64,000 nucleotides of DNA from Cellulomonas sp. RIT-PI-Y (GTDB lineage Bacteria > Actinomycetota > Actinomycetes > Actinomycetales > Cellulomonadaceae), in assembly GCF_025642745.1 (NCBI RefSeq), contig NZ_JANZKP010000010.1:1-64000 (forward strand), given 5' to 3'. Positions 1-64,000 of this stretch are shown in pieces. The notes under the pieces are model-generated. The model worked only from the letters and a program-made list of their open reading frames with translations, was not told the DNA's origin and did not search any database. The number at the start of each line of letters is the position of its first letter. Within the stretch, counting starts at the first letter, position 1. The translations under genes were made by a program, and so were the position numbers.

Positions 1-747
1 GTGCGGAGCCCGTGGAGCGGCGAAGGCGGGACCTGGGGCGCGGCTCGGGGCGCTGCGGCGGTGGCGGGCGCGGTCGGGGTGCTCGGCGCTCGCGGCGGTG
101 CCGGTTCCTCGACCCTCGCCGCGCTGCTCGCGCTCACCTGCGCCCGGGCGGGTCTGACCGCGCTGGTGCAGGTGGGGCGGGGTCCGGCGCTGGACGCGGT
201 CCTGGGCACCGAGCACGGCACCGGTCTGCGCTGGCCCGACCTGGCCGAGGCGCGCGGGGTGGTGGATCCGGAGCACCTGGCCGGGGTGCTGCCGCGCTGG
301 CGCCGGTGCCGGGTCCTGTCCCCGGACGACACCCGGCCCGGTCCGATCCCCGGCGGGGTCGAGTCCGATGTGCTCCGGGCGCTGCGGCAGGGGCACGCCA
401 CCGTGGTCGTCGACCTGGACCGGGCCGCGGTCGGCGCGGGCACCTGCCCGGCGCTGGAGCACTGCGACCGGGTGGTGCTCCTCGTGCCCCGGGACATCCC
501 CGCGGTGGCCGGGGCCCGCGTCCTGCTGCCGCGGCTGCCGTCCGGTGTGCGGGTCGGGGTCGTCACCCGGCGGCCGTCCCCGGGCGGACTGGGTGGGCCG
601 GAGATCGCTGCGGCGCTCGACCGGTCGTGGTGGGGCGAGCTGCCCGGCGGACGGGCGGTGGCCCGCGCGGTGGACGCGGGGGTCGGCCCGGTCGCCGGAC
701 CCGTGCTGCGCCGTCGGCTCCGTCGTCTGGCACGGCTGCTCGGATGA
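1..747 (+). CDS. ssd: Ssd/CpaE-like septum-site/Tad ATPase, 5'-partial
   Basis: MinD/CpaE-family ATPase that would localise or energise the Tad pilus machinery at the membrane. A deviant Walker A motif (GARGGAGSST) lies near residues 29-38 and is followed by a Rossmann-like fold with VVVDLD near residue 134. Family members (M. tuberculosis Ssd, Rv3660c) carry about 100 more residues before the P-loop, so the gene very probably begins upstream of the window and the GTG at position 1 may be internal. The stop overlaps the tadA start (ATGA). Position directly ahead of tadA-tadB-tadC supports the assignment. Whether it acts in septum placement or pilus assembly cannot be told from sequence. Confidence 0.8.
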   Translation: MRSPWSGEGGTWGAARGAAAVAGAVGVLGARGGAGSSTLAALLALTCARAGLTALVQVGRGPALDAVLGTEHGTGLRWPDLAEARGVVDPEHLAGVLPRWRRCRVLSPDDTRPGPIPGGVESDVLRALRQGHATVVVDLDRAAVGAGTCPALEHCDRVVLLVPRDIPAVAGARVLLPRLPSGVRVGVVTRRPSPGGLGGPEIAAALDRSWWGELPGGRAVARAVDAGVGPVAGPVLRRRLRRLARLLG

Positions 748-1919
748 GCGCCGACCGGGCGGTGGACGACGCCCTGCTCGCCGCGGTCCGGGACCGGGTG
801 GCGCGCGGGACCGGACCGGTCACCCCCGAGCGGCTCGCCGCCGCGCTGCGGGAGACCGGCGCCGTGGTCGGCAGCGCGGCCGCGGAGCAGGTGGTGGTCG
901 GTCTGCGTGCGGAGCTGCTCGGAGCCGGGCCCTTGCAACCGCTGCTGGACGACCCGGAGGTCACCGATGTCCTGGTCAACGGTCCGCGCGACGTCTGGAT
1001 CGACCGGGCCGGGTCCCTGCAGGCCGTCCCGATCGACCTGGGCGACGCCGCGGCGGTCCGGATGCTCGCCGTGCGACTGGCTGCCACCGGCGGGCAGCGG
1101 CTCGACGACGCACGCCCGACCGTCGACGCCCGGTTGCCGGACGGCACCCGGCTGCACGCCGTGCTGCCGCCGGTCGCCGACGGCTGCACCGCCCTCTCGC
1201 TGCGTGTGGTGCGTCACCGGCCGTTCACCCCCGCGGACCTGGTCGCGTGCGGCACGCTGGCCCCCGGGGTGGACGCCGTGCTCGAGGCCCTGGTCCGGGT
1301 GCGGGCGAACCTGCTGGTCTCCGGTTCCACCGGCACCGGGAAGACCACCGTGCTGTCCACGCTGCTGTCGCTGGCGGACCCGGGTGAGCGGATCGTCTGC
1401 ATCGAGGAATCCGGCGAGCTGGCTCCTCGCCACCCGCACGTGGTCCGGCTCCTGGTCCGCAGGCCCAACGTCGAGGGTGCCGGTGAGATCTCGCTCGCCG
1501 ACCTGGTGCGGGAGTCGTTGCGCATGCGCCCGGACCGCGTGGTGCTCGGCGAGTGTCGCGGCGCGGAGGTGCGTGAGGTGCTCGGTGCGCTCAACACCGG
1601 ACACGACGGCGGCTGCACGACGGTGCACGCGAACGCGGCGCAGGACGTGCCCGCACGGTTGGCGGCGTTGGGGGCGCTGGCCGGGATGACGAGCGAGGCC
1701 CTGGCAACGCAGGCGGTCAGCGCGCTGCACGCGGTCGTTCATCTGCGCCGCGACGGCGGATGCCGACGGGTGACCGAGATCGCGGTCGTCGGTCGGGACC
1801 GGGACACCGGCGACCTGACCGTGGAACCGGCGGTGCTGTCGCCGATCGGCGGGGAGGCGGTCGCCGGGCCGGGCTGGGCGCGGTTGGCGGACCGGATCGG
1901 GTGGGGGCGATGGGGGTGA
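744..1919 (+). CDS. tadA: TadA/CpaF-type secretion ATPase
   Basis: 391-residue type II/IV secretion ATPase that hydrolyses ATP at the cytoplasmic membrane to drive Flp/Tad pilus assembly. Walker A (GSTGTGKTT) is near residues 193-201 and the Walker B region (RVVLGECRG) near 265-273; the conserved GHDGGCTTVHAN stretch follows. The N-terminal domain carries the family signature LLDDPEVTDVLVNGP. The ATG at 744 overlaps the preceding stop, suggesting translational coupling. The frame is open further upstream, but that part is only the shadow of the ssd-like gene. Orthologous to the Rv3659c position in mycobacterial gene order. Confidence 0.93.
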   Translation: MSADRAVDDALLAAVRDRVARGTGPVTPERLAAALRETGAVVGSAAAEQVVVGLRAELLGAGPLQPLLDDPEVTDVLVNGPRDVWIDRAGSLQAVPIDLGDAAAVRMLAVRLAATGGQRLDDARPTVDARLPDGTRLHAVLPPVADGCTALSLRVVRHRPFTPADLVACGTLAPGVDAVLEALVRVRANLLVSGSTGTGKTTVLSTLLSLADPGERIVCIEESGELAPRHPHVVRLLVRRPNVEGAGEISLADLVRESLRMRPDRVVLGECRGAEVREVLGALNTGHDGGCTTVHANAAQDVPARLAALGALAGMTSEALATQAVSALHAVVHLRRDGGCRRVTEIAVVGRDRDTGDLTVEPAVLSPIGGEAVAGPGWARLADRIGWGRWG

Positions 1920-1947
1920 ACGCGGCCGGACGGGCCGGGTGCGGCCG

Positions 1948-2622
1948 ATGAGCACCGTCGCCACCGTGGTGGGCGGCCTGTGCGGGCTCGCCGTGTGGTG
2001 CGGGTCCGCCCGGACAGGTCGGGGTCCGGCGTGCGGCACGCCCGGGGCGGTGCGCGGTCCACGGGGACGGGACCGCCCCCGGCCGACCGGCGATCTGGTG
2101 CGGCTCCTGGCCCGGGTCGGTGCCGGGCTCCGTGCCGGGGCCTCCCCACCCGAGGCCTGGGCGACCGTGCTCGGCCGGCGGGTCGACGCATACGGCGTGC
2201 CGACGGTCGAGGCCGTGCTGGACGCGGTGCGGTGCTCCGCGGACGCCGACCCGGTCGCCGCCCGGCACGCCGCCCACGTGATCGCGGCCTGCCGGGTCGC
2301 GACGGAACTGGGCGCGCCGCTCGCCCCGGTGCTGGAAAAGGCGGTCCGCACAGTCGAGGACGAACACCGGGCCGAGGCCGAGACCGAGGCGGCGCTGGCC
2401 GGACCGCGCCAGACCGTGCGTCTGCTGACCTGGCTCCCGGCCGGGGGCGTGCTGCTCGGTGCCGTGGTGGGGGCCTCGCCGGTGACCGTGCTGCTCGACG
2501 GCGGAGTCGGCACGTCCTGCCTCGTGCTCGGCCTGGTCGCCGCCCTGACCGGGCGCGCCTGGATCCGGCGACTGGTCGGGCGGACCCGGGCCGCGGGGGC
2601 GCCGTTCCCCGAGCGGGACTGA
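1948..2622 (+). CDS. tadB: TadB-like pilus inner-membrane platform protein
   Basis: About 224-residue type II secretion F-domain protein, expected to form the inner-membrane platform of the Tad pilus together with TadC. An N-terminal hydrophobic segment (VATVVGGLCGLAVWCG) is followed by a soluble helical domain (LVRLLARVGAGLRAGA) and two C-terminal hydrophobic segments near residues 160-205. ATG at 1948 was chosen over an in-frame GTG at 1939; neither has a strong ribosome-binding site. It is shorter than proteobacterial TadB, as is usual for actinobacterial versions. Confidence 0.8.
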   Translation: MSTVATVVGGLCGLAVWCGSARTGRGPACGTPGAVRGPRGRDRPRPTGDLVRLLARVGAGLRAGASPPEAWATVLGRRVDAYGVPTVEAVLDAVRCSADADPVAARHAAHVIAACRVATELGAPLAPVLEKAVRTVEDEHRAEAETEAALAGPRQTVRLLTWLPAGGVLLGAVVGASPVTVLLDGGVGTSCLVLGLVAALTGRAWIRRLVGRTRAAGAPFPERD

Positions 2623-2633
2623 CGGGGGTCCCG

Positions 2634-3251
2634 GTGATCGCGGCCGCCGTGCTGCTGGCAGTGCTCCTGGCTCTGCCGCGGCCGGACCGGTCACGGCTGT
2701 CGGTCGCCCCAGCGCCCAGGGGCGTGCCGGTGACCGATCCCGCGCTGGTGCTCGACCTGATCGCCACCGCCGTGGAGTCCGGCGCCGACCTGCCGCGCGC
2801 CCTGTCGACGGTGGGCCGGGCGATCGACGGTGGCGCCCGCCGGGACCCCGACGGTGACACCCGCTGGGCGGTCGACCGCGACACCCGCCGGACCACCGAC
2901 CGCGACACCCGCCGGGCAGCCGACGGCGATGCCGGTGCGGTGCTGTGCCGGGTCGCGACCGCGCTCCTGGTCGGCTCGGACTGGACGACCGCCTGGGAGG
3001 GCGCGCCGACCGTTGTCCTGCCGGTCCGGGACGCGCTCGGCCCGGCCTGGACGGCAGGGGTCTCGGCGGTCCCGGCACTGCGCTCCGCGGCGGTGGAGGA
3101 ACGGCGACGGCGACGCCGGCTGGCCCAGGAGGCGTGCGCACGCCTGGCGGTGCGCCTCGTGCTGCCGCTCGGGCTGTGCTTCCTGCCTGCCTTCGTGCTG
3201 ATCGGTGTGGTGCCGGTGCTGATCTCGTTCGCCGGGCGGCTGGGCTGGTGA
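2634..3251 (+). CDS. tadC: TadC-like pilus platform protein with internal tandem repeat
   Basis: 205-residue membrane protein, predicted partner of TadB. It has an N-terminal hydrophobic segment (VIAAAVLLAVLLALP), a DLIATAVESGADLPRAL helical motif typical of the F-domain, and a C-terminal hydrophobic hairpin (VLPLGLCFLPAFVLIGVVPV). GTG at 2634 is preceded by a G-rich Shine-Dalgarno-like run about 6 bp upstream. Residues ~67-98 are a four-unit, 24-bp in-frame tandem repeat encoding DTRR-type octapeptides, absent from the general family description and probably a disordered loop. Confidence 0.78.
   Translation: MIAAAVLLAVLLALPRPDRSRLSVAPAPRGVPVTDPALVLDLIATAVESGADLPRALSTVGRAIDGGARRDPDGDTRWAVDRDTRRTTDRDTRRAADGDAGAVLCRVATALLVGSDWTTAWEGAPTVVLPVRDALGPAWTAGVSAVPALRSAAVEERRRRRRLAQEACARLAVRLVLPLGLCFLPAFVLIGVVPVLISFAGRLGW
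2832..2927 (+). repeat. four-unit 24-bp tandem repeat inside tadC
   Basis: Units start at 2832, 2856, 2880 and 2904. The last three begin GACACCCGC and each unit is exactly 24 bp, so the reading frame is kept and an Arg/Asp-rich octapeptide is repeated in the TadC-like protein. Confidence 0.8.
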
Positions 3252-3395
3252 CCGCGTCGGACGTGCCGTCGTCTGTCCACAGCCGAGGGACCGGCCCGGT
3301 GGTCCACAGGAACTCCCGCCGGCCCTGGAGCACCGCACGGGACGAGGCGCAGGGTCGTCCTGACCGGCAGGGAGCCGGACCAAGGAGAGGGAGCG

Positions 3396-3698
3396 ATGGA
3401 CAGCGAATCGCAGCAGGCACGGGTGACTCCGGGACAGGTGACCGAGCCGACGGAGACGGAGGGACGACCTCTCGCCACGGTGATCGCCCTGCGGGACCCG
3501 GCACGTGCCGACCGTCGGCACGCACGGCGTCGACGTCGGTGGCGGACCGGGACGGCCGACGCGGGCATGGCGACCGCGGAGTACGCCGTGGTGCTGTTGG
3601 CCGCGGTGGGCTTCGCCGGGCTGCTGATCGTCATCCTGACCTCGGGTGAGGTGCGGGAGATGCTCACCGGACTCGTCCGTGACGCCCTCTCGGTGTGA
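3396..3698 (+). CDS. DUF4244 family Flp pilin-like protein
   Basis: 100-residue protein matching the actinobacterial DUF4244 family found between tadC and tadE-like genes (Rv3656c position). Residues 1-55 are polar and basic. The segment GMATAEYAVVLLAAVGFAGLL is a class III prepilin-like motif, with a small residue before a hydrophobic helix and Glu five residues into the mature part, followed by a single transmembrane helix. It is the likely pilus subunit. ATG at 3396 has a strong AAGGAGAGGGAG ribosome-binding site. No prepilin peptidase gene is visible in the window. Confidence 0.85.
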   Translation: MDSESQQARVTPGQVTEPTETEGRPLATVIALRDPARADRRHARRRRRWRTGTADAGMATAEYAVVLLAAVGFAGLLIVILTSGEVREMLTGLVRDALSV

Positions 3699-4038
3699 GC
3701 CCGCGCGGGACCGTGGGGCGGTGACCGCCGAGTTCGCGGTGCTGCTCCCGGTGGTGACGCTGATGATCGCCGGTGTGCTGGCGATCGGCTCCAGCGCGGT
3801 CGCCCAGATGCGGTGCGCCGACGCGGCGCGGGCCGGTGCGCGCAGTGCCGCGCTGGGCGAGCCGGACAGTGTGGTCGCCGAGGTCGCTGAACGGGTCGGC
3901 GGCGGGCAGGTGCGGGTGGGCGTGCAGCGGTCGCTCGAGTGGGTCCGGGTCGAGGTGCACCAGGAGCTGGGGCCGCGGGTTCCGGTGCTCGGGGCGATCA
4001 CGGTACGGGCGGAGGCGACGGCATGGGTGGAGCCGTGA
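3679..4038 (+). CDS. TadE-like pilus assembly protein
   Basis: About 119 residues with the TadE signature GAVTAEFAVLLPVVTLMIAGV, an N-terminal prepilin-like transmembrane helix followed by MRCADAARAGAR, and a small extracytoplasmic domain. Probably a minor pilin or pseudopilin. GTG at 3679 overlaps the end of the DUF4244 gene by 20 bp and leaves a short basic N-terminus as in relatives; GTG at 3721 is the alternative. It corresponds to the Rv3655c position. Confidence 0.8.
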   Translation: MTPSRCEPARDRGAVTAEFAVLLPVVTLMIAGVLAIGSSAVAQMRCADAARAGARSAALGEPDSVVAEVAERVGGGQVRVGVQRSLEWVRVEVHQELGPRVPVLGAITVRAEATAWVEP

Positions 4039-4051
4039 GCGGGGGACGGAG

Positions 4052-4495
4052 GTGACGGAGCCCGGGCACGCGTCGCGGACCTTCGCGTCGTCGGACCGAG
4101 GTGCGACGCCGGCCAGGGGTGCGACGTCCGACCGGGGCGCGTCGTCGGACCGGGGCGCGTCGTCGGACCGGGGCGCGGCGTCGGTCCTGGTGATCGCGAT
4201 CCTCGGTCTGGTGGTCCTGCTGGCCGGGTGGCTGCTCCTGCTCGCACAAGCGCAGTCGGCGCGCGGGGTGGCGCAGACCGCCGCCGACCTGGGTGCTCTC
4301 GCGGGGGCGACCGCGATGCGCTCCGCGGGCGACGGGTGCGCGGTGGCTCGGGAGACCGTGCGCCGGAACGGTGCCGAGCCGGAGAGCTGCGAGCTGCTGG
4401 GCGGTGGGGTGCTCCGGGTGCGGAGCGCGGTCCCCACCGTCCTCGGCGCCGCGTCGGCGGCGGCACGGGCGGGTCCCGCGAGCGCCCGGGGGTGA
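4052..4495 (+). CDS. TadG/Rv3654c-like pilus locus membrane protein
   Basis: About 147 residues. A polar N-terminus is followed by a GAASVLVIAILGLVVLLAGW transmembrane segment and the motif AQSARGVAQTAADLGALAGA, typical of the Flp-locus TadE/G-like family encoded last in the actinobacterial operon. The N-terminal 45 residues contain five 18-bp repeats (SSDRGA-type hexapeptides). Start is uncertain: GTG at 4052 has GGAG immediately upstream, closer than ideal. Last gene of the Tad operon, convergent with the helicase gene. Confidence 0.72.
   Translation: MTEPGHASRTFASSDRGATPARGATSDRGASSDRGASSDRGAASVLVIAILGLVVLLAGWLLLLAQAQSARGVAQTAADLGALAGATAMRSAGDGCAVARETVRRNGAEPESCELLGGGVLRVRSAVPTVLGAASAAARAGPASARG
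4085..4174 (+). repeat. five-unit 18-bp in-frame tandem repeat in tadG-like gene
   Basis: Five consecutive 18-bp units begin at 4085, 4103, 4121, 4139 and 4157. Units 4 and 5 are identical (GCGTCGTCGGACCGGGGC). They encode A-S/T-S/P-D/A-R-G hexapeptides in the cytoplasmic N-terminus. Confidence 0.85.
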
Positions 4496-4570
4496 GCGGC
4501 CACCGGGTGAGCGGCCACTGGGGTGAGCGGCTACCGGGGTGAGCGGCCACTCGGGTGGGCGGCCACCGGG
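4491..4570. repeat. 16-17 bp minisatellite between convergent genes
   Basis: About five head-to-tail copies of GGTGAGCGGCCACCGG with single-base differences fill the space between the end of the Tad operon and the helicase gene. The first copy overlaps the stop codon of the tadG-like gene. Confidence 0.85.
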
Positions 4571-4584
4571 AACCCCCACCCCGG

Positions 4585-7200
4585 TCAGGTGTGCGACAGC
4601 ACCGCGTCCAGCAGCCGGACCGCGGCCGCCTTCTCCAGCGGGTTGTTGCCGTTACCGCACTTCGGCGACTGCACGCAGGCGGGGCAGCCGGTCCGGCACG
4701 GGCAGGTCTTGACGGCGTCCCGGGTGGCGCGCAGCCAGGTCGCGCCCAGGTCGAACCCGCGCTCGGCGAATCCCGCGCCGCCGGGGTAGGCGTCGTGCAC
4801 GAAGACCGTCGCCGTCCCGGTGTCGGCGTGCATCGCGGTGGAGACCCCGCCCAGGTCCCACCGATCACAGGTCGCGAGCAACGGGAGGAGACCGATCGAG
4901 GCGTGCTCCGCGGCGTGCAGGGCGCCGGGGGCGAGCTCCTGGGTGACGCCCGCCTGGTCCAGGACCTCCGCGGGCGCGGTCCACCAGACCGCGGTGGTGC
5001 GCAAGGTCCGTGCGGGGAGCTCCAGGGTCTGCGATCCGAGGATCTGCAGGTCCGGGATCCGCTTGCGCTGGTAGCTCATCACCTGGCTGGTCACGTCCAC
5101 CACACCGAATCCCCAGGTGATCGGGCCCCAGTGCTGCTCCTGGAGCGTCTCCTGGATCTCGACGGTGGTCAGCCAGCGCGACCAGGTGCCGTAGTCGACG
5201 TCCCGGCGCTCGGCGAGGGCGATGCCGTCCGTCAGGTTCAGCTCGGACACCACGTAGCTCGCGCCCTGGTGCACGTAGACCGCGCCGTCGTGCACGGTGG
5301 AGTCGGCGGATGCCGCGTCGACGGTGCCGAGCAGGCGCCCGGTGGCCGACTCGACCACCCGGACCGGATCGCCGCCGGTGCCGCGCAGGTCGGTGAGCCG
5401 GGTGGCCGACTCCGGGTGCGTCCAGTACCAGCCGGACGGTCGGCGCCGCAGCGCGCCCTGCGCGACCAGCACGTCCAGCAGCTCACGGGTGTGCGGTCCG
5501 AACAGGTCCAGTTCCTCGGCCCGCAGCGGGGTCTCGGCGGCAGCGGCGCACAGGTGCGGCGCGAGCACGTACGGGTTCCCGGGATCGAAGACGGTGGCCT
5601 CGACCGGTGCGTCCAGCACCGCCTCTGGGTGGTGCACGACGTAGGTGTCCAGCGGGTCCTCGCGGGCGACCAGGATCACCAGGCCGTCGGTGCCCGCCCG
5701 TCCGGCCCGCCCGGCCTGCTGCCACAGCGACACCCGGGTGCCGGGCCAGCCCGCGATCACCACGGCGTCCAGTCCGGAGATGTCCACCCCGAGCTCCAGC
5801 GCGTTGGTGGTGGCCAGCGCACGCAACCGGCCGGTGCGGATCGCCTCCTCCAGCTCCCGCCGCTCCTCGGGCAGGTACCCGCCGCGGTACGCCGCGACCG
5901 CCCCGGCGAGGTCGGGGTGCACCGGATGCAGCCGTTCGCGGGTCACGGTCGCCACCGACTCCGCGGCCCGGCGCGAACGGGTGAAGGCCAGCGTCCGCGC
6001 ACCGGCGGCGGTGAGGTCGGCCAGCAGTTCGGCGGTCTCCGCGGTCGCGGAGCGGCGCGGACGGTCGGCATCCTCGGCGATCACGTCCTCCCCGGTGCCG
6101 ACCGGGCCGTGGCCCTCGCCGGGAACGGGGTCGGGCGTGCCCGTGGCGGCCCCGGTGCGGCCGTGCACGTCGCCCTCGGCCTCGTCGGCACCAGCAGCAC
6201 CGGCATCCGCGACCTCGGTCGTGCCGTCGCGGCCCGGCGGACCGTCGGCGCCCGCACCGTCCCCCACCCGGTCCACGTCCACCGGCACCCCGGACAGCGG
6301 CAGCGCCCAGGGGTCCTCCTCCGGGAGCAGCTCCGACCACGGCCCGGTCACCCCGGGCAGTTCCGGCGGCTGCCACAGCGCGATCGTCTTGCGCCCCGCG
6401 GGTGAGGCGTCGACGTGCACCGAGTGAACTTGGTCCGGGTCCACCCCGATCAGCCGTCCGGCGCTTGCGGCCGGGTCGGCGGTGGTGGCCGACGCCAGCA
6501 GGAACACCGGGTCCGCGCCGTACAGCCCGGCCAGCCGCCGCAGTCGCCGCAGCACCGCCGCGACGTGCGCCCCGAACACCCCGCGGAAGGCATGGCACTC
6601 GTCCAGCACCACGTAGCGCAGGGATCCGAGCAGCCGTGACCAGCGCCGGTGCTGGGGGAGCAGGGCGAAGTGCAGGAAGTCCGGGTTGGTCAGCACCACG
6701 TCGCCGTGATCGGCGATCCACCGGCGTTCCTCTCGGCCGGTGTCCCCGTCGCAGGTGGAGACCCGCAGGTCCCGGATGCGGCCCGCGGTCAGCAGGCGGT
6801 CGACCGCGCTGAGCTGGTCGGCGGCGAGCGCCTTGGTCGGGCACAGGTACAGCACCGATCCGCGCCGGGTCACGGTCTCGATCCGGCCCCGGTCGGCGGC
6901 GGGCACCTCCCTCGTCGCGCGCACCGAGGTCAGTGCGGGCAGCCAGAACGCCAGGGATTTGCCCGACCCGGTCGACGTGGACAGGACGGTGTGCCGACCG
7001 GACCACGCGGCGTCGGCGGCCTCCGCCTGGTGCTGCCAGGGCTGATCGACCCCGAGCACCTGGTACCCGGCCACCAGAGCGGGGTCGGCCCACTCGGGCC
7101 AGGGCGCGGTGCGACCGGCACGCTGCGGGAGCTCCCGGAGGTGGGTCAGCCGACCGTCGCGTCGGCCGTCGGCCAGCAGCCGGTCCAGGAGTGAGTCCAC
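4585..7200 (-). CDS. DEAD/DEAH-box helicase, MrfA/YprA-like (DUF1998)
   Basis: 871-residue superfamily 2 helicase. Q-like motif WQHQAEA is near residue 55, Walker A STGSGKS near 76-82, motif II DECH at 200-203, motif III SAT near 237, and the motif VI-like QQAGRAGRAG lies in the second RecA domain. Between the domains, residues ~306-382 are an acidic Gly/Ala-rich, probably disordered insert. The C-terminal DUF1998 region ends in a cysteine cluster (C833, C835, C839, C842, C848; CPCRTGCPACVQSPKC), the metal-binding feature of Bacillus MrfA, which acts in repair of mitomycin adducts. A DNA-repair role is inferred from the family. Its position beside the Tad locus matches Rv3649. The start is a GTG. 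Confidence 0.88.
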   Translation of the reverse strand: MDSLLDRLLADGRRDGRLTHLRELPQRAGRTAPWPEWADPALVAGYQVLGVDQPWQHQAEAADAAWSGRHTVLSTSTGSGKSLAFWLPALTSVRATREVPAADRGRIETVTRRGSVLYLCPTKALAADQLSAVDRLLTAGRIRDLRVSTCDGDTGREERRWIADHGDVVLTNPDFLHFALLPQHRRWSRLLGSLRYVVLDECHAFRGVFGAHVAAVLRRLRRLAGLYGADPVFLLASATTADPAASAGRLIGVDPDQVHSVHVDASPAGRKTIALWQPPELPGVTGPWSELLPEEDPWALPLSGVPVDVDRVGDGAGADGPPGRDGTTEVADAGAAGADEAEGDVHGRTGAATGTPDPVPGEGHGPVGTGEDVIAEDADRPRRSATAETAELLADLTAAGARTLAFTRSRRAAESVATVTRERLHPVHPDLAGAVAAYRGGYLPEERRELEEAIRTGRLRALATTNALELGVDISGLDAVVIAGWPGTRVSLWQQAGRAGRAGTDGLVILVAREDPLDTYVVHHPEAVLDAPVEATVFDPGNPYVLAPHLCAAAAETPLRAEELDLFGPHTRELLDVLVAQGALRRRPSGWYWTHPESATRLTDLRGTGGDPVRVVESATGRLLGTVDAASADSTVHDGAVYVHQGASYVVSELNLTDGIALAERRDVDYGTWSRWLTTVEIQETLQEQHWGPITWGFGVVDVTSQVMSYQRKRIPDLQILGSQTLELPARTLRTTAVWWTAPAEVLDQAGVTQELAPGALHAAEHASIGLLPLLATCDRWDLGGVSTAMHADTGTATVFVHDAYPGGAGFAERGFDLGATWLRATRDAVKTCPCRTGCPACVQSPKCGNGNNPLEKAAAVRLLDAVLSHT

Positions 7201-7270
7201 GGCACCATCCTCGCCCCTGCGTCATGACCTGGTGCCGGCGCGCTCGGGGACCGGCGTGCCCGAGGACCGT

Positions 7271-7289
7271 CGCTACCGCCTGGGTAGCG
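7271..7289. promoter_or_regulatory. inverted repeat in divergent intergenic region
   Basis: A perfect 7-bp inverted repeat (CGCTACC / GGTAGCG, 5-bp spacer) lies between the divergently transcribed helicase and STAS genes. It could be an operator or a small hairpin; the cognate protein is unknown. Confidence 0.3.
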
Positions 7290-7418
7290 TGCCGCCGGCA
7301 CCCGCGACGACCGACCCACGACCGGGTGCCGCAGCAGGCACGAGGAGGGGGCGAATCACCGCAGACTGCGCCCCCACTCGTCTGTTTGAATGCTCTCAGC
7401 AGGGAGGGGAGTGCATTC

Positions 7419-7772
7419 GTGGACGTCACTGTGTCGAGCACCACCGTGAACGGCCGGACGGTCGTCGACGTCACCGGGGAGGTGGACGTCTACACCGCCC
7501 CGGCCCTGCGCGAGCGGCTGACCGCACTGGTCGAGTCCGGTCGGACCGACCTGGTGGTCGACCTGACCGCGGTCCGGTTCATGGACTCCACCGGCCTCGG
7601 ACTGCTGGTCGGCGTCCTGAAGCGCATTCGCGGGCTGGACGGCCAGCTACAGCTCGTGATCGACGCCGAGCGGCTGTTGAAGGTCTTCCGGATCACCTCA
7701 CTGGACCAGGTCTTCACGATCCGGGAGACCCGGGAGGAGGCCCTGGGCGCGCCCGGGACCGCGGAGGACTGA
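7419..7772 (+). CDS. STAS-domain anti-sigma factor antagonist
   Basis: 117-residue SpoIIAA/RsbV-like protein. The STAS fold is covered end to end, and the phosphorylatable serine sits in FMDSTGLGLL near residues 54-63. In this family the unphosphorylated form sequesters an anti-sigma kinase and frees an alternative sigma factor. GTG at 7419 is preceded by AGGGAGGGG about 8 bp upstream. No partner kinase or sigma factor is encoded next to it, so its target is unknown. Confidence 0.9.
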   Translation: MDVTVSSTTVNGRTVVDVTGEVDVYTAPALRERLTALVESGRTDLVVDLTAVRFMDSTGLGLLVGVLKRIRGLDGQLQLVIDAERLLKVFRITSLDQVFTIRETREEALGAPGTAED

Positions 7773-7922
7773 GCCGGTTCAGCTCGTCGGGACGAACGGG
7801 CCGCCGGAAACGTCGGGCGGCCGCGTGGAGGTCGTACAGTGCTGCTCTGCTCGGCAACGGGGCCGGGCTCGATCCGCCGCGGCCTGCGCCACCCGGTGCT
7901 CCCCGTGGTGCGAGGGGGAACG

Positions 7923-10220
7923 ATGGTCGATCTCGGCTCGGGAAGTCTCGTCATCGTCGCGGTGGTCGCCGTGGTGGCGGTCGCCGCACTGGTGATGGCG
8001 GTGGTGCTCCGCCGCCAGGTGCTCGCCGCGGACGAGGGCACGCCCTCCATGCGGGAGATCGCCGCCGCGGTGCAGGAGGGGGCGCAGGCCTACCTGTCGC
8101 GGCAGCTGCGCACGCTGAGCGTGTTCGCGGTGGTGGTGCTGCTCCTGCTCCTGCTGTTGCCCGGCGACGCGAGCGTGAAGATCGGTCGCTGCGTGTTCTT
8201 CGTGCTCGGAGCGGCGTTCTCGGCGTCGATCGGCTACCTCGGCATGTGGCTGGCGACCCGGGCGAACGTCCGGGTGGCCGCGGCGGCGTCCCGGCCCGGC
8301 GGTCGGGCGGAGGGCGCCCGGATCGCGCTGCGGACCGGTGGCGTGGTCGGGATGAGCGTGGTCGGGCTCGGGCTGCTCGGTGCGGCGGCCGTGGTGCTGC
8401 TGTACCGCGGTGAGGCCCCGGCGGTGCTGGAGGGGTTCGGCTTCGGCGCGGCACTGCTGGCGATGTTCATGCGGGTCGGCGGCGGGATCTTCACCAAGGC
8501 GGCGGATGTCGGCGCGGACCTGGTGGGCAAGGTGGAGCAGCACATCCCGGAGGACGACCCCCGCAATGCGGCGACCATCGCGGACAACGTGGGCGACAAC
8601 GTCGGCGACTGCGCCGGGATGGCCGCCGACCTGTTCGAGTCCTACGCGGTGACCCTGGTGGCCGCGCTGATCCTGGGCCGGGCCGCGTTCGGTGAGCACG
8701 GGCTGGTGTTCCCGTTGCTGGTCACGGCGATCGGGGCGGTGGTCGCGGCGCTCGGCGTGCTGGTGACCCGGGTGCGCGGGTCGGAGAGCGGGCTGACCGC
8801 GATCAACCGGGGCTTCGCGATCGCTGCTGTCGCCGGTGCGGTGCTGGCCGGGGTCGCCGCGCTGATCTACCTTCCCTCGAGCTTCGACGCCCTGGGCGGC
8901 ACCGCCGGGTTGCGGGCCCACCCCGGCGATCCGCGGTGGGTGGCTGCCGGTGCCGTGCTGATCGGGGTGCTGCTGGCCGGGCTGATCCTCTGGGTGACCG
9001 GCTACTTCACCGGCACTGATTCCAAGCCGACCCTCCACGTGGCCCGGACCACCCGGACCGGCGCGGCCACCGTGGTGCTGTCCGGGATCGGGGTCGGCTT
9101 CGAGTCGGCGGTCTACACCGCGGGGATCATCGCGGCCGCGATCTGCGGGGTGTTCCTGCTGGCCGGGGGATCGATCGCGCTGGCGCTGTTCCTGGTCGCC
9201 CTGGCCGGCTGCGGTCTGCTCACCACGGTGGGCGTGATCGTCGCGATGGACACCTTCGGGCCGGTCAGCGACAACGCCCAGGGCATCGCGGAGATGTCCG
9301 GCGACGTCACCGGCGAGGGCGCCCAGATCCTCACCGACCTGGACGCGGTGGGCAACACCACCAAGGCCGTGACCAAGGGCATCGCGATCGCCACCGCCGT
9401 GCTGGCCGCGACCGCCCTGTTCGGCTCCTACGCGGACGCGGTGAGCACGGCGATCGCCGGCCTCGACCTGTCGGCGCTCCCTGGCGACATCGTGCTGGCG
9501 ATGACCGACTACCAGATCATCAGCCCGGTCACCCTGGTCGGCGTGATCCTGGGCGCGGCCACCGTCTTCCTGTTCAGCGGTCTGCTGATCGACGCCGTCA
9601 CCCGGGCCGCGGGCGCGATCGTGCTGGAGGTCCGTCGTCAGTTCCGCGAGCTGCCCGGGATCATGACCGGCGAGCAGCGTCCGGAGTACGGCCGGGTGGT
9701 CGACATCTGCACCCGGGACTCGCTGCGCGAGCTGGCCACCCCCGGTCTGCTGGCGGCGTCCGCGCCGATCGCGGTCGGTTTCGGGTTGGGCGTCGGACCG
9801 CTGGCCGGGTTCCTGGCGGGGGCGATCAGCGCCGGTGTGCTGATGGCGGTGTTCCTGGCCAATGCCGGTGGCGCCTGGGACAACGCGAAGAAGCTGGTCG
9901 AGGACGGCCGGTTCGGCGGCAAGGGCTCCCCGGAGCACGAGGCCGCGGTGATCGGTGACACGGTCGGCGACCCGTTCAAGGACACCGCCGGCCCGGCGAT
10001 CAACCCGCTGATCAAGGTGATGAACCTGGTCGCGCTGCTGATCGCCCCGGCGGTGGTCACGATCAGCGTCGGGGACGACGCGAACCAGCCGCTCCGGCTG
10101 GCGATCGCCCTGGTCGCGACCGCGGTGGCCTTCGGTGCGGTGGTGATGTCCCGGCTCCGGGCGGCCCGGGTCGACACCGGCACGGCGATCACCGAGGAGA
10201 CGGTCGACTCGCGGGTGTGA
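7923..10220 (+). CDS. hppA: K+-independent H+-translocating pyrophosphatase
   Basis: 765-residue integral membrane pyrophosphatase that couples hydrolysis of pyrophosphate to proton export. It shows many hydrophobic segments, the substrate loop DVGADLVGKVE, the acidic NVGDNVGDCAGMAADLFESY region, DNAQGIAEM, and the C-terminal GDTVGDPFKDTAGPA motif. The segment GNTTKAVTKG carries Lys where K+-dependent enzymes have Ala, which marks the K+-independent, proton-pumping class. The length is typical. ATG at 7923 is preceded by GAGGGGG. The upstream open part of the frame (from 7839) lacks family similarity. Confidence 0.96.
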   Translation: MVDLGSGSLVIVAVVAVVAVAALVMAVVLRRQVLAADEGTPSMREIAAAVQEGAQAYLSRQLRTLSVFAVVVLLLLLLLPGDASVKIGRCVFFVLGAAFSASIGYLGMWLATRANVRVAAAASRPGGRAEGARIALRTGGVVGMSVVGLGLLGAAAVVLLYRGEAPAVLEGFGFGAALLAMFMRVGGGIFTKAADVGADLVGKVEQHIPEDDPRNAATIADNVGDNVGDCAGMAADLFESYAVTLVAALILGRAAFGEHGLVFPLLVTAIGAVVAALGVLVTRVRGSESGLTAINRGFAIAAVAGAVLAGVAALIYLPSSFDALGGTAGLRAHPGDPRWVAAGAVLIGVLLAGLILWVTGYFTGTDSKPTLHVARTTRTGAATVVLSGIGVGFESAVYTAGIIAAAICGVFLLAGGSIALALFLVALAGCGLLTTVGVIVAMDTFGPVSDNAQGIAEMSGDVTGEGAQILTDLDAVGNTTKAVTKGIAIATAVLAATALFGSYADAVSTAIAGLDLSALPGDIVLAMTDYQIISPVTLVGVILGAATVFLFSGLLIDAVTRAAGAIVLEVRRQFRELPGIMTGEQRPEYGRVVDICTRDSLRELATPGLLAASAPIAVGFGLGVGPLAGFLAGAISAGVLMAVFLANAGGAWDNAKKLVEDGRFGGKGSPEHEAAVIGDTVGDPFKDTAGPAINPLIKVMNLVALLIAPAVVTISVGDDANQPLRLAIALVATAVAFGAVVMSRLRAARVDTGTAITEETVDSRV

Positions 10221-10304
10221 GCATCGGGTGCGCGGGGTGGAGGTCCGGCTCGTGGACCTGTGGCAGACCTCGCCCCGCGCCGCCCGGTACGGCAGGGTGG
10301 TCGT

Positions 10305-10715
10305 ATGCGCCTCGCCCATGCCGCCGCCGGCCTCGCCCTGCTGATCCCGCTCGCCGCCTGCTCCGGTGGAGGTGATGACGAGGTGACGGCCTTCTGCGAC
10401 CAGGGGGAGTCGACGCTGGCCGAGGTGGACGCCGCCGGCGCGCTCGGTGACGACGCCGCCGGGTTCGCGGATGCCGTGTCCGAGATCAGCCAGGGCTTCG
10501 CCGACGTCGATCCGCCCGCCGACATCGAGGACGACTGGCAGACGCTCGGCGGGGTGTTCGCCGACCTGGCCACCTCGTTGGACGGCGTCGACCCGGATGA
10601 CCAGGAGGCCTTCGCCGCGGCGCTGACCGAGTTCTCCGAGCAGGTGTCCTCCACCGACCTGGACGATGCCTCCGACCGGGTGTCCGCGTACATCACCGAC
10701 CACTGCACGGAGTGA
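10305..10715 (+). CDS. small secreted lipoprotein of unknown function
   Basis: 136-residue acidic protein. The lipoprotein signal peptide ends in [11 protein letters not shown] (lipobox LAAC). The rest is a helical, Asp/Ala-rich domain with cysteines near the start and end (TAFCDQ and TDHC) that could pair outside the cell. ATG at 10305 puts the basic n-region immediately before the hydrophobic core. It overlaps or abuts the following phosphatase gene. Function not recognised. Confidence 0.75.
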   Translation: MRLAHAAAGLALLIPLAACSGGGDDEVTAFCDQGESTLAEVDAAGALGDDAAGFADAVSEISQGFADVDPPADIEDDWQTLGGVFADLATSLDGVDPDDQEAFAAALTEFSEQVSSTDLDDASDRVSAYITDHCTE

Positions 10716-10723
10716 TCCGCCGC

Positions 10724-11377
10724 ATGCAGCTCCACCTGATCCGGCACGGCCAGACCCCCTCCAACCTCACGCACGCGCTGGACACCGCCGCGCCGGGCGC
10801 CCCGTTGACCGCCGAGGGTGAGCGCCAGGCCGCCGCGGTGGGCCGGGTGTTCGCCGGGCGGCCGTTGCAGGCGGTCTACGCCTCGCACCTGACCCGGGCG
10901 CAGCAGACCGCCGCCGAGGTCGCGGCCCCGCACGGGCTGGAGGTGCTGACCCGGCACGACCTGCGCGAGATCCTGGCCGGCGATCTGGAGATGCGCACCG
11001 ACGAGCCCTCGGTCGAGCGCTATCTCGGCACCATGGTGGCCTGGGCGGCCGGTGACCTGGACCGGGTGATGCCCGGCGGCGAGTCGGGACACGACACCCT
11101 GGCCCGCTACGACCGGGTGGTGGCCGAGGTCGTCGCGACCGGAGTGCGGGAGGCCGCCCTGGTCAGCCACGGCGCGATCATCCGGTTCTGGGCGGTGCTG
11201 CGCGGCACCAACCTCGACCCGACCAGCGCCGCCGACCGCTGGCTGGACAACACCGGCGTGGTCAGCCTGGTCGGCGAACCCGGCGACTGGCAGGTCACGC
11301 AGTGGCAGGACGAGGTCGTCGCGCACCGTTCCGCCACCCCCGGCGACGGTCCCGGCGGACAGCCGCTGCCGGCGTAA
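10724..11377 (+). CDS. histidine phosphatase family protein
   Basis: 217-residue phosphoglycerate-mutase-like phosphatase. The catalytic LIRHGQT motif is at the N-terminus, the second catalytic histidine is in AALVSHGAII, and the phosphate-pocket region YASHLTRAQQTA is intact. Substrate cannot be inferred. ATG at 10724 is preferred over GTG at 10712, which overlaps the preceding stop; both are in frame. Probably cotranscribed with the lipoprotein gene. Confidence 0.88.
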   Translation: MQLHLIRHGQTPSNLTHALDTAAPGAPLTAEGERQAAAVGRVFAGRPLQAVYASHLTRAQQTAAEVAAPHGLEVLTRHDLREILAGDLEMRTDEPSVERYLGTMVAWAAGDLDRVMPGGESGHDTLARYDRVVAEVVATGVREAALVSHGAIIRFWAVLRGTNLDPTSAADRWLDNTGVVSLVGEPGDWQVTQWQDEVVAHRSATPGDGPGGQPLPA

Positions 11378-11378
11378 C

Positions 11379-11408
11379 CGGGCGCGCCGCGTCCCCGGTC
11401 GGCGCCCG
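11379..11408 (+). terminator. hairpin after histidine phosphatase gene
   Basis: CGGGCGC pairs with GCGCCCG across a 16-base loop just after the stop codon. There is no U-tract, so termination is only possible. Confidence 0.3.
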
Positions 11409-11420
11409 CCGTCCCTCGGC

Positions 11421-11495
11421 GCGCGAATTCGGTACTTCCGCACCGAGATCGGTACCCGCGCGACCGGACTCGCTGCCGAGGTGCCGGACTCGGCG
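11421..11495. repeat. dispersed palindromic repeat, copy A
   Basis: A 75-bp element shared with 19867-19943 and 49900-49971. The recognisable core reads ATTCGGTACTTCCGCACCGA, followed by a second TCGGTACC block and the motif GGACTCGGCG. It is the most degenerate copy on its 3' arm. Intergenic. Confidence 0.8.
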
Positions 11496-11641
11496 ACGGG
11501 CGTTCGACGGGCGACGGGCGTCCGGCTCGGCGCGAACCCGCGGGCTGCCCGCGGGGAAGCCTCAGGTCCGCGCCTTGATCGGGCTCGGGTCGCAACGCAG
11601 AGTTAACCGGCGAGGAATCCCGGTGACTCATCCGCTTCCTA

Positions 11642-11655
11642 GATTGTCGACAATC
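11642..11655. promoter_or_regulatory. perfect palindrome, candidate GntR/FCD operator
   Basis: GATTGTCGACAATC is a perfect 14-bp palindrome about 90 bp upstream of the first gene of the importer/catabolic operon. Its TTGT-N2-ACAA core matches the kind of site bound by FadR/FCD-subfamily GntR regulators, and the operon itself encodes one (16396-17100). Confidence 0.65.
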
Positions 11656-11742
11656 GACACAGTGCCTCGCCCCGGGATCGCCGGCGCGTAGGGCCCGCTG
11701 TCGTGACGATCGCAGTCCGCACCAGGAAGGCAGGGCACGCCC

Positions 11743-12864
11743 ATGCGCACCACCTCTTTCCGCACCGCCCCCCGACGGCACGATTCCCGACGACGACGTC
11801 CCGCCAGTGCCGCGGTCGCCCTCGGAGCGGCGGCCGTCGTCGCCCTGGCAGCGTGCTCGTCGGGTGGCGACGACGTCCCGTCCGGGGACGGTTCCGGTGG
11901 CGGCCTGTCCGGGACCATCACCGCCGCCGAGTGGGGCGGGGTCTGGGACACCGCTCTCCAGCAGGTCAGTCCCGGCTTCACCGAGGACACCGGCGTGGAG
12001 GTGGTCAACAGCGTCAACAGCGGCAGCGTGCTGGCGATGATGGAGCAGAACCCCGGCCTCTACGACGTGGCGTGGAACATCGGCACCAGCGGAGTCCAGA
12101 GCCTCCAGCAGGGACTGGTCGAGCCGATCGACACCTCGCGGATCGAGAACCTGGACGCCATCAACCCCACGCTGCTCGACGCCCTCACGGTGGACGGGGA
12201 GCTCGCGGCGGTGCCGATCAGCTTCGGCACCACCGGCATCCTGTACCGCTCGGATCTGGTGCCCTTCGAGATCACCTCGTGGGAGGACCTGTGGGACCCG
12301 CGCCTGGAGGGCCAGATCACCATCCAGAACGCGCCGTCGATCGGCGGGCTCTTCGTGATGATGGCGGGGGGTGAGGCCTTCGGCGACGGCATCGAGGACG
12401 TGGACGCCGGCTTCGAGGCGATGCAGGAGCTCGAACCGAACATCCAGTCGCTCTACTCCAACAGCGCGGAGCCGATCAACGCCCTGGCCTCCGGGACCGC
12501 CTCGGTCGCGGTCACCTTCGCGAACTACGGGGTGGACCTCAGCGATCAGGACGTGGAGATCGTGATCCCCGAGGGCGGGTCGCCCTGGAGCCTGCAGGCG
12601 ATCTCGATCCCGGTGGACGCGCCGAACAAGGATGCCGCGTACGCCTTCATCAACTACATGCTCGAGACGCAGACCCAGGTCGACTGGGCCGATGCGGCGG
12701 CGATCGCACCCGCCCGCGGGGACGTCGAGCTGCCGGCCGAGACCCAGGACAAGGTTCGCGAGACCCCGGAGGTCGCCGCCGAGATCTGGCCGATCGACTG
12801 GGTCTGGTTCGGGGAGAACGTCGATGCGTGGACCACGCGCTGGCAGGAGATCTTCACCCAGTGA
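11743..12864 (+). CDS. ABC transporter substrate-binding lipoprotein, PotD-like
   Basis: 373-residue extracellular solute-binding protein. A long basic n-region is followed by a hydrophobic core and the lipobox ALAAC near residue 41. The mature part has the periplasmic-binding fold of the spermidine/putrescine class (SGTITAAEWGGVW, TGVEVVNSVNSGS, PISFGTTGILYRSD, ASVAVTFANYGVD). It would deliver substrate to the two permeases that follow. The substrate is unknown: the class binds polyamines but also opines, amino-acid conjugates and other amines. First gene of the operon. Confidence 0.88.
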   Translation: MRTTSFRTAPRRHDSRRRRPASAAVALGAAAVVALAACSSGGDDVPSGDGSGGGLSGTITAAEWGGVWDTALQQVSPGFTEDTGVEVVNSVNSGSVLAMMEQNPGLYDVAWNIGTSGVQSLQQGLVEPIDTSRIENLDAINPTLLDALTVDGELAAVPISFGTTGILYRSDLVPFEITSWEDLWDPRLEGQITIQNAPSIGGLFVMMAGGEAFGDGIEDVDAGFEAMQELEPNIQSLYSNSAEPINALASGTASVAVTFANYGVDLSDQDVEIVIPEGGSPWSLQAISIPVDAPNKDAAYAFINYMLETQTQVDWADAAAIAPARGDVELPAETQDKVRETPEVAAEIWPIDWVWFGENVDAWTTRWQEIFTQ

Positions 12865-13700
12865 CCGCCGTCGACACCGCCACCCGCCGGTCGGCGTGGG
12901 GCGGCTGGTCGCTGGCCAGCCCGCTGACCGTGTTCATCGCTCTGTTCTTCCTCGGGCCGTTCGTCACCGTGGTGCAGTCCGCGCTCGCGGTGGACGGCGG
13001 CGCCGGGACGGGGAACTTCTTGCGTGCCGTCGACAGCCCGGTGTTCTGGCGGGCGGTGGGCAACACGCTGCGGACCTCGCTGCTCGCCGTGGCCGTCACC
13101 GCGGTGATCGCGTTGCCCTTCGCCTACGGCCTGGTGCGCAAGCCCCGTGGCCGGCAGCTGATGCTGTCGCTGCTCTTCGCGCCGCTGGTCATCAACGGCG
13201 TGGTCCGGATCTACGGGCTCCAGGCCACGCTGAACCTGGTCAACCAGACGCTGCTCGACCTGGGCCTGATCCGGACCGCGCTACCGCTGAACTACTCGAT
13301 GACCGGCATCGTGATCGGGCTGGTGGTCTTCCAGCTCCCGTTGATGGCGATCACGGTGTACTCCAGCCTGGCCCGGCTGGACCACACCCTGATCGCCGCA
13401 GCGCACACCCTCGGGGCCGACCGGCTGCGCACCCTGCTGCACGTGGTGCTGCCCAGTGCCGTTCCCGGTCTGGTCGGCGGGTCGATCCTGGTCTTCGCCA
13501 ACTCGGCCGGGTCGTACATCCTTCCGGCGATGCTGGGCGGCGGCAGGGTGCTCACCCTGCCGCAGCTGGTCTACAACAGCGTCACCACCGACGTGGAGTG
13601 GGGGTACGGCTCCGCGCTGGCGCTGATCCTGGTGGTGCTGGTGGTGCCCTTCCTCTGGGCCGCCTCCACCCGGCAGCGGGACACGGGGGTGTCCCGATGA
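12861..13700 (+). CDS. ABC transporter permease, PotB-like
   Basis: 279-residue membrane protein with about six hydrophobic segments and the EAA-like cytoplasmic loop AAHTLGADRLRTLLHVVLPSA near residues 180-200. It forms the channel with the next permease. The GTG start overlaps the preceding stop (GTGA). Confidence 0.9.
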   Translation: MTAVDTATRRSAWGGWSLASPLTVFIALFFLGPFVTVVQSALAVDGGAGTGNFLRAVDSPVFWRAVGNTLRTSLLAVAVTAVIALPFAYGLVRKPRGRQLMLSLLFAPLVINGVVRIYGLQATLNLVNQTLLDLGLIRTALPLNYSMTGIVIGLVVFQLPLMAITVYSSLARLDHTLIAAAHTLGADRLRTLLHVVLPSAVPGLVGGSILVFANSAGSYILPAMLGGGRVLTLPQLVYNSVTTDVEWGYGSALALILVVLVVPFLWAASTRQRDTGVSR

Positions 13701-14491
13701 GGCGCACTCCGTCCTGGTTCGCCCTCACCGTCTCGGTGGTGCTGCTGGTCCCGTTGGTCGTGGTGGTGGGGATGGCGTTCAACCCCGGGGCCTATTCGGT
13801 CTTCCCGCCACAGGGCCTGTCGACCCGGTGGTTCGAGGCGGCGTGGTCCAACCCGTCCTTCCGTCGGGCGCTGGGTCTCAGCGTGCAGATCGCCGGGATC
13901 ACCGTGGTGGTGGGGCTCGCGCTCGCGCTGCCGGCCGCGCTGGCCGTGGTCCGGGGCGCTCCGCGGGTGCGCCGGGCGGTGCAGGCGATGACCTTCGGAC
14001 CGTTGGTCGTGCCGGAGGTGCTGCTCGGCCTGGGGATCCTGATCCTGGTCAATCGCGTCGCCGGGGTCGGGAACGCCGGGGTCTGGTCGATCGTGGTCGG
14101 TCACGTGCTGGTCGGGATCCCCCTGGCCATGCAGGTGCTGATCGCCGGGCTGTCAGGGATGAGCCCGCAGCTGGAACGGGCGGCGTGGACACTGGGCGCC
14201 TCGCGGATGCAGGCCTTCGTGCGGGTCACCCTGCCGCTGGCGGCACCGGCCATCGCCAGTGCTGCGCTGTTCCTGTTCATCTTCTCCTTCGACAACGTGA
14301 GCATGTCGCTGTTCCTGTCCCGTCCGGGCAGCACGCCGTTGCCGATCTACATGTACCAGTACATCCAGTACCGGGCCGATCCGACCGTCGCCGCGATGTC
14401 CACCCTGCTCATCGTGGTCGGCCTGGTCGCCGCTCTGCTGGTCGGACGCCTCGGCGGTCTGACCCAGATCGCAGGAAGGTCGAAGAAGTGA
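13697..14491 (+). CDS. ABC transporter permease, PotC-like
   Basis: 264-residue membrane protein, second permease of the importer. It has six predicted membrane segments and the EAA-type loop RAAWTLGASRMQAFVRVTLP. It overlaps the first permease gene by 4 bp (ATGA) and the ATPase gene by 4 bp (GTGA). Confidence 0.9.
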   Translation: MRRTPSWFALTVSVVLLVPLVVVVGMAFNPGAYSVFPPQGLSTRWFEAAWSNPSFRRALGLSVQIAGITVVVGLALALPAALAVVRGAPRVRRAVQAMTFGPLVVPEVLLGLGILILVNRVAGVGNAGVWSIVVGHVLVGIPLAMQVLIAGLSGMSPQLERAAWTLGASRMQAFVRVTLPLAAPAIASAALFLFIFSFDNVSMSLFLSRPGSTPLPIYMYQYIQYRADPTVAAMSTLLIVVGLVAALLVGRLGGLTQIAGRSKK

Positions 14492-15567
14492 CCGAGACTC
14501 CCGTGCCCTACCTGCGCCTGTCCGGCGTGGCGAAGACCTACCCCGGCGGCGGTGGCGTGCGCGCCACGTCCGTGGACCTGGACGAGGGGGAGATGCTGGT
14601 GCTGCTCGGCCCGTCGGGCTGTGGCAAGACCACCCTGCTCAACATGGTCGCCGGGCTGCTCGAACCGGATCAGGGCAGTGTGCTGATCGGGGGTAAGGAC
14701 CTCACCCGGGTCCCGACCCACCAGCGGAACATCTCGATGGTGTTCCAGACCTGGGCGCTGTTCCCGTCGATGACCGTGGCCCAGAACGTGGCCTTCGGAC
14801 TGAAGATGCGGCGGGTGCCCAAGGCGGAGCAGCGCGTGCGGGTGGCCGAGGCGCTGCGGGTCGTGCGGCTGGAACACCTGGCGGACCGCCGTCCCGCCCA
14901 GCTGTCCGGCGGGCAGCAGCAGCGGGTCGCGCTGGCCCGGGCGATCGTCACCCGCCCCCGGGTGCTGCTGCTGGACGAGCCGTTGTCCAGCCTGGATCAC
15001 CAGATCCGGGTGGAACTGCGCCGCGAACTGCGCCGGCTGCAGCGGGAGCTGGGGCTGACCGGCGTCTACGTCACGCACGACCACGCCGAGGCGCTCGCAC
15101 TCGGCGACCGGATCCTGGTGATGCGGACCGGGGAGGTGGTCGAGGGCGGTGAGCCGCGCGAGGTCTTCGCCCGGCCGCGACACCGCTACACCGCCGAGTT
15201 CCTGTCGGTCGGCACCGTGCTGGACGCGGAGGCGGGCTCCGTCCCCGGTTCCTACCGCACCGCACTCGGGGTGGAGGTCACCCCGGCCGAACCGGCCGGT
15301 GAACAGCCTTACGGGGCGTTCTGCCTTCGACCGACCAGCATCCGGCCGGTCGGCGAGTGGGAGCCCGGATCGCCCGGCCGCAGTCGGCACACCGCCACGG
15401 TGGTCTCGGTGGAGTACGAGCCCGCGGGGATCAGCTACGGCGTGCAGATCGAGGGCGCGCCGGTGCTGTACCTGTTCACCTCGCGCACCGACACGCCCAC
15501 GGCGCTCGGCGACCGGATCGTCGTCGAGTGCGACTGGACCGAGGCGATCCCCTTGGTGGCCGCATGA
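14488..15567 (+). CDS. ABC transporter ATP-binding protein, PotA-like
   Basis: 359-residue ATPase that powers the importer. Walker A GPSGCGKTT is near residues 38-46, the Q-loop is VFQTWALF, the signature is LSGGQQQRVALARAI, Walker B is LLLDEP, and the H-loop VTHDHAEA follows. After residue ~240 a TOBE-type domain matches the spermidine/putrescine (CUT/Pot) ATPase architecture. GTG start overlapping the preceding stop. Confidence 0.92.
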   Translation: MTETPVPYLRLSGVAKTYPGGGGVRATSVDLDEGEMLVLLGPSGCGKTTLLNMVAGLLEPDQGSVLIGGKDLTRVPTHQRNISMVFQTWALFPSMTVAQNVAFGLKMRRVPKAEQRVRVAEALRVVRLEHLADRRPAQLSGGQQQRVALARAIVTRPRVLLLDEPLSSLDHQIRVELRRELRRLQRELGLTGVYVTHDHAEALALGDRILVMRTGEVVEGGEPREVFARPRHRYTAEFLSVGTVLDAEAGSVPGSYRTALGVEVTPAEPAGEQPYGAFCLRPTSIRPVGEWEPGSPGRSRHTATVVSVEYEPAGISYGVQIEGAPVLYLFTSRTDTPTALGDRIVVECDWTEAIPLVAA

Positions 15568-15631
15568 GTCCGCCGGTCGCCACCCCAGCGACCTGCCCAC
15601 CCCGACCGCACATCCACCGAGAGGCCCGCGG

Positions 15632-16399
15632 ATGATCATCGACCTGCACGGACACATCTGGAACACTCAGCTCGACCGGACCGACGAGGTGGTCGCGCAG
15701 ATGGACGAGGTCGGCCTGGACCGGCTCTGCGTTCTGCCGATCGCCCCGTACATGAGCAACGACGACGTGGCCGTGCTGGTGGCGAAGCAGCCGGACCGGT
15801 TCATCGGCTTCGCCTCGGTGGTGCCCTTCGCCCAGACCACCTCCATCCCCCGCCAGGACCCGATCGAGGAGCTGGAGCGCGCGGTCACGGAGCTCGGCCT
15901 GCGCGGCCTCAAGCTGCATCCGCTGATCCAGGGGTTCTCCCTGGCCGACCCGGGGCTGGCTCCGGTGGTGCAGGCCGCGGGACGGCTGGGAGTGCCGGTC
16001 CTGTTCCACACCGGGCCGTCGTTCGGGCGCAACGGCCGCACCGACAACGGCCGGGTCGAGCTGATCGACGACCTGGCGATGATGTGCCCGGACACGGTCA
16101 TCATCGCCGGGCACGCCGACCCGCTGGGCGCGGCGCCCTACATCGCGCACAAGCACCCGAATGTGTACCTGGAGACGTCCATCGCCTGGCCGCGGTACTG
16201 CAAGCTGATCCCAGGGCTGGCACGGGACGCGATCGACATCGCCACCCCGGAGAAGATCCTCTACGGCACCGACTTCAGCCTCGGCAAGCAGCAGCGGGTG
16301 CGTGACCTGACCGCTGTGCTCGACGGGGCGGATCTCAGCGACGAGGAGCGCGAGATGATCGAACACGGTAACGCCCAGCGCATCCTGGGGATGCCATGA
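15632..16399 (+). CDS. amidohydrolase family (TIM-barrel) metal-dependent hydrolase
   Basis: 255-residue protein of the amidohydrolase-2 type. Metal and active-site motifs appear in order: IDLHGHIW at the N-terminus, LKLHPLIQGF, VLFHTGPSF, VIIAGHADPLG and LYGTDFSLGK. Such enzymes cleave amide bonds or decarboxylate. The full TIM-barrel length is present. ATG at 15632 follows a 64-bp gap after the ATPase gene, and the stop overlaps the GntR gene start. Substrate is presumably a compound brought in by the linked importer (inference). Confidence 0.85.
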   Translation: MIIDLHGHIWNTQLDRTDEVVAQMDEVGLDRLCVLPIAPYMSNDDVAVLVAKQPDRFIGFASVVPFAQTTSIPRQDPIEELERAVTELGLRGLKLHPLIQGFSLADPGLAPVVQAAGRLGVPVLFHTGPSFGRNGRTDNGRVELIDDLAMMCPDTVIIAGHADPLGAAPYIAHKHPNVYLETSIAWPRYCKLIPGLARDAIDIATPEKILYGTDFSLGKQQRVRDLTAVLDGADLSDEEREMIEHGNAQRILGMP

Positions 16400-17100
16400 G
16401 CGGCGCGACCGGGTGGGACGCGCCGTCGTCGCTGACCTCCTCGGTGGCCGACTGGATCGCCGCGGGGATCGTCACCGGCCGGTGGGCTGCCGGTGACCGC
16501 CTGCGGGAGATCGAGGTGTGCGAGGAGCTCGGGGTGTCCCGCGCCCCGGTCCGGGAGGCGATCCGGATGCTGCACGAGAAGGGCCTGGTCCGGCACGTGC
16601 CGCGGATCGGTGCGGTGGTCAGCCATTTCTCCACCGAGACCGTGATGGACGTGTACGAGATGCGCGCCGTGCTCGAGGAGTGGATCTACCGGCAGTCGGT
16701 GCCCGCCCTGGAGTCCGACGACCTGGAGCAGCTCGACCGGCTGCTGGCCGAGATGGAGCAGGCCCGGGCCGCCCACGACTACGACGCGTTCTTCGAGCGC
16801 GGCTGGACCTTCCGGCAGATGCTGCACTCGGGTTCGACCAACGCGGTCGCCCTGGAACTGGTCGACCAGCTCCGGTCCCGGCTGCACTCACTGCCGCAGG
16901 TGCTGCGGGAGGACGACGACCACGTGGACGCCACCAGCACCGCCTATCGGCAGATGCGGGACGCGGCGGCCCGGGGCGACGGCGAGGCGGTCGGTGCCGT
17001 GGTGCACGCGTTCATGCTGGCGGTCGGCGCTCGGGTCTGTGAGCGCTACAGCCAGGCACCGCAGCGGTTCGGTGACAGCCTGCGCCGGAGCATCCAGTGA
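16396..17100 (+). CDS. GntR family regulator with FCD domain
   Basis: 234-residue regulator. The winged helix-turn-helix occupies residues ~10-75 (LREIEVCEELGVSRAPVREA). An all-helical FCD ligand-binding domain follows (VYEMRAVLEEW, then acidic/histidine positions such as HVDATSTAYRQM). Likely controls this operon through the palindrome at 11642-11655, with an imported metabolite as ligand; both points are inference. ATGA overlap upstream and GTGA overlap downstream. Confidence 0.92.
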   Translation: MSGATGWDAPSSLTSSVADWIAAGIVTGRWAAGDRLREIEVCEELGVSRAPVREAIRMLHEKGLVRHVPRIGAVVSHFSTETVMDVYEMRAVLEEWIYRQSVPALESDDLEQLDRLLAEMEQARAAHDYDAFFERGWTFRQMLHSGSTNAVALELVDQLRSRLHSLPQVLREDDDHVDATSTAYRQMRDAAARGDGEAVGAVVHAFMLAVGARVCERYSQAPQRFGDSLRRSIQ

Positions 17101-18554
17101 CAGGGCCGGCGGTGACTGCAGCGCGGGACTACCTGGCGCAGACCGAGGACCTGCGCCGGGTGTCCGAGCACCTGTTCCTGGATCAGCAGACGATCATGCC
17201 GCCGGCGGCCACCGAGGACCGCGCCCGGCAGATCGGGCTGCTGGAGCGGATGATCCGGGACCGGCTGGCCGCCGACGAGTTCGCCGCACTGCTCGACGCG
17301 GCCGAGGCCGAGGCCCCGGACACGGTGTGGCTGGCGGCCGCGCGCCGCGACCTGGACCGGGAGCGCCGCCGGCCGGCCGCCGCCCAGGAGGCGTTCGCCT
17401 CGGTGGGGATCCGGGCCAACAGCGCCTGGCGGACCGCCCGGGAGCAGAACCGGTGGCAGGACTTCGCCCCGTGGCTGGCCCGCATGGTGGAGATCAACCT
17501 GGAGGTGGCGCAGGCGCTGGGTCACGACGAGCACCCGCACGACGCGCTGCTCAGCGTCTACGACCCGGGGCCCGGCACCGCCGAGCTGGACAGCCTGTTC
17601 GCGCGGCTCCGCCCGGAGCTGGTCCGGCTGAGCGCGGGCCGCCGGCAGGTGGAGGTCACCGAGTCGCCGGTGGTCCCGCCGGACACGCTGCTGGCGATCG
17701 CCGCCGACGTCTGCCGGCTGGTCGGCTTCGACCTGGAGCGGGGCGCGCTGGCGTTCTCCCCGCACGGGTACACCAACCCCGGGGGCCCGAACGACGTCCG
17801 GGTCACGTTCCGGGCGGACCGGCCGGTGGTGGCCACCCTCGGGACGGTGCTGCACGAGCTGGGCCATGCGCTGTATGAGCAGGGAGTGGACCCGGAGCTG
17901 TGGGGCACCAGCGCGGGCCGCGGGGTGATGCCCTATCTGCACGAGTCGCAGTCGAAGTTCTGGGAGAACATCGTCGGACGGCGGGGCGATCTGATGCCGG
18001 TGCTCGCCGACCTGATCGCCGCGCACCTGGGGCCAGGAGTGCCGGGCTGCTCGGCGGAGGAGATCGGGAACCTGTTCCTGCACGGCCCGATGTCGATGAT
18101 CCGGACCGAATCGGACGAGATCTCGTTCAACCTGCACATCCTCCTGCGCTGGGAGGTCGAGCGGGGGCTGTTGTCCGGGACGCTCGCCGTCGACGACATC
18201 CCGGACCTGTGGTTCGCCCGCAGCGTGGAGTACTTCGGCCGGGAACCGCGGGACATGGCGGAGGGGCCGTTGCAGGACCCGCACTGGTGCCGGCGGTACA
18301 TGGGCCTGTTCACCTCCTACGTGGTGGGCAACCTCGCCTCGGCGCAGTTCGCCGAGGCGCAGGCCGCCGACGGGGTGGACATCGGCGCCGCGATCGCGGT
18401 CCGCGACCTCGGCCCGGTGCTCGGTTGGCTGCGCCGCGAGGTGCACGCGCCCGGGCGCAGTCTGCCGATGACCGAGCTGCTGACCCGCACCACCGGACGG
18501 CCGCTGGACGCCGATCCGTACCTGCGTCACATGAGGGGGCGGTACGCGGACTGA
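17097..18554 (+). CDS. M32 family metallocarboxypeptidase
   Basis: 485-residue carboxypeptidase Taq-type enzyme that removes C-terminal residues from peptides. The zinc motif HELGH is near residues 262-266, and the downstream HESQSKFWEN provides the third ligand and the family signature. Other conserved segments include RVTFRADRPV, MSMIRTESDEISFNLH and GNLASAQF. The length is normal. It is unusual to find it inside an importer operon; it may process an imported peptide or N-acyl conjugate. Confidence 0.93.
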   Translation: MTGPAVTAARDYLAQTEDLRRVSEHLFLDQQTIMPPAATEDRARQIGLLERMIRDRLAADEFAALLDAAEAEAPDTVWLAAARRDLDRERRRPAAAQEAFASVGIRANSAWRTAREQNRWQDFAPWLARMVEINLEVAQALGHDEHPHDALLSVYDPGPGTAELDSLFARLRPELVRLSAGRRQVEVTESPVVPPDTLLAIAADVCRLVGFDLERGALAFSPHGYTNPGGPNDVRVTFRADRPVVATLGTVLHELGHALYEQGVDPELWGTSAGRGVMPYLHESQSKFWENIVGRRGDLMPVLADLIAAHLGPGVPGCSAEEIGNLFLHGPMSMIRTESDEISFNLHILLRWEVERGLLSGTLAVDDIPDLWFARSVEYFGREPRDMAEGPLQDPHWCRRYMGLFTSYVVGNLASAQFAEAQAADGVDIGAAIAVRDLGPVLGWLRREVHAPGRSLPMTELLTRTTGRPLDADPYLRHMRGRYAD

Positions 18555-18687
18555 GCCGCGCGGCCGCCCACTCCCCCGACGCCCACACCCTCGAACCCGA
18601 CGGCGCGCCGCGCCGTCATCCGGTCGTGCCTCGATCCGTCGCGTCCACGGCCGTCCCCATCCGCCCGTCCGATCGGAAGGAACCACC

Positions 18688-19779
18688 ATGTCGTCCGTCA
18701 ACGCCCTGTTCCCGCCCACCGTCCTCGACTGGGACGCGGGGGCGCCCTACGTCACCGATCCCGGCCAGGTGCTGGACATCCCTGCCGGCACCCGTGCCAG
18801 CTTCCGGGTGCCGATCGCGCGTCGCGCCTCCGGGGAGAACCTGGCGATCACCGTGCACGTCGCCCGCGGCCGGCAGGAGGGTCCGGTGCTGGGCCTGATC
18901 GCCGCCGTGCACGGCGACGCGATCTACGGTTCGCACATCGTCCGCGAGGCCTACCGGCGTCTCGACCTGGACGAGCTGTCCGGCACCGTGATCGCGGTGC
19001 CGGTGGCCAACCCGGTGGCCTTCGAGTCGCACACCCGCGCCACCGGCCAGGGCTGGAACACGGACATGAACAACATGAACCGGGTGTTCCCGGGCAGCGC
19101 GGGCGGATGGGTGAGTCAGAAGCTCGCCGACGGTCTGGCCCGGTTCGTGCTCGACCACGTGGACGCGGTGCTGGACTACCACTGCGGCGGTGACACCTCC
19201 ATCGACTACACCCTGGTCAGCGGGGACAGCACCGAGGCCGAGCGCCGGGTGCAGGACTTCACCCGCCTGATGGCGACCCCGCTGGTCTTCGTGCACGACA
19301 AGGATCCGTACTCCGGCACCGTGGACGAGTACGTACGGGGCCGAGGCAAGCTGTGCATCGTCGCCGAACAGGGTGGCAACACCATGCCGGAGGGCTTCCT
19401 CGACCTGTCGATGCAGCGGGTGCGCAACTTTCTCACCGGTCTCGGCATGGTGCCGGGGGACCCGATCCTGCCGGATCGGCAGCTGGTGATGCGGGAGCGG
19501 TTCCTGGTGCGGATGGACCACGGCGGCCTGTTCGTCCCGGCGGTCGGCATCGAGGCGCTCGCCACCGTGGTGGACGGCGGGACCTTGCTCGGCACCGTCG
19601 TGGACCCGCACTCGATGGAGGTGCTCCAGGAGGTCCGGGCGCCGTACGAGCGCTCCGCGATCCTGATGTCCCGGCCTGGGCTGTCCCGGGTGAACCCCGG
19701 CGACTACGGCTACATCATCTCCCGGGCGGACACCGGGGTGTGGGTGGACGCCCCCGCCACGTCGCGGATCGCGGTCTGA
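18688..19779 (+). CDS. succinylglutamate desuccinylase/aspartoacylase (AstE/AspA) family protein
   Basis: 363-residue M14-like deacylase. Family landmarks are present: AVHGDAIYGSH near residue 72, MNNMNRVFPGS near 128, LDYHCGG near 163 and IVAEQGGNTMPEG near 227. In canonical members the first motif is HGxE, giving a zinc-binding His and Glu; here the Glu position is Ala (HGDA), so metal coordination or activity may differ. It has a GGAAGG ribosome-binding site and lies 133 bp after the M32 gene, probably the end of the same operon. A role in removing an acyl group from the imported compound is inferred. Confidence 0.82.
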   Translation: MSSVNALFPPTVLDWDAGAPYVTDPGQVLDIPAGTRASFRVPIARRASGENLAITVHVARGRQEGPVLGLIAAVHGDAIYGSHIVREAYRRLDLDELSGTVIAVPVANPVAFESHTRATGQGWNTDMNNMNRVFPGSAGGWVSQKLADGLARFVLDHVDAVLDYHCGGDTSIDYTLVSGDSTEAERRVQDFTRLMATPLVFVHDKDPYSGTVDEYVRGRGKLCIVAEQGGNTMPEGFLDLSMQRVRNFLTGLGMVPGDPILPDRQLVMRERFLVRMDHGGLFVPAVGIEALATVVDGGTLLGTVVDPHSMEVLQEVRAPYERSAILMSRPGLSRVNPGDYGYIISRADTGVWVDAPATSRIAV

Positions 19780-19785
19780 GCGGCC

Positions 19786-19810
19786 GGCGGCGGTGCACCG
19801 CACCGCCGCC
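19786..19810 (+). terminator. operon-end hairpin
   Basis: GGCGGCGGT and ACCGCCGCC form a perfect 9-bp stem with a 7-base loop, 7 bp after the stop of the last catabolic gene. No U-tract is present. Confidence 0.5.
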
Positions 19811-19866
19811 TCGCGTCCGCCGCACCGCCTCTCCGGTCGGTACCCGCCCCCGCGTGCCGCCCCCTC

Positions 19867-19943
19867 GCGCGTGAGTTCGGTACTTCCGCACTGAAATCGG
19901 TACCCGCGTGACCGAACTCGGCGCCGACGTACCGAACTCGGCG
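19867..19943. repeat. dispersed palindromic repeat, copy B
   Basis: Best-preserved copy of the 75-bp element also found at 11421 and 49900. The outer arms GAGTTCGGTAC (19872) and GTACCGAACTC (19929) are exact reverse complements, and an inner TCGGTACC/GACCGAACTC pair is nested between them, so the single strand could fold into a branched hairpin. Confidence 0.85.
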
Positions 19944-20009
19944 TAGCGCAGGGCGGTCGGCTCGGCGCGGTGCGGGCGGCGCGGGGCGGTCGGCGGGCGA
20001 TCCGGGAGA

Positions 20010-21551
20010 ATGGCACCCGTGCACACCGATGGCTCCGCCCCGACCGCCGACCCCACGCTGACCGAGGCCCTGCGCGCCGACCTCGTCGCGGCGGACTTCA
20101 CCGTCGACGGCGTGGAGGACCTGCTCGGGCCGACGGCCGCGGCCGCCCTGCACCGGGAGGAGCCGCTGCCCGCCCTGCGTGCCACAGAGGCGGCCTCCGA
20201 TCCGCGCGCCGCTCTCGTGCGCGCCTTCGTGCTCGGCACCGAGGTCCCGCGGGTCGCCCTGGACGCCGCCCTGCCCGCGCTCGGCGTCGACGGCGCGGTG
20301 CGTCTCGGTCTGGTGGAGACCGACACCGACGCCGTGCGCGCCCGGGTCGACCTGCGCCCCTACGAGGCGGCCGACGGCGCCGGACAGGTCGACTGGTGGA
20401 TCGCCTCCGACCTCGGCGAGCTCGCCACCGGAGGCGCCCTGCGCACCGACCACGTGCTCGGCGTCGGCGGTGCCTCGACCACCCTCGCGCAGGTCACCGT
20501 GCGCGACCCGCGCGGCCGGACCCTGGACCTGGGCACCGGCTGCGGCATCCAGGCGCTGCACGCCGCCCGGCACAGCGACCAGGTGGTCGCCACCGACATC
20601 TCCGCCCGGGCGCTCGACTTCGCCCGGTTCAACGCCGCACTGGCCGGCACCGAGCTGGACCTGCGCGCCGGTTCCATGCTGGAGCCGGTCGCCGGGGAGC
20701 TCTTCGACCTGGTGGTGTCGAACCCGCCTTTCGTGATCACCCCGCGCGGCCGGGCCGACGTGCCGCAGTACGAGTACCGGGACGGCGGCCGCACCGGTGA
20801 CGCGATCGTGCGCGAGCTGATCACCGGGGTCGGCGGTGTCCTGGCGCCCGGCGGTGTGGCGCAGCTGCTGGGCAACTGGGAGGTCCGTCGCGGGGAGGCC
20901 TGGCACGAGCGGGTCGCCGCGTGGCTGGACGAGTCCGGGCTGGACGGCTGGGTGGTGCAGCGCGAGAGCCAGGACCCCGCCCAGTACGCCGAGACCTGGA
21001 TCCGGGACGGCGGCACCTCCCCGGACCGCGACCCGGCGGGCTGGCGGGAACGGTACGGCGCCTGGCTGGACGACTTCGCGCAGCGGGACGTCGAGGCGAT
21101 CGGCTTCGGCATCGTGGTGCTGCACCGCCCGCTCGACGGCCGGACCACCACGCTGCGGCGCTTGGAGGAGGTCACCGGCACGGTCCGGCAGCCGCTCGGT
21201 CCGGTGATCTCCGCCGCCCTCGCCGCTCACGACCGGCAGACCGCGCTCACCGACGTGGAGCTGTCCGCACGGCACCTGCGGGTCGCGCCGGACGTTACCG
21301 AGGAGCGCTACCTGCGACCCGGCGACACCGACCCGCAGATCGTGCTGCTCCGCCAGGGCGGTGGCTTCGGGAGGACCGTGCAGGTCGGCACGGCGCTGGC
21401 CGGCTTCGTCGGCGCCTGCGACGGGGAGCTGTCGGTGGGGCAGATCGTCGGCGCGCTGGCCGCGCTGCTCGGCGTCGGCGCGGACGCGGTGGCGGCGGAC
21501 GTGCTGCCGGAGGTGCGCGGGCTGCTCACGGACGGGCTGCTCGTGGAGTAG
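20010..21551 (+). CDS. class I SAM-dependent methyltransferase (HemK/RlmG-like motif)
   Basis: 513-residue protein. The SAM-binding motif LDLGTGCGIQALHAA is near residues 172-186, and the NPPF catalytic motif (VVSNPPFVITP) near 236-246 is typical of enzymes methylating exocyclic or amide nitrogens. The N-terminal ~160 residues and the C-terminal ~150 residues (ending in a helical GELSVGQIVGALAALLG segment resembling a winged-helix module) are extra domains seen in actinobacterial members. The substrate may be rRNA or protein; this is not resolvable. ATG at 20010; single-gene unit. Confidence 0.85.
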   Translation: MAPVHTDGSAPTADPTLTEALRADLVAADFTVDGVEDLLGPTAAAALHREEPLPALRATEAASDPRAALVRAFVLGTEVPRVALDAALPALGVDGAVRLGLVETDTDAVRARVDLRPYEAADGAGQVDWWIASDLGELATGGALRTDHVLGVGGASTTLAQVTVRDPRGRTLDLGTGCGIQALHAARHSDQVVATDISARALDFARFNAALAGTELDLRAGSMLEPVAGELFDLVVSNPPFVITPRGRADVPQYEYRDGGRTGDAIVRELITGVGGVLAPGGVAQLLGNWEVRRGEAWHERVAAWLDESGLDGWVVQRESQDPAQYAETWIRDGGTSPDRDPAGWRERYGAWLDDFAQRDVEAIGFGIVVLHRPLDGRTTTLRRLEEVTGTVRQPLGPVISAALAAHDRQTALTDVELSARHLRVAPDVTEERYLRPGDTDPQIVLLRQGGGFGRTVQVGTALAGFVGACDGELSVGQIVGALAALLGVGADAVAADVLPEVRGLLTDGLLVE

Positions 21552-21672
21552 TCCACACAGCGTGGCCACAGCGTCGTGCTACGGCCACCCCAGGACCGCT
21601 CCCTAGCGTCGGGCCAGCGGCGCGGGTCGAGTGCGAACTCCCCGCGTCATCCGGACCGTCGTGAGGGAGAAC

Positions 21673-22956
21673 ATGCTGTCGCTGTGGAGGCGAACCCGGC
21701 CGTGGGTGCGGGTCGTGAGTGTGAGTGCGGTGGTCGTGCTGCTCGCCGTGGCGGGGACGGGGGTGTACTGGTTCGGCTTCCGGAACGACTCCGCGACGGC
21801 CGCCGACGCCGGGTCCACCACCACGACCGTGACGGCGAGCACCACCACCTTCGAGCAGTCGGTGTCCGCCACCGGCACCCTCACCCCGGCGGTGCAGGAG
21901 GACGTGAGCTTCGCGGTCTCCGGCACGGTGACCTCGGTGGACGTCGCCGCCGGTGACACCGTCACCGCGGGGCAGCAGCTGGCCACCGTGGACACCCTGC
22001 AGCTGAACGCCGACCTGCTGTCCGCCAAGAGCGACCTGGTCAGCGCGCAGGCCGACCTGACCGACGCCGAGGACGACGCGGACGGCTCGGACTCCTCCGA
22101 CGCGCAGATCGCCTCGCTCACCGCGCAGGTCGAGGTCAAGCAGGCCGCCTACGACGCGGCGGAGGAGGACATGGCCGCGGCCACCCTCACCGCGCCGGTC
22201 GCCGGGCTGCTGACCGAGGTGAACGTCGCGGTCGGCGACGCGGTCACCGGCTCCGGCTCGTCGGGGTCCTCCGGGTCCTCCAGCGGCTCGAGCGCGGACG
22301 CGATGGGCGGCGGCTCGACCACCTCCACCACGACCACCAGCTCCACGTCGCAGTTCGTGATCATCGGCACCGACTCGTGGTCGGTGGACGTCACGGTGGA
22401 CGAGACCGACGTCGCGCTGATCGCGGTCGGGGACCAGGTCGAGCTGACCGGCGACTCCCTGGACGAGACGCTCTACGGCACGGTCTCCGAGATCGGGCTG
22501 GTCTCCTCCAGCACCGGCGGCGTCGCCGCCTACCCGGTGACCATCGAGCTCACCGGCTCCCCCGAGGGACTGCACGACGGCACCTCCGTCACCGCCGAGA
22601 TCATCTACGAGCGGCGGACGAACGTGCTGGCCGTGCCGAGCGCCGCGGTGACCACGGAGGACGGCCAGTCCGTCGTCACGCAGGAGGGTGCGGACGGCGA
22701 GCAGGTCAGCACCGTGGTCACCGTCGGCGAGACCTCCGGGACCATGGTCGAGATCACCGACGGCCTGGCCGAGGGCGACGAGGTGCTGGTCACCACGTTC
22801 ACCCCGGGCGCCGGGTCCGGCAGCGGCTCCGGCGACGACACCCAGCAGGGCCAGATGCCGGAGATGGGTTCGGGCGAGATGCCGGACTTCAGCTCCGGTG
22901 AGATGCCCGGTGGCGGCCAGATGGGCGGCGGTCAGATGGGTGGCAGCAATGGCTGA
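21673..22956 (+). CDS. HlyD/MacA-like efflux adaptor
   Basis: 427-residue membrane-anchored adaptor. It has one N-terminal transmembrane segment (VVSVSAVVVLLAVAGTGVYW), the first lipoyl half-motif (GTVTSVDVAAGDTVTAGQQL), a short helical hairpin, the second lipoyl half (LTAPVAGLLTEVNVAVGDAV), a Ser/Gly/Thr linker and beta-barrel domains. The C-terminal ~30 residues are rich in Gly, Met and Gln (GEMPGG, GQMGGG). ATG at 21673 has AGGGAG just upstream; in-frame GTGs at 21631 and 21661 are alternatives. It precedes the matching ATPase and permease, so it should be part of a MacAB-like exporter in a monoderm envelope. Confidence 0.88.
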   Translation: MLSLWRRTRPWVRVVSVSAVVVLLAVAGTGVYWFGFRNDSATAADAGSTTTTVTASTTTFEQSVSATGTLTPAVQEDVSFAVSGTVTSVDVAAGDTVTAGQQLATVDTLQLNADLLSAKSDLVSAQADLTDAEDDADGSDSSDAQIASLTAQVEVKQAAYDAAEEDMAAATLTAPVAGLLTEVNVAVGDAVTGSGSSGSSGSSSGSSADAMGGGSTTSTTTTSSTSQFVIIGTDSWSVDVTVDETDVALIAVGDQVELTGDSLDETLYGTVSEIGLVSSSTGGVAAYPVTIELTGSPEGLHDGTSVTAEIIYERRTNVLAVPSAAVTTEDGQSVVTQEGADGEQVSTVVTVGETSGTMVEITDGLAEGDEVLVTTFTPGAGSGSGSGDDTQQGQMPEMGSGEMPDFSSGEMPGGGQMGGGQMGGSNG

Positions 22957-23686
22957 GCTGCTCCTGGACTCCGGCGCCCTGGTGTCGGGCGAGCCCGGCG
23001 ATCCGGTGATCGAGCTGGCCGGGGCCCGCAAGACCTACCGTTCCGGCACGATCGAGTTCGAGGCGCTGCGCGGGATCGACCTGCGGATCGGCACCGGCGA
23101 GTACGTGGCGATCATGGGCCCGTCCGGTTCCGGCAAGTCGACCCTGATGAACATCATCGGCTGCCTGGACGTCCTGACCGAGGGCAGCTACCACCTGGCC
23201 GGCGAGGATGTCGGTGAGCTGGACGAGGTCGATCTGGCCGAGGTGCGCAACCGACGTCTCGGTTTCGTCTTCCAGCAGTTCCACCTGCTGCCCGCGCTGT
23301 CGGCCTGGCGCAACGTCGAGCTCCCGCTGATCTACCGCGGCATCCCCGCGCACGAGCGGCGCGAGCGGGCCGTCGCCGCGCTGGAGCGGGTCGGTCTGGG
23401 CGAGCGCCTGGACAACCGGCCGGGTGAGCTCTCCGGCGGTCAGCAGCAGCGGGTCGCGGTGGCGCGCGCGCTGGTCGGCGAGCCGGCCCTGATCCTGGCG
23501 GACGAGCCGACCGGCAACCTGGACTCGGTCTCCACCGAGGACGTGCTCGCGCTGTTCGACGAGCTGCACGAGCAGGGCCGCACCATCGTGCTGATCACGC
23601 ACGAGCTGGAGGTCGCCCAGCGCGCCCGCCGGATCGCGTTCGTCAAGGACGGCCTGGTCCAGTCCGACGAGGTGAACCCGCGATGA
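22949..23686 (+). CDS. MacB/LolD-type ABC transporter ATPase
   Basis: 245-residue ATPase. Walker A GPSGSGKST is near residues 55-63, the Q-loop is FVFQQFHLLP, the signature LSGGQQQRVAVARAL, Walker B LILADEPTGNLDS and the H-loop LITHELE. The LADEPTGNLD form is diagnostic of the LolD/MacB/FtsE group. The ATG overlaps the adaptor gene by 8 bp. Confidence 0.94.
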   Translation: MAELLLDSGALVSGEPGDPVIELAGARKTYRSGTIEFEALRGIDLRIGTGEYVAIMGPSGSGKSTLMNIIGCLDVLTEGSYHLAGEDVGELDEVDLAEVRNRRLGFVFQQFHLLPALSAWRNVELPLIYRGIPAHERRERAVAALERVGLGERLDNRPGELSGGQQQRVAVARALVGEPALILADEPTGNLDSVSTEDVLALFDELHEQGRTIVLITHELEVAQRARRIAFVKDGLVQSDEVNPR

Positions 23687-24915
23687 GCTGGGCCGAGACC
23701 TTCCGCACCAGCTGGTCCGCGGTGCGCGGGCACAAGCTGCGCTCGCTGCTCACCGTGCTGGGCATCCTGATCGGCATCGCCGCGGTGATCCTCACCGTCG
23801 GCCTCGGTCTGGGCACCCAGAAGGACGTGAGCCAGCAGATCAGCTCGCTGGGCTCCAATCTGCTGATCGTCACGCCCGGGTCGAGCACCGATTCCGACGG
23901 CCTGCGCGGCGGCTTCGGCACCGCGGCCACCCTGACCCGGTCGGACGCCGAGGCGCTCGCGTCCTCGGTGAACACGCCGGACGTCGGCGCGGTGGCGCCG
24001 GAGAAGGAGTCGTCCACCTCGGTCGAGGCGAACGACACCAACTGGACCACCACCGTGGTCGGCACCACCGTCGACTGGCTGGACGTCCGCTCCCGCAGCG
24101 TCACCTCCGGCGAGTTCTTCACGCAGGACGACGACGACAGCGGCGCCCTGGTCGCGGTGATCGGACAGACCACCGCCACCGAGCTGTTCGGCACCACCAA
24201 CGTGGTCGGCCAGTCGCTGACCATCGCGGACACGTCCTTCCAGATCGTCGGGGTGCTGAGCTCGGCCGGGTCGAGCACCGACTCCGACCTGGACGACATC
24301 GTGGTGGTGCCGCTCACCACAGCGGCCAACACCGTCTCCGGCGGGCTGGACCGCAACGCCCTGAGCACCGTTTACATCCAGGCGGCGTCGGCGGATCAGC
24401 TGTCAGCGGCGTACCAGGAGTCGCAGACCCTGTTGCTCAACCTGCACGGCATCACCGACGCGGACTCCGCGGACTTCACCATCGACTCCCAGGACTCGCT
24501 GGTCAGCACCGCGACCTCCGTCTACCAGACGCTGACCGTGCTGCTCACCGGCATCGCGGCGCTGTCCCTGCTGGTCGGCGGCATCGGGGTCATGAACATC
24601 ATGCTGGTCTCGGTCACCGAGCGGACCCGGGAGATCGGTCTGCGCAAGGCCCTCGGCGCACCGCCGTGGGCGATCCGGCGCCAGTTCCTGGTCGAGGCGG
24701 CCGTGCTCGGCCTGGCCGGCGGTCTGCTCGGCGCGGCGCTCGGCATCATCGGCGCCTACACGCTCCCGTCGGCACTGGGCACCTCGATCGTGATCTCCGG
24801 TGCGGCGGTCGGCGGCTCGGTGGCCGTCGCCATCGCGATCGGGATCGTCTTCGGGGTCTACCCCGCCACCCGCGCGGCCAAGCTCGCGCCCATCGACGCC
24901 CTGCGGTCCGAGTGA
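23683..24915 (+). CDS. MacB/FtsX-type ABC transporter permease
   Basis: 410-residue permease. One N-terminal membrane segment (LLTVLGILIGIAAVILTVGLG) is followed by a ~230-residue extracytoplasmic MacB_PCD domain rich in Ser/Thr/Asp, then three C-terminal membrane helices with the FtsX motif REIGLRKALGAPPWAIRRQFLVEA. It overlaps the ATPase gene by 4 bp (ATGA) and would form the mechanotransmitting exporter with it. Confidence 0.93.
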   Translation: MSWAETFRTSWSAVRGHKLRSLLTVLGILIGIAAVILTVGLGLGTQKDVSQQISSLGSNLLIVTPGSSTDSDGLRGGFGTAATLTRSDAEALASSVNTPDVGAVAPEKESSTSVEANDTNWTTTVVGTTVDWLDVRSRSVTSGEFFTQDDDDSGALVAVIGQTTATELFGTTNVVGQSLTIADTSFQIVGVLSSAGSSTDSDLDDIVVVPLTTAANTVSGGLDRNALSTVYIQAASADQLSAAYQESQTLLLNLHGITDADSADFTIDSQDSLVSTATSVYQTLTVLLTGIAALSLLVGGIGVMNIMLVSVTERTREIGLRKALGAPPWAIRRQFLVEAAVLGLAGGLLGAALGIIGAYTLPSALGTSIVISGAAVGGSVAVAIAIGIVFGVYPATRAAKLAPIDALRSE

Positions 24916-24938
24916 CCGCGCCCCACCTGAGGAGAACC

Positions 24939-25838
24939 ATGTCCCGCACGCTCACCACCCGTTCCCGCACCCTGCTCGCACTGCCCGCCGCGGCCTCCGT
25001 CCTGGTGCTGCTCGCGGCGTGTTCGTCCAGCTCGGACGACAGCAGCTCGGTCGCCACCTCCGACAGCGACAGCAGCTCCAACGCCCAGCCCGCCGGCGGT
25101 GACCAGATGGGCGGTGGTGGCGTCTCGGGCGAGATCGCCGCGGTCTCCGACGCGCTGATGCAGGTCCAGGGCGACGACGGCCAGACCGCCGTCACCTGGG
25201 ATGACAGCACCAGCATCACCCAGACCGTCTCCGCGGCCCTGACCGATATCACGGTCGGCGTCTGCGTCACCGCGGTGGTCGGCGACGACGACCTCGCGAC
25301 CAGCATCGCGATCAGCCAGCCGGTCGACGGCGAGTGCACCGGCGGGTTCGGCGGCGGCATGGTCGGCGGTGGCGGCATGCCCAGCGGTGACGGCGCCGAC
25401 TCCGGCGAGGCCCCCGCCGACATGCCGACCGGGATGCCCGAGGACGGTGAGATGCCGGACGGCGCGCCCACCGACATGCCCGAGGGCGGCGGATCGGGCG
25501 GCGGCTTCGGCCAGGTCACCTCCGGCCTGGTCACCGCGGTCGACGGCACCAGCATCACCGTGGACGCGGTGTCGATGGGCCAGCCCGGCGACGACTCCAC
25601 CGAGTCCACCACCGAGTCGACCACGGTCACCGTCGGCGACTCGACCACCTACACCACCAGCGCCGACGCCGACTCCACCGCGATCACCGTCGGCCGGTGC
25701 GTGGTGGCCCAGGGCGAGCAGGACGACTCCGGCCAGATGGCCGCGACCAGCCTGACCCTGTCCGACGCCACCGACGGCAGCTGCTCCACCGGCTTCGGCG
25801 GCGGCCGCCCGCAGGGCTCGGAGGACTCCGATGCGTGA
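24939..25838 (+). CDS. DUF5666-like lipoprotein of the export cluster
   Basis: 299-residue lipoprotein (lipobox VLLAAC near residue 28). Two copies of a small beta domain resembling DUF5666 occur (GEIAAVSDALMQVQGDDGQT... and GLVTAVDGTSITVDAV...), each ending in a V-G-x-C-V motif, separated by a Gly/Met/Pro/Asp-rich linker (MPEDGEMPDG, MPEGGGSGGG). The same M-P-G-rich composition occurs at the C-termini of both neighbouring adaptors. Strong GAGGAG ribosome-binding site. Possibly an outer component or cargo of the exporter; function unknown. Confidence 0.75.
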   Translation: MSRTLTTRSRTLLALPAAASVLVLLAACSSSSDDSSSVATSDSDSSSNAQPAGGDQMGGGGVSGEIAAVSDALMQVQGDDGQTAVTWDDSTSITQTVSAALTDITVGVCVTAVVGDDDLATSIAISQPVDGECTGGFGGGMVGGGGMPSGDGADSGEAPADMPTGMPEDGEMPDGAPTDMPEGGGSGGGFGQVTSGLVTAVDGTSITVDAVSMGQPGDDSTESTTESTTVTVGDSTTYTTSADADSTAITVGRCVVAQGEQDDSGQMAATSLTLSDATDGSCSTGFGGGRPQGSEDSDA

Positions 25839-28056
25839 CCTGCTGCGCCGGCACCGCGCCGCCCCGACCGGGCCGCGCTCGTCGTCCGCACGTCGCCGGG
25901 TGCTCCGTCGCCGCCGCCTGGTGACCGGCGGCGTGGCCGGGGCGCTGGTGCTCTGCCTGCTCGGTGGGGGAGTCGCGCTCGCCTCCCGCTCCGGCAACTC
26001 CGGGTACACCACGGCCATCGCCGCGGTGGACGGGGTGGACCAGACCATCGACGCCACCGGCACTGTCTCCTCCGCCACCCTGCTGGACCGGTCGTTCTCG
26101 GTCGCCGGCACCGTCGGCTCGGTCGACGTCGCGGTGGGTGACACGGTGACCGCCGGACAGGTGATCGCCTCGCTGGACGTCACCTCGCTGCAGGAGGCGG
26201 TGGACGACGCCGAACAGGTGGTCGCCGACGCCGAGCAGAAGCTCGCGGACGACAAGGACTCCCAGACCTCCTCCAGCAGCTCGTCCAGCTCGTCGTCCTC
26301 GTCCTCGACGTCGACCTCCTCCGGCTCGTCCGCGCCGACCACCGGCACCGAGTCCGGCACGGGCGGTGGATCCGACGCCGGGACGGGGTCCGGCACCGGC
26401 TCCGGCGAGGCCTCGGGCACGGACACCGGCTCCGGGACCGGGACCGGCACCGGTCAGGGCGGTACCGGCGGCGACACGACAGACCCCGCCGTCACCGAGG
26501 CGATCACCGCCGTCACCGCCGCCCAGGAGGCTCTGCTGGCCCAGTACCAGACCGCGCAGGCGGCGCTGGCGACGTCCAGCACCGCGGTCACCGACTCGTC
26601 CACCCTCTGCCAGCCGTTCCTGGACGCGACCGCGGACACCGGGGCGGACTCGGGCTCGACGGACCCGGGCACCGGGACGGACTCCGGTTCGACGGACTCC
26701 GGGTCGACCGACTCGGGGACCGACTCCGGTTCGACGGACTCGGGGTCGACCGGTACGGGATCGACCGACGACGGCACCACCGAGGACGCCACGGCCACCC
26801 CGGCCGCGTCTCTCACCGGCACCGGCACCACCGTCTCGCTGGTCGCCGCGGTCTCCACCGACACCACCGACACCACGACCGCGGACGACCTGGCCGCGTG
26901 CCAGCAGGCGATCACCGACGTGCTCACCGCGCAGACCGCCGTCGACGAGGCCCAGCAGGCCCTCACCACCGCCGCGGACACCCTGAACGCGGCGGTCGCC
27001 ACCGCCCAGCAGGCGCTCACCGACGCGGCGTCCTCCGACGCGGGCTCCACTGATGCGGGCTCCACCCCGGACACGTCGACCGACTCGGGTACGTCGACCA
27101 CCCCGTCCACGTCGACCGACTCGGGCACCTCGACCCCGGCCACCGGCGGCACCGATTCCGCGTCGGCCGCCACCGGTTCCAGCGACACCTCCGGCGGATC
27201 GTCAGCCGGCAGCTCCGGCAGCGGCTCGTCCGGCTCCAGCATGTCCGGCTCGGGCAGCACCGGTGGCTCGACCACCGCCACCGCCGCGGACCTGCTCGCC
27301 GACCAGGCCGCGATCGACCTGGCGAACGCCGACCTCGCGCTGGCCCAGAGCAAGCTGGACCTGGTCGACCTCACCAGCCCGGTGAGCGGCACGGTCGCAG
27401 CGGTGTCCATCGCGGTCGGCGACGAGGTCGAGGCCTCGTCCAGCTCCGCGGTGATCACGATCATCGGCGACGACGGCTACCTGGTCTCGACCACCGTGTC
27501 GCTCAGCCAGGTGGATCTGGTCGAGGTCGGGCAGGAGGCCAGCATCTCGGTGACCTCGCAGGACGACACGCTCACCGGCACGGTCAGCTCGATCGGGGTG
27601 CTGAACTCCTCCAGCTCCTCCGACCCGGCCTACACGGTCGAGATCGCGGTCGACTCCCCGGACGTGACGCTGTTCAACGGCTCGTCCGCCCAGGTCTCGA
27701 TCGCGGTGGCCGCTGCCGACGACACCCTGACCGTCCCGTCCTCCGCCGTACACCTGGACGGCAGCACCGCCACCGTGCAGGTCCTGCGCGACGGCAGTGT
27801 GGAGGAGGTCGAGGTCGAGCGCGGGGCAGTCGGCTCCGAGCTCACCGAGATCACCGACGGCCTGTCCGAGGGCGACGAGGTCGTGCTCGCCGATCTCGGC
27901 CAGTCGCTGTCCACCGATGACGACGAGGAGGAGTCCACCGGACTGACCGGCCTGGGCTCGTCCTCCTCCGACTCCTCGGACTCGGGCAGCTTCACCCCGC
28001 CCGACATGGGGTCGTTCTCCGGCGGCCAGATGCCGGGCGGTGCACCCGGACAGTGA
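25831..28056 (+). CDS. giant HlyD-like adaptor with low-complexity hairpin insertions
   Basis: 741-residue adaptor, nearly twice the usual length. A basic N-terminus and transmembrane segment (GGVAGALVLCLLGGGVALA) precede the first lipoyl half (GTVGSVDVAVGDTVTAGQ). The hairpin is then interrupted by three Ser/Thr/Gly/Asp-rich tracts (residues ~143-219, ~263-345 and ~403-484, with GSTDSGST-type repeats) separated by two short helical blocks that each contain one cysteine (C260, C357). The second lipoyl half (DLTSPVSGTVAAVSIAVGDEV) and barrel domains follow, ending in SGGQMPGGAPGQ. The start overlaps the lipoprotein gene by 8 bp. It probably interacts with the MacAB-like pump or spans the cell wall. 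Confidence 0.82.
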   Translation: MRDLLRRHRAAPTGPRSSSARRRVLRRRRLVTGGVAGALVLCLLGGGVALASRSGNSGYTTAIAAVDGVDQTIDATGTVSSATLLDRSFSVAGTVGSVDVAVGDTVTAGQVIASLDVTSLQEAVDDAEQVVADAEQKLADDKDSQTSSSSSSSSSSSSSTSTSSGSSAPTTGTESGTGGGSDAGTGSGTGSGEASGTDTGSGTGTGTGQGGTGGDTTDPAVTEAITAVTAAQEALLAQYQTAQAALATSSTAVTDSSTLCQPFLDATADTGADSGSTDPGTGTDSGSTDSGSTDSGTDSGSTDSGSTGTGSTDDGTTEDATATPAASLTGTGTTVSLVAAVSTDTTDTTTADDLAACQQAITDVLTAQTAVDEAQQALTTAADTLNAAVATAQQALTDAASSDAGSTDAGSTPDTSTDSGTSTTPSTSTDSGTSTPATGGTDSASAATGSSDTSGGSSAGSSGSGSSGSSMSGSGSTGGSTTATAADLLADQAAIDLANADLALAQSKLDLVDLTSPVSGTVAAVSIAVGDEVEASSSSAVITIIGDDGYLVSTTVSLSQVDLVEVGQEASISVTSQDDTLTGTVSSIGVLNSSSSSDPAYTVEIAVDSPDVTLFNGSSAQVSIAVAAADDTLTVPSSAVHLDGSTATVQVLRDGSVEEVEVERGAVGSELTEITDGLSEGDEVVLADLGQSLSTDDDEEESTGLTGLGSSSSDSSDSGSFTPPDMGSFSGGQMPGGAPGQ

Positions 28057-28065
28057 CCCCCGCGC

Positions 28066-28098
28066 GCCGGGGCGGACGCGGAGGCGCCCCGCCCCGGC
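28066..28098 (+). terminator. hairpin after export cluster
   Basis: GCCGGGGCG pairs with CGCCCCGGC across a 15-base loop, 9 bp after the last stop codon of the cluster. No U-tract. Confidence 0.45.
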
Positions 28099-28165
28099 CC
28101 GCGCACTCCCGCCCGCGCAACACGTGCCCGCGCAATCCCCGCACGCGCACTCAGGGCGGTTGCGT

Positions 28166-28229
28166 CACCGAGAGGCCACGAAGCGTCGGACATTTCGCCC
28201 GGCGAGCGACGGTTCGTGGCTTCTCGGCG
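28166..28229. repeat. second palindromic element, copy X
   Basis: Outer arms CACCGAGAGGCCACGAA and TTCGTGGCTTCTCGGCG are near-perfect reverse complements and flank a core CGTCGGACATTTCGCCCGG. Arms and core are shared with 39395-39457. It lies between the export cluster and proC, where no gene is evident (28057-28347). Confidence 0.75.
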
Positions 28230-28347
28230 CCACGGGCGGCGCGCGGGTGGAGGTCGGCCAGAGTTGGGGACGGGGAGCGGGGCACCGGCTGCGCGGGTGA
28301 CGGATAGGCTCCGGCTGATCGGACCGCAGCACTCGGAGGTTCCCCGC

Positions 28348-29190
28348 ATGACCCAGAACACCACCGGACAGCCCCGGGCCGCCGTGCTCGGCGGCGGCGT
28401 GATGGGCGAGGCCCTGGTCTCCGCCCTGCTCACCGCCGGATGGGACATGGACGACGTGGCGGTCACCGAGCGCAGTGCGATCCGGGCCAACGAGCTGTCC
28501 AGCCGCTACGGCGTCCGGTCCGCCGACCCGAACCCCAAGACGGTCCGCTCCGCCGGTCTGGTGCTGATCGCGGTCAAGCCGCAGGTCGTCCCCGAGCTGC
28601 TCGCCGAGATCGCGGACTCCGTGCGGCCCGGCACCCTGATCGTGTCGGTCGCCGCCGGGATCCCGCTGTCGGTCTACGAGCAGGCGCTGCCCGAGGGCAC
28701 CCCCGTGGTCCGGGTCATGCCGAACACCCCGGCGCTGGTCGGCAAGGGCGCGTCCGCGATCGCCCCCGGTTCCCATGCCACCGACGAGCACCTGGACCTC
28801 GCCGAGCGCGCCCTGGCCGCCACCGGCCTGGTGGTCCGGGTGCAGGAGAAGGACCTGGACGCGGTCACCGCGATCTCCGGATCGGGTCCGGCGTACGCGT
28901 TCTACCTGATCGACGCGATGGCCGAGGCCGGGGTGCTGCTCGGCCTCGGCCGCGACCTGGCCACCCGACTGGCGGTCGCCACCGTCGAGGGCTCCGCGAC
29001 CCTGGCCGCCCAGACCGGCGATCACCCGGTGGTGCTCCGCGAGCGGGTGTCCTCGCCGGGCGGCACCACCGTCGCCGGAGTGGCACAGCTGGACGCGCAC
29101 GGGGTGCGGGCCGGAGTGGTCGCCGCCGCCCGGGCCGCTCACGACCGCTCCCGTGAGCTGGGCGAGGCCGCCCGCGCCCCGAGGGACTGA
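28348..29190 (+). CDS. proC: pyrroline-5-carboxylate reductase
   Basis: 280-residue enzyme for the last step of proline synthesis: NAD(P)H-dependent reduction of 1-pyrroline-5-carboxylate in the cytoplasm. N-terminal Rossmann motif AVLGGGVMGEAL, IAVKPQ, the RVMPNTPALVGKGA signature and the dimerisation/active-site helix region ISGSGPAYAFYLIDAM and VSSPGGTTVAG are all intact. ATG at 28348 is preceded by GGAGG about 9 bp upstream. Not linked to other proline genes here. Confidence 0.96.
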   Translation: MTQNTTGQPRAAVLGGGVMGEALVSALLTAGWDMDDVAVTERSAIRANELSSRYGVRSADPNPKTVRSAGLVLIAVKPQVVPELLAEIADSVRPGTLIVSVAAGIPLSVYEQALPEGTPVVRVMPNTPALVGKGASAIAPGSHATDEHLDLAERALAATGLVVRVQEKDLDAVTAISGSGPAYAFYLIDAMAEAGVLLGLGRDLATRLAVATVEGSATLAAQTGDHPVVLRERVSSPGGTTVAGVAQLDAHGVRAGVVAAARAAHDRSRELGEAARAPRD

Positions 29191-29197
29191 GCCCGTC

Positions 29198-30214
29198 ATG
29201 ACCGATCACCCCCGCCCGCCCGCGATGAGTGACGTCGCCGCGCGGGCCGGGGTGTCGCACCAGACGGTGTCCCGGGTGCTGAACGACCACCCGAGCGTCC
29301 GGCCCGAGACCCGGGACCGGGTGCTGGCGGCCATCGCCGAGCTGGGCTACCGCCGGAACAGCGCCGCCCGTGCCCTGGTCACCCGGCGCTCCGGCGCGTT
29401 CGGCGTGCTGACCACTGCCACCGGGCACCACGGACCGGCCAGCACCCTGCTGGAGGTCGAGCGCGCCGCCCGCGAGGTCGGCTACTACGTCTCGGTCGCC
29501 GCGGTCGACCGGTTCGAGTCGGACACCCTGCACTCCGCCCTCGACCACTTCATGGACCAGGGCGTGGAGGGGGTCGCCATCATCGCCCCTCAGGTCGACG
29601 TGGCAGAGGCGGTCACCGCGTTCGCCGCTCCGGTGCCCACCGTGATGGTGACCTCCGGTGGTGGCCGCTCGTCCGCCGACGGTCTGGTCAGCGTCGGGGT
29701 CGACCAGCGGGCTGGGGCCAGGGATCTGGTCCGGCACCTGGTCGGGCTCGGACACCGGGACATCGTGCACCTGGCCGGTCCGCAGGACTGGTTCGACGCC
29801 CGCGACCGGTTGGCCGGCTGGCAGGAGGAGTGCGCCGCCGCGGGCCTGGACACCCGCGAACCGGTCCGCTGCGACTGGTCGGCGGACGCCGGGTACCGGG
29901 CCGCCCAGCAGCTGATCGCCGACGGTCTGCCCTCCGCGATCCTGGCCGCCAACGACCAGCTGGCGCTGGGCGTGCTGCGCGCCTGCTGGGAGCACGGCAT
30001 CGACGTGCCCGGTCGTCTCTCGGTCACCGGGTTCGACGACGAGGTCGGTGCCGGTTTCTACACCCCGCCGCTGACCACGGTGCGCCAGGACTTCGCCGCG
30101 CTCGGCCGCGCCGCCGTCGACGCGCTGGTGCGGTCGCTGGCCGGGGAGCCTGCCGCCGACGTCTCGCTCTCGGCGACGGTCGTCCTGCGCGCCAGCACCG
30201 CCGCCCCGCACTGA
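29198..30214 (+). CDS. LacI family regulator, likely of the arabinose genes (AraR-like)
   Basis: 338-residue repressor. The N-terminal helix-turn-helix is MSDVAARAGVSHQTVSRVLN, the hinge helix RRNSAARALVTRRS follows, and a periplasmic-binding-protein-like effector domain ends in the VTGFDDEVGAGFYTPPLTTV motif. It lies directly upstream of araB and is transcribed in the same direction. LacI-type sites are found in front of araB (30705) and the linked sugar importer (34806), so L-arabinose or a derivative is the expected inducer (inference). Confidence 0.88.
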   Translation: MTDHPRPPAMSDVAARAGVSHQTVSRVLNDHPSVRPETRDRVLAAIAELGYRRNSAARALVTRRSGAFGVLTTATGHHGPASTLLEVERAAREVGYYVSVAAVDRFESDTLHSALDHFMDQGVEGVAIIAPQVDVAEAVTAFAAPVPTVMVTSGGGRSSADGLVSVGVDQRAGARDLVRHLVGLGHRDIVHLAGPQDWFDARDRLAGWQEECAAAGLDTREPVRCDWSADAGYRAAQQLIADGLPSAILAANDQLALGVLRACWEHGIDVPGRLSVTGFDDEVGAGFYTPPLTTVRQDFAALGRAAVDALVRSLAGEPAADVSLSATVVLRASTAAPH

Positions 30215-30357
30215 CCGCAGGGTTTCTGACCCACCCCAACCCGAACCCCGCACCCGCACTCCGGCCGCGCTCCGCGACGTTCTCGCGAGATCGGCATCTC
30301 GCCCCGGCCTCCTGGCGTGTCGCCCCGCGTGTCCGGCGCGAACTGCCGACCTCGCCT

Positions 30358-30592
30358 GCGGGTCGTGTGGCCGGGCGCCGGGATCACGTGGCCCAGCGCC
30401 CAGGGATCACGTGGCCCTGCGCCGGGGGTCGTGCGGCCGGGCGCCCGGGGATCACGTGGCCCGGGGCCGGGGGTCGTGTGCCCAGCGCCCGGGGATCACG
30501 TGGCCCTGCGCCGGGGGTCGTGCGGCCGGGCGTCCGGGGCTCGTGTGGCCCGGCGCCCATGGCTCGTGTGGCCCGGCGCCCGCGGCTCGCAC
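30358..30592. repeat. 22-23 bp minisatellite with alternating unit types
   Basis: About ten consecutive units of two types, one starting GGATCACGTGGCCC and the other GGGTCGTGCGGCC, alternate to give a 45-bp higher-order period (for example 30401-30445 and 30494-30538). The last units change to GGCTCGTGTGGCCCGGCGCC. The first type contains a CACGTG palindrome in every copy. Confidence 0.85.
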
Positions 30593-30704
30593 CGGCCCCG
30601 ACCCACGGTCCGCCCAGGCTCACCCCGTGGCGCGCACCGGCGCTGGCCTGCGCGGTCGCCGGGGACGGGGACCGCCGCCGTGTCCGGCCTCGACGGGAGC
30701 GCTA

Positions 30705-30718
30705 TGTGAGCGCTAACA
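30705..30718. promoter_or_regulatory. LacI-type operator upstream of araB
   Basis: TGTGAGCGCTAACA is an imperfect palindrome centred on GCGC/AGCGCT, the form commonly bound by LacI-family repressors. A further AGCGCT (30698-30703) directly adjoins it. It lies about 85 bp before the araB start, and a 12-of-14 match is found in inverse orientation at 34806-34819. Confidence 0.7.
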
Positions 30719-30801
30719 TCAGCACAGGCCGCTGACGTCCGTCGGTGACCGCCGCCCGCCGACCCCTCGGCACGGGCCCCGAACCGATGGAGGAATCGGC
30801 G

Positions 30802-32340
30802 ATGGCGCAGGACACCACCTGGCTGGGCATCGAGCTCGGCTCCACCCGGATCAAGGCCTGTCTGATCGGGGCCGACCACACGCCGCTGGCCACCGGCTCG
30901 CACGCCTGGGAGAACCAGTTCGTCGATCGGCTGTGGACCTACTCGCTGGACGACGTCTGGTCCGGGCTGCGTGCGGCGGTCGCCGACCTGCTCGCCGACG
31001 CGGCCGACAAGGGCGTCCCGGTGACCGGGATCTCCGGGCTGGGCATCTCCGCGATGATGCACGGCTACCTGGCCTTCGACGCCGAGGACCGGCTGCTGGT
31101 GCCGTTCCGCACCTGGCGCAACACGAACACCGGCGCCGCCTCCGCCGAGCTCACCGAGCTGTTCGGCACCAACATCCCGCTGCGCTGGTCCATCGCCCAC
31201 CTGCACCAGGCCGTGCTGGACCATGAGCCGCACGTGCCAGAGCTGGACTTCGTTACGACGCTCGCGGGGTACGTGCACTGGCAGCTCACCGGGCAGAAGG
31301 TGCTCGGGGTCGGCGACGCGTCCGGCATGTTCCCGATCGACCCGGCCACCCACGACTACGACGCGACGATGGTCGCCGCCTATCCCGGCCCGGACGTCAC
31401 CGCGCTGTTCCCGCGGGTGCTGGTCGCCGGTGCGGACGCCGGCACGCTGACCGCCGAGGGCGCCGCCCTGCTCGACCCGAGCGGCACCCTGACCGCCGGC
31501 ACCCCGCTGGCTCCGCCGGAGGGTGACGCGGGGACCGGCATGGTCGCCACGAACTCGGTCGCGCCGCGCACCGGCAACGTCAGCGCGGGCACCAGCATCT
31601 TCGCGATGGTGGTCCTGGAGCAGCCGCTCGCCCAGGTGCACCACGAGCTCGATCTGGTGACCACCCCCGCGGGCGACCTGGTCGCGATGGTGCACTGCAA
31701 CAACGGCGCCAGCGAGCTCGGTGCCTGGGCGGAGGTCTTCGGCCAGTTCGCCGCGGCCGCCGGGCACCCGATGCAGCCGGACGAGGTCTACGGCGTCCTG
31801 TTCCGCGCGGCACTGGACGGCGCCCCCGACGGCGGTGGCCTGATCGCCTACAACCACCTGTCCGGAGAGCCGATCGCCGGGCTGACCGAGGGCCGTCCGA
31901 TGGTGGTGCGCACCCCGGACAGCACCCTCGACCTGCCGAACTTCGCCCGGACCCAGATCGCCGGGGTCTTCGGGACGCTCAGCCTCGGCATGCAGGTGCT
32001 GGCCGGCGAGGGCGTGGCGATCGACAGCATGTTCGCGCACGGCGGCCTGTTCCGGACCGCCGGGGTGGCCCAGCGACTCCTCGCCGCCGCGATCGGGGCG
32101 CCGGTCGCCGTGGGGGAGACCGCCGCGGAGGGCGGGGCCTGGGGCATCGCGGTGCTCGCCGCGTTCCAGGGCCAGGCCGACGGCGCCTCCCTCGACGACT
32201 ACCTGACCCACCGGGTGTTCGGCGACGCGCGCCTGGACGTCACCGACCCGGACCCCGCGGACGTCGCGGGCTACGCCACCTACCTCGACCGTTACCGCGC
32301 CGGGCTCGCCGCCGAGCGGGCCGCCGCCGACGCGATCTGA
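30802..32340 (+). CDS. araB: ribulokinase (FGGY family)
   Basis: 512-residue FGGY carbohydrate kinase that phosphorylates L-ribulose. N-terminal GIELGSTRIKACLIG binds phosphate, SGLGISAMMHGYLAF lies in the substrate region, and the second domain shows TGNVSAGTSIFAMVV and MFAHGGLFRTAGVAQRLLA with GETAAEGGAWGIA. Assignment to ribulokinase rather than xylulokinase rests on araD and araA following directly. ATG at 30802 is chosen for the GGAGG 8 bp upstream; ATG at 30787 overlaps that site. Confidence 0.92.
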   Translation: MAQDTTWLGIELGSTRIKACLIGADHTPLATGSHAWENQFVDRLWTYSLDDVWSGLRAAVADLLADAADKGVPVTGISGLGISAMMHGYLAFDAEDRLLVPFRTWRNTNTGAASAELTELFGTNIPLRWSIAHLHQAVLDHEPHVPELDFVTTLAGYVHWQLTGQKVLGVGDASGMFPIDPATHDYDATMVAAYPGPDVTALFPRVLVAGADAGTLTAEGAALLDPSGTLTAGTPLAPPEGDAGTGMVATNSVAPRTGNVSAGTSIFAMVVLEQPLAQVHHELDLVTTPAGDLVAMVHCNNGASELGAWAEVFGQFAAAAGHPMQPDEVYGVLFRAALDGAPDGGGLIAYNHLSGEPIAGLTEGRPMVVRTPDSTLDLPNFARTQIAGVFGTLSLGMQVLAGEGVAIDSMFAHGGLFRTAGVAQRLLAAAIGAPVAVGETAAEGGAWGIAVLAAFQGQADGASLDDYLTHRVFGDARLDVTDPDPADVAGYATYLDRYRAGLAAERAAADAI

Positions 32341-32362
32341 CCGACGCACCCCTGGAGGATCC

Positions 32363-33070
32363 ATGCCCCTCACCGACTACCCCGAGCACGTCCGCGAGGC
32401 GGTCGCCGCCACCCGCGAGGTCGTCGCCCGCCTGCACGCCGAACTGCCCCGCTGGGGCCTGGTCGTCTGGACCGCCGGCAACGTCTCCCAGCGGGTGGTC
32501 GTCGATCCGGAGCACGGTCCCTCCGAGCGCGACCTGCTGGTGATCAAGCCCTCCGGCGTCACCTACGACGAGCTGACCCCCGAGTCGATGGTGGTCTGCG
32601 ACCTGGACGGCACCCTGGTCGACGGCGAGCGGAGCCCGTCCAGCGACACCGCCGCGCACGCGTACGTCTACCGGCACCTGCCGGAGGTCGGCGGCGTCGT
32701 GCACACGCACTCGACCTATGCCACCGCCTGGGCCGCACGCGCTGAGCCGGTGCCGTGCGTGCTGACCATGATGGCCGACGAGTTCGGCGGCCCGATCCCG
32801 ATCGGCCCGTTCGCCCTGATCGGCGACGACTCGATCGGCCGCGGCATCGTCGACACGCTGCGGGAGTCCCGCAGCCCCGCGGTGCTGATGCAGAACCACG
32901 GCCCGTTCACCATCGGCCAGGACGCCAAGGCCGCGGTCAAGGCCGCCGTCATGGTCGAGGAGGTCGCCCGGACGGTCCACATCTCCCGGCAGCTCGGTGA
33001 CCCGCTGCCGATCCCGCAGGACAAGGTCGACTCGCTGTTCGACCGCTACCAGAACGTCTACGGCCGCTAA
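32363..33070 (+). CDS. araD: L-ribulose-5-phosphate 4-epimerase
   Basis: 235-residue class II aldolase/epimerase that converts L-ribulose 5-phosphate to D-xylulose 5-phosphate. Conserved features are [35 protein letters not shown] (zinc histidines), and the C-terminal [13 protein letters not shown] is preceded by TGGAGG. Typical length. Confidence 0.95.
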
Positions 33071-33081
33071 GGAGCCAGCAC

Positions 33082-34644
33082 ATGACCTCACCCCACGAAA
33101 CCACTCGCTCCGCTCCCGCTTTCGCGGGGACCCCGAGGACCAAGCACTACGCCGACCGTGAGGTCTGGTTCCTCACCGGATCGCAGGACCTCTACGGCGA
33201 GGACACCCTGCGCCAGGTCGCCGAGCAGTCCCAGCAGGTCGCCCGCACCCTCGACGAGGCCGCCGACGTGCCGGTGCGGATCGTCTGGAAGCCGGTGCTC
33301 AAGGACTCCGGCAGCATCCGCCGGGCCGTCCTGGACGCGAACGCCGACGACCGGGTGCTCGGTGTGATCACCTGGATGCACACCTTCAGCCCGGCCAAGA
33401 TGTGGATCGCCGGGCTGGACGCCCTGCGCAAGCCGCTGCTGCACCTGCACACCCAGGCCGGGGTCGAGCTGCCCTGGGACAGCATCGACATGGACTTCAT
33501 GAACCTGAACCAGGCGGCGCACGGCGACCGGGAGTACGCGTACATCGCCACCCGGCTGGGCGTGCCGCGCACCACCGTGGTCGGCCACGCCACCAACCCG
33601 GCCGTGGCCAAGCGGGTCGGCACCTGGTCGCGCGCGGCCGCGGGCTGGGCCGCCACCCACGAGCTGAAGCTGGCCCGGTTCGGCGACAACATGCGCAACG
33701 TCGCCGTGACCGAGGGCGACAAGACCGAGGCCGAGCTGCGGTTCGGCGTCTCGGTGAACACCTGGGGCGTGAACGACCTGGTGGCCGCGGTGGACGCGGT
33801 CTCCGACGCCGAGGTCGACCGCACCGTGGCCGAGTACGAGGACCTGTACGAGGTCGTCGCCGAGCTGCGCCGGGGCGGGGAGCGGCACGACTCCCTGCGC
33901 TACGCCGCGCGTCAGGAGGTCGCCCTGGAGACCCTGCTGACCTCGCTGGGGGCCCGGGCGTTCACCACCAACTTCGAGGACCTGGGCGCCCTGCGCCAGC
34001 TGCCCGGCATCGCGGTGCAGCGCCTGATGTCCAAGGGCTACGGCTTCGGTGCCGAGGGCGACTGGAAGACCGCCGTCCTGGTGCGCGCGGCCAAGGTGAT
34101 GGGCGAGGGGCTGCCCGGCGGTGCCTCGTTGATGGAGGACTACACCTACGACCTGACCCCGGGCGCGGAGAAGATCCTCGGCGCGCACATGCTGGAGGTC
34201 TGCCCCTCGCTGACCACCAGCACGCCGCGGGTGGAGATCCACCCGCTGGGCATCGGCGGCAAGGAGGACCCGGTGCGGATGGTCTTCGACGCCGACCCGG
34301 GGGAGGGCGTCGTGGTGTCGATGGCGGACATGCGCGACCGCTTCCGGCTGACCGCCAACGTGGTGGACGTGGTCCCGCCGTCGCAGCCGCTGCCGAACCT
34401 CCCCGTGGCCCGTGCGGTCTGGGAGCCCCGGCCGGACTTCGCCACCTCCGCCGAGGCCTGGCTGACCGCGGGCGGCGCGCACCACACCGTGATGTCGACC
34501 GCCGCGGGCATCGACGCCTTCGAGATCTTCGCGGACATCGCGGGGACCGAGCTGCTGGTGATCGACGAGCACACCACCCGTCGTGGCTTCCGCGACCAGG
34601 TGCGCTGGAACCAGGTGTACTACCGGGTGGCCCAGGGTCTCTGA
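33082..34644 (+). CDS. araA: L-arabinose isomerase
   Basis: 520-residue enzyme that isomerises L-arabinose to L-ribulose. Characteristic segments include [20 protein letters not shown], the active-site region [34 protein letters not shown] read here as two blocks, and metal-ligand histidines such as MLEVCPSL and [10 protein letters not shown]. The N-terminus carries about 20 extra residues compared with the family core. Ribosome-binding site AAGGAG 9 bp before the ATG. Last gene of araBDA. Confidence 0.96.
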
Positions 34645-34658
34645 CCACCTCCGGCCCG

Positions 34659-34698
34659 ACGACGCCCGTCCCTCCGCGCGAGGGGCGGGCGTCGTCGT
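34659..34698 (+). terminator. araBDA terminator hairpin
   Basis: The arm ACGACGCCCGTCCCT (34659-34673) pairs with AGGGGCGGGCGTCGTCGT (34681-34698), closing a 7-base loop 14 bp after the araA stop. It is followed by TGTTCGGGCTCTT, only weakly U-rich. Confidence 0.75.
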
Positions 34699-34746
34699 GT
34701 GTTCGGGCTCTTGAGTTTGTTCAGCGAACCCAGCCACCCACTCGGC

Positions 34747-34765
34747 GGATGTGAGCATCGCATCC
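34747..34765. promoter_or_regulatory. 19-bp inverted repeat upstream of sugar importer
   Basis: GGATGTGAGCATCGCATCC has eight-position dyad symmetry with one mismatch and includes the half-site TGTGAGC also seen in the araB operator. It may be a second operator or a site for another regulator. Confidence 0.45.
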
Positions 34766-34805
34766 GAGACCTCCGGACCTGCAGGTCACGCACGCTTCTG
34801 ACCTG

Positions 34806-34819
34806 CGTTAACGCTCACA
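34806..34819. promoter_or_regulatory. LacI-type operator upstream of the ChvE-like importer
   Basis: The minus strand reads TGTGAGCGTTAACG, matching 12 of 14 positions of the site in front of araB (30705-30718). The shared site suggests that one LacI repressor controls both the araBDA genes and the importer. Confidence 0.62.
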
Positions 34820-34876
34820 TCAACCGGGTGCGACCCGTCGTTATCCACTTGCAACCTACGGCCGTCCGACGTTGGC

Positions 34877-34894
34877 TTGACTTCTTGAAGTCAA
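34877..34894. promoter_or_regulatory. perfect 8-bp inverted repeat
   Basis: TTGACTTC and GAAGTCAA are exact reverse complements separated by TT. The unit is AT-rich relative to the genome and about 165 bp before the binding-protein start. The sequence differs from the LacI-type sites, so a second regulator is possible. The left arm also resembles a -35 box (TTGACT). Confidence 0.5.
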
Positions 34895-35059
34895 CCCCCG
34901 AGAGTTTCAGCGTGCCCGGCACCGACGCCTGAAGGTGCACCGCGGACGACCCGATGACGGTCCGTCCCGGCTCAGGGGGAAACGAGCGATAGGTACGACG
35001 GTGGCCGACGTGCCACCGGTGACGACGAGGTCAGCACCCCTCTCAAGGAGGAGAAGGAC

Positions 35060-36202
35060 ATGAAGAGCATCAAGTTCGCGGTCGTGGCCGGGGCGCTCGC
35101 CCTGGGCCTGGCGGCGTGCTCCGGCGGTGGCGCCGGCAGCAGCAGCGGTTCGGGCGACGAGAGCGCCGACCCCAGCGACCAGACGATCGGCGTCGCGATG
35201 CCGACCGAGACCTCGGAGCGCTGGATCGCCGACGGCAACGCCGTCAAGAGCCAGCTCGAGGACGCGGGCTACACCGTCGACCTGCAGTACGCGGCGGACG
35301 ACATCCCGACCCAGTCCCAGCAGATCGACCAGATGATCACCAAGGGCGTCGACCTGCTGATCGTCGCCTCCATCGACGGCACGGCGCTGGCCAACCAGCT
35401 GCAGGCCGCCGCGGACGCCGGCATCCCGGTCATCGCCTACGACCGCCTGATCAACGGCACCGAGAACGTCGACTTCTACGTCACCTTCGACAACTACAAC
35501 GTCGGTGTGCAGCAGGCGACCTCGCTGCTGGTCGGCCTCGGCCTGATGAACGCGGACGGCTCCGAGGGCACCGCCACCGGTCCGTTCAACGTGGAGCTGT
35601 TCGCCGGTTCGCTGGACGACAACAACGCGCACTTCTTCTTCCAGGGCGCGATGGACACCCTCCAGCCGTTCATCGACGACGGCACCATCGTCGTGAAGTC
35701 CGGCCAGACGGACATCGAGCAGGTCGCCACCCTGCGCTGGCTGCAGGAGACCGCCCAGAAGCGCATGGAGGACCTGCTCACCTCCAGCTACTCGGACGGC
35801 AGCAAGGTCGACGGCGTCCTCTCGCCCTACGACGGCATCTCCCGCGGCATCATCACGGCGCTGCAGAACGCCGGCTACGGCGACTCCATCGAGGCGGGCC
35901 TGCCCATCGTGACCGGTCAGGACGCCGAGATCGCCTCGGTCAAGCTGATCAACGACGGCGTGCAGTTCTCCACCATCTTCAAGGACACCCGCAAGCTCGC
36001 CGAGCAGGCGGTCACGTCCGCGGAGTCGTTCCTCCAGGGCGACGAGCCCGAGGCGAACGACACCGAGACCTACGACAACGGCGTGAAGGTCGTCCCGTCG
36101 TACCTGCTGGAGTCGGACATCGTCTACCAGGACAACATCCAGTCGCTCCTCATCGACTCGGGGTACTGGACCGAGGACCAGGTCGCCAGCGGCCAGGCCT
36201 GA
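35060..36202 (+). CDS. chvE: ChvE-like sugar ABC transporter substrate-binding lipoprotein
   Basis: 380-residue sugar-binding protein with lipobox LAAC near residue 20 and a mature domain of the ChvE/XylF type ([92 protein letters not shown]). It would capture arabinose, galactose, xylose or related sugars outside the cell. GGAGGAG ribosome-binding site. Linkage to araBDA and shared operators favours L-arabinose. Confidence 0.92.
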
Positions 36203-36281
36203 TCCATCCCCCACCCGCTCCCGGGGCCGGCGCGATCCGGCCCCGGGAGCACCCCATCGCATGAGGAACGAGGACGGCTGC

Positions 36282-37832
36282 ATGAGCGACCACATCCTTC
36301 AGATGCAGTCCATCACCAAGACCTTCCCGGGCGTGAAGGCGCTGCAGGACGTGAACCTGAACGTCCGTCGCGGCGAGATCCACGCCATCTGCGGCGAGAA
36401 CGGCGCCGGGAAGTCGACCCTGATGAAGGTGCTCTCCGGGGTGTACCCGCACGGCACCTACGACGGCGAGATCCTGTTCGACGGAGAGAAGGTCGAGTTC
36501 GGCTCGATCAACGACTCCGAGGACAAGGGCATCGTGATCATCCACCAGGAGCTCGCCCTGGTGCCGTACCTGTCGGTGGCCGAGAACATCTTCCTCGGCA
36601 ACGAGCGCCAGTCCGGCGGCTTCATCGACTGGAACAAGGCGAACTCGGAGGCCGCCCAGCTGCTGGCCCGGGTCGGCCTGGACGAGAACCCCACCACCCC
36701 GATCGGTCAGCTCGGCGTCGGCAAGCAGCAGCTGGTGGAGATCGCCAAGGCGCTCTCCAAGAGGGTCAAGCTGCTGATCCTGGACGAGCCGACCTCGGCC
36801 CTGAACGACTCCGACTCCGAGCACCTGCTCGACCTGCTGCGCCACCTGCGCGGCCAGGGGATCACCTCGATCATGATCTCGCACAAGCTGAACGAGATCG
36901 CCGACATCGCGGACTCGACCACGATCATCCGTGACGGCAAGACGATCGAGACCCTGGACATGGAGGCGGACCAGGTCACCCAGGAGCGGATCATCCGCGG
37001 AATGGTCGGTCGCGACCTGGACAGCCGGTTCCCCGACCACGTGTCCTCCATCGGCGAGGAGGTGTTCCGGGTCGAGGACTGGCACGTCGAGCACCCCACC
37101 CAGCCGGGCCGGGTCGTGGTCGACGGCGCGAACTTCGCGGTGCGCGCCGGGGAGATCGTCGGCATCGCCGGCCTGATGGGCGCCGGGCGCACCGAGCTCG
37201 CGATGAGCATCTTCGGACGCTCCTACGGCCGGAACATCTCCGGCCGGGTGTACCTGCACGGCAAGGAGATCAGGACCCGCTCCGTGCAGGAGGCGATCGG
37301 CCACGGCCTCGCCTACGCCACCGAGGACCGCAAGACCTACGGCCTCAACCTGATCGAGGACATCCGGCGGAACATCTCCGCGGCGGCACTGAAGAAGATG
37401 TCGGCCGGCGGCTGGGTGAACGGCAACGAGGAGATCAAGGTCGCCGAGGAGTACCGGCGGTCCATGAACATCAAGGCGCCGACCGTGATGGCGCTGACCG
37501 GGAAGCTCTCCGGCGGCAACCAGCAGAAGGTCGTGCTGTCCAAGTGGATCTACACCGATCCCGAGGTGCTGATCCTGGACGAGCCCACCCGCGGCATCGA
37601 CGTCGGTGCCAAGTACGAGATCTACACGATCATCAACAAGCTCGCGGATGCCGGGAAGGGCGTCGTGGTCATCTCCTCGGAGCTGCCCGAACTGCTCGGC
37701 ATCTGTGACCGCATCTACACCCTCGCATTCGGCCGGATCACCGGCGTGACCGACCGGCAGAACGCGACACAGGAAGGGCTGATGGAGCTCATGACGCAGG
37801 AACGCGACCACCAGAAGGGGGCCCTCCAGTGA
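36282..37832 (+). CDS. mmsA: sugar ABC transporter ATP-binding protein, MmsA/GguA type
   Basis: 516-residue duplicated ATPase. The N-terminal half has Walker [10 protein letters not shown] and the [18 protein letters not shown] region; the second half has the degenerate P-loop GLMGAGRTE characteristic of this sugar family, and the signature [14 protein letters not shown] with [17 protein letters not shown] at 36282 follows GAGGA; an upstream in-frame ATG at 36261 is less well placed. It energises the importer with ChvE and the permease. Confidence 0.94.
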
Positions 37833-39010
37833 CGGCGGTGACCGGGCTGCGGGACATCTTCACCAAGAACCTGCGCCAGAGCGGCATCTACATCGCGTTC
37901 GTGGCGATCATCGCCCTGTTCGCGTTCCTGACCGGCGGCACGCTGCTGCAGCCGGGCAACATCACCAACATCGTCCTGCAGTACTCCTACATCCTGATCC
38001 TCGCGATCGGCATGGTGATCGTGATCATCGGCGGTCACATCGACCTGTCGGTCGGATCGGTGGTGGCGCTGACCGGTGCGGTCTCCGCGGTGCTGGTGAT
38101 CAAGAACGGCAACCCGTGGTGGGTCGGCATCCTGGCCGCGCTCGCGGTCGGTCTGCTGGTCGGCGCCTGGCAGGGCTTCTGGGTGGCGTACGTCGGGATC
38201 CCGGCGTTCATCGTGACCCTGGCCGGCATGCTGCTGTTCCGCGGTCTCACCTACGAGGTGCTGGACAACATCTCGCTGTCGCCCTTCACCGGCGCGTACC
38301 AGAAGGTGGCCGGCGGCTTCCTGAACGGGTTGTTCGGCGGCGACGGCTACGACGTCTTCACCCTGGTGATCGCGGCGATCGCGGTGGTCGGCTTCGCGGC
38401 CGCGTCCTACCGCTCCCGGATGGGCCGGGTGCGCTACCAGCAGTCGGTCGAGGCCATGCCGCTGTTCATCGCGAAGATCGTCGCGGTGGCCGTCGTGGTC
38501 ATGCTGTTCGCCTGGCAGCTGGCGCACTCGCGCGGTCTGCCGATCGTGCTGATCATCCTCGCGGTGCTGATCCTGGCCTACAACCTGGTCACCAACCGCA
38601 CGGTCTTCGGCCGGCACGTCTACGCGATCGGTGGCAACCTCTCCGCCGCGCAGCTGTCCGGTGTGAAGGTCAAGCAGGTCAACTTCTGGATCTTCGTGAA
38701 CATGGGCTTCCTGGCCTCGGTCGCGGGTGTCATCTACTCCTCGCGCTCGAACGGCGCCCAGCCCGGTGCCGGCAACATGTTCGAGCTGGACGCGATCGCG
38801 GCCTGCTTCATCGGCGGCGCGTCGACCACCGGTGGTGTCGGCCGGGTCACCGGCGCGATGGTCGGTGGCCTGATCATGGCCGTGATGTCCAACGGCATGC
38901 AGCTGATGGGCGTTCCGCAGTCGACCCAGCAGATCGTCAAGGGCCTGGTGCTGCTGCTGGCCGTGGCCTTCGACATCTACAACAAGCGCCGGGCGGGCAC
39001 CGCGCGCTGA
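37829..39010 (+). CDS. mmsB: sugar ABC transporter permease, MmsB/GguB type
   Basis: 393-residue permease with about ten hydrophobic segments. Family motifs include [60 protein letters not shown] and [22 protein letters not shown]. It overlaps the ATPase gene by 4 bp (GTGA) and is the last gene of the importer operon. Confidence 0.94.
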
Positions 39011-39023
39011 TCGGACGCGGGAC

Positions 39024-39053
39024 GCACCGACCGGCGGGGAACCCGGTCGGTGC
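39024..39053 (+). terminator. importer operon terminator hairpin
   Basis: GCACCGACCGG and CCGGTCGGTGC form a perfect 11-bp stem with an 8-base loop, 13 bp after the permease stop. Confidence 0.65.
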
Positions 39054-39096
39054 GCCCCGCCCGCTCCGGCCCCCGGGCACGGAGCCGCACGACCCG

Positions 39097-39137
39097 GCAG
39101 GGCCGGGACCCCACCGCACAGGGGGTCCCGGCCCTGC
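39097..39137. terminator. long perfect hairpin, second terminator
   Basis: GCAGGGCCGGGACCCC (39097-39112) pairs perfectly over 16 bp with GGGGTCCCGGCCCTGC (39122-39137), loop of 9. It lacks a U-tract; it may act as a back-up or bidirectional terminator. Confidence 0.55.
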
Positions 39138-39237
39138 TGCCGTGCGGGGCCGACGGTCTGCGCCGGCCCCGGGCGCACGCCGCGCCGACCTTGTCGCGCC
39201 CGCGCTCTCCGCGCCACGCGCACGCAGCGACAAACTC

Positions 39238-39361
39238 TGCCGTGCCCGAGACCCTGCCGCGGCCGAGACCCTGCCGTGCCCGAGACCCTGCCGTGCCTGA
39301 CCGTGCCGTGCCTGAGACCCTGTCGCGCCCGACCGTGCCGCGCCCGACCCTGCCGTGTCCG
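39238..39361. repeat. 15-17 bp minisatellite
   Basis: About eight units of TGCCGTGCCCGAGACCC, with shorter variants ending GACCG, run head to tail. Confidence 0.8.
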
Positions 39362-39394
39362 CGCAACACGCCATCCGCGCCCGACTCTGGCATC

Positions 39395-39457
39395 GCCGAG
39401 AAGTCATTTCCCGTCGGCCAAATCGCCCGATCAGCGACACAGAATGGCTTCTCGGTG
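39395..39457. repeat. second palindromic element, copy Y
   Basis: Arms GCCGAGAAGTCATT and AATGGCTTCTCGGTG are reverse complements with one mismatch and flank the core CGTCGGCCAAATCGCCCG. Arms and core match the element at 28166-28229. Confidence 0.75.
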
Positions 39458-39566
39458 AGATCGATCGTGCTGCGGGGGCATCGTGCCGTTGCTGAGGGCG
39501 CACGAATGCAGGGCTCGGGGCCTCTCAGGCGTGCACTTGTGCCCTCTCGCGCGTGATCGGCCCGGA

Positions 39567-39740
39567 CGCGCAGGCTCGACCGCGCGGGCTCGGTCGTGAT
39601 GAGCTGGACGCGCGGGCTTGGCCGCGCAGGCTCGTCCGCGCAGGCTCGGACGTGTTCGGCCCAGACGCGCGGGCTCGTCCGCGCAGGTCCGCACGCCCCA
39701 GATGCGCGGGCTCGTCCGCGCAGGTCCGCGCGCCCCGGAC
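39567..39740. repeat. 14-bp core minisatellite
   Basis: At least nine copies of CGCGCGGGCTCGTC or CGCGCAGGCTCGTC, some separated by short spacers such as CGCACGCCCCAGA, precede the 3' end of the ROK gene. Confidence 0.8.
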
Positions 39741-39764
39741 CACCGGCCCGGCCGCGCAGCCCCG

Positions 39765-40904
39765 TCAGCCCGCGAGCATCCCGGCGAGCGCCGTGTCCCG
39801 CGCGAGCAGCAGGGCGCCCCAGGCCGGGGCGCTCGCGCCGAGCTCGCCCGCGACGACGTCGACCACGGCCCCGGAGGTCACCGCGGTCCGTTCGGCCAGC
39901 ACCTCGCGCAGCGGGTCGAGCAGCAGGTCGCCGGCCCGGGACAGCGCACCCCCGACCACCAGCACGTCCGGATCGAGCACCGTGCACACCGAGGCCATCG
40001 CGGTGCCCAGGTGCCGACCGACGTCGGAGAGCACCCGGCGGCAGCCGGGATCGCCCTGTGCCGCGCGGTCCAGCACCTCGGCGAGGGTCATCGGCCCGTG
40101 GCTCGCGGCCAGCAGCGACGTCACCGCGGCCGAGCCCGCGTACACCTGGAGACACCCCCGGTTGCCGCAGGAGCAGACCGGGCCGAGCGGGTCGATGGTC
40201 AGGTGCCCGAGCTCGCCCGCGGTGCCGGTGCGACCGTGCACCAGCTCGCCGTCGTGCACGATCCCGCCGGAGACGCCCTGGGAGATCGACACCTGGACCA
40301 CCGTGCTGCGACCGCGTCCCGCGCCCTGACGGGCCTCGGCCAGCGCGGAGAGGTTGCCCTCGTTGTCGAAGACCACCGGGGCGGGGGCGAAGAGCTCGGG
40401 CTGGGCGACCACCGGTCCCCAGCCGTCCCGGACCCCGGCACCGCCGACCCGGCCGGTGCGGACCTCCACCGGCGCGGGCACCCCGACCGCCACCTGCAGT
40501 ACGTCGGCCGGGTCGAGGTCCTGCTCGGCCAGCAGCCCGGCAGCCAGGCTGCGCGCGGCGTCGACCGCGACATCGGCGCGGTGCCCGTCCGGCAGCACCT
40601 CGACCGCCTCGACCACCGCCCGCCCGTCGCCGGGGTCGAGCAGCACCCGGGCCTCGTCCAGGTAGCAGTGCACGCCGACCAGCGGTCCGCCGGGGCCGAT
40701 CAGGGTGACCGCCCGCGCCCGGCGGCCGGTCCGGACCACGTCGCGGACCCGGACCAGGCGGTCGTCGATCAGCCCGCTCACCACCGTGGACACCGTGCCC
40801 GCGGTGAGTCCGGTGGCGGCGCCGATCTCGACCTGGGTCAGCTCGCCGGAGTGCCGGAGGGCGGTCAGCACGGCCACCCGGCTGCGAGGCGCGGCGCTGG
40901 TCAC
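39765..40904 (-). CDS. ROK family transcriptional regulator/sugar kinase
   Basis: 379-residue ROK protein. The N-terminal winged helix-turn-helix (LTQVEIGAATGLTAGTVSTVV) marks it as an NagC/XylR-type regulator. The ROK domain includes VGVPAPVE, GTAGELGHLTIDP and the zinc motif CSCGNRGCLQ. The GTG start at 40904 overlaps the end of the KtrA/TrkA-like gene (GTGA), so it is translationally coupled to a potassium uptake operon, an unexpected context. Its likely ligand is a sugar or sugar phosphate; it might also act on the importer genes across the repeat region (inference). Confidence 0.88.
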   Translation of the reverse strand: MTSAAPRSRVAVLTALRHSGELTQVEIGAATGLTAGTVSTVVSGLIDDRLVRVRDVVRTGRRARAVTLIGPGGPLVGVHCYLDEARVLLDPGDGRAVVEAVEVLPDGHRADVAVDAARSLAAGLLAEQDLDPADVLQVAVGVPAPVEVRTGRVGGAGVRDGWGPVVAQPELFAPAPVVFDNEGNLSALAEARQGAGRGRSTVVQVSISQGVSGGIVHDGELVHGRTGTAGELGHLTIDPLGPVCSCGNRGCLQVYAGSAAVTSLLAASHGPMTLAEVLDRAAQGDPGCRRVLSDVGRHLGTAMASVCTVLDPDVLVVGGALSRAGDLLLDPLREVLAERTAVTSGAVVDVVAGELGASAPAWGALLLARDTALAGMLAG

Positions 40905-41965
40905 GGCCGGGCCGCGAACCTCTCCAGCAGGTCGGCGTGCCCGGAGACCACCAGCAGGTCGTTGGCGGAGATCCGGGTGTCCGGCGACGCGTACACGAAA
41001 TCGATGCCCGGGCTCTTGACCCCGATCACGGTCACGCCGTAGCGCTCCCGGATCCGGGACTGGGCGATCGTGAAGCCCTGGGTCTCGCGCGGCGGGCGCA
41101 TCTTGACCACGGTGAAGCCGTCCTCGACCTCGATGTAGTCGAGCATCTTCCCGGAGACCAGGTGCGCGACCCGGGACCCGGCGTCGGCCTCCGGCAGCAC
41201 GACGTGGTGCGCCCCGATCCGCTGCAGGATCCGCGCGTGCTCGGCGCTGACCGCCTTGGACCAGATCTGGGGTGTGCCGATGTCCACCAGATTGCCCGTG
41301 ATCAGCACGGACGCCTCCAGGTAGGACCCGACCCCGACCACCGCGACCGAGAAGTCGCGCGCGCCGAGCTGCTCCAGCGCCTCGGGATTGGCGGCGTCCG
41401 CCTCGACCAGCGGGATCCGACCGGACCACTGCGCGACCAGTTCCGGGTCCCGTTCGACGGCGAGCACGTCCTGTCCGAGCCGGTCGAGGGTCGCGGCGAT
41501 CGCACTGCCGAACCGGCCCAGGCCGATCACCAGCACGCCGGAGTCGCGGCGGGGATCCTTGCGCTTGGCCTGGCGTTCCCACGGGCGGTCGTGCGAGTCC
41601 GCCTCCTCGCGGGGTCCGCGACCGCCGAGCGGCGTGCGCCGGTCACCGAACGGGCCCCGACGACCGTCCCGGGTGCCCTCGGGCGACCCGGTGTCCCGCA
41701 GGGGTTCACGGGTCTCCTCCGGGTCCGGGTCGGCGCCTCGGGGCTGCCGGGCGTCGTCCCCGCCCGGCCCGCGCGCGTCCCGCGGCTCGCGTCCCGGCCG
41801 ACCGCCCCACGGCCCACGGCGTCCGTCGCCCCGTCGGGGGTCGTCGCCACGCCGGCCGTCCCGGCGCCCGGCGCCCTGTCCGGCGTCGTCCCCGCGTCCC
41901 TCGTCCGTGCTCACGTCGTCCGGCCTCTCGTTCCGGCCGTCCCCGGCCCGGGTGCTGTCATCCAA
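40901..41965 (-). CDS. KtrA/TrkA-type potassium uptake regulatory subunit with long disordered N-terminus
   Basis: 354 residues. The C-terminal ~215 residues are a standard RCK protein: nucleotide-binding VLVIGLGRFGSAIAATLDRLG, then the RCK_C domain (MRPPRETQGFTIAQSRIRERYG). It gates the TrkH/KtrB channel in response to nucleotides. The first ~130 residues are Arg/Gly/Asp/Pro-rich and look disordered; relatives usually begin just before the Rossmann motif. A TTG start at 41965 overlaps the trkH-like gene by 8 bp; GTG at 41914 is the alternative. Both keep most of the extension. Confidence 0.87.
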   Translation of the reverse strand: MDDSTRAGDGRNERPDDVSTDEGRGDDAGQGAGRRDGRRGDDPRRGDGRRGPWGGRPGREPRDARGPGGDDARQPRGADPDPEETREPLRDTGSPEGTRDGRRGPFGDRRTPLGGRGPREEADSHDRPWERQAKRKDPRRDSGVLVIGLGRFGSAIAATLDRLGQDVLAVERDPELVAQWSGRIPLVEADAANPEALEQLGARDFSVAVVGVGSYLEASVLITGNLVDIGTPQIWSKAVSAEHARILQRIGAHHVVLPEADAGSRVAHLVSGKMLDYIEVEDGFTVVKMRPPRETQGFTIAQSRIRERYGVTVIGVKSPGIDFVYASPDTRISANDLLVVSGHADLLERFAARP

Positions 41966-43337
41966 TGATCGGCCTCTCCTCGGGCAGCCGGATGACCCGA
42001 CGACGGCTGCGCAGCGCCAGGGCGGCGGCGAGCGTCATCGTGCCGGTCCGGCCGATGAACATCAGGACGGTGAGCACGTATTTGCCCGCGTCCGGGAGAT
42101 CGGGGGTGAGCCCGGTGGTCAGTCCGCAGGTGGCGAAGGCCGAGATCACCTCGAACAGCACCACGTCCAGCGTCTCGTTCGGCACGATGGCCAGCAGGAG
42201 CAGGGAGGCGGTCAGCACGATGGTCGCCGACACCAGGGACACCGCGATCGCGACCTGCAACGCCTCGCGCGGGATCCGGCGACCGTAGGCCTCCACGTCC
42301 CGGTCGCCGCGCGCCTCGGCCCGGATCGCCAGCAGCATGACCGCCAGGGTGGTCACCTTGATCCCGCCGGCGGTCGACGCCGACCCGCCACCGACGAACA
42401 TCAGGGCGTCGTGCAGCAGCCAGGTGCTCTCGTGCATCTGGCTGACGTCCACGGTCGCGAACCCGCCCGACCGCGGCATCACCCCGGCGAACAGGGAAGC
42501 CAGCAGGGTCTCGTTCCAGCCCACCCCGCCCAGGGTGCGCGGGTTGGTCCACTCGAAGGCCGCGACCATCACCGTGCCGAAGGCGACCAGCGCGGCGCTG
42601 GTGACGATGGTGAGCTTGGCGTGCAGGCTCCACCGGTGCGGTCGGCGCAGCTTCTTGATCACGTTGAGGATCACCGGGAAGCCGAGCGACCCGATGAACA
42701 CGCCGATGATGATCGGCAGCAGCATCCACCAGTCCCCGGCGAAGGGCCGCAGACCGTCCGCGGTGGGGACGAAGCCCGCGTTGTTGAAGGCGGAGACCGC
42801 GTAGAACAGCCCGTGCCACGCCGCCTCACCCCAGGAGTCGCCGACGATCCGCAGCCGGGGGACCAGCACCAGCGCGATGATCACCTCCAGCATGGTGGAG
42901 GTGACGATCACGGTGCGCAGCAGGGAGCCGACCTCGCCCAACCGGGTGGTCTTGGTCTCCGAGGTGACCAGCAGTCGCTGGGTCAGCCCGATCCGCCGGG
43001 ACACCGCGAGTCCGAGGATCGAGGCCAGCGTCATCACGCCCAGGCCGCCGATCTTGATCCCGACCAGGATCACCACGTGCCCGGCGGTGGACCAGTAGGT
43101 GCCGGTGTCGACCGTGACCAGCCCGGTGACGCAGACCGCGGAGGTCGCGGTGAACAGCGCGTCGACGAACGGCGCCCGCTGGCCGGAGGCGGTGGCCCAG
43201 GGCATGGACAGCAGCCCGGTGACCAGGGCGATCACCGCGGCGAACACGCCCAGCGCCAGCCGGGCGGGCGACTGTCGGGCCAGGCGGTCGATCAGCTCGC
43301 GGCCGGACCAGAGCACGCCGGGCAGACCCCGTGCCAT
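41958..43337 (-). CDS. TrkH/KtrB family potassium uptake channel
   Basis: 459-residue membrane protein with about ten hydrophobic segments and four P-loop-like selectivity filters (TSAVCVTGLVTVDT, SAFNNAGFVP, GGGSASTAGGIKVTT, SAFATCGLTTGLT). It carries K+ with the RCK subunit encoded next. The length and the GxxxTGL-type filters fit the KtrB subgroup. ATG start; first gene of the leftward operon. Confidence 0.93.
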   Translation of the reverse strand: MARGLPGVLWSGRELIDRLARQSPARLALGVFAAVIALVTGLLSMPWATASGQRAPFVDALFTATSAVCVTGLVTVDTGTYWSTAGHVVILVGIKIGGLGVMTLASILGLAVSRRIGLTQRLLVTSETKTTRLGEVGSLLRTVIVTSTMLEVIIALVLVPRLRIVGDSWGEAAWHGLFYAVSAFNNAGFVPTADGLRPFAGDWWMLLPIIIGVFIGSLGFPVILNVIKKLRRPHRWSLHAKLTIVTSAALVAFGTVMVAAFEWTNPRTLGGVGWNETLLASLFAGVMPRSGGFATVDVSQMHESTWLLHDALMFVGGGSASTAGGIKVTTLAVMLLAIRAEARGDRDVEAYGRRIPREALQVAIAVSLVSATIVLTASLLLLAIVPNETLDVVLFEVISAFATCGLTTGLTPDLPDAGKYVLTVLMFIGRTGTMTLAAALALRSRRRVIRLPEERPIIG

Positions 43338-43398
43338 TCACCCTCCGTCCGCCGCTCGACCGTTCGACGGCCAACTCTCCCACGCGCGTGGGCACGGC

Positions 43399-43404
43399 TA
43401 CGGT
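43399..43404 (+). promoter_or_regulatory. -10 box positioned for a leaderless acuC-like mRNA
   Basis: TACGGT lies 6 bp before the ATG at 43411, the spacing expected if transcription starts at the start codon. No clear Shine-Dalgarno is present. Confidence 0.4.
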
Positions 43405-43410
43405 ATGGGC

Positions 43411-44592
43411 ATGTCGCAGCGGGTGCGCGTGGTGTGGACCCCCGAGCTGCTGGATTACGACTTCGGCCCCGGGCATCCCATGGCTCCCCTGCGGTTGGAC
43501 CTCACGATCCGGCTGGCCGGGGACCTCGGTCTTCTCGACCACTCCGATGTCGAGGTGGTCGGCGCGGAGCCGGCCGCCGACCACGTGCTGCTCACCGCGC
43601 ACGAGCCGGAGTACGTGGCGGCGGTCCGGCGCGCCTCCGACGGCGGTCACGGCGACCCGGCGCGCGGCATCGGCACCGAGGACGACCCGGTGTTCCCCGG
43701 GATGCACGAGGCGGCGGCCCGGGTGGTCACCGGCAGCCGGGACGCGGCGCTCGCGGTCTGGCGGGGTGAGGTCGCGCATGCGGTGAACCTGACCGGGGGG
43801 ATGCACCACGCGATGCCGGGCGCGGCCTCCGGCTTCTGCGTCTACAACGACGCGGCCGTCGCGATCCGTGCGCTGCTGGCCGACGGCGCGCAGCGGGTGG
43901 CCTACGTGGACATCGACGCCCACCATGGCGACGGGGTGCAGGCGGCTTTCTGGGACGACCCCCGGGTGCTGACCGTGTCGGTGCACGAGAGCGGCCGCAC
44001 CCTGTTCCCCGGCACCGGCGATCCGGTGGACATCGGCGGCCCGGGAGCGCACGGCGGCGCGGTGAACCTGGCGCTGCCCGCCCACACCGGTGACACGGGC
44101 TGGCTGCGGGCGATCGACGCGGTGGTGCCCGAGGTGCTGCGCGCCTTCGCGCCGGAGTTCCTGGTCACCCAGCACGGCTGCGACGCCCACGTCGAGGACC
44201 CGATCGCGAACCTGGACGTCAGCGTGGACGCAGAACGCCTGGCCTCCGCCTGGCTGCACCAGCTCGCGCACGAGGTCGCCGGTGGCCGTTGGCTGGCGCT
44301 CGGCGGCGGCGGGTACGCGGTCGTCGACGTCGTGCCCCGGGCCTGGACCCATCTGCTGGGCGAGGCGACCCACCGCCCGGTGGACCCCGCGACCCGCGTG
44401 CCGCGCTCCTGGCTGGACCAGGCCGTGGAGCTGTACGGCCGGGAGGCGCCGGGGTCGATGACCGACGGCGCGGAGCTGCGCTGGCGCCCGTGGTCGACCG
44501 GATTCGACCCGGACGACGCGGTGGACCGGGCGATCACCGCGACCCGCCGTGCGGCCTTCCCCGCGCTCGGCCTGGATCCCGGGGTGGAATAG
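43411..44592 (+). CDS. acuC: AcuC-like class II histone deacetylase-fold protein
   Basis: 393-residue zinc deacetylase-fold protein (AcuC family), which would remove acyl groups from lysines or small amides in the cytoplasm; AcuC acts on acetyl-CoA synthetase in Bacillus. Catalytic and metal motifs are intact: GGMHHAMPGAASGFCVYND, VDIDAHHGDGVQ, TQHGCDAH and LALGGGGY. ATG at 43411 fits a leaderless promoter; ATG at 43405 is in frame 6 bp earlier. Confidence 0.9.
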   Translation: MSQRVRVVWTPELLDYDFGPGHPMAPLRLDLTIRLAGDLGLLDHSDVEVVGAEPAADHVLLTAHEPEYVAAVRRASDGGHGDPARGIGTEDDPVFPGMHEAAARVVTGSRDAALAVWRGEVAHAVNLTGGMHHAMPGAASGFCVYNDAAVAIRALLADGAQRVAYVDIDAHHGDGVQAAFWDDPRVLTVSVHESGRTLFPGTGDPVDIGGPGAHGGAVNLALPAHTGDTGWLRAIDAVVPEVLRAFAPEFLVTQHGCDAHVEDPIANLDVSVDAERLASAWLHQLAHEVAGGRWLALGGGGYAVVDVVPRAWTHLLGEATHRPVDPATRVPRSWLDQAVELYGREAPGSMTDGAELRWRPWSTGFDPDDAVDRAITATRRAAFPALGLDPGVE

Positions 44593-44616
44593 CCCGCTGT
44601 CGCAGCAGTCTCACCT

Positions 44617-44645
44617 TTCACAGGAACACCACCACCCACTACAGT
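44617..44645 (+). promoter_or_regulatory. sigma70-type promoter for the small HTH gene
   Basis: TTCACA (44617-44622) and TACAGT (44640-44645) are separated by 17 bp and lie about 50 bp before the HTH gene start. Confidence 0.5.
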
Positions 44646-44696
44646 TGCGACGTCCATCCCCCGCACCCGACGTGCGACGACGAAAGAGCGGCCAGC

Positions 44697-44945
44697 ATGA
44701 GCGAGCAGTCCCGGCGCGTCCGGTTCCTCACCGTGGCCGAGGTCGCCGAGGCGATGCGGGTGTCGAAGATGACCGTGTACCGCCTGCTGCACTCCGGTGA
44801 GATGCCGGCGGTGCGGGTGGGCCGCTCGTTCCGGGTCCCGCAGGACGCGCTCGACCAGTACCTGGCCACCGCGCAGTTCGACGTCGACCCGGCCGAGCAG
44901 GAGGGTGACCCCGGCGCGGCCGACCCGCGGCGGATGTCCTCCTGA
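44697..44945 (+). CDS. small excisionase-like helix-turn-helix protein
   Basis: 82-residue DNA-binding protein. The MerR/excisionase-type motif LTVAEVAEAMRVSKMTVYRLLHSGEMPAVRVGRSFRVP is represented here by LTVAEVAEAMRVSKMTVYRL and VGRSFRVPQDALDQYL; the tail is acidic. It is the conserved neighbour of the bS22 gene in actinobacteria (Rv0500A position), so it is chromosomal and not a phage excisionase. Target unknown. Confidence 0.88.
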   Translation: MSEQSRRVRFLTVAEVAEAMRVSKMTVYRLLHSGEMPAVRVGRSFRVPQDALDQYLATAQFDVDPAEQEGDPGAADPRRMSS

Positions 44946-45150
44946 TCGCCCCTGCACCCGGTCGCGGCGCGGTCACTGCGTCGGATCGACTAGGGTAGGG
45001 GCGGACTTTCCCGTGCGTGGGGGTCCCGCGAGTGCTCGCGAGCCGGAGGCGACAGCGTCCGTCCGCAGGTCACGTGGGACGCGCTGCGCGTCGATCGACC
45101 ACTACCGGCGGACGCCCCACGCGCTCGCCACCGGAAGCGAGTGAGGACCC

Positions 45151-45249
45151 ATGGGCTCCGTCATCAAGAAGCGCCGCAAGCGCATGGCGAAGAAGAAGCA
45201 CCGCAAGCTGCTGCGGAAGACGCGTCACCAGCGTCGCAACAAGAAGTGA
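45151..45249 (+). CDS. small ribosomal protein bS22 (AURKAIP1/COX24 domain)
   Basis: A 32-residue, strongly basic peptide beginning [19 protein letters not shown] and ending QRRNKK, matching the actinobacterial 30S subunit protein bS22 (related to mitochondrial mS38). It lies directly after the small HTH gene, as Rv0500B follows Rv0500A. ATG at 45151 is preceded by GAGTGAGGACCC, and a terminator hairpin follows. It is short enough to be missed by automated gene callers. Confidence 0.93.
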
Positions 45250-45283
45250 TCGTGGCCGCCCACTAGGGCGGTTCCCGAGCGAG

Positions 45284-45318
45284 AGGCGCCCCGTCGACCC
45301 CGGTCGACGTGGGCGCCT
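45284..45318 (+). terminator. terminator of the bS22 gene
   Basis: AGGCGCCC pairs with GGGCGCCT, and an inner GTCGACC/GGTCGAC stem nests inside, giving a long hairpin followed by TCGTCTTGTCCGTTTT, a U-rich tail. Confidence 0.8.
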
Positions 45319-45344
45319 TCGTCTTGTCCGTTTTCGGCGATTGT

Positions 45345-45358
45345 CTACAACGATGTAG
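45345..45358. promoter_or_regulatory. imperfect palindrome, possible second LacI site
   Basis: CTACAACGATGTAG is symmetric about a central CG at five of six positions, a form typical of LacI-family operators. It lies about 110 bp before the substrate-binding-protein gene. Confidence 0.4.
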
Positions 45359-45404
45359 CAAACTCTTGACGCGGAATGCCCGCACTGCTTCACTCGCTTC
45401 CGGC

Positions 45405-45426
45405 GGCTCTTCAACGTTGAAGAGCC
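45405..45426. promoter_or_regulatory. perfect 22-bp palindrome, candidate LacI operator
   Basis: The left arm GGCTCTTCAAC is followed directly by its exact reverse complement GTTGAAGAGCC, centred on CG. It sits 43 bp before the GTG of the sugar-binding protein, where a bound repressor would block transcription. The LacI gene at the end of the same operon is the obvious candidate regulator. Confidence 0.72.
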
Positions 45427-45468
45427 AGGCGCTTCAGCGCGCCAGCCCGCAGGTGGAGGAGGTCGACG

Positions 45469-46797
45469 GTGATCTCACCGGACGGTCAGGGCATCAGCAG
45501 ACGGACACTGATCCGCGGCGCGATGCTCGGAGCCGGCGCTCTCGCCGGCTCGTGGGCGCTCAGCGGCTGTGGCGGATCGGCCGCCGCGGCAGGAGCGACC
45601 CGGATTCAGATGTGGCACCTGTTCACCGGCGGTGACGGGGGCATCTTCCAGCAGATGCTCTCCGAGGTGCAGAACGAGGACCCCACGCTGGCCATCGATC
45701 CGGTGGTCCTCACCTGGGGCGCTCCCTACTACACGAAGCTCATCATGGCGTCGGTCGGCGGACGTTCCCCCGACCTGGCCGTGATGCACCTGACCCGGGT
45801 GGCCGGGTGGGTCCCGGGCGGCGTGCTCGACCCGTGGGACCTGGACACGCTCGCCGAGCACGGGGTGACCCGGGACTCGTTCCCGCCCGCGCTCTGGGAC
45901 CGGGCGACCATCGACGGTCAGCTCTGGGCCGTCCCGCTGGACTTCCACGCCTTCCTGCTGTTCTTCGACAAGGGGCTCGCCGACCAGGCGGGCATTCTCG
46001 GCTCGGACGGGAAACTGGTCGGCGTCGACTCCCCGGACGGTTTCCTGGACGCCGGGCGCGCGATGGCCGACGTCACCGGGTACGCCGGGATCGGTTACGG
46101 CTACACCGGCGACGGCTCGCAGATGTCCCGGATGCTCTGGGGCCTGTACGGCCAGACCGGTGCCGAGATCACCCTGACCCCCGGCCAGGACGCCCAGCTC
46201 GACCGGGACAAGCTGATCGAGGTGGTCACCTTCGTGCAGTCGATGCTGGACGACACGGTGGCGCTCGCGAACAGCGACTACAACGCCGCGGTGGCCTCGT
46301 TCAGCACCGGCCGGGTCGGCATGTGCTTCAACGGCAACTGGGAGCTGCCGACCTTCGTCAACGCAGGGGTCGACGTGGACGCGATGCCGATGCCGACCCT
46401 GTTCGGCACCCCGGGCACCTACGGCGACTCGCACTGCTTCGTCCTGCCGCACCAGGTCAACGTCGACCCGGAGCGCCGGGAGGCCGCCTACCGCACCGTC
46501 GCCGCGATGCTGAACAAGTCGCTGCTGTGGAGCCAGGGCGGTCACATCCCGGCCAACAGGGCGGTCACCGAGTCCGCCGAGTACAAGGCGGAGCTGCCGC
46601 AGGCGCACTACGCGGAGGCCAGCCAGAGCGCCGTCTTCGACCCGCAGGCCTGGTTCACCGGGTCGGGATCGGACTTCCAGGCCCGGGTCGGCGAGGTGCT
46701 GCAGACCGCGTGGCTGGACAAGGGATCGCCCGAGACGGCCGTGGACGGTCTGATCGACCGCCTGAACGCCGCCCTCCAGACCAAGCCGCCGGCGTGA
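45469..46797 (+). CDS. carbohydrate ABC transporter substrate-binding protein
   Basis: 442-residue family 1 solute-binding protein. The N-terminus combines a twin-arginine motif (SRRTLIRG) with a hydrophobic stretch and a lipobox-like LSGC near residue 34, suggesting Tat export and lipidation. The mature protein shows IQMWHLFTGGDGG, SPDLAVMHL and the GRVGMCFNGNWELP motif. GTG at 45469 is preceded by GGAGGAGG. It feeds the two permeases that follow; an oligosaccharide or disaccharide substrate is likely but unspecified. No ATPase is encoded here, so a shared MsiK-type ATPase elsewhere is expected. Confidence 0.9.
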   Translation: MISPDGQGISRRTLIRGAMLGAGALAGSWALSGCGGSAAAAGATRIQMWHLFTGGDGGIFQQMLSEVQNEDPTLAIDPVVLTWGAPYYTKLIMASVGGRSPDLAVMHLTRVAGWVPGGVLDPWDLDTLAEHGVTRDSFPPALWDRATIDGQLWAVPLDFHAFLLFFDKGLADQAGILGSDGKLVGVDSPDGFLDAGRAMADVTGYAGIGYGYTGDGSQMSRMLWGLYGQTGAEITLTPGQDAQLDRDKLIEVVTFVQSMLDDTVALANSDYNAAVASFSTGRVGMCFNGNWELPTFVNAGVDVDAMPMPTLFGTPGTYGDSHCFVLPHQVNVDPERREAAYRTVAAMLNKSLLWSQGGHIPANRAVTESAEYKAELPQAHYAEASQSAVFDPQAWFTGSGSDFQARVGEVLQTAWLDKGSPETAVDGLIDRLNAALQTKPPA

Positions 46798-46807
46798 GGA
46801 GGCCGTG

Positions 46808-47755
46808 ATGACCACGCAGATCACCACCCCGCAGACGGTCGAGGTCGGCAAGCCCCCGCGGTCGCCGCGGTCCCGCCGAGCGCGGGAGGGTCGCGGCTGG
46901 CCCTTCGTCGTGCCGTTCCTCGTGATCGCGACCCTGTTCCTGATCGTCCCCACCCTGTACGGCCTGGGTCTGAGCTTCACCGAGCAGTCGTTGATGGGCA
47001 ACGGCGGCTGGGTCGGCCTGGACAACTACGCCGAGGCGCTGGGCGACAGCACCCTGTGGGCCACCCTGGGCCACACCATCGCCTTCACCGTGATGAGCAC
47101 CGTCCCGCTGGTGGTCGTCGCCCTGGTGATGGCGCTGCTGGTCTACACCGGGCTGCCCGGGCAGTGGCTCTGGCGGCTGGCGTTCTTCGCGCCGTACATG
47201 CTGCCGGTCGCCGTCGTCGTGCAGATCTGGGTCTGGTTGTTCCAGCCGGAGATCGGCTTCCTGAACTACTGGCTCGACCGGTTCGGGCTGGACAAGGTCG
47301 GCTGGCTGACCGACACCAACGTGGCCATGTGGTCGATGGTGCTGCTCACCCTGTGGTGGACGGTCGGCTTCAACTTCCTGCTGTACCTGTCCGCGCTCCA
47401 GTCGATCCCGGACCAGATGTACGAGGCCGCCGCGCTGGACGGAGCCGGGTCCTGGCGACGACTGTTCTCGATCACCCTGCCGCAGCTCAAGGGCACCACC
47501 GTGCTGATCACCGTGCTGCAGCTGCTGGCCTCGCTGAAGGTCTTCGACCAGATGTTCATCGCTTTCAACGGCGGTTCCGGACCGGGCGGCGTGACCCGGC
47601 CGATCCTCCAGTACATCTACGACACCGGCTTCACCGGCTACCGGATGGGCTACGCCTCGGCGATGTCGTACATCTTCTTCGCCCTGATCATCGTGGTGAC
47701 CCTGGTCTTCCAGCTGTTCACCACCCGTCGGCGGGAGGCCCACCGTGGCCACTGA
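46808..47755 (+). CDS. carbohydrate ABC transporter permease, MalF-like
   Basis: 315-residue membrane protein with six predicted helices and the EAA loop YEAAALDGAGSWRRLFSITLP near residue 220. ATG at 46808 has GAGGAGG about 6 bp upstream; a GTG lies one codon earlier. It pairs with the next permease, whose start overlaps its 3' end by 11 bp. Confidence 0.92.
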   Translation: MTTQITTPQTVEVGKPPRSPRSRRAREGRGWPFVVPFLVIATLFLIVPTLYGLGLSFTEQSLMGNGGWVGLDNYAEALGDSTLWATLGHTIAFTVMSTVPLVVVALVMALLVYTGLPGQWLWRLAFFAPYMLPVAVVVQIWVWLFQPEIGFLNYWLDRFGLDKVGWLTDTNVAMWSMVLLTLWWTVGFNFLLYLSALQSIPDQMYEAAALDGAGSWRRLFSITLPQLKGTTVLITVLQLLASLKVFDQMFIAFNGGSGPGGVTRPILQYIYDTGFTGYRMGYASAMSYIFFALIIVVTLVFQLFTTRRREAHRGH

Positions 47756-48674
47756 GACCCTGAGTCCGCTGAGCCCGGGACAGCGTGCCCGACGGGCCTG
47801 GACCGAGCGGCGGGACGACAACCGCCGCACCCGCGCCCTGGTGCTCGGGCAGTCGAAGATCGCCACCACGCTGGCCGTCGTCGTGCTGGTCGTGATGGCC
47901 GCCAGCTGGCTGCTGCCCATGCTCTGGGCGATCAGCACCAGCTTCAAGACCGAGGCGCAGGCGCAGTCGACGCCGCTGCAGTGGTTCCCGGACGGCGGCT
48001 TCACGCTGGAGAACTACACCACCGTGTTCTCCCGCGGTGAGGTGATGCGCTGGATGGGCAACACCCTGCTGATCGCGGGCGCGGTGACCCTCCTGACCGT
48101 CGCGCTGTGCGCCCTGGCCGGGTACGGGTTCTCCCGCACGAGGTTCCGCGGCCGGAACCTGCTGTTCGCGGGCACGATCGCCCTGATCGCCATCCCCGGG
48201 CAGATCCTGATCGTCCCGCTGTTCCGGCAGATGCAGGCGATCGACGCCGTCGACACCTACTGGGGCGTGATCCTGCCGCAGCTGGTGGCGCCGGTGATGG
48301 TCTACATCTTCGCCAAGTTCTTCTCCGAGATCCCGCAGGAGCTGGAGGACGCGGCGCGGGTGGACGGTGCCGGGCACTGGCGGACGTTCTGGTCGATCGT
48401 GCTGCCGATCTCCCGGCCGATCGTCTCCGCGGTCGGGATCTTCGTGTTCATCGGCGCCTGGAACAACTTCCTCTGGCCGTTCATCGTCACCAACAACCCG
48501 GACCTGATGACCCTGCCGGTCGGTCTGTCCACGGTGAAGAACGCCTACGGCACGATCTATGCGCAGACCATGGCGTCGGCGATGATCGCAGCCGCCCCGC
48601 TGATCATCCTGTTCATGCTGTTCCAGCGCCAGATCGTCAAGGCGGTCGCCACCACGGGTCTCGGCGGTCGTTAG
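47745..48674 (+). CDS. carbohydrate ABC transporter permease, MalG-like
   Basis: 309-residue membrane protein with six predicted helices and the EAA loop LEDAARVDGAGHWRTFWSIVLP. GTG start within the end of the first permease gene. Together they form a CUT1-family sugar channel. Confidence 0.92.
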   Translation: MATETLSPLSPGQRARRAWTERRDDNRRTRALVLGQSKIATTLAVVVLVVMAASWLLPMLWAISTSFKTEAQAQSTPLQWFPDGGFTLENYTTVFSRGEVMRWMGNTLLIAGAVTLLTVALCALAGYGFSRTRFRGRNLLFAGTIALIAIPGQILIVPLFRQMQAIDAVDTYWGVILPQLVAPVMVYIFAKFFSEIPQELEDAARVDGAGHWRTFWSIVLPISRPIVSAVGIFVFIGAWNNFLWPFIVTNNPDLMTLPVGLSTVKNAYGTIYAQTMASAMIAAAPLIILFMLFQRQIVKAVATTGLGGR

Positions 48675-48684
48675 GCCCACCGGG

Positions 48685-48718
48685 TGACCCCGTGGGATGT
48701 GCTAGAACCACGGGGTCA
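48685..48718. promoter_or_regulatory. 11-bp inverted repeat between permease and LacI genes
   Basis: TGACCCCGTGG pairs perfectly with CCACGGGGTCA around a 12-base loop. It may be an attenuating hairpin that lowers regulator expression relative to the transporter, or an operator. Confidence 0.5.
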
Positions 48719-48743
48719 TCCAGTGCGGGCTGAGGAGGTCACG

Positions 48744-49772
48744 GTGGGCGCAGCCCGACGGTCGAGCGGCGCGACCATGCACGACGTCGCCCAGCTGGCG
48801 GGGGTGTCGGTCAAGACGGTCTCCAACGTCATCAACGGTTACCCGCACATCCGCCCGGCGACCAAGGAACGGGTCGAGGACGCGATCGGCGTCCTCGGGT
48901 ACCGGGTGAACATCACCGCCCGCAGTCTGCGCCGGGGGCGTACCGGCATGATCGGCCTGGCCCTGCCGGAGCTCGGGCTGCCGTACTTCGCCGAGCTCGC
49001 CGAGACGATCATCCGGGTCGCCGAGGAGACCGGCACCCTGGTCCTGATCGAGCAGACCAATGCCAGCAGGGATCGTGAGATCGAGGCGCTGGGCTCCCGG
49101 GTCCGGCACCTGACCGACGGGCTGATCTTCTCCCCGCTGGCCCTCGGCCAGGAGGACGTCGGCCTGTTCGACGTCGACTTCCCGATGGTGCTGCTCGGAG
49201 AGCGGGTGTTCGGCGGCCCCACCGACCACGTCACCATGGACAACGTCGCCGCCGCCCGCGCCGCCACCGAGCACCTGCTCGCCCGTGGCCGGCGCCGGAT
49301 CGCCGTGATCGGCGCCCATCCGGGGGAGCGGGTCGGCACCGCCGCGCTCCGGGTGCAGGGCTACCGCGAGGCGATGGCCGCCGCCGGGCTCCCGGTGGAC
49401 GAGCGCCTGGTCGCCGAGGCCGGTGCCTGGCACCGCTCCACCGGCGACGCCGCCATGACCCGCCTGTTGGACGACGGGGTCGAGATCGACGCCGTCTTCG
49501 GCCTGAACGACGCGGTGGCCCTCGGTGCGATGCACGCGCTGCGCCTGCACGGTAGGAGCATCCCGGACGACGTCGCGGTGATCGGCTTCGACGACATCGA
49601 GGAGGCGGCGTACTCCGCGCCCACGTTGAGCTCGGTCGCCCCCGGCGCCGAGCAGATCGCCCGGACCGCCGTGGAGTACCTGCTCCAGCGCATCGAGGGC
49701 ACCGCCCCCGATCAGGCCCGTCAAGTGGTCACCGACTTCTCGATCGTCACCCGTCAATCGACCGGCGGTTGA
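48744..49772 (+). CDS. LacI family regulator of the carbohydrate importer
   Basis: 342-residue repressor. The helix-turn-helix is MHDVAQLAGVSVKTVSNVIN, the hinge RSLRRGRTGMIGLALPELG, and the effector domain ends in VIGFDDIEEAAYSAPTLSSV. GTG at 48744 has GAGGAGG 5 bp upstream. It follows the importer operon after 69 bp with an intervening hairpin, so it is probably autoregulated through the palindrome at 45405-45426. Confidence 0.92.
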   Translation: MGAARRSSGATMHDVAQLAGVSVKTVSNVINGYPHIRPATKERVEDAIGVLGYRVNITARSLRRGRTGMIGLALPELGLPYFAELAETIIRVAEETGTLVLIEQTNASRDREIEALGSRVRHLTDGLIFSPLALGQEDVGLFDVDFPMVLLGERVFGGPTDHVTMDNVAAARAATEHLLARGRRRIAVIGAHPGERVGTAALRVQGYREAMAAAGLPVDERLVAEAGAWHRSTGDAAMTRLLDDGVEIDAVFGLNDAVALGAMHALRLHGRSIPDDVAVIGFDDIEEAAYSAPTLSSVAPGAEQIARTAVEYLLQRIEGTAPDQARQVVTDFSIVTRQSTGG

Positions 49773-50058
49773 TCAACCCCCCGGTTGTCCAACCGCCGTG
49801 CTCTCGACGTCCGACGGTGCCGACGGATGCCGCGGAGCACCGCACGGCACCGGTCGGCGATGCCGCTCGGCCGGTGGCGCTCCGCCGTGCCCGGGGCCCG
49901 ACGTCGGTACATCCGCGCCGAGTTCGGTACCCCGGGTCACGATCTCGGCGCCGTTGTACCGAACTCGGCGGAGCCGGTCACGCCGCCGGTGGGCGACCTC
50001 GGGTCCTGCGGCGGCGTGGGGCGCGGTGGATCGCGCGGGGGTGAGGGTGTGCGGCAGG
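49773..50058. other. convergent intergenic region with palindromic repeat
   Basis: No gene is supported between the convergent LacI and GNAT genes. It contains copy C of the dispersed palindromic repeat. Confidence 0.65.
49900..49971. repeat. dispersed palindromic repeat, copy C
   Basis: Third copy of the element at 11421 and 19867. The blocks TCGGTAC, GAGTTCGGTACC, ATCTCGGCGCCG and GTACCGAACTCGGCG are in the same order, and the 3' half is nearly identical to copy B. Confidence 0.8.
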
Positions 50059-50628
50059 TCAGAGCGGGCGGAACAGGACCAGGTCGCGCTCGACCCGCCG
50101 GCCGACCGTGAAGGTGCGCTCGCCCGCGACCGCGAAGCCCGCGCGCCGGTAGAACGCCTGTGCCCGTGCGTTCCGGCCGTTCACGCCCAGGACCACGCCG
50201 TCCGCACCCGCCTCGCGCGCCGCGTCCAGGGTCGCGGTCAGCAGAGCACCGGCGATCCCGCTCCCCTGTGCGTCCGGGTGCAGATAGCACTTGGACAGGT
50301 AGGCGGTCCGCGCGGGGTCGGTCAGGACGGCGGCCAGCTCCTCGTCCAGCGGCTCGCCGATCAGCGTCAGCGTGTACCCGACCAGCGCGCCGGCGTCCTC
50401 GGCGACCAGCACCAGGTGCCCGGGTGCGCGCAGGTGCGCACCGAAGTGCTCCGCCGTGAGGTGCGCGGCGATGAACGCCCGCTGATCGTCGGCAGGCATG
50501 TCCGGCGGGCACGCGAGCGGGAAGGTCAGTGCGGCGAGCTTCGCCAGCGCGGTCGCGTCGCCGGTCCGGGCGACCCGCAGGGTGACGGTCGACGTGGTCC
50601 CCCCGGGAGCAGCGAGTTCCTCGCTCAC
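50059..50628 (-). CDS. GNAT family N-acetyltransferase
   Basis: 189-residue acetyltransferase. The acetyl-CoA pyrophosphate loop is seen in LHPDAQGSGIAGALLTATLD, followed by VLGVNGRNARAQAFYRRAGF, the typical C-terminal GNAT motif. Substrate unknown. The GTG at 50628 overlaps the stop of the HAD gene (GTGA), indicating coupling. Confidence 0.88.
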   Translation of the reverse strand: MSEELAAPGGTTSTVTLRVARTGDATALAKLAALTFPLACPPDMPADDQRAFIAAHLTAEHFGAHLRAPGHLVLVAEDAGALVGYTLTLIGEPLDEELAAVLTDPARTAYLSKCYLHPDAQGSGIAGALLTATLDAAREAGADGVVLGVNGRNARAQAFYRRAGFAVAGERTFTVGRRVERDLVLFRPL

Positions 50629-51503
50629 CGACCCCACCGCGTGCGCAGTCGACGCTGGACCGCCCGGGCCACCAGGGCCAGCGCCCAGATCGACCCGGCC
50701 GCGGTGGCCGCGTCCACCCCGCGTCGGGTGCGGGCGCGGCGGTTGCGGAACTCGCGCATCGGCCAGCCGACCTCCGCCGCATGCCGACGCAGCCGGGCGT
50801 CCGGGTTGATCGCGCACGGGAAGCCGACCTCGGACAGCAGCGGCACGTCGTTCGCGGAGTCGCCGTAGGCGAAGGACTGCGAGAGATCCAGGCCCTGCTT
50901 CTCCGCGAGCGCCCGGACGCCCTGCGCCTTGGCCTGTCCGTGCATCATGTCGCCGACCAGGCGTCCGGTGTAGAAGCCGTCGGTGTGCTCGGCGATCGTG
51001 CCCAGCGCCCCGGTCGCGCCCAGCCGCCGGGCGATCAGGTCGCCGATCTCGGTCGGGGTCGCGGTGACCAGCCAGACCTGGTGCCCGGCGCGCAGGTGCT
51101 GCTCCAGCAGGCGCTGGGTGCCGGGGAAGATCCGCAGGGCGAGCACCTCGTCGTAGACGTCCTCGGCGACGGTCAGCACCTCGGCCACGGACCGGCCCTG
51201 CATGATGCTGAGCGCCCGGTCCCGGACCTCGGCGATCTGCGCCTTGTTCTCGCCGAACATGAGGTAGTGCGCCTGGTGGAAGCCGAACCGGACGATGTCC
51301 GTGGTCCGGAAGAACCCCCGGCGGTACAGCCCGACACCCAGGTGGAACGCGCTCGCCCCCCGGATGATCGTGTTGTCGACGTCGAAGAACGCGGCGACCG
51401 TCGACCCGGTCGCCGGGGCGTGCTCCGCGATCAGCTCGCCCACGGTCCGGCCGTCGGCCGCCGGCTGCGGACGGCCGTCGGGGCTCTCGGCGGGATCGGG
51501 CAC
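50625..51503 (-). CDS. HAD-IB family hydrolase, SerB-like
   Basis: 292-residue phosphatase of HAD subfamily IB. The nucleophile motif is AAFFDVDNTIIRGAS (DxDNT), motif II is WLVTATPTE, and motif III/IV is FAYGDSANDVPLL. The C-terminal tail is strongly basic. It resembles Rv0505c (SerB1), but the substrate may be phosphoserine or a lipid or sugar phosphate. GTG start at 51503. Confidence 0.9.
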   Translation of the reverse strand: MPDPAESPDGRPQPAADGRTVGELIAEHAPATGSTVAAFFDVDNTIIRGASAFHLGVGLYRRGFFRTTDIVRFGFHQAHYLMFGENKAQIAEVRDRALSIMQGRSVAEVLTVAEDVYDEVLALRIFPGTQRLLEQHLRAGHQVWLVTATPTEIGDLIARRLGATGALGTIAEHTDGFYTGRLVGDMMHGQAKAQGVRALAEKQGLDLSQSFAYGDSANDVPLLSEVGFPCAINPDARLRRHAAEVGWPMREFRNRRARTRRGVDAATAAGSIWALALVARAVQRRLRTRWGR

Positions 51504-51526
51504 CCGGCCACTGTAACGAAGCGGCC

Positions 51527-51532
51527 TACGCT
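51527..51532 (+). promoter_or_regulatory. -10 box for a leaderless glutaredoxin-like gene
   Basis: TACGCT ends 6 bp before the GTG at 51539, and no Shine-Dalgarno is visible between them. The spacing is the same as in front of rex. Confidence 0.45.
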
Positions 51533-51538
51533 CGTCCT

Positions 51539-51811
51539 GTGACCACTCTGAACAGCCGCGTCGTGCTCTTCACCCGGCCGGGCTGCCACCTGTGCCAGGC
51601 CGCCCGCGAGGTCGTCCGGCAGGTCTGCGGTGACGACTGGCGGGAGGCCGACGTCGACGACGACCGGGTCCGGACCGGTGACGGACGACCCGCCGCGGCG
51701 GCCTACGGGGAGCTGCTGCCGGTGCTCGAGGTCGACGGCCGCCGGGCCGGTTACTGGCAGATCGACGCAGATCTGCTCGTCGCAGCTCTGAATCGGCCCG
51801 CGAAGCCCTAA
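51539..51811 (+). CDS. glutaredoxin family protein
   Basis: 90-residue thioredoxin-fold protein with the redox motif RPGCHLCQAA near residue 15 (CHLC) and the cis-Pro segment LLPVLEVDGRR. Likely reduces disulfides in the cytoplasm. It lies immediately before rex, as in the Rv0508 region of mycobacteria. Probable leaderless GTG start. Confidence 0.88.
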   Translation: MTTLNSRVVLFTRPGCHLCQAAREVVRQVCGDDWREADVDDDRVRTGDGRPAAAAYGELLPVLEVDGRRAGYWQIDADLLVAALNRPAKP

Positions 51812-51814
51812 CCT
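51809..51814 (+). promoter_or_regulatory. -10 box for a leaderless rex mRNA
   Basis: TAACCT spans the last base of the preceding stop region and ends 6 bp before the GTG at 51821, with no ribosome-binding site in between. Confidence 0.45.
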
Positions 51815-51820
51815 GGGACC

Positions 51821-52453
51821 GTGCGCCCGCTGCCGTCGACCACCGTCGCCCGACTGCCGGGATACCTGCGCTCGCTGGGCGGCCTCGCGTCCGAGGGGGC
51901 ACACACCGTGTCCTCCGACCAGCTGGCCGACCTGGTGGGGGTGTCCCCGGCCCAGCTCCGCAAGGACCTGTCCTATCTGGGCGCGGGGGGACGTCGTGGC
52001 GTGGGCTACGAGGTCGACAGCCTGCGCCGCCAGATCGCCCAGGTGCTCGGCATGACCGAGGAGCGTCGACTGGTCATCGTCGGCATCGGTAACCTCGGTC
52101 ACGCGCTGGCGACCTACTCCGGGTTCGCCGACCGCAGCTTCGAGCTGGTCGGTCTGGTGGACACCGATCCGGCCGTCGTCGGCAGCACGGTCGCCGGGCA
52201 CGTCGTGCGGCACGCCACCGAGCTGGAGGCCGTCGTCCAGGAGGGCCAGGCGACGATCGCGATCCTGGCCACCCCCGCGTCGGCCGCCCAGCAGACCGCC
52301 GATCGGCTCGTCGCCGCCGGGGTGTCCGGCATCCTCAACTTCGCCCCCCGCACGGTCCGGGTCCCGGACGACGTCGAGGTCCGGGAGGTCGACCTCGGCT
52401 CCGAGCTGCAGATCGTGGCCTTCCACGCCCGGAGGTTGAGCTCCGAGAGCTGA
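51821..52453 (+). CDS. rex: redox-sensing transcriptional repressor Rex
   Basis: 210-residue NADH/NAD+-sensing repressor. The winged helix-turn-helix (RLPGYLRSLGGLA, LADLVGVSPAQLRKDLSYLG) is followed by a Rossmann domain (VIVGIGNLGHALATYSGF) and the conserved GILNFAPRTVRVP segment. It normally controls respiration and fermentation genes. GTG start, probably leaderless. Confidence 0.96.
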   Translation: MRPLPSTTVARLPGYLRSLGGLASEGAHTVSSDQLADLVGVSPAQLRKDLSYLGAGGRRGVGYEVDSLRRQIAQVLGMTEERRLVIVGIGNLGHALATYSGFADRSFELVGLVDTDPAVVGSTVAGHVVRHATELEAVVQEGQATIAILATPASAAQQTADRLVAAGVSGILNFAPRTVRVPDDVEVREVDLGSELQIVAFHARRLSSES

Positions 52454-52473
52454 GCCCCGCACCAGTGCACGAA

Positions 52474-52508
52474 GGCCCGGCCACGGCAGGGGGATGCGTG
52501 GCCGGGCC
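52474..52508. terminator. bidirectional terminator between rex and yceI-like gene
   Basis: GGCCCGGCCACG and CGTGGCCGGGCC form a perfect 12-bp stem with an 11-base loop between two convergent genes, with an outer CACGA/TCGTG extension. Confidence 0.7.
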
Positions 52509-52573
52509 CTCGTGGGCTCGCGGGACGGGTGCTGTCGGCGGCTGTTCGCGTCAGCACCCGTCCGAGGGGAGGT

Positions 52574-53119
52574 TCAGCCCTTGATGGCGGAGACCTCGAG
52601 TGCGATGTTGACCTTGTCGCTGACCAGCACGCCGCCGGTCTCGAGCGCGGCGTTCCAGGTCAGGTCGAAGTCCTTGCGGGAGATCGGCAGGGTGGCGGAG
52701 AAGCCCGCGCGCTGGTTGCCGAACGGGTCGGTGGCGGCGCCGCCGAACTCGACGGCCAGCTCGACGGACTTGGTCACGCCGTGGATGGTCAGGTCGCCGG
52801 TGACGACGTAGTCCTCGCCGTCGCCCGTGACGGAGGTCGAGGTGAAGGTCCACTCGCCGAACTTCTCCACGTCGAAGAAGTCGCCGCTCTTGAGGTGGCC
52901 GTCGCGGCCCGCGTCACCGGTGGTGATGGTCGACGGGTCCAGGGTGGCGGACACCGCGGAGAGCTCCAGGTCGTCGCCCACGGTGATGGCGCCACCGGTC
53001 ACGGCGACGGTGCCCCGCACCTTGGAGATACCGGCGTGACGCACGGTGAAGGACGCCTCGGTGTGCGACGGGTCGATGTTCCAGGTGCCGGCGACGAGGC
53101 CGGTGGGGAGAGCGGTCAT
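52574..53119 (-). CDS. YceI family lipid-binding protein
   Basis: 181-residue lipocalin-like beta-barrel protein that binds isoprenoid-type lipids in characterised relatives. The family start GTWNIDPSHTEASFTVRHAG, GDFFDVEKF and LTIHGVTKSVEL are present. There is no signal peptide, so it is probably cytoplasmic. ATG at 53119 follows GAGGA; an ATG three codons earlier is possible. Divergent from the marR-like gene, which probably represses it. Confidence 0.92.
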   Translation of the reverse strand: MTALPTGLVAGTWNIDPSHTEASFTVRHAGISKVRGTVAVTGGAITVGDDLELSAVSATLDPSTITTGDAGRDGHLKSGDFFDVEKFGEWTFTSTSVTGDGEDYVVTGDLTIHGVTKSVELAVEFGGAATDPFGNQRAGFSATLPISRKDFDLTWNAALETGGVLVSDKVNIALEVSAIKG

Positions 53120-53133
53120 GATGTCCATCCTCG

Positions 53134-53178
53134 TTAGTTGAAGCGTCAATCGCTGGTAGTTGAGATTTCTACTACAGT
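53134..53178. promoter_or_regulatory. candidate MarR operator region between yceI and marR genes
   Basis: Contains TTGAAGCGTCAA (10 of 12 symmetric positions) and a second inverted repeat GTAGT-N10-ACTAC, with TAGTTGA occurring twice. TACAGT at 53173-53178 could be the -10 box of the marR-like gene. The region is markedly more AT-rich than its surroundings. Confidence 0.5.
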
Positions 53179-53220
53179 GGGGACCAGGATGCAAGAGGGC
53201 GTGTGAGGGAGGATGTCCCG

Positions 53221-53691
53221 GTGACCGACGTGCAGTGGCTCAGCGACGACGAACAGGGCTGGTGGCGGGCCTACCGCGACGGGACGGCGCGACTGCTGGA
53301 CGTGCTCGGGCACGAGCTCGAGCAGGACACCGGACTGTCCCTGGGCGAGTACGAGGTGCTGGTCCGGCTGTCCGAGGCGCCGGAGCGCACGCTGCGGATG
53401 TCCGAGCTGGCCGGCGAGCTGGCCCACTCGCGCAGTCGTCTGACCCACACCATCCGGCGGATGGAGAGCGCCGGTCTGGTCGAGCGGACCCCCTGCCTCC
53501 AGGATGCCCGCGGGGTGAACTGCACCATGACCCCGATCGGCTACCGGCAGCTGGTGGACGCGGCGCCCTCGCACGTCACCTCGGTGCGCCGGCACCTGGT
53601 CGAGGCGCTCAGCCCGGAGCAGATGCGGGCGCTCGGCGAGGCGATGGCCGCGGTCGGCGTGGCGCTGCAGGACGCCTCGGTCGAGGAATGA
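53221..53691 (+). CDS. MarR family transcriptional regulator
   Basis: 156-residue winged-helix regulator. The recognition region is LRMSELAGELAHSRSRLTHTIRRME, followed by the wing ESAGLVERTPCLQDARGVNC. The two cysteines (Cys in TPCLQD and VNCTM) could sense oxidants, although this is only suggestive. GTG at 53221 with GGGAGG 8 bp upstream. Confidence 0.9.
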   Translation: MTDVQWLSDDEQGWWRAYRDGTARLLDVLGHELEQDTGLSLGEYEVLVRLSEAPERTLRMSELAGELAHSRSRLTHTIRRMESAGLVERTPCLQDARGVNCTMTPIGYRQLVDAAPSHVTSVRRHLVEALSPEQMRALGEAMAAVGVALQDASVEE

Positions 53692-53727
53692 GCCTGAGCA
53701 CCCAGACTCGTTTGCGAGACTGACGCC

Positions 53728-54384
53728 ATGGTCACCACCACCGTCCACCTGATGCGGCACGGCGAAGTGCACAACCCGGAGGGTGTGCTCTACGGCCGGC
53801 TGCCCGGCTACCACCTGTCGGAGCGCGGCGTCGCGATGGCGGAGAAGGTGGCCGCGTACCTGGCCGGACAGGCCGACGGGCCGCGTCGGGACGTCACGGT
53901 GCTCTACGCCTCCCCGCTGCAGCGCGCCCAGGAGACGGCCGCGCCGATCTCCGCCGCCCTCGGGCTCGAGATCCGGACCGACCCCGGCCTGATCGAGGCG
54001 GAGAACGCCTTCGAGGGCCTGACCTTCGGCGTCGGCGACGGCTCGCTGCGGCACCCGAGGCACTGGCCGCTGCTGGTGAACCCGTTCCGGCCGTCCTGGG
54101 GCGAGCCCTACACCGAGCAGGTCGCCCGGATGGTCGCCGTGGTCGAGAAGGCCCGGGACGAGGCCCGCGGGCACGAGGCCGTCCTGGTCAGCCACCAGCT
54201 GCCGGTCTGGATCACCCGCCTCGCCCTGGAGAACCGCCGGCTGTGGCACGACCCCCGCCGTCGCCAGTGCTCGCTCGCCTCGCTGACCAGCCTGACCTAC
54301 GACGACGACCGGCTGGTGGGGATCGGCTACACCGAGCCCGCCGCCGACCTGCTGCCCGGCGCCTCCGCGGTGGCCGGAGCATGA
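53728..54384 (+). CDS. histidine phosphatase family protein of the ccs operon
   Basis: 218-residue phosphoglycerate-mutase-like phosphatase with the catalytic HLMRHGEVHNP, YASPLQRAQETAAP and second histidine VLVSHQLPVW. It is the conserved first gene of the actinobacterial cytochrome c maturation cluster (Rv0525 position). The true substrate is unknown. ATG at 53728 lacks a clear Shine-Dalgarno. The stop overlaps the ResA-like gene (ATGA). Confidence 0.9.
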   Translation: MVTTTVHLMRHGEVHNPEGVLYGRLPGYHLSERGVAMAEKVAAYLAGQADGPRRDVTVLYASPLQRAQETAAPISAALGLEIRTDPGLIEAENAFEGLTFGVGDGSLRHPRHWPLLVNPFRPSWGEPYTEQVARMVAVVEKARDEARGHEAVLVSHQLPVWITRLALENRRLWHDPRRRQCSLASLTSLTYDDDRLVGIGYTEPAADLLPGASAVAGA

Positions 54385-54968
54385 CAGCCCGTCGTCGCAC
54401 CGTCGCCACGCTGCTGGTCGCCGGGCTGCTCGCCCTGACCGCGTGCACCGGCGGCTCGCCCTCGGGCGGCTCCACCACCGACGCGGGCTACCAGTCGCAG
54501 GACGGCTCCTTCACCTCCTGGCCGGCCGGCGACCGGCAGGGTCCGGTCGCGGTCGCCGGGACCGACTACGAGGGCGCGACCCAGGACACCGCCGACTGGC
54601 TCGGCGACGTCGTCGTGCTGAACACCTGGTACGCGGCCTGCCCGCCCTGCCGTGAGGAGGCGCCGGACCTGGTGGACCTCGCGAACGAGTACGCCGACCA
54701 GGGCCTGCACGTGCTCGGGATCAACGGGGTGGACGACGCCGGCGCGGCCGAGTCCTTCCAGCGCACCTTCGACGTGCCCTACCCGAGCATCGACGACCGG
54801 GACAAGGCCGCGGTCGCCGCGCTCCAGGGCGTGGTGCCGATCCAGGCCACGCCGACCACGGTCGTGCTCGACCGCGAGGGCCGGGTCTTCGCCCGGATCG
54901 TCGGGATGGCCGAGGGCTCGACCCTGCGGGCGCTGGTCGAGGAGGCGCTGGCCGAGGACGCCGCGTGA
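54381..54968 (+). CDS. ResA/TlpA-like thioredoxin lipoprotein
   Basis: 195-residue membrane-anchored thiol-disulfide oxidoreductase. Lipobox ALTAC is near residue 22, and the active site is WYAACPPCREEAPD near residues 83-96 (CPPC). Cis-Pro segment is QATPTTVVLD. It should reduce apocytochrome c cysteines before haem attachment, receiving electrons from CcdA encoded next. Confidence 0.93.
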   Translation: MTARRRTVATLLVAGLLALTACTGGSPSGGSTTDAGYQSQDGSFTSWPAGDRQGPVAVAGTDYEGATQDTADWLGDVVVLNTWYAACPPCREEAPDLVDLANEYADQGLHVLGINGVDDAGAAESFQRTFDVPYPSIDDRDKAAVAALQGVVPIQATPTTVVLDREGRVFARIVGMAEGSTLRALVEEALAEDAA

Positions 54969-55786
54969 TCCCGGCCTCCGTCGGCGCGGACTTCGCCCAG
55001 ACCGCCGCCACCGGGTCGCTGCTGGTCGCGGTGCCGGTCGCAGTGCTCGCCGGACTGGTCTCCTTCGCCTCGCCCTGCGTGCTGCCGCTCGTCCCGGGCT
55101 ATCTCGGGTACCTGGGCGGGATGTCCGCCGCGGTGGCGCCCGCCGGTGGCCTGCCCGCGCAGCCCGGTCGGCTCGGCACCGCGTCGCGGACCCGGGCGCC
55201 CCGTGGCCGGCTGGTGGCCGGGGTGCTGCTGTTCGTCGCCGGGTTCACCGCGGTGTTCCTGGCCTACGGCTCGCTGGCCGGGTCGCTCGGCCGGCTGCTG
55301 CTGCAGTGGCAGGACCCGGTCACCCGGGTGCTCGGCGTGGTGACGATCGTGATGGGCCTGGCGTTCTGCGGGCTGCTCCCGTTCTGGCAGCAGGACCGCC
55401 GACGGCTGATCGCCCCGCGGGCCGGGCTGTGGGGGGCGCCGGTGCTCGGCGTCACCTTCGGCATCGGCTGGACCCCGTGCATCGGACCGACCCTGGCCGC
55501 GATCCTGGCGATGTCCCTGGACGGCGGATCCGCCGGCCGGGGGGCGCTGCTCGCCCTGGCGTTCTGCGCCGGACTGGGGGTGCCCTTCGTGCTGGTCTCG
55601 TTCGGGGTGCAGCGCAGTCGCCGGGTGCTGGACTGGCTCGGCCGGCACCGGCTGGCCGTGATGCGGGTCGGCGGCGGCCTGCTGATCGTGCTCGGCCTGG
55701 CCATGGTCACCGGCGTCTGGGGCCATCTCGCCACCTGGCTGCAAGGCATCCTGACCGACTCCCAGCCCTTCATCCCGGCGGTGTGA
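54965..55786 (+). CDS. ccdA: cytochrome c biogenesis protein CcdA
   Basis: 273-residue polytopic membrane protein that passes reducing power from cytoplasmic thioredoxin across the membrane. Conserved cysteines are in FASPCVLPLVPGYLGYLGG and GWTPCIGPTLAAIL. About six hydrophobic segments. The GTG start overlaps the ResA-like gene stop. Confidence 0.94.
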   Translation: MIPASVGADFAQTAATGSLLVAVPVAVLAGLVSFASPCVLPLVPGYLGYLGGMSAAVAPAGGLPAQPGRLGTASRTRAPRGRLVAGVLLFVAGFTAVFLAYGSLAGSLGRLLLQWQDPVTRVLGVVTIVMGLAFCGLLPFWQQDRRRLIAPRAGLWGAPVLGVTFGIGWTPCIGPTLAAILAMSLDGGSAGRGALLALAFCAGLGVPFVLVSFGVQRSRRVLDWLGRHRLAVMRVGGGLLIVLGLAMVTGVWGHLATWLQGILTDSQPFIPAV

Positions 55787-55787
55787 C

Positions 55788-57431
55788 ATGACGCAGAGCT
55801 ACCGTCCCGAGGGCCTGGAGGACGCGTTCACCGAGGGGGGCGGCACGCCGCCCGCCCAGGTGCCGTCGATCGGGGTCGTCGGCTGGCTGCGCTGGATGTG
55901 GCGGCAGCTGACCAGCATGCGTGTCGCCCTGCTGCTGCTCATGCTGTTGGCGGTCGCGGCGGTGCCCGGCACGGTCTGGCCGCAGAACGCGCAGGACCCG
56001 GACAAGGTCGCGACCTATCTGACCGATCACCCGTCGCTGGGTCCGTTCCTGGACCGGTTGCAGGTCTTCGACGTGTACTCGTCGGTCTGGTTCTCCGCGA
56101 TCTACCTGCTGCTGTTCGTCTCCCTGGTCGGCTGCATCCTGCCCCGGTCGAAGACGCACTGGCGCGCGATGCGCGGTCGTCCGCCCAAGGCGCCCCGGCG
56201 CTTCGACCGGTTCCCCGCCCAGGCGGCCGGTGAGGTCGGCGGCACGCCGGAGCAGGTGGCGCGGACCGCCGCCGGGCTGCTGGGCGCCGGCCGGCGGTTC
56301 CGGGTCGACGTCAAGGACGAGGGCTCCGGCGTCTGGAGCGTCGCCGCCGAACGCGGGTACCTGCGCGAGACCGGCAACCTGGTGTTCCACCTCGCGCTGG
56401 TCGGGCTGCTGGTCTCGGTGGCCGCCGGGCAGCTGCTGCACTACCGCGGCCAGGCGATCATCGTCGAGGGACGGGCGTTCGCGAACACACAGAGCGACTA
56501 CGACACCTTCGAGGCCGGGGCCGCCTTCGACCCGTCGTCGCTGTCCCCGTTCAGCCTGCGCCTGGACTCGTTCGAGAGCCGGTTCGACCCGGACACCCTG
56601 CAGTCCCGCGACTTCACCGCCCATGTCACGCTGACCGAGCCCGGTGCGGACCCCGAGTCCGAGATCATCAAGGTGAACCACCCGCTGGAGACCGGCGGCG
56701 CCAAGGTCTACCTGCAGGGCAACGGCTACGCGCCCCAGGTCACGGTCCGGAACGCCGACGGGGACGTGACCTTCTCCGGCGCGGTGCCGTTCCTGCCGCA
56801 GGACACCGTGTACACCTCGCAGGGCGTGATCAAGGTCCCCGACGTCACCTCCGGCCCGCAGATCGGACTGCAGGGGGTGCTGCTGCCCACCGCGGAGTCG
56901 ATCGGCGCGGGCATCTACCGCTCCACCGACCCGCAGCCGAACGACCCGCTGCTCGCCCTCGCGGTCTGGACCGGCGACCTCGGGCTCGACGACGGCATCC
57001 CGCAGAACGTCTACCAGCTGGACGAGACGGGCCTGACCCAGGTGATGGCGGACGACGGCACGGCGCTGACCCTCTACCTGAAGCCGGGGGAGACGGTCGA
57101 CCTGCCGGACGGGCTGGGCACGATCACCTTCGAGTCGCTGCCCCGCTTCGTGGCGCTGGACCTGCGGCACGACCCGTCGCTGCTGTGCGTGCTGGTGTTC
57201 GCCCTGCTGGCCTTCGCCGGGCTGGCCGCGTCGCTGTTCGTGCCGCGCCGCCGGATCTGGCTGCGCCTGCGTGACGCAGCCCCCACGGATTCTCAGGACG
57301 AAGGTCCCGGCAATGGCCGTACAGTGGTGACCGCCGCGGCGTTGGCGCGCGGTGACGACGTGGGGCTGCAGGCGGAGCTGGACCGGGCGATGGACCGGCT
57401 CCTCGGCCGGGACAAGACCGCAGCCCAGTGA
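55788..57431 (+). CDS. resB: cytochrome c biogenesis protein ResB (Ccs1)
   Basis: 547-residue System II haem-lyase subunit. The N-terminal domain has membrane segments (MRVALLLLMLLAVAAVPGTVWPQ and IYLLLFVSLVGCILPR), then GYLRETGNLVFHLALVGLLVS with a conserved histidine, a large extracytoplasmic domain, and a final helix (LCVLVFALLAFAGLAASLFVPRR). It forms a complex with CcsB/CcsA. The ATG follows the ccdA stop by one base. Confidence 0.94.
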   Translation: MTQSYRPEGLEDAFTEGGGTPPAQVPSIGVVGWLRWMWRQLTSMRVALLLLMLLAVAAVPGTVWPQNAQDPDKVATYLTDHPSLGPFLDRLQVFDVYSSVWFSAIYLLLFVSLVGCILPRSKTHWRAMRGRPPKAPRRFDRFPAQAAGEVGGTPEQVARTAAGLLGAGRRFRVDVKDEGSGVWSVAAERGYLRETGNLVFHLALVGLLVSVAAGQLLHYRGQAIIVEGRAFANTQSDYDTFEAGAAFDPSSLSPFSLRLDSFESRFDPDTLQSRDFTAHVTLTEPGADPESEIIKVNHPLETGGAKVYLQGNGYAPQVTVRNADGDVTFSGAVPFLPQDTVYTSQGVIKVPDVTSGPQIGLQGVLLPTAESIGAGIYRSTDPQPNDPLLALAVWTGDLGLDDGIPQNVYQLDETGLTQVMADDGTALTLYLKPGETVDLPDGLGTITFESLPRFVALDLRHDPSLLCVLVFALLAFAGLAASLFVPRRRIWLRLRDAAPTDSQDEGPGNGRTVVTAAALARGDDVGLQAELDRAMDRLLGRDKTAAQ

Positions 57432-57468
57432 CGACGCGCGGGCCCAGCCCGGACGAGGACGGCAGAAC

Positions 57469-58515
57469 ATGGCAATCGGCGACATCAGCACCCTGCTGGT
57501 CTGGGCTGCCGCGACGGCATTCACCATCGCGCTGATCGCGTACTCCGTGGCCCTGGCGCGGGTGGCCGACGCCGCCACCGCCGAGCACCGCACGGAGCGT
57601 GCGCGCAAGATCGCCGCGGCGAAGGCGGAGAAGGCGGCCGTCGGCGCCGGGGGCGGCCTGATCCTCCCGGTCGAGGACGCCGAGCCGCCCACGGAGGAGC
57701 CGGTCCCGGACGTCGCCACGACCTCCCGTGCCGCCAACGGCATCGCCCGCAGCACCTCCTGGCTCGGACTGCTGCTGCTCGGGGTCGGCATCGTGACCCG
57801 GGGCATCGCCGCCGGTCGCTGGCCCACTGCGAACATGTACGAGTTCACCCTGGTCGGCACCCTGGTGGCCGCCGCGGTGCTGGTCCTGGTGCAGCGCCGT
57901 CGGGTGATCCCGTTCCTCGGCGTGCTGGTGATGGGCATCGCGGTGCTGGCCCTGGTGCTCGGCCTCAACGCGTTCTACGTCCAGGCCGACGCGGTGCAGC
58001 CCGCCCTGCAGAACTACTGGCTGGTGATCCACGTCGGCGTGGCGATCTCCGCCACCGGGGTGTTCACCGTCGCCTTCGCCACCTCGGTGCTCCAGCTGCT
58101 GCAGGACGGCCGGGAGAACGGCCGTTCGCACGTGGAGAAGAACCGCGGTCTGGCGCGCTGGCGGGTCACCGGCCCGGCCTGGGCCTGGCTGCGGACCGTG
58201 CCCTCCGCCCGGCAGCTGGAGGCGCTGTCCTTCCGGCTGAACGCGATCGGCTTCGTGCTGTGGACGCTCACCCTGATCGGCGGCGCGATCTGGGCCGAGC
58301 AGGCCTGGGGCCGGTACTGGGGCTGGGACCCCAAGGAGGTCGGCACCTTCATCGCCTGGGTGGTCTACGCCGCCTACCTGCACGCCCGGACCACCCGGGG
58401 CTGGGCCGGCCGCCGCGCGGCGTACTTCGTGTTCGTCGGCTACGCGACCGTGCTGGCGAACTTCACCGTGGTGAACCTGTTCGTCAACGGGAAGCACTCC
58501 TACTCGGGGCTCTGA
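57469..58515 (+). CDS. ccsB: cytochrome c biogenesis protein CcsB (CcsA family)
   Basis: 348-residue haem handling protein of System II. About eight membrane helices, with the haem-binding WAEQAWGRYWGWDPKEVGTF motif near residues 277-297 and flanking histidines (VIHVGVAI, AYLHARTT). An Ala/Glu/Lys-rich cytoplasmic loop of ~60 residues follows the first helix. ATG at 57469 is 38 bp after resB. The 3' end overlaps the convergent PLDc_N gene by 16 bp. Confidence 0.95.
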   Translation: MAIGDISTLLVWAAATAFTIALIAYSVALARVADAATAEHRTERARKIAAAKAEKAAVGAGGGLILPVEDAEPPTEEPVPDVATTSRAANGIARSTSWLGLLLLGVGIVTRGIAAGRWPTANMYEFTLVGTLVAAAVLVLVQRRRVIPFLGVLVMGIAVLALVLGLNAFYVQADAVQPALQNYWLVIHVGVAISATGVFTVAFATSVLQLLQDGRENGRSHVEKNRGLARWRVTGPAWAWLRTVPSARQLEALSFRLNAIGFVLWTLTLIGGAIWAEQAWGRYWGWDPKEVGTFIAWVVYAAYLHARTTRGWAGRRAAYFVFVGYATVLANFTVVNLFVNGKHSYSGL

Positions 58516-58874
58516 GCCGACCCGTCGGGATCGGCGTCGCCCTGCTCGCGGCGGCGACGCCGCTGGTCCTGCTCCAGCCGCCACAGGAAGTCCGGGTCGT
58601 CGTCCGGTGCCACCGGGCCGCGCTGCCCACGTGAGGGCCCGGCCGCGGGCGTCCCGGCACTGCCGCCGGACACCGGACCGCCGGCACGCGCCGCGCGCTG
58701 CGAGCGGCTGACCGCGAACCACAGCACCGGGCCGAGGATCGGGAAGACCACCACGATCACCAGCCACAACCCGGCCGGCAGTCCGCGACGGTCGTGCTCG
58801 TCGCTGTTCGTCACGTCCACCGCCGCGTAGACGGCGAGGGCGATGATCAGGAGGAAGAGCAGGACGCGGGCCAT
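58500..58874 (-). CDS. PLDc_N domain membrane protein
   Basis: 124-residue protein. Two N-terminal hydrophobic segments (MARVLLFLLIIALAVYAAVD and GLWLVIVVVFPILGPVLWFAVSR) match the phospholipase D N-terminal transmembrane family, without any catalytic HKD domain. The remaining ~65 residues are polar. ATG at 58874 is preceded on the same strand by a -10-like TACCCT 7 bp upstream, suggesting a leaderless mRNA. Function unknown; the adjacent position matches cytochrome c clusters in other actinobacteria. Confidence 0.85.
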   Translation of the reverse strand: MARVLLFLLIIALAVYAAVDVTNSDEHDRRGLPAGLWLVIVVVFPILGPVLWFAVSRSQRAARAGGPVSGGSAGTPAAGPSRGQRGPVAPDDDPDFLWRLEQDQRRRRREQGDADPDGSAQSPE

Positions 58875-59249
58875 GCCGTCCAGGGTAGACGGCCGTGGCG
58901 CGGGCGCACCGGGTGATCCCGGGCCCCGGCGGCGCGTGACCGTGCGGGCGCGTGCCCGCGTTTTCACGCAGGCACGCTCACGGCCCGGGCGCCGTCGCGC
59001 TGTGATCGAGGTCGACCGCGCGTGACGGGTACCTAGAGCCTCCCGGGGCGATGTGGTCGGAGTTCCACCTAATTCCCTCGGCCGCACCCCCTACCAAGGC
59101 GGGCCCGTCCACTCACTCCGCGCACGCAACTCCGGTCCTCACGGACCGAGGTGGTCACATACCGCGCATCGCCGCCATTCCCTGGCTGCCCGGTTGTGCA
59201 TCGCCACGAGTGTCCGCGGTCCGGGTCGGGTACCACTAGGAGTCCTCTC
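58875..59249. other. 375-bp intergenic region upstream of the large secreted protein
   Basis: Contains the -10-like box of the PLDc_N gene (TACCCT on the minus strand, 58882-58887) and the AGGAG ribosome-binding site of the downstream gene at 59238-59242. Between 59040 and 59200 the base composition drops slightly and a small GGTCC/GGACC hairpin occurs. No riboswitch class or gene was recognised. Confidence 0.5.
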
Positions 59250-62200
59250 GTGTCCTCGCTCACTCATCTCCTCGCGCCTCCGTCGCGCCGGGTCGCCCGG
59301 ACGGGCGCCTCGTTGCTGGCGGTGACGGCGCTCGTCCTCGCGATGGTCACCGGCGTGACCCCGGTGGCACGCGCCGCCGACGCCGCGGCGATCACCGCCT
59401 CGATCAGCTACGACGGCACCGCCCCGTTCGACGCCGACGACGCGCCGGGGAACGACTCCGGTGCCGCGAACGGCGTCGTCCGGTCGATGGACCGGATCGG
59501 CTACCAGCTGTCGGTGACCCCGGCCGCGGTCGGGGTGGTCACCGTCCAGGCGGTCGCCCCGGCCGGACTGCAGTGGCAGTCCGAGTCGTTGGCCGGGTTC
59601 GACGGGTCGATCGACGGGCAGACCATGACCATCAACCTGGACGCGCAGGGCACGGCGCCGATCGTGTTCTCCGTGGTCGCCAAGGCGCTGGCCGTCGCGA
59701 ACGGGACCGTGCTGCCGGTCACCTTCACCTCCGGCGCGGTCTCCTCCGACCCCCTGTCGGTGACCGTGTCCTCGACGCCCTCGTTGCGCACCATGAGCTA
59801 CGGCGAGCGGCAGGACAGTGGGATCGTGGCTGCTGCGGGGACACCGTACGAGGGACAGCTGGTCAACCGGTTCATCACCACCTACGGCCTCTACATGCCA
59901 TTCGACGCGACCAAGGGCGCCTTCGGCTTCGAGTCGCTGTCCGATCCGATCACGCTCACCGTGACCAAGCCCACCGTCGGCTCGGGGTGGGAGGTCGAGC
60001 AGTGCTCCGCCGCGCAGTCCGGGGTCGCGGACTACTACCCGAAGGCCTCCGGCGGCGGCGCGAACGGCGCGGTCGACAGCGGGACTTGGACCTGCGTGGA
60101 CAACGGTGACACCGTCACGATCACCATCACCGGGCTGGACTCGATGCTGAGCAGCTACCCGACCAAGAACGCCAACGGGACCGGCCGGAGCAACGTGGCC
60201 TGGATCGGCACCGGTCAGATCATCTGGCAGCTGCCGATCGCCGGGATCGAGGACGGCGCGACCGCGTCGTTCCCGGTCACCGTCGTCGACCCGACCTCCG
60301 TCTCCGGCGTGCCGGTGCCCGGCGTGAACGGCTCCGTCGCGTCCTTCGCCCTGTCCGCGCCGGTGGAATACACCTACAACGTCTCGATCCAGGGCCAGGT
60401 GCGCTGGCCGAGCGGGCAGTGGGGCACGACCGGCGGAGCCGGCCTGATGCTTCCCGGCCGTGTCGTCGAACCGAGGTGGCAGCTGACCACCCAGAACGTG
60501 ATGCAGCACGAGCTCACCGGTCTGTACGGCTGCATGCTGTGGGACAACTCCCTGTTGAGCTACGCGCAGGGCCGCTCGATCACGCTCTCCGATGACGCCG
60601 CGAACTGGACGTTCGAGTACGGCACCGCCGCGTACGGTGGCGAGGCCGAGCGTCAGACCGCCGACTGCGGCATCGTGGGCGACGGTGCCGCCGGCTGGTA
60701 CGGCTCGGTCGCGGACGTCCCCGGTGGAGCTGCCGCGATCACGGGCGTCCGTATGGTGCGGACCACACCGCTGCCCGCCCAGACGATCACGAAGGTCACG
60801 TACGCCCCGCCGCTGACGATGGCGGCGGCCGATCTGCCGCTCGGCACCTACCTCCCGGTGTACACGCAGTTCGGTGCGGACCAGATTCCGCTCCAGCAGT
60901 CCACCTACGTGGCCGCCACGAACGCGAACACCGCGTCCGGCGGTCGGGTTGCCGTGAACCACGTGGCGCTCAGCGGCACGGTGAGGTGGGACGTCACCGA
61001 GACCCAGTCCCTCGGTGAGGTGCGCACGGTCTCCCTGGGGCGCACGCTCGGTCTGACCGGTTACGGCTCGGTGGCGAAGGACGTGGTCCACACCGTCACG
61101 CTGCCCGCCAGGGTCACGCTGCAGAGCGGGTCGTCCCGCTGGCAGGACCAGGCGATCACTCCGGACATCACCGCGAACGCCGATGGCACGACCACGCTGG
61201 TCTACCACCTGGGCGACGTGGCCGTGGACAGCGTCGGGGCCAACGACCCCGTCACCTTCTCGGTGACCCTCGACCCCGCGATGGCCATGCCCTCCACTCT
61301 CGTCGTGAGTGGCACGGTCGCTTCCCCGTCCGACACCGCCACGGCCAGGACGGCGGCCACCTCGAGCCTGGCGGTCAACGCACCGCAGAGCATCCAGGTC
61401 AGCAAGACCACGAACGTCACCTCGACCACGGCGGGCACCCCGGTGACCTACACCGTGTCCTGGGGCAACCGGACCTCGGACGACATGGGCGACAGCAGCT
61501 TCGTCGACCTGCTCCCCTTCGACGGGGACGCCCGCGGCACCACCGGCCTGAGCGGTCTCGTGCTGAACTCGGTCGACGTGGTCTCCGACACCTCGGGGGC
61601 GACGGTGCAGTACACCACCGACGACCCCGCGGCCGTGCAGTCCGCCCTGGTCGGCGACGTGACCGGCGGAACCGGCATCTCCTGGACCACCGGCATCCCG
61701 GCGGCCGACAGCACCGAGGTCACCGCGCTCCGGTTCGTCCCGAGCGTGCCGTTCACCACCGGTGCGATCGGCAAGGCCGAGATCACCCTGACCCCGACCG
61801 CGCTCGAGTACGGCGGCACGCTGGTCAATTCCGTGGACGGCTCCGTCGACGGCTGGTCGGTGGACCTGCGGAACGCCGCCACGGTGACGCTGGACTCCAG
61901 CGCCTCCCAGGTGACCGGCAACGTCTTCAACGACCCGGACTTCGCGTTCGCGCGGACCGAGAACTCGACCGGCGTCGCCTCGCCGGTGGTGCGGATCGTG
62001 AGCGGCTACGCCTTCGGCCCGGACGGGGACGACAACGGCGGCGAGGGCGACGACGTGCCGCTGGCCGAGCCGATCACGGCGCTCGTCGGTGCGGACGCCG
62101 CGGCCTACCTGGACGACCCGCAGGTCGGGGACTTCGTGTTCCCCGGCCTGGCCCCGGGCAGGTACGACGTGCAGGTCACCCCGGCGGCCGGGACCCACGT

Positions 62201-64000
62201 CGGCGTCCTGCCGGACCTGGCGAGCAACGACCCGCTGACTGGTCTCAACGTCGGCAGCGTCGCCCATGACGTGGTGATCGCGCCGAGCACCCTGGTGACC
62301 GGCCTGGACTTCGGCATCCAGCGGAACGTCTCCGTGCCCCAGGCCCAGCCTGACGAGGCGCGGGTCGGGGTGGAGGCCGCCGAGGTGGTCATCCCCGTGC
62401 TGACCGACTCGACCGCGGTGGACACCGAGGCCCAGGTCGCGCTGAACACCCGGGCCGACACGCTGGAGGGCGACACCGCGACGGTCAGCGTCGCGGACGG
62501 CCAGACCACCAGCCAGGTGAGCGTGGACGCGGACGGGCAGATCGTCTACACGCCGAACCAGGACCTGATCGACGGCTGCACCGCGGCCGGCGGCGAGGCC
62601 TGCACCGAGCAGCTGGAGTACACGCTGACCGACTGGCTGGGTCAGTCCGGCACCGGCCTGCTCACCGTCACGGTCCAGGCGGCCCCGGCCGTCACCGGTG
62701 GCACCGCCGCCGTGGCACTGGGCAGCGACGCGACCTTCGACGCCGCCCCGGTCACCGTCGGCAGCATCGCCTCCGCGACGGTGGTCCAGGCCCCCGAGGC
62801 CGGGACCGTCACCACGAAGGCCGACGGCACCGTGACCTACCGGGCCGGTGACGCCGAGGCGGGCGCCTACACCTTCACCGTGCGGTTCACCGACGACCTG
62901 GGCCAGAGCAGCACGGCCACCTACTCGGTGTCCGTGGTGGACGGGCCCGGCGTGATCGGCGGTACGGCAGTGGTCCCGCTCGGCGGCAGCCACACCTTCG
63001 ACGCCGCGCCGGACAGCGCCACGGGCATCGTCTCGGCCGAGGTCGTGCAGACCCCGACCGCCGGGACGGTCACCGCCGACGTCTCCGGCGAGGTGACCTA
63101 CGACGCCGGCACGGCCGTCGCCGGGGTGTACCGGTTCCAGGTGGCCTTCACCGACGACCTGGACCAGACGGCTATCGCCGCCTACACGGTGACCGTGCAG
63201 GGCGACCCGACCCTGACCGGGGGATCGGCCGTGGTGCCGATGGCGGGGTCGCACACCTTCGACGCCGCGCCGGTCACCACCGGTGAGATCGTCTCGGCGG
63301 TGGTGACCCAGGCCCCGGCCGCCGGTGCCGTGACCGTCACGGCCGCCGGATCGGTGGTGTTCGACGCCGGTGACGCCGCCGCGGGTGTCTACGCGTTCGA
63401 CGTCACCCTGACCGACGACTTCGGGCAGACCGGCTCCGCCCACTTCCAGGTGACCGTGCAGGCCGCTCCGGTGGTCAGCGGGGACACCGGGCGCACCGGG
63501 CAGCGCGGCACGCTCACGTTCGACGCGGCTCCGGTCACCACCGGCAGCATCGCCACGGCCGTGGTCGGTGCCCAGCCGGCCGCGGGCGGCGTGACGGTCA
63601 CCGCCGACGGTGCGGTGATCTACCGGGCCGAGGGGGCGGACGGCGGGGAGTACCCCTTCACCGTCGACTACACCGACGACCTCGGCCAGACCGGCACCGC
63701 GGCGTTCACCGTCACCGTGCAGGCCGTGCCGACCGCCACCGGCGGCTCCGCGGTAGTGGCCGTGGGCGGGACCCACGAGTTCGACGCCGCGCCGGTCACC
63801 GGCGGCCGGATCGCCGCGGCCACCGTGTCCCAGGCCCCGGGCCAGGGCGGCGCGACCGTCGACACCTCCGGCGCGGTGACGTTCACCGCCGGTGACGCCG
63901 CTGCCGGGGAGCACGCCTTCGTGGTGACCTTCACCGACGACCTGGGGCAGACCGGCACCGCCCGGTTCGTCGTCACGGTCCAGGGTGCTCCGGTCGTCAC
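59250..64000 (+). CDS. large secreted repeat protein (surface/adhesin-like), 3'-partial
   Basis: At least 1583 residues, open to the window edge. GTG at 59250 follows AGGAG. A Sec signal peptide (hydrophobic LLAVTALVLAMVTGV, cleavage site near VARAADA) starts the protein. Residues ~45-700 are beta-rich, with a DUF11-like stretch (VSKTTNVTSTTAGTPVTYTV) near residue 715. A SdrD-B-like domain with an acidic loop (GPDGDDNGGEGDD) follows at ~890-1030. From residue ~1145 an 87-residue Ig-like domain repeats exactly, at least five times, each with TFDAAP and FTDDLGQTG-type motifs. Likely a cell-surface stalk or adhesin. The anchor, if any, is beyond the window. Confidence 0.88.
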   Translation, partial: MSSLTHLLAPPSRRVARTGASLLAVTALVLAMVTGVTPVARAADAAAITASISYDGTAPFDADDAPGNDSGAANGVVRSMDRIGYQLSVTPAAVGVVTVQAVAPAGLQWQSESLAGFDGSIDGQTMTINLDAQGTAPIVFSVVAKALAVANGTVLPVTFTSGAVSSDPLSVTVSSTPSLRTMSYGERQDSGIVAAAGTPYEGQLVNRFITTYGLYMPFDATKGAFGFESLSDPITLTVTKPTVGSGWEVEQCSAAQSGVADYYPKASGGGANGAVDSGTWTCVDNGDTVTITITGLDSMLSSYPTKNANGTGRSNVAWIGTGQIIWQLPIAGIEDGATASFPVTVVDPTSVSGVPVPGVNGSVASFALSAPVEYTYNVSIQGQVRWPSGQWGTTGGAGLMLPGRVVEPRWQLTTQNVMQHELTGLYGCMLWDNSLLSYAQGRSITLSDDAANWTFEYGTAAYGGEAERQTADCGIVGDGAAGWYGSVADVPGGAAAITGVRMVRTTPLPAQTITKVTYAPPLTMAAADLPLGTYLPVYTQFGADQIPLQQSTYVAATNANTASGGRVAVNHVALSGTVRWDVTETQSLGEVRTVSLGRTLGLTGYGSVAKDVVHTVTLPARVTLQSGSSRWQDQAITPDITANADGTTTLVYHLGDVAVDSVGANDPVTFSVTLDPAMAMPSTLVVSGTVASPSDTATARTAATSSLAVNAPQSIQVSKTTNVTSTTAGTPVTYTVSWGNRTSDDMGDSSFVDLLPFDGDARGTTGLSGLVLNSVDVVSDTSGATVQYTTDDPAAVQSALVGDVTGGTGISWTTGIPAADSTEVTALRFVPSVPFTTGAIGKAEITLTPTALEYGGTLVNSVDGSVDGWSVDLRNAATVTLDSSASQVTGNVFNDPDFAFARTENSTGVASPVVRIVSGYAFGPDGDDNGGEGDDVPLAEPITALVGADAAAYLDDPQVGDFVFPGLAPGRYDVQVTPAAGTHVGVLPDLASNDPLTGLNVGSVAHDVVIAPSTLVTGLDFGIQRNVSVPQAQPDEARVGVEAAEVVIPVLTDSTAVDTEAQVALNTRADTLEGDTATVSVADGQTTSQVSVDADGQIVYTPNQDLIDGCTAAGGEACTEQLEYTLTDWLGQSGTGLLTVTVQAAPAVTGGTAAVALGSDATFDAAPVTVGSIASATVVQAPEAGTVTTKADGTVTYRAGDAEAGAYTFTVRFTDDLGQSSTATYSVSVVDGPGVIGGTAVVPLGGSHTFDAAPDSATGIVSAEVVQTPTAGTVTADVSGEVTYDAGTAVAGVYRFQVAFTDDLDQTAIAAYTVTVQGDPTLTGGSAVVPMAGSHTFDAAPVTTGEIVSAVVTQAPAAGAVTVTAAGSVVFDAGDAAAGVYAFDVTLTDDFGQTGSAHFQVTVQAAPVVSGDTGRTGQRGTLTFDAAPVTTGSIATAVVGAQPAAGGVTVTADGAVIYRAEGADGGEYPFTVDYTDDLGQTGTAAFTVTVQAVPTATGGSAVVAVGGTHEFDAAPVTGGRIAAATVSQAPGQGGATVDTSGAVTFTAGDAAAGEHAFVVTFTDDLGQTGTARFVVTVQGAPVV
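62682..64000 (+). repeat. tandem 261-bp repeats encoding 87-residue Ig-like domains
   Basis: Units begin at 62682, 62943, 63204, 63465 and 63726, and a sixth begins at 63987. Every spacing is 261 bp with no insertion or deletion, although unit sequences have diverged substantially. Shared protein landmarks are the PxVxGG start, HTFDAAP, YxAGDAAAG and FTDDLGQT. The array continues past the window. Confidence 0.93.

Follow-up and report, generated by a model that had tools for sequence, protein, structure and literature searches.

The locus studied here raises the question of why the repeat units of a secreted protein should keep an exactly constant length while their sequences diverge, and what kind of protein such units build. 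The gene lies at the end of the window, i.e., the whole stretch of 64,000 bases that was analysed, which forms the first part of a 76,961-base contig in an assembly (G000) of 3.52 Mb and 94 contigs. The reading preferred here, to which a probability of roughly 0.8 can be given, is that of a secreted, sortase-anchored fibrillar surface protein in which nine Ig-like Big_9 domains form a stalk that carries a head; by analogy, such a protein is probably an adhesin. It would be exported by its signal peptide and held to the cell wall by a sortase at an LPRTG motif. The nine Ig-like Big_9 domains, seven of which appear to stem from an old series of 87-residue duplications, would hold a beta-rich head away from the cell. 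An Ig domain is approx. 4 nm long, and the reach of the stalk is estimated at 35-40 nm. The head (approx. 650 residues, of no known family) would bind a ligand, as the general head-stalk-anchor plan suggests, though ligand binding is a guess.

The gene and its repeat array

Within the window, the open frame spans 59151-63998 on the forward strand, and the likely start of the gene is a GTG at 59250 with an AGGAG-type site (CTAGGAGTCCTCTC) just upstream. The array had been said to run off the window, and it does: the frame passes the window end by 985 bases and closes at a stop codon at 64983-64985 (contig C2, same numbering), which gives a protein of 1,911 residues (Table 1). Residue numbers such as K752 count on the longer, 1,944-residue frame from 59151. 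The original prediction had named a premature stop or an enzyme domain downstream as findings that would speak against it; the frame is open to its stop at 64983-64985, and no enzyme domain was detected in the protein. On the opposite strand, a 1,619-residue open frame (59139-63998) lies antisense to the gene; the high GC content of third positions probably accounts for it. Away from the gene, tandem arrays with 23/45/89-base and 14-56-base units are found at window positions 30363-30589 and 39237-39759.

Table 1. Features of the gene in window numbering, which continues unchanged on the contig beyond position 64,000
Feature	Position	Strand	Remarks
Gene	59250..64000, continuing to stop 64983-64985	+	1,911 aa from GTG 59250
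Signal peptide	59250..59384	+	n-region with RR, then a hydrophobic core, and ARAADA at the end; called by eye
Head without Pfam/NCBIfam match	59385..60962	+	opens with DGTAPFDADDAPGNDSGAANGVVR, a motif common to surface proteins of several phyla
Beta-sandwich domain like the middle domain of sortase pilins	60963..61382	+	structure match, weak model
DUF11-like (CnaA-type) domain	61383..61901	+	candidate isopeptide triad K752 / D786 / N893
Prealbumin / SdrD_B-like domain	61902..62420	+	by position; relatives L080, L082, L083 score SdrD_B here
U0, diverged Big_9-type domain	62421..62681	+	Cys pair
Unit 1, 87 aa	62682..62942	+	
Unit 2, 87 aa	62943..63203	+	
Unit 3, 87 aa	63204..63464	+	
Unit 4, 87 aa	63465..63725	+	
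Unit 5, 87 aa	63726..63986	+	
Unit 6	63987-64247	+	cut by window end; 63987..64000 inside window
Unit 7	64248-64508	+	outside window, same contig
U8 (Big_9)	64509-64769	+	outside window; linker after U8, before LPRTG
LPRTG	64872-64886	+	outside window

The periodicity of 261 bp (87 residues) is exact, as had been claimed. Self-identity of the repeat region reaches 51% at a lag of 87 residues, compared with 16% at the next best lag among 60-119, and TFDAxP-type anchors lie 87 residues apart in all six spacings. Five full, diverged units without an indel had been described, and units 1-5 (62682-63986) are indeed complete in the window; once the downstream DNA is included, seven consecutive units of exactly 87 residues are counted, still with no indel, followed by U8 and then by the LPRTG sorting signal. 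Pairwise identity among the seven units is 44-64%, with a mean of 54% (21 pairs), and the DNA of neighbouring units is 59-70% identical. The flanking domains U0 and U8 have diverged further (16-26% and 22-34% identity to units 1-7, respectively) and keep the 87-residue register, behind which compensating indels inside these two domains may lie hidden. The Pfam profile Big_9 (PF17963) matches nine stretches of the protein at 119 bits (cut-off 23.6), and the NCBIfam tandem-95 repeat profile (NF012211) scores 131 bits (cut-off 90).

The structure prediction proposed for one unit was made for three, using a six-row alignment (A3) that comprised six of ten overlapping unit windows; a MAFFT alignment of all ten (A1), in which the windows slid by one unit, was not used for the fold. 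The AlphaFold model has a mean pLDDT of 95.2 and a pTM of 0.77, with seven strands per unit and units that abut without a linker. In Foldseek, it came closest to titin I67-I69, to cadherin arrays and to an RTX adhesin extender, and a second structure comparison (VIA) aligned 248 residues with titin (Z 11.4) at an rmsd of 6.9, a high value across three domains that may reflect differing domain angles. At the sequence level, phmmer found no match among PDB sequences up to E 1. The model supports the view that the stalk units are tandem Ig-like sandwiches, which together would form an elongated, Ig-like stalk.

Isopeptide bonds between the domains had also been suggested. Lysine is absent from units 2-7 in both species compared (see below) and occurs once in unit 1; such bonds along the array are therefore impossible in units 2-7. 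A stabilising Lys-Asn isopeptide bond may occur in the DUF11-like domain beneath the head, to judge from a candidate triad that recurs in nine aligned heads, the present one included: K752 is kept in seven, and D786 and N893 in eight each. The order Lys-Asp-Asn matches the CnaA-like pattern, in which Lys belongs to the first strand, Asn to the penultimate one and Asp is catalytic, but the head model (pLDDT 60) is too poor for strand placement. The N-terminal parts described earlier as DUF11-like and SdrD-B-like can be recognised by position and in relatives, but neither reaches a Pfam cut-off in the protein itself. In particular, the DUF11 profile gives no match and SdrD_B stays below its cut-off in a region too diverged to score; among the nine aligned heads, two match Pfam DUF11 weakly and four match NCBIfam B_ant_repeat.

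Constancy of the units and anchoring of the protein

A second copy is found in another member of the genus (G256, a single-contig genome) at the same locus: genes resembling resB and ccsA, as well as a small one on the reverse strand, precede it (names assigned by eye), and synteny continues downstream of the gene. The copy contains the same seven units and aligns without a gap over 1,141 residues, which disfavours an assembly error as the source of the regularity. Each of the nine domains is closest to its positional counterpart in the other species (72-86% identity, compared with at most 64% off the diagonal), so the duplications are older than the species split, and no change in copy number is seen since. 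According to NG86 estimates, dN and dS are 0.119 and 0.274 for units 1-7 and 0.074 and 0.209 for the preceding DUF11/SdrB-like part, with single-domain dN/dS ratios from 0.28 (U0) to 0.79 (U8); judged by these values, selection on the two copies is purifying overall. The match to G256 breaks off shortly ahead of the gene and picks up again at residue 646-647; in between, 2,051 bases of G000 (window 59037-61087) are replaced by 30 (L076:8640-8680). With its start, its signal peptide and most of its head deleted, the G256 copy is probably a pseudogene; the rest of the head was not found elsewhere in that genome (three of six candidates scored). Among 40 genomes of the genus, a sample that does not include G256, the only one to match residues 77-1096 is G000 itself. 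As far as these genomes indicate, the gene is rare, accessory and dispensable.

The strictness of the array was judged against a small set of nine repetitive surface proteins, hand-picked for strong self-similarity, that share with the present protein the head (L078 and L080) or its opening motif (the other seven). A single lag is kept in four of these (L088, L097, L126 and L129, the last called from only two windows), all of them short arrays of approx. two to three units, and a shifting or irregular lag is seen in the other five (L078, L080, L114, L120 and L130). All three long arrays (L078, L080 and L114; approx. six to twelve units) shift by one to three residues, even though most of their windows are more self-alike than those of the present array. 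In unit length, the present array is thus stricter than any of the three that are comparable in size.

The original prediction interpreted this constancy as the mark of a selected rigid rod. In its strongest form, the proposal is that selection acts on the 87-residue spacing itself, which would serve as a ruler for length or as a rigid rod, with indels and changes in copy number purged and the head kept at a fixed height. Seven units free of indels at 54% mean identity, a unit number and register common to both species, the linker-free AlphaFold model and the shifting lags of all three long comparison arrays count in favour of such selection. However, four shorter arrays keep a single lag too, and the second species has lost the head yet retains the array. 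Moreover, unequal crossing-over can hardly be frequent between repeats whose DNA has diverged this far, and copy number would not change easily, so that a stable unit count needs no selection. Given also that the comparison set is small and that just two species bear on the matter, selection for length is rather unlikely: the rigid-rod reading is partly supported, by the strict length and the linker-free Ig model, whereas selection for rigidity is a conjecture. That the units stay at 87 residues is most likely due to a compact Ig fold, with no linkers at the joints and with loops in which few indels are tolerated, and a special ruler mechanism is unnecessary to explain it; on the evidence of two species and a few comparison arrays, this ordinary answer is the most likely one. 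The opposite proposal, that this is a Periscope-type protein whose stalk varies in length between strains and so hides or exposes the head, draws on the head-stalk-anchor layout known from SasG, Rib and Sgo_0707 (available text of PMC8201768). It is disfavoured and very improbable, since the repeats are only 44-64% identical as protein and 59-70% identical between neighbours as DNA, and since both species compared (one genome per species) have seven units.

The C-terminal end of the protein, read directly, consists of LPRTG, a hydrophobic stretch and an RRRR tail, and the LPXTG anchor profile TIGR01167 scores 22.4 bits in the genome search (cut-off 15.9); together with the signal peptide judged by eye, this supports the surface display that had been proposed. 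Against a wall-anchored adhesin speak the score of 14.7 bits, below the cut-off, in an hmmscan of the whole protein, the rarity of the gene, a poorly modelled head with no known adhesive domain, and the lack of a sortase in the assembly: PF04203 has no match in G000, compared with one to four in each of the other 39 sampled genomes of the genus (39/39), and a class E sortase model reaches E 0.19 at best. Of the seven other anchor matches that were read, five are frames that end in LATTG or LAVTG followed by a membrane stretch and a basic tail (L014, L015, L016, L017 and L019, on contigs C3, C15, C32 and C45), two of them leucine-rich-repeat-like by eye; class E sortases are common in actinobacteria and prefer LAXTG, as described in the available text of PMC5148588. 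In all four relatives examined (G003, G008, G021 and G256), DUF881 and trpG-pknB flank a sortase gene (the loci compared were L034 of G003, L149 of G256 and L053 of G000). Among 48 G000 loci, no orthologue of pknB was found (best identity approx. 44% or less, compared with 61-67% for orthologues), none of DUF881 (only 29% matches, compared with 52-63%) and no match at all to trpG (85-88% would be expected of orthologues), and the one kinase of G000 to show four PASTA matches is a paralogue. The absence of the block rests on these 48 loci, on whole-genome DUF881 and PASTA family searches and on a DNA search in which 40 of 810 candidates were scored. The completeness of the assembly is stated as 99.98%, yet the DUF881-sortase-trpG-pknB block seems to be missing. 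It might be argued from this completeness, from the 0 versus 39/39 sortase counts and from the five further LATTG or LAVTG tails that the lineage has truly lost its sortases and that its proteins with LPRTG or LAxTG either are secreted nowadays or stay attached by their membrane tails only. This is improbable, as the conserved block of the relatives is absent whole from an assembly of 94 contigs and as both block and sortase are present in the close relative G256. Because it is the whole conserved block that seems missing, a gap in the assembly is likelier than sortase loss.

The head and its relatives

The head falls outside existing annotation: residues 79-917 match no Pfam or NCBIfam family up to E 1 and contain no known adhesive domain, and the structural model is weak (pLDDT 60, pTM 0.36). 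In this weak model, residues 605-744 resemble the central domain of pilins assembled by sortases (EbpB, Z 12.3, 126 residues aligned, rmsd 2.9), and there is a further match to part of the N-terminal domain of Sgo0707 (4igb_C, Z 11.2, 130 residues aligned, rmsd 3.5). Matches to integrins (Z approx. 11-14, rmsd mostly 16-22) were taken as generic beta-sandwich matches and set aside, which leaves the short match to pilins as the one relied on here.

A whole-protein search of genome contigs confirmed no relative, and tblastn with the 1,020-residue N-terminal part gave no match in plasmids. In an order-wide sample of 396 genomes, with up to three candidates scored per genome, 14 genomes (G000 included) match residues 77-743; of the other 13, four (G120, G175, G359 and G367) were seen as short loci only. 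Eight other heads are 19-30% identical to the present one and sit on differing stalks: Big_9 in L077 and L079, DUF7927/DUF11 in L080, SdrD_B with DUF5979 in L082 and SdrD_B in L083 (the stalk scan left out L078, L081 and L084, and L078 is DUF11-type by eye). Most of the nine fetched relatives of the head end in sorting-type tails. These tails are LPRTG in G256, LPKTG in L080, LPHTG in L082, LAGTG in L078 and LAASG in L084; L077, L079 and L083 have non-canonical ASTG, VETG and GSTG ends, respectively, and L081 runs off its contig.

A scan for the opening motif of the head yielded 64 loci, including ones from Leucobacter, Nocardioides, Bifidobacterium, Corynebacterium, Clostridia, enterococci and planctomycetes. 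In 15 of them the frame runs off the locus; among the remaining 49, L[PA]x[TS]G occurs within the last 60 residues in 19 (by regular expression only). Beyond Actinobacteria, relatives of the motif are found in Clostridia, enterococci, planctomycetes and Proteobacteria. It may tentatively be proposed, although the odds are somewhat against it, that the head is a genuine adhesive module, widely shared yet lacking a Pfam or NCBIfam family, and that it was transferred whole onto Big_9, DUF11/DUF7927 and SdrD_B + DUF5979 stalks across Actinobacteria. The protein as a whole is an ordinary kind of surface protein whose layout is conserved in one relative, and its head is worth naming: it points to an unannotated family of heads on the surface proteins of actinobacteria, which one could define, express and test for binding.

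Comparison with known systems

The protein resembles the fibrillar adhesin-like proteins of Firmicutes and Actinobacteria, for which Table 3 of PMC9210967 tallies thousands of actinobacterial predictions based on a known stalk domain only. The likeness to the description in the available text of that paper lies in an N-terminal annotation gap, four or more known stalk domains and a C-terminal sortase motif (Big_9 is counted as a stalk domain by our own reading, as the main text of PMC9210967 does not name it); in contrast to the fibrillar adhesin-like proteins described there, the present protein is without a known adhesive domain. It also belongs near the Big_9 and tandem-95 repeat proteins, as both profile cut-offs are exceeded and nine Big_9 stretches are found, but its units are free of indels and count 87 residues rather than the approx. 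95 of the name.

The candidate triad below the head can be set beside CLIPPER domains, the renamed DUF11, which the available text of PMC12617251 describes as CnaA-like domains with a Lys-Asp-Asn pattern. Lys, Asp and Asn occur here in the same CnaA-like order and are kept in most related heads, whereas the DUF11 score is not reached and, unlike in the domains described there, the bond is a candidate from sequence.

A further comparison is with the Periscope proteins SasG, Rib and Sgo_0707, which, according to the available text of PMC8201768, have stalks with varying counts of highly identical repeats, e.g., 82-100% between adjacent SHIRT domains. The present protein shares with them a head, a stalk of folded repeats and a wall anchor, but differs in that its repeats are diverged and their count is the same in two species. 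It therefore offers a clean case of an old Ig stalk with constant unit count and length, in contrast to the fast-changing stalks of Periscope proteins.
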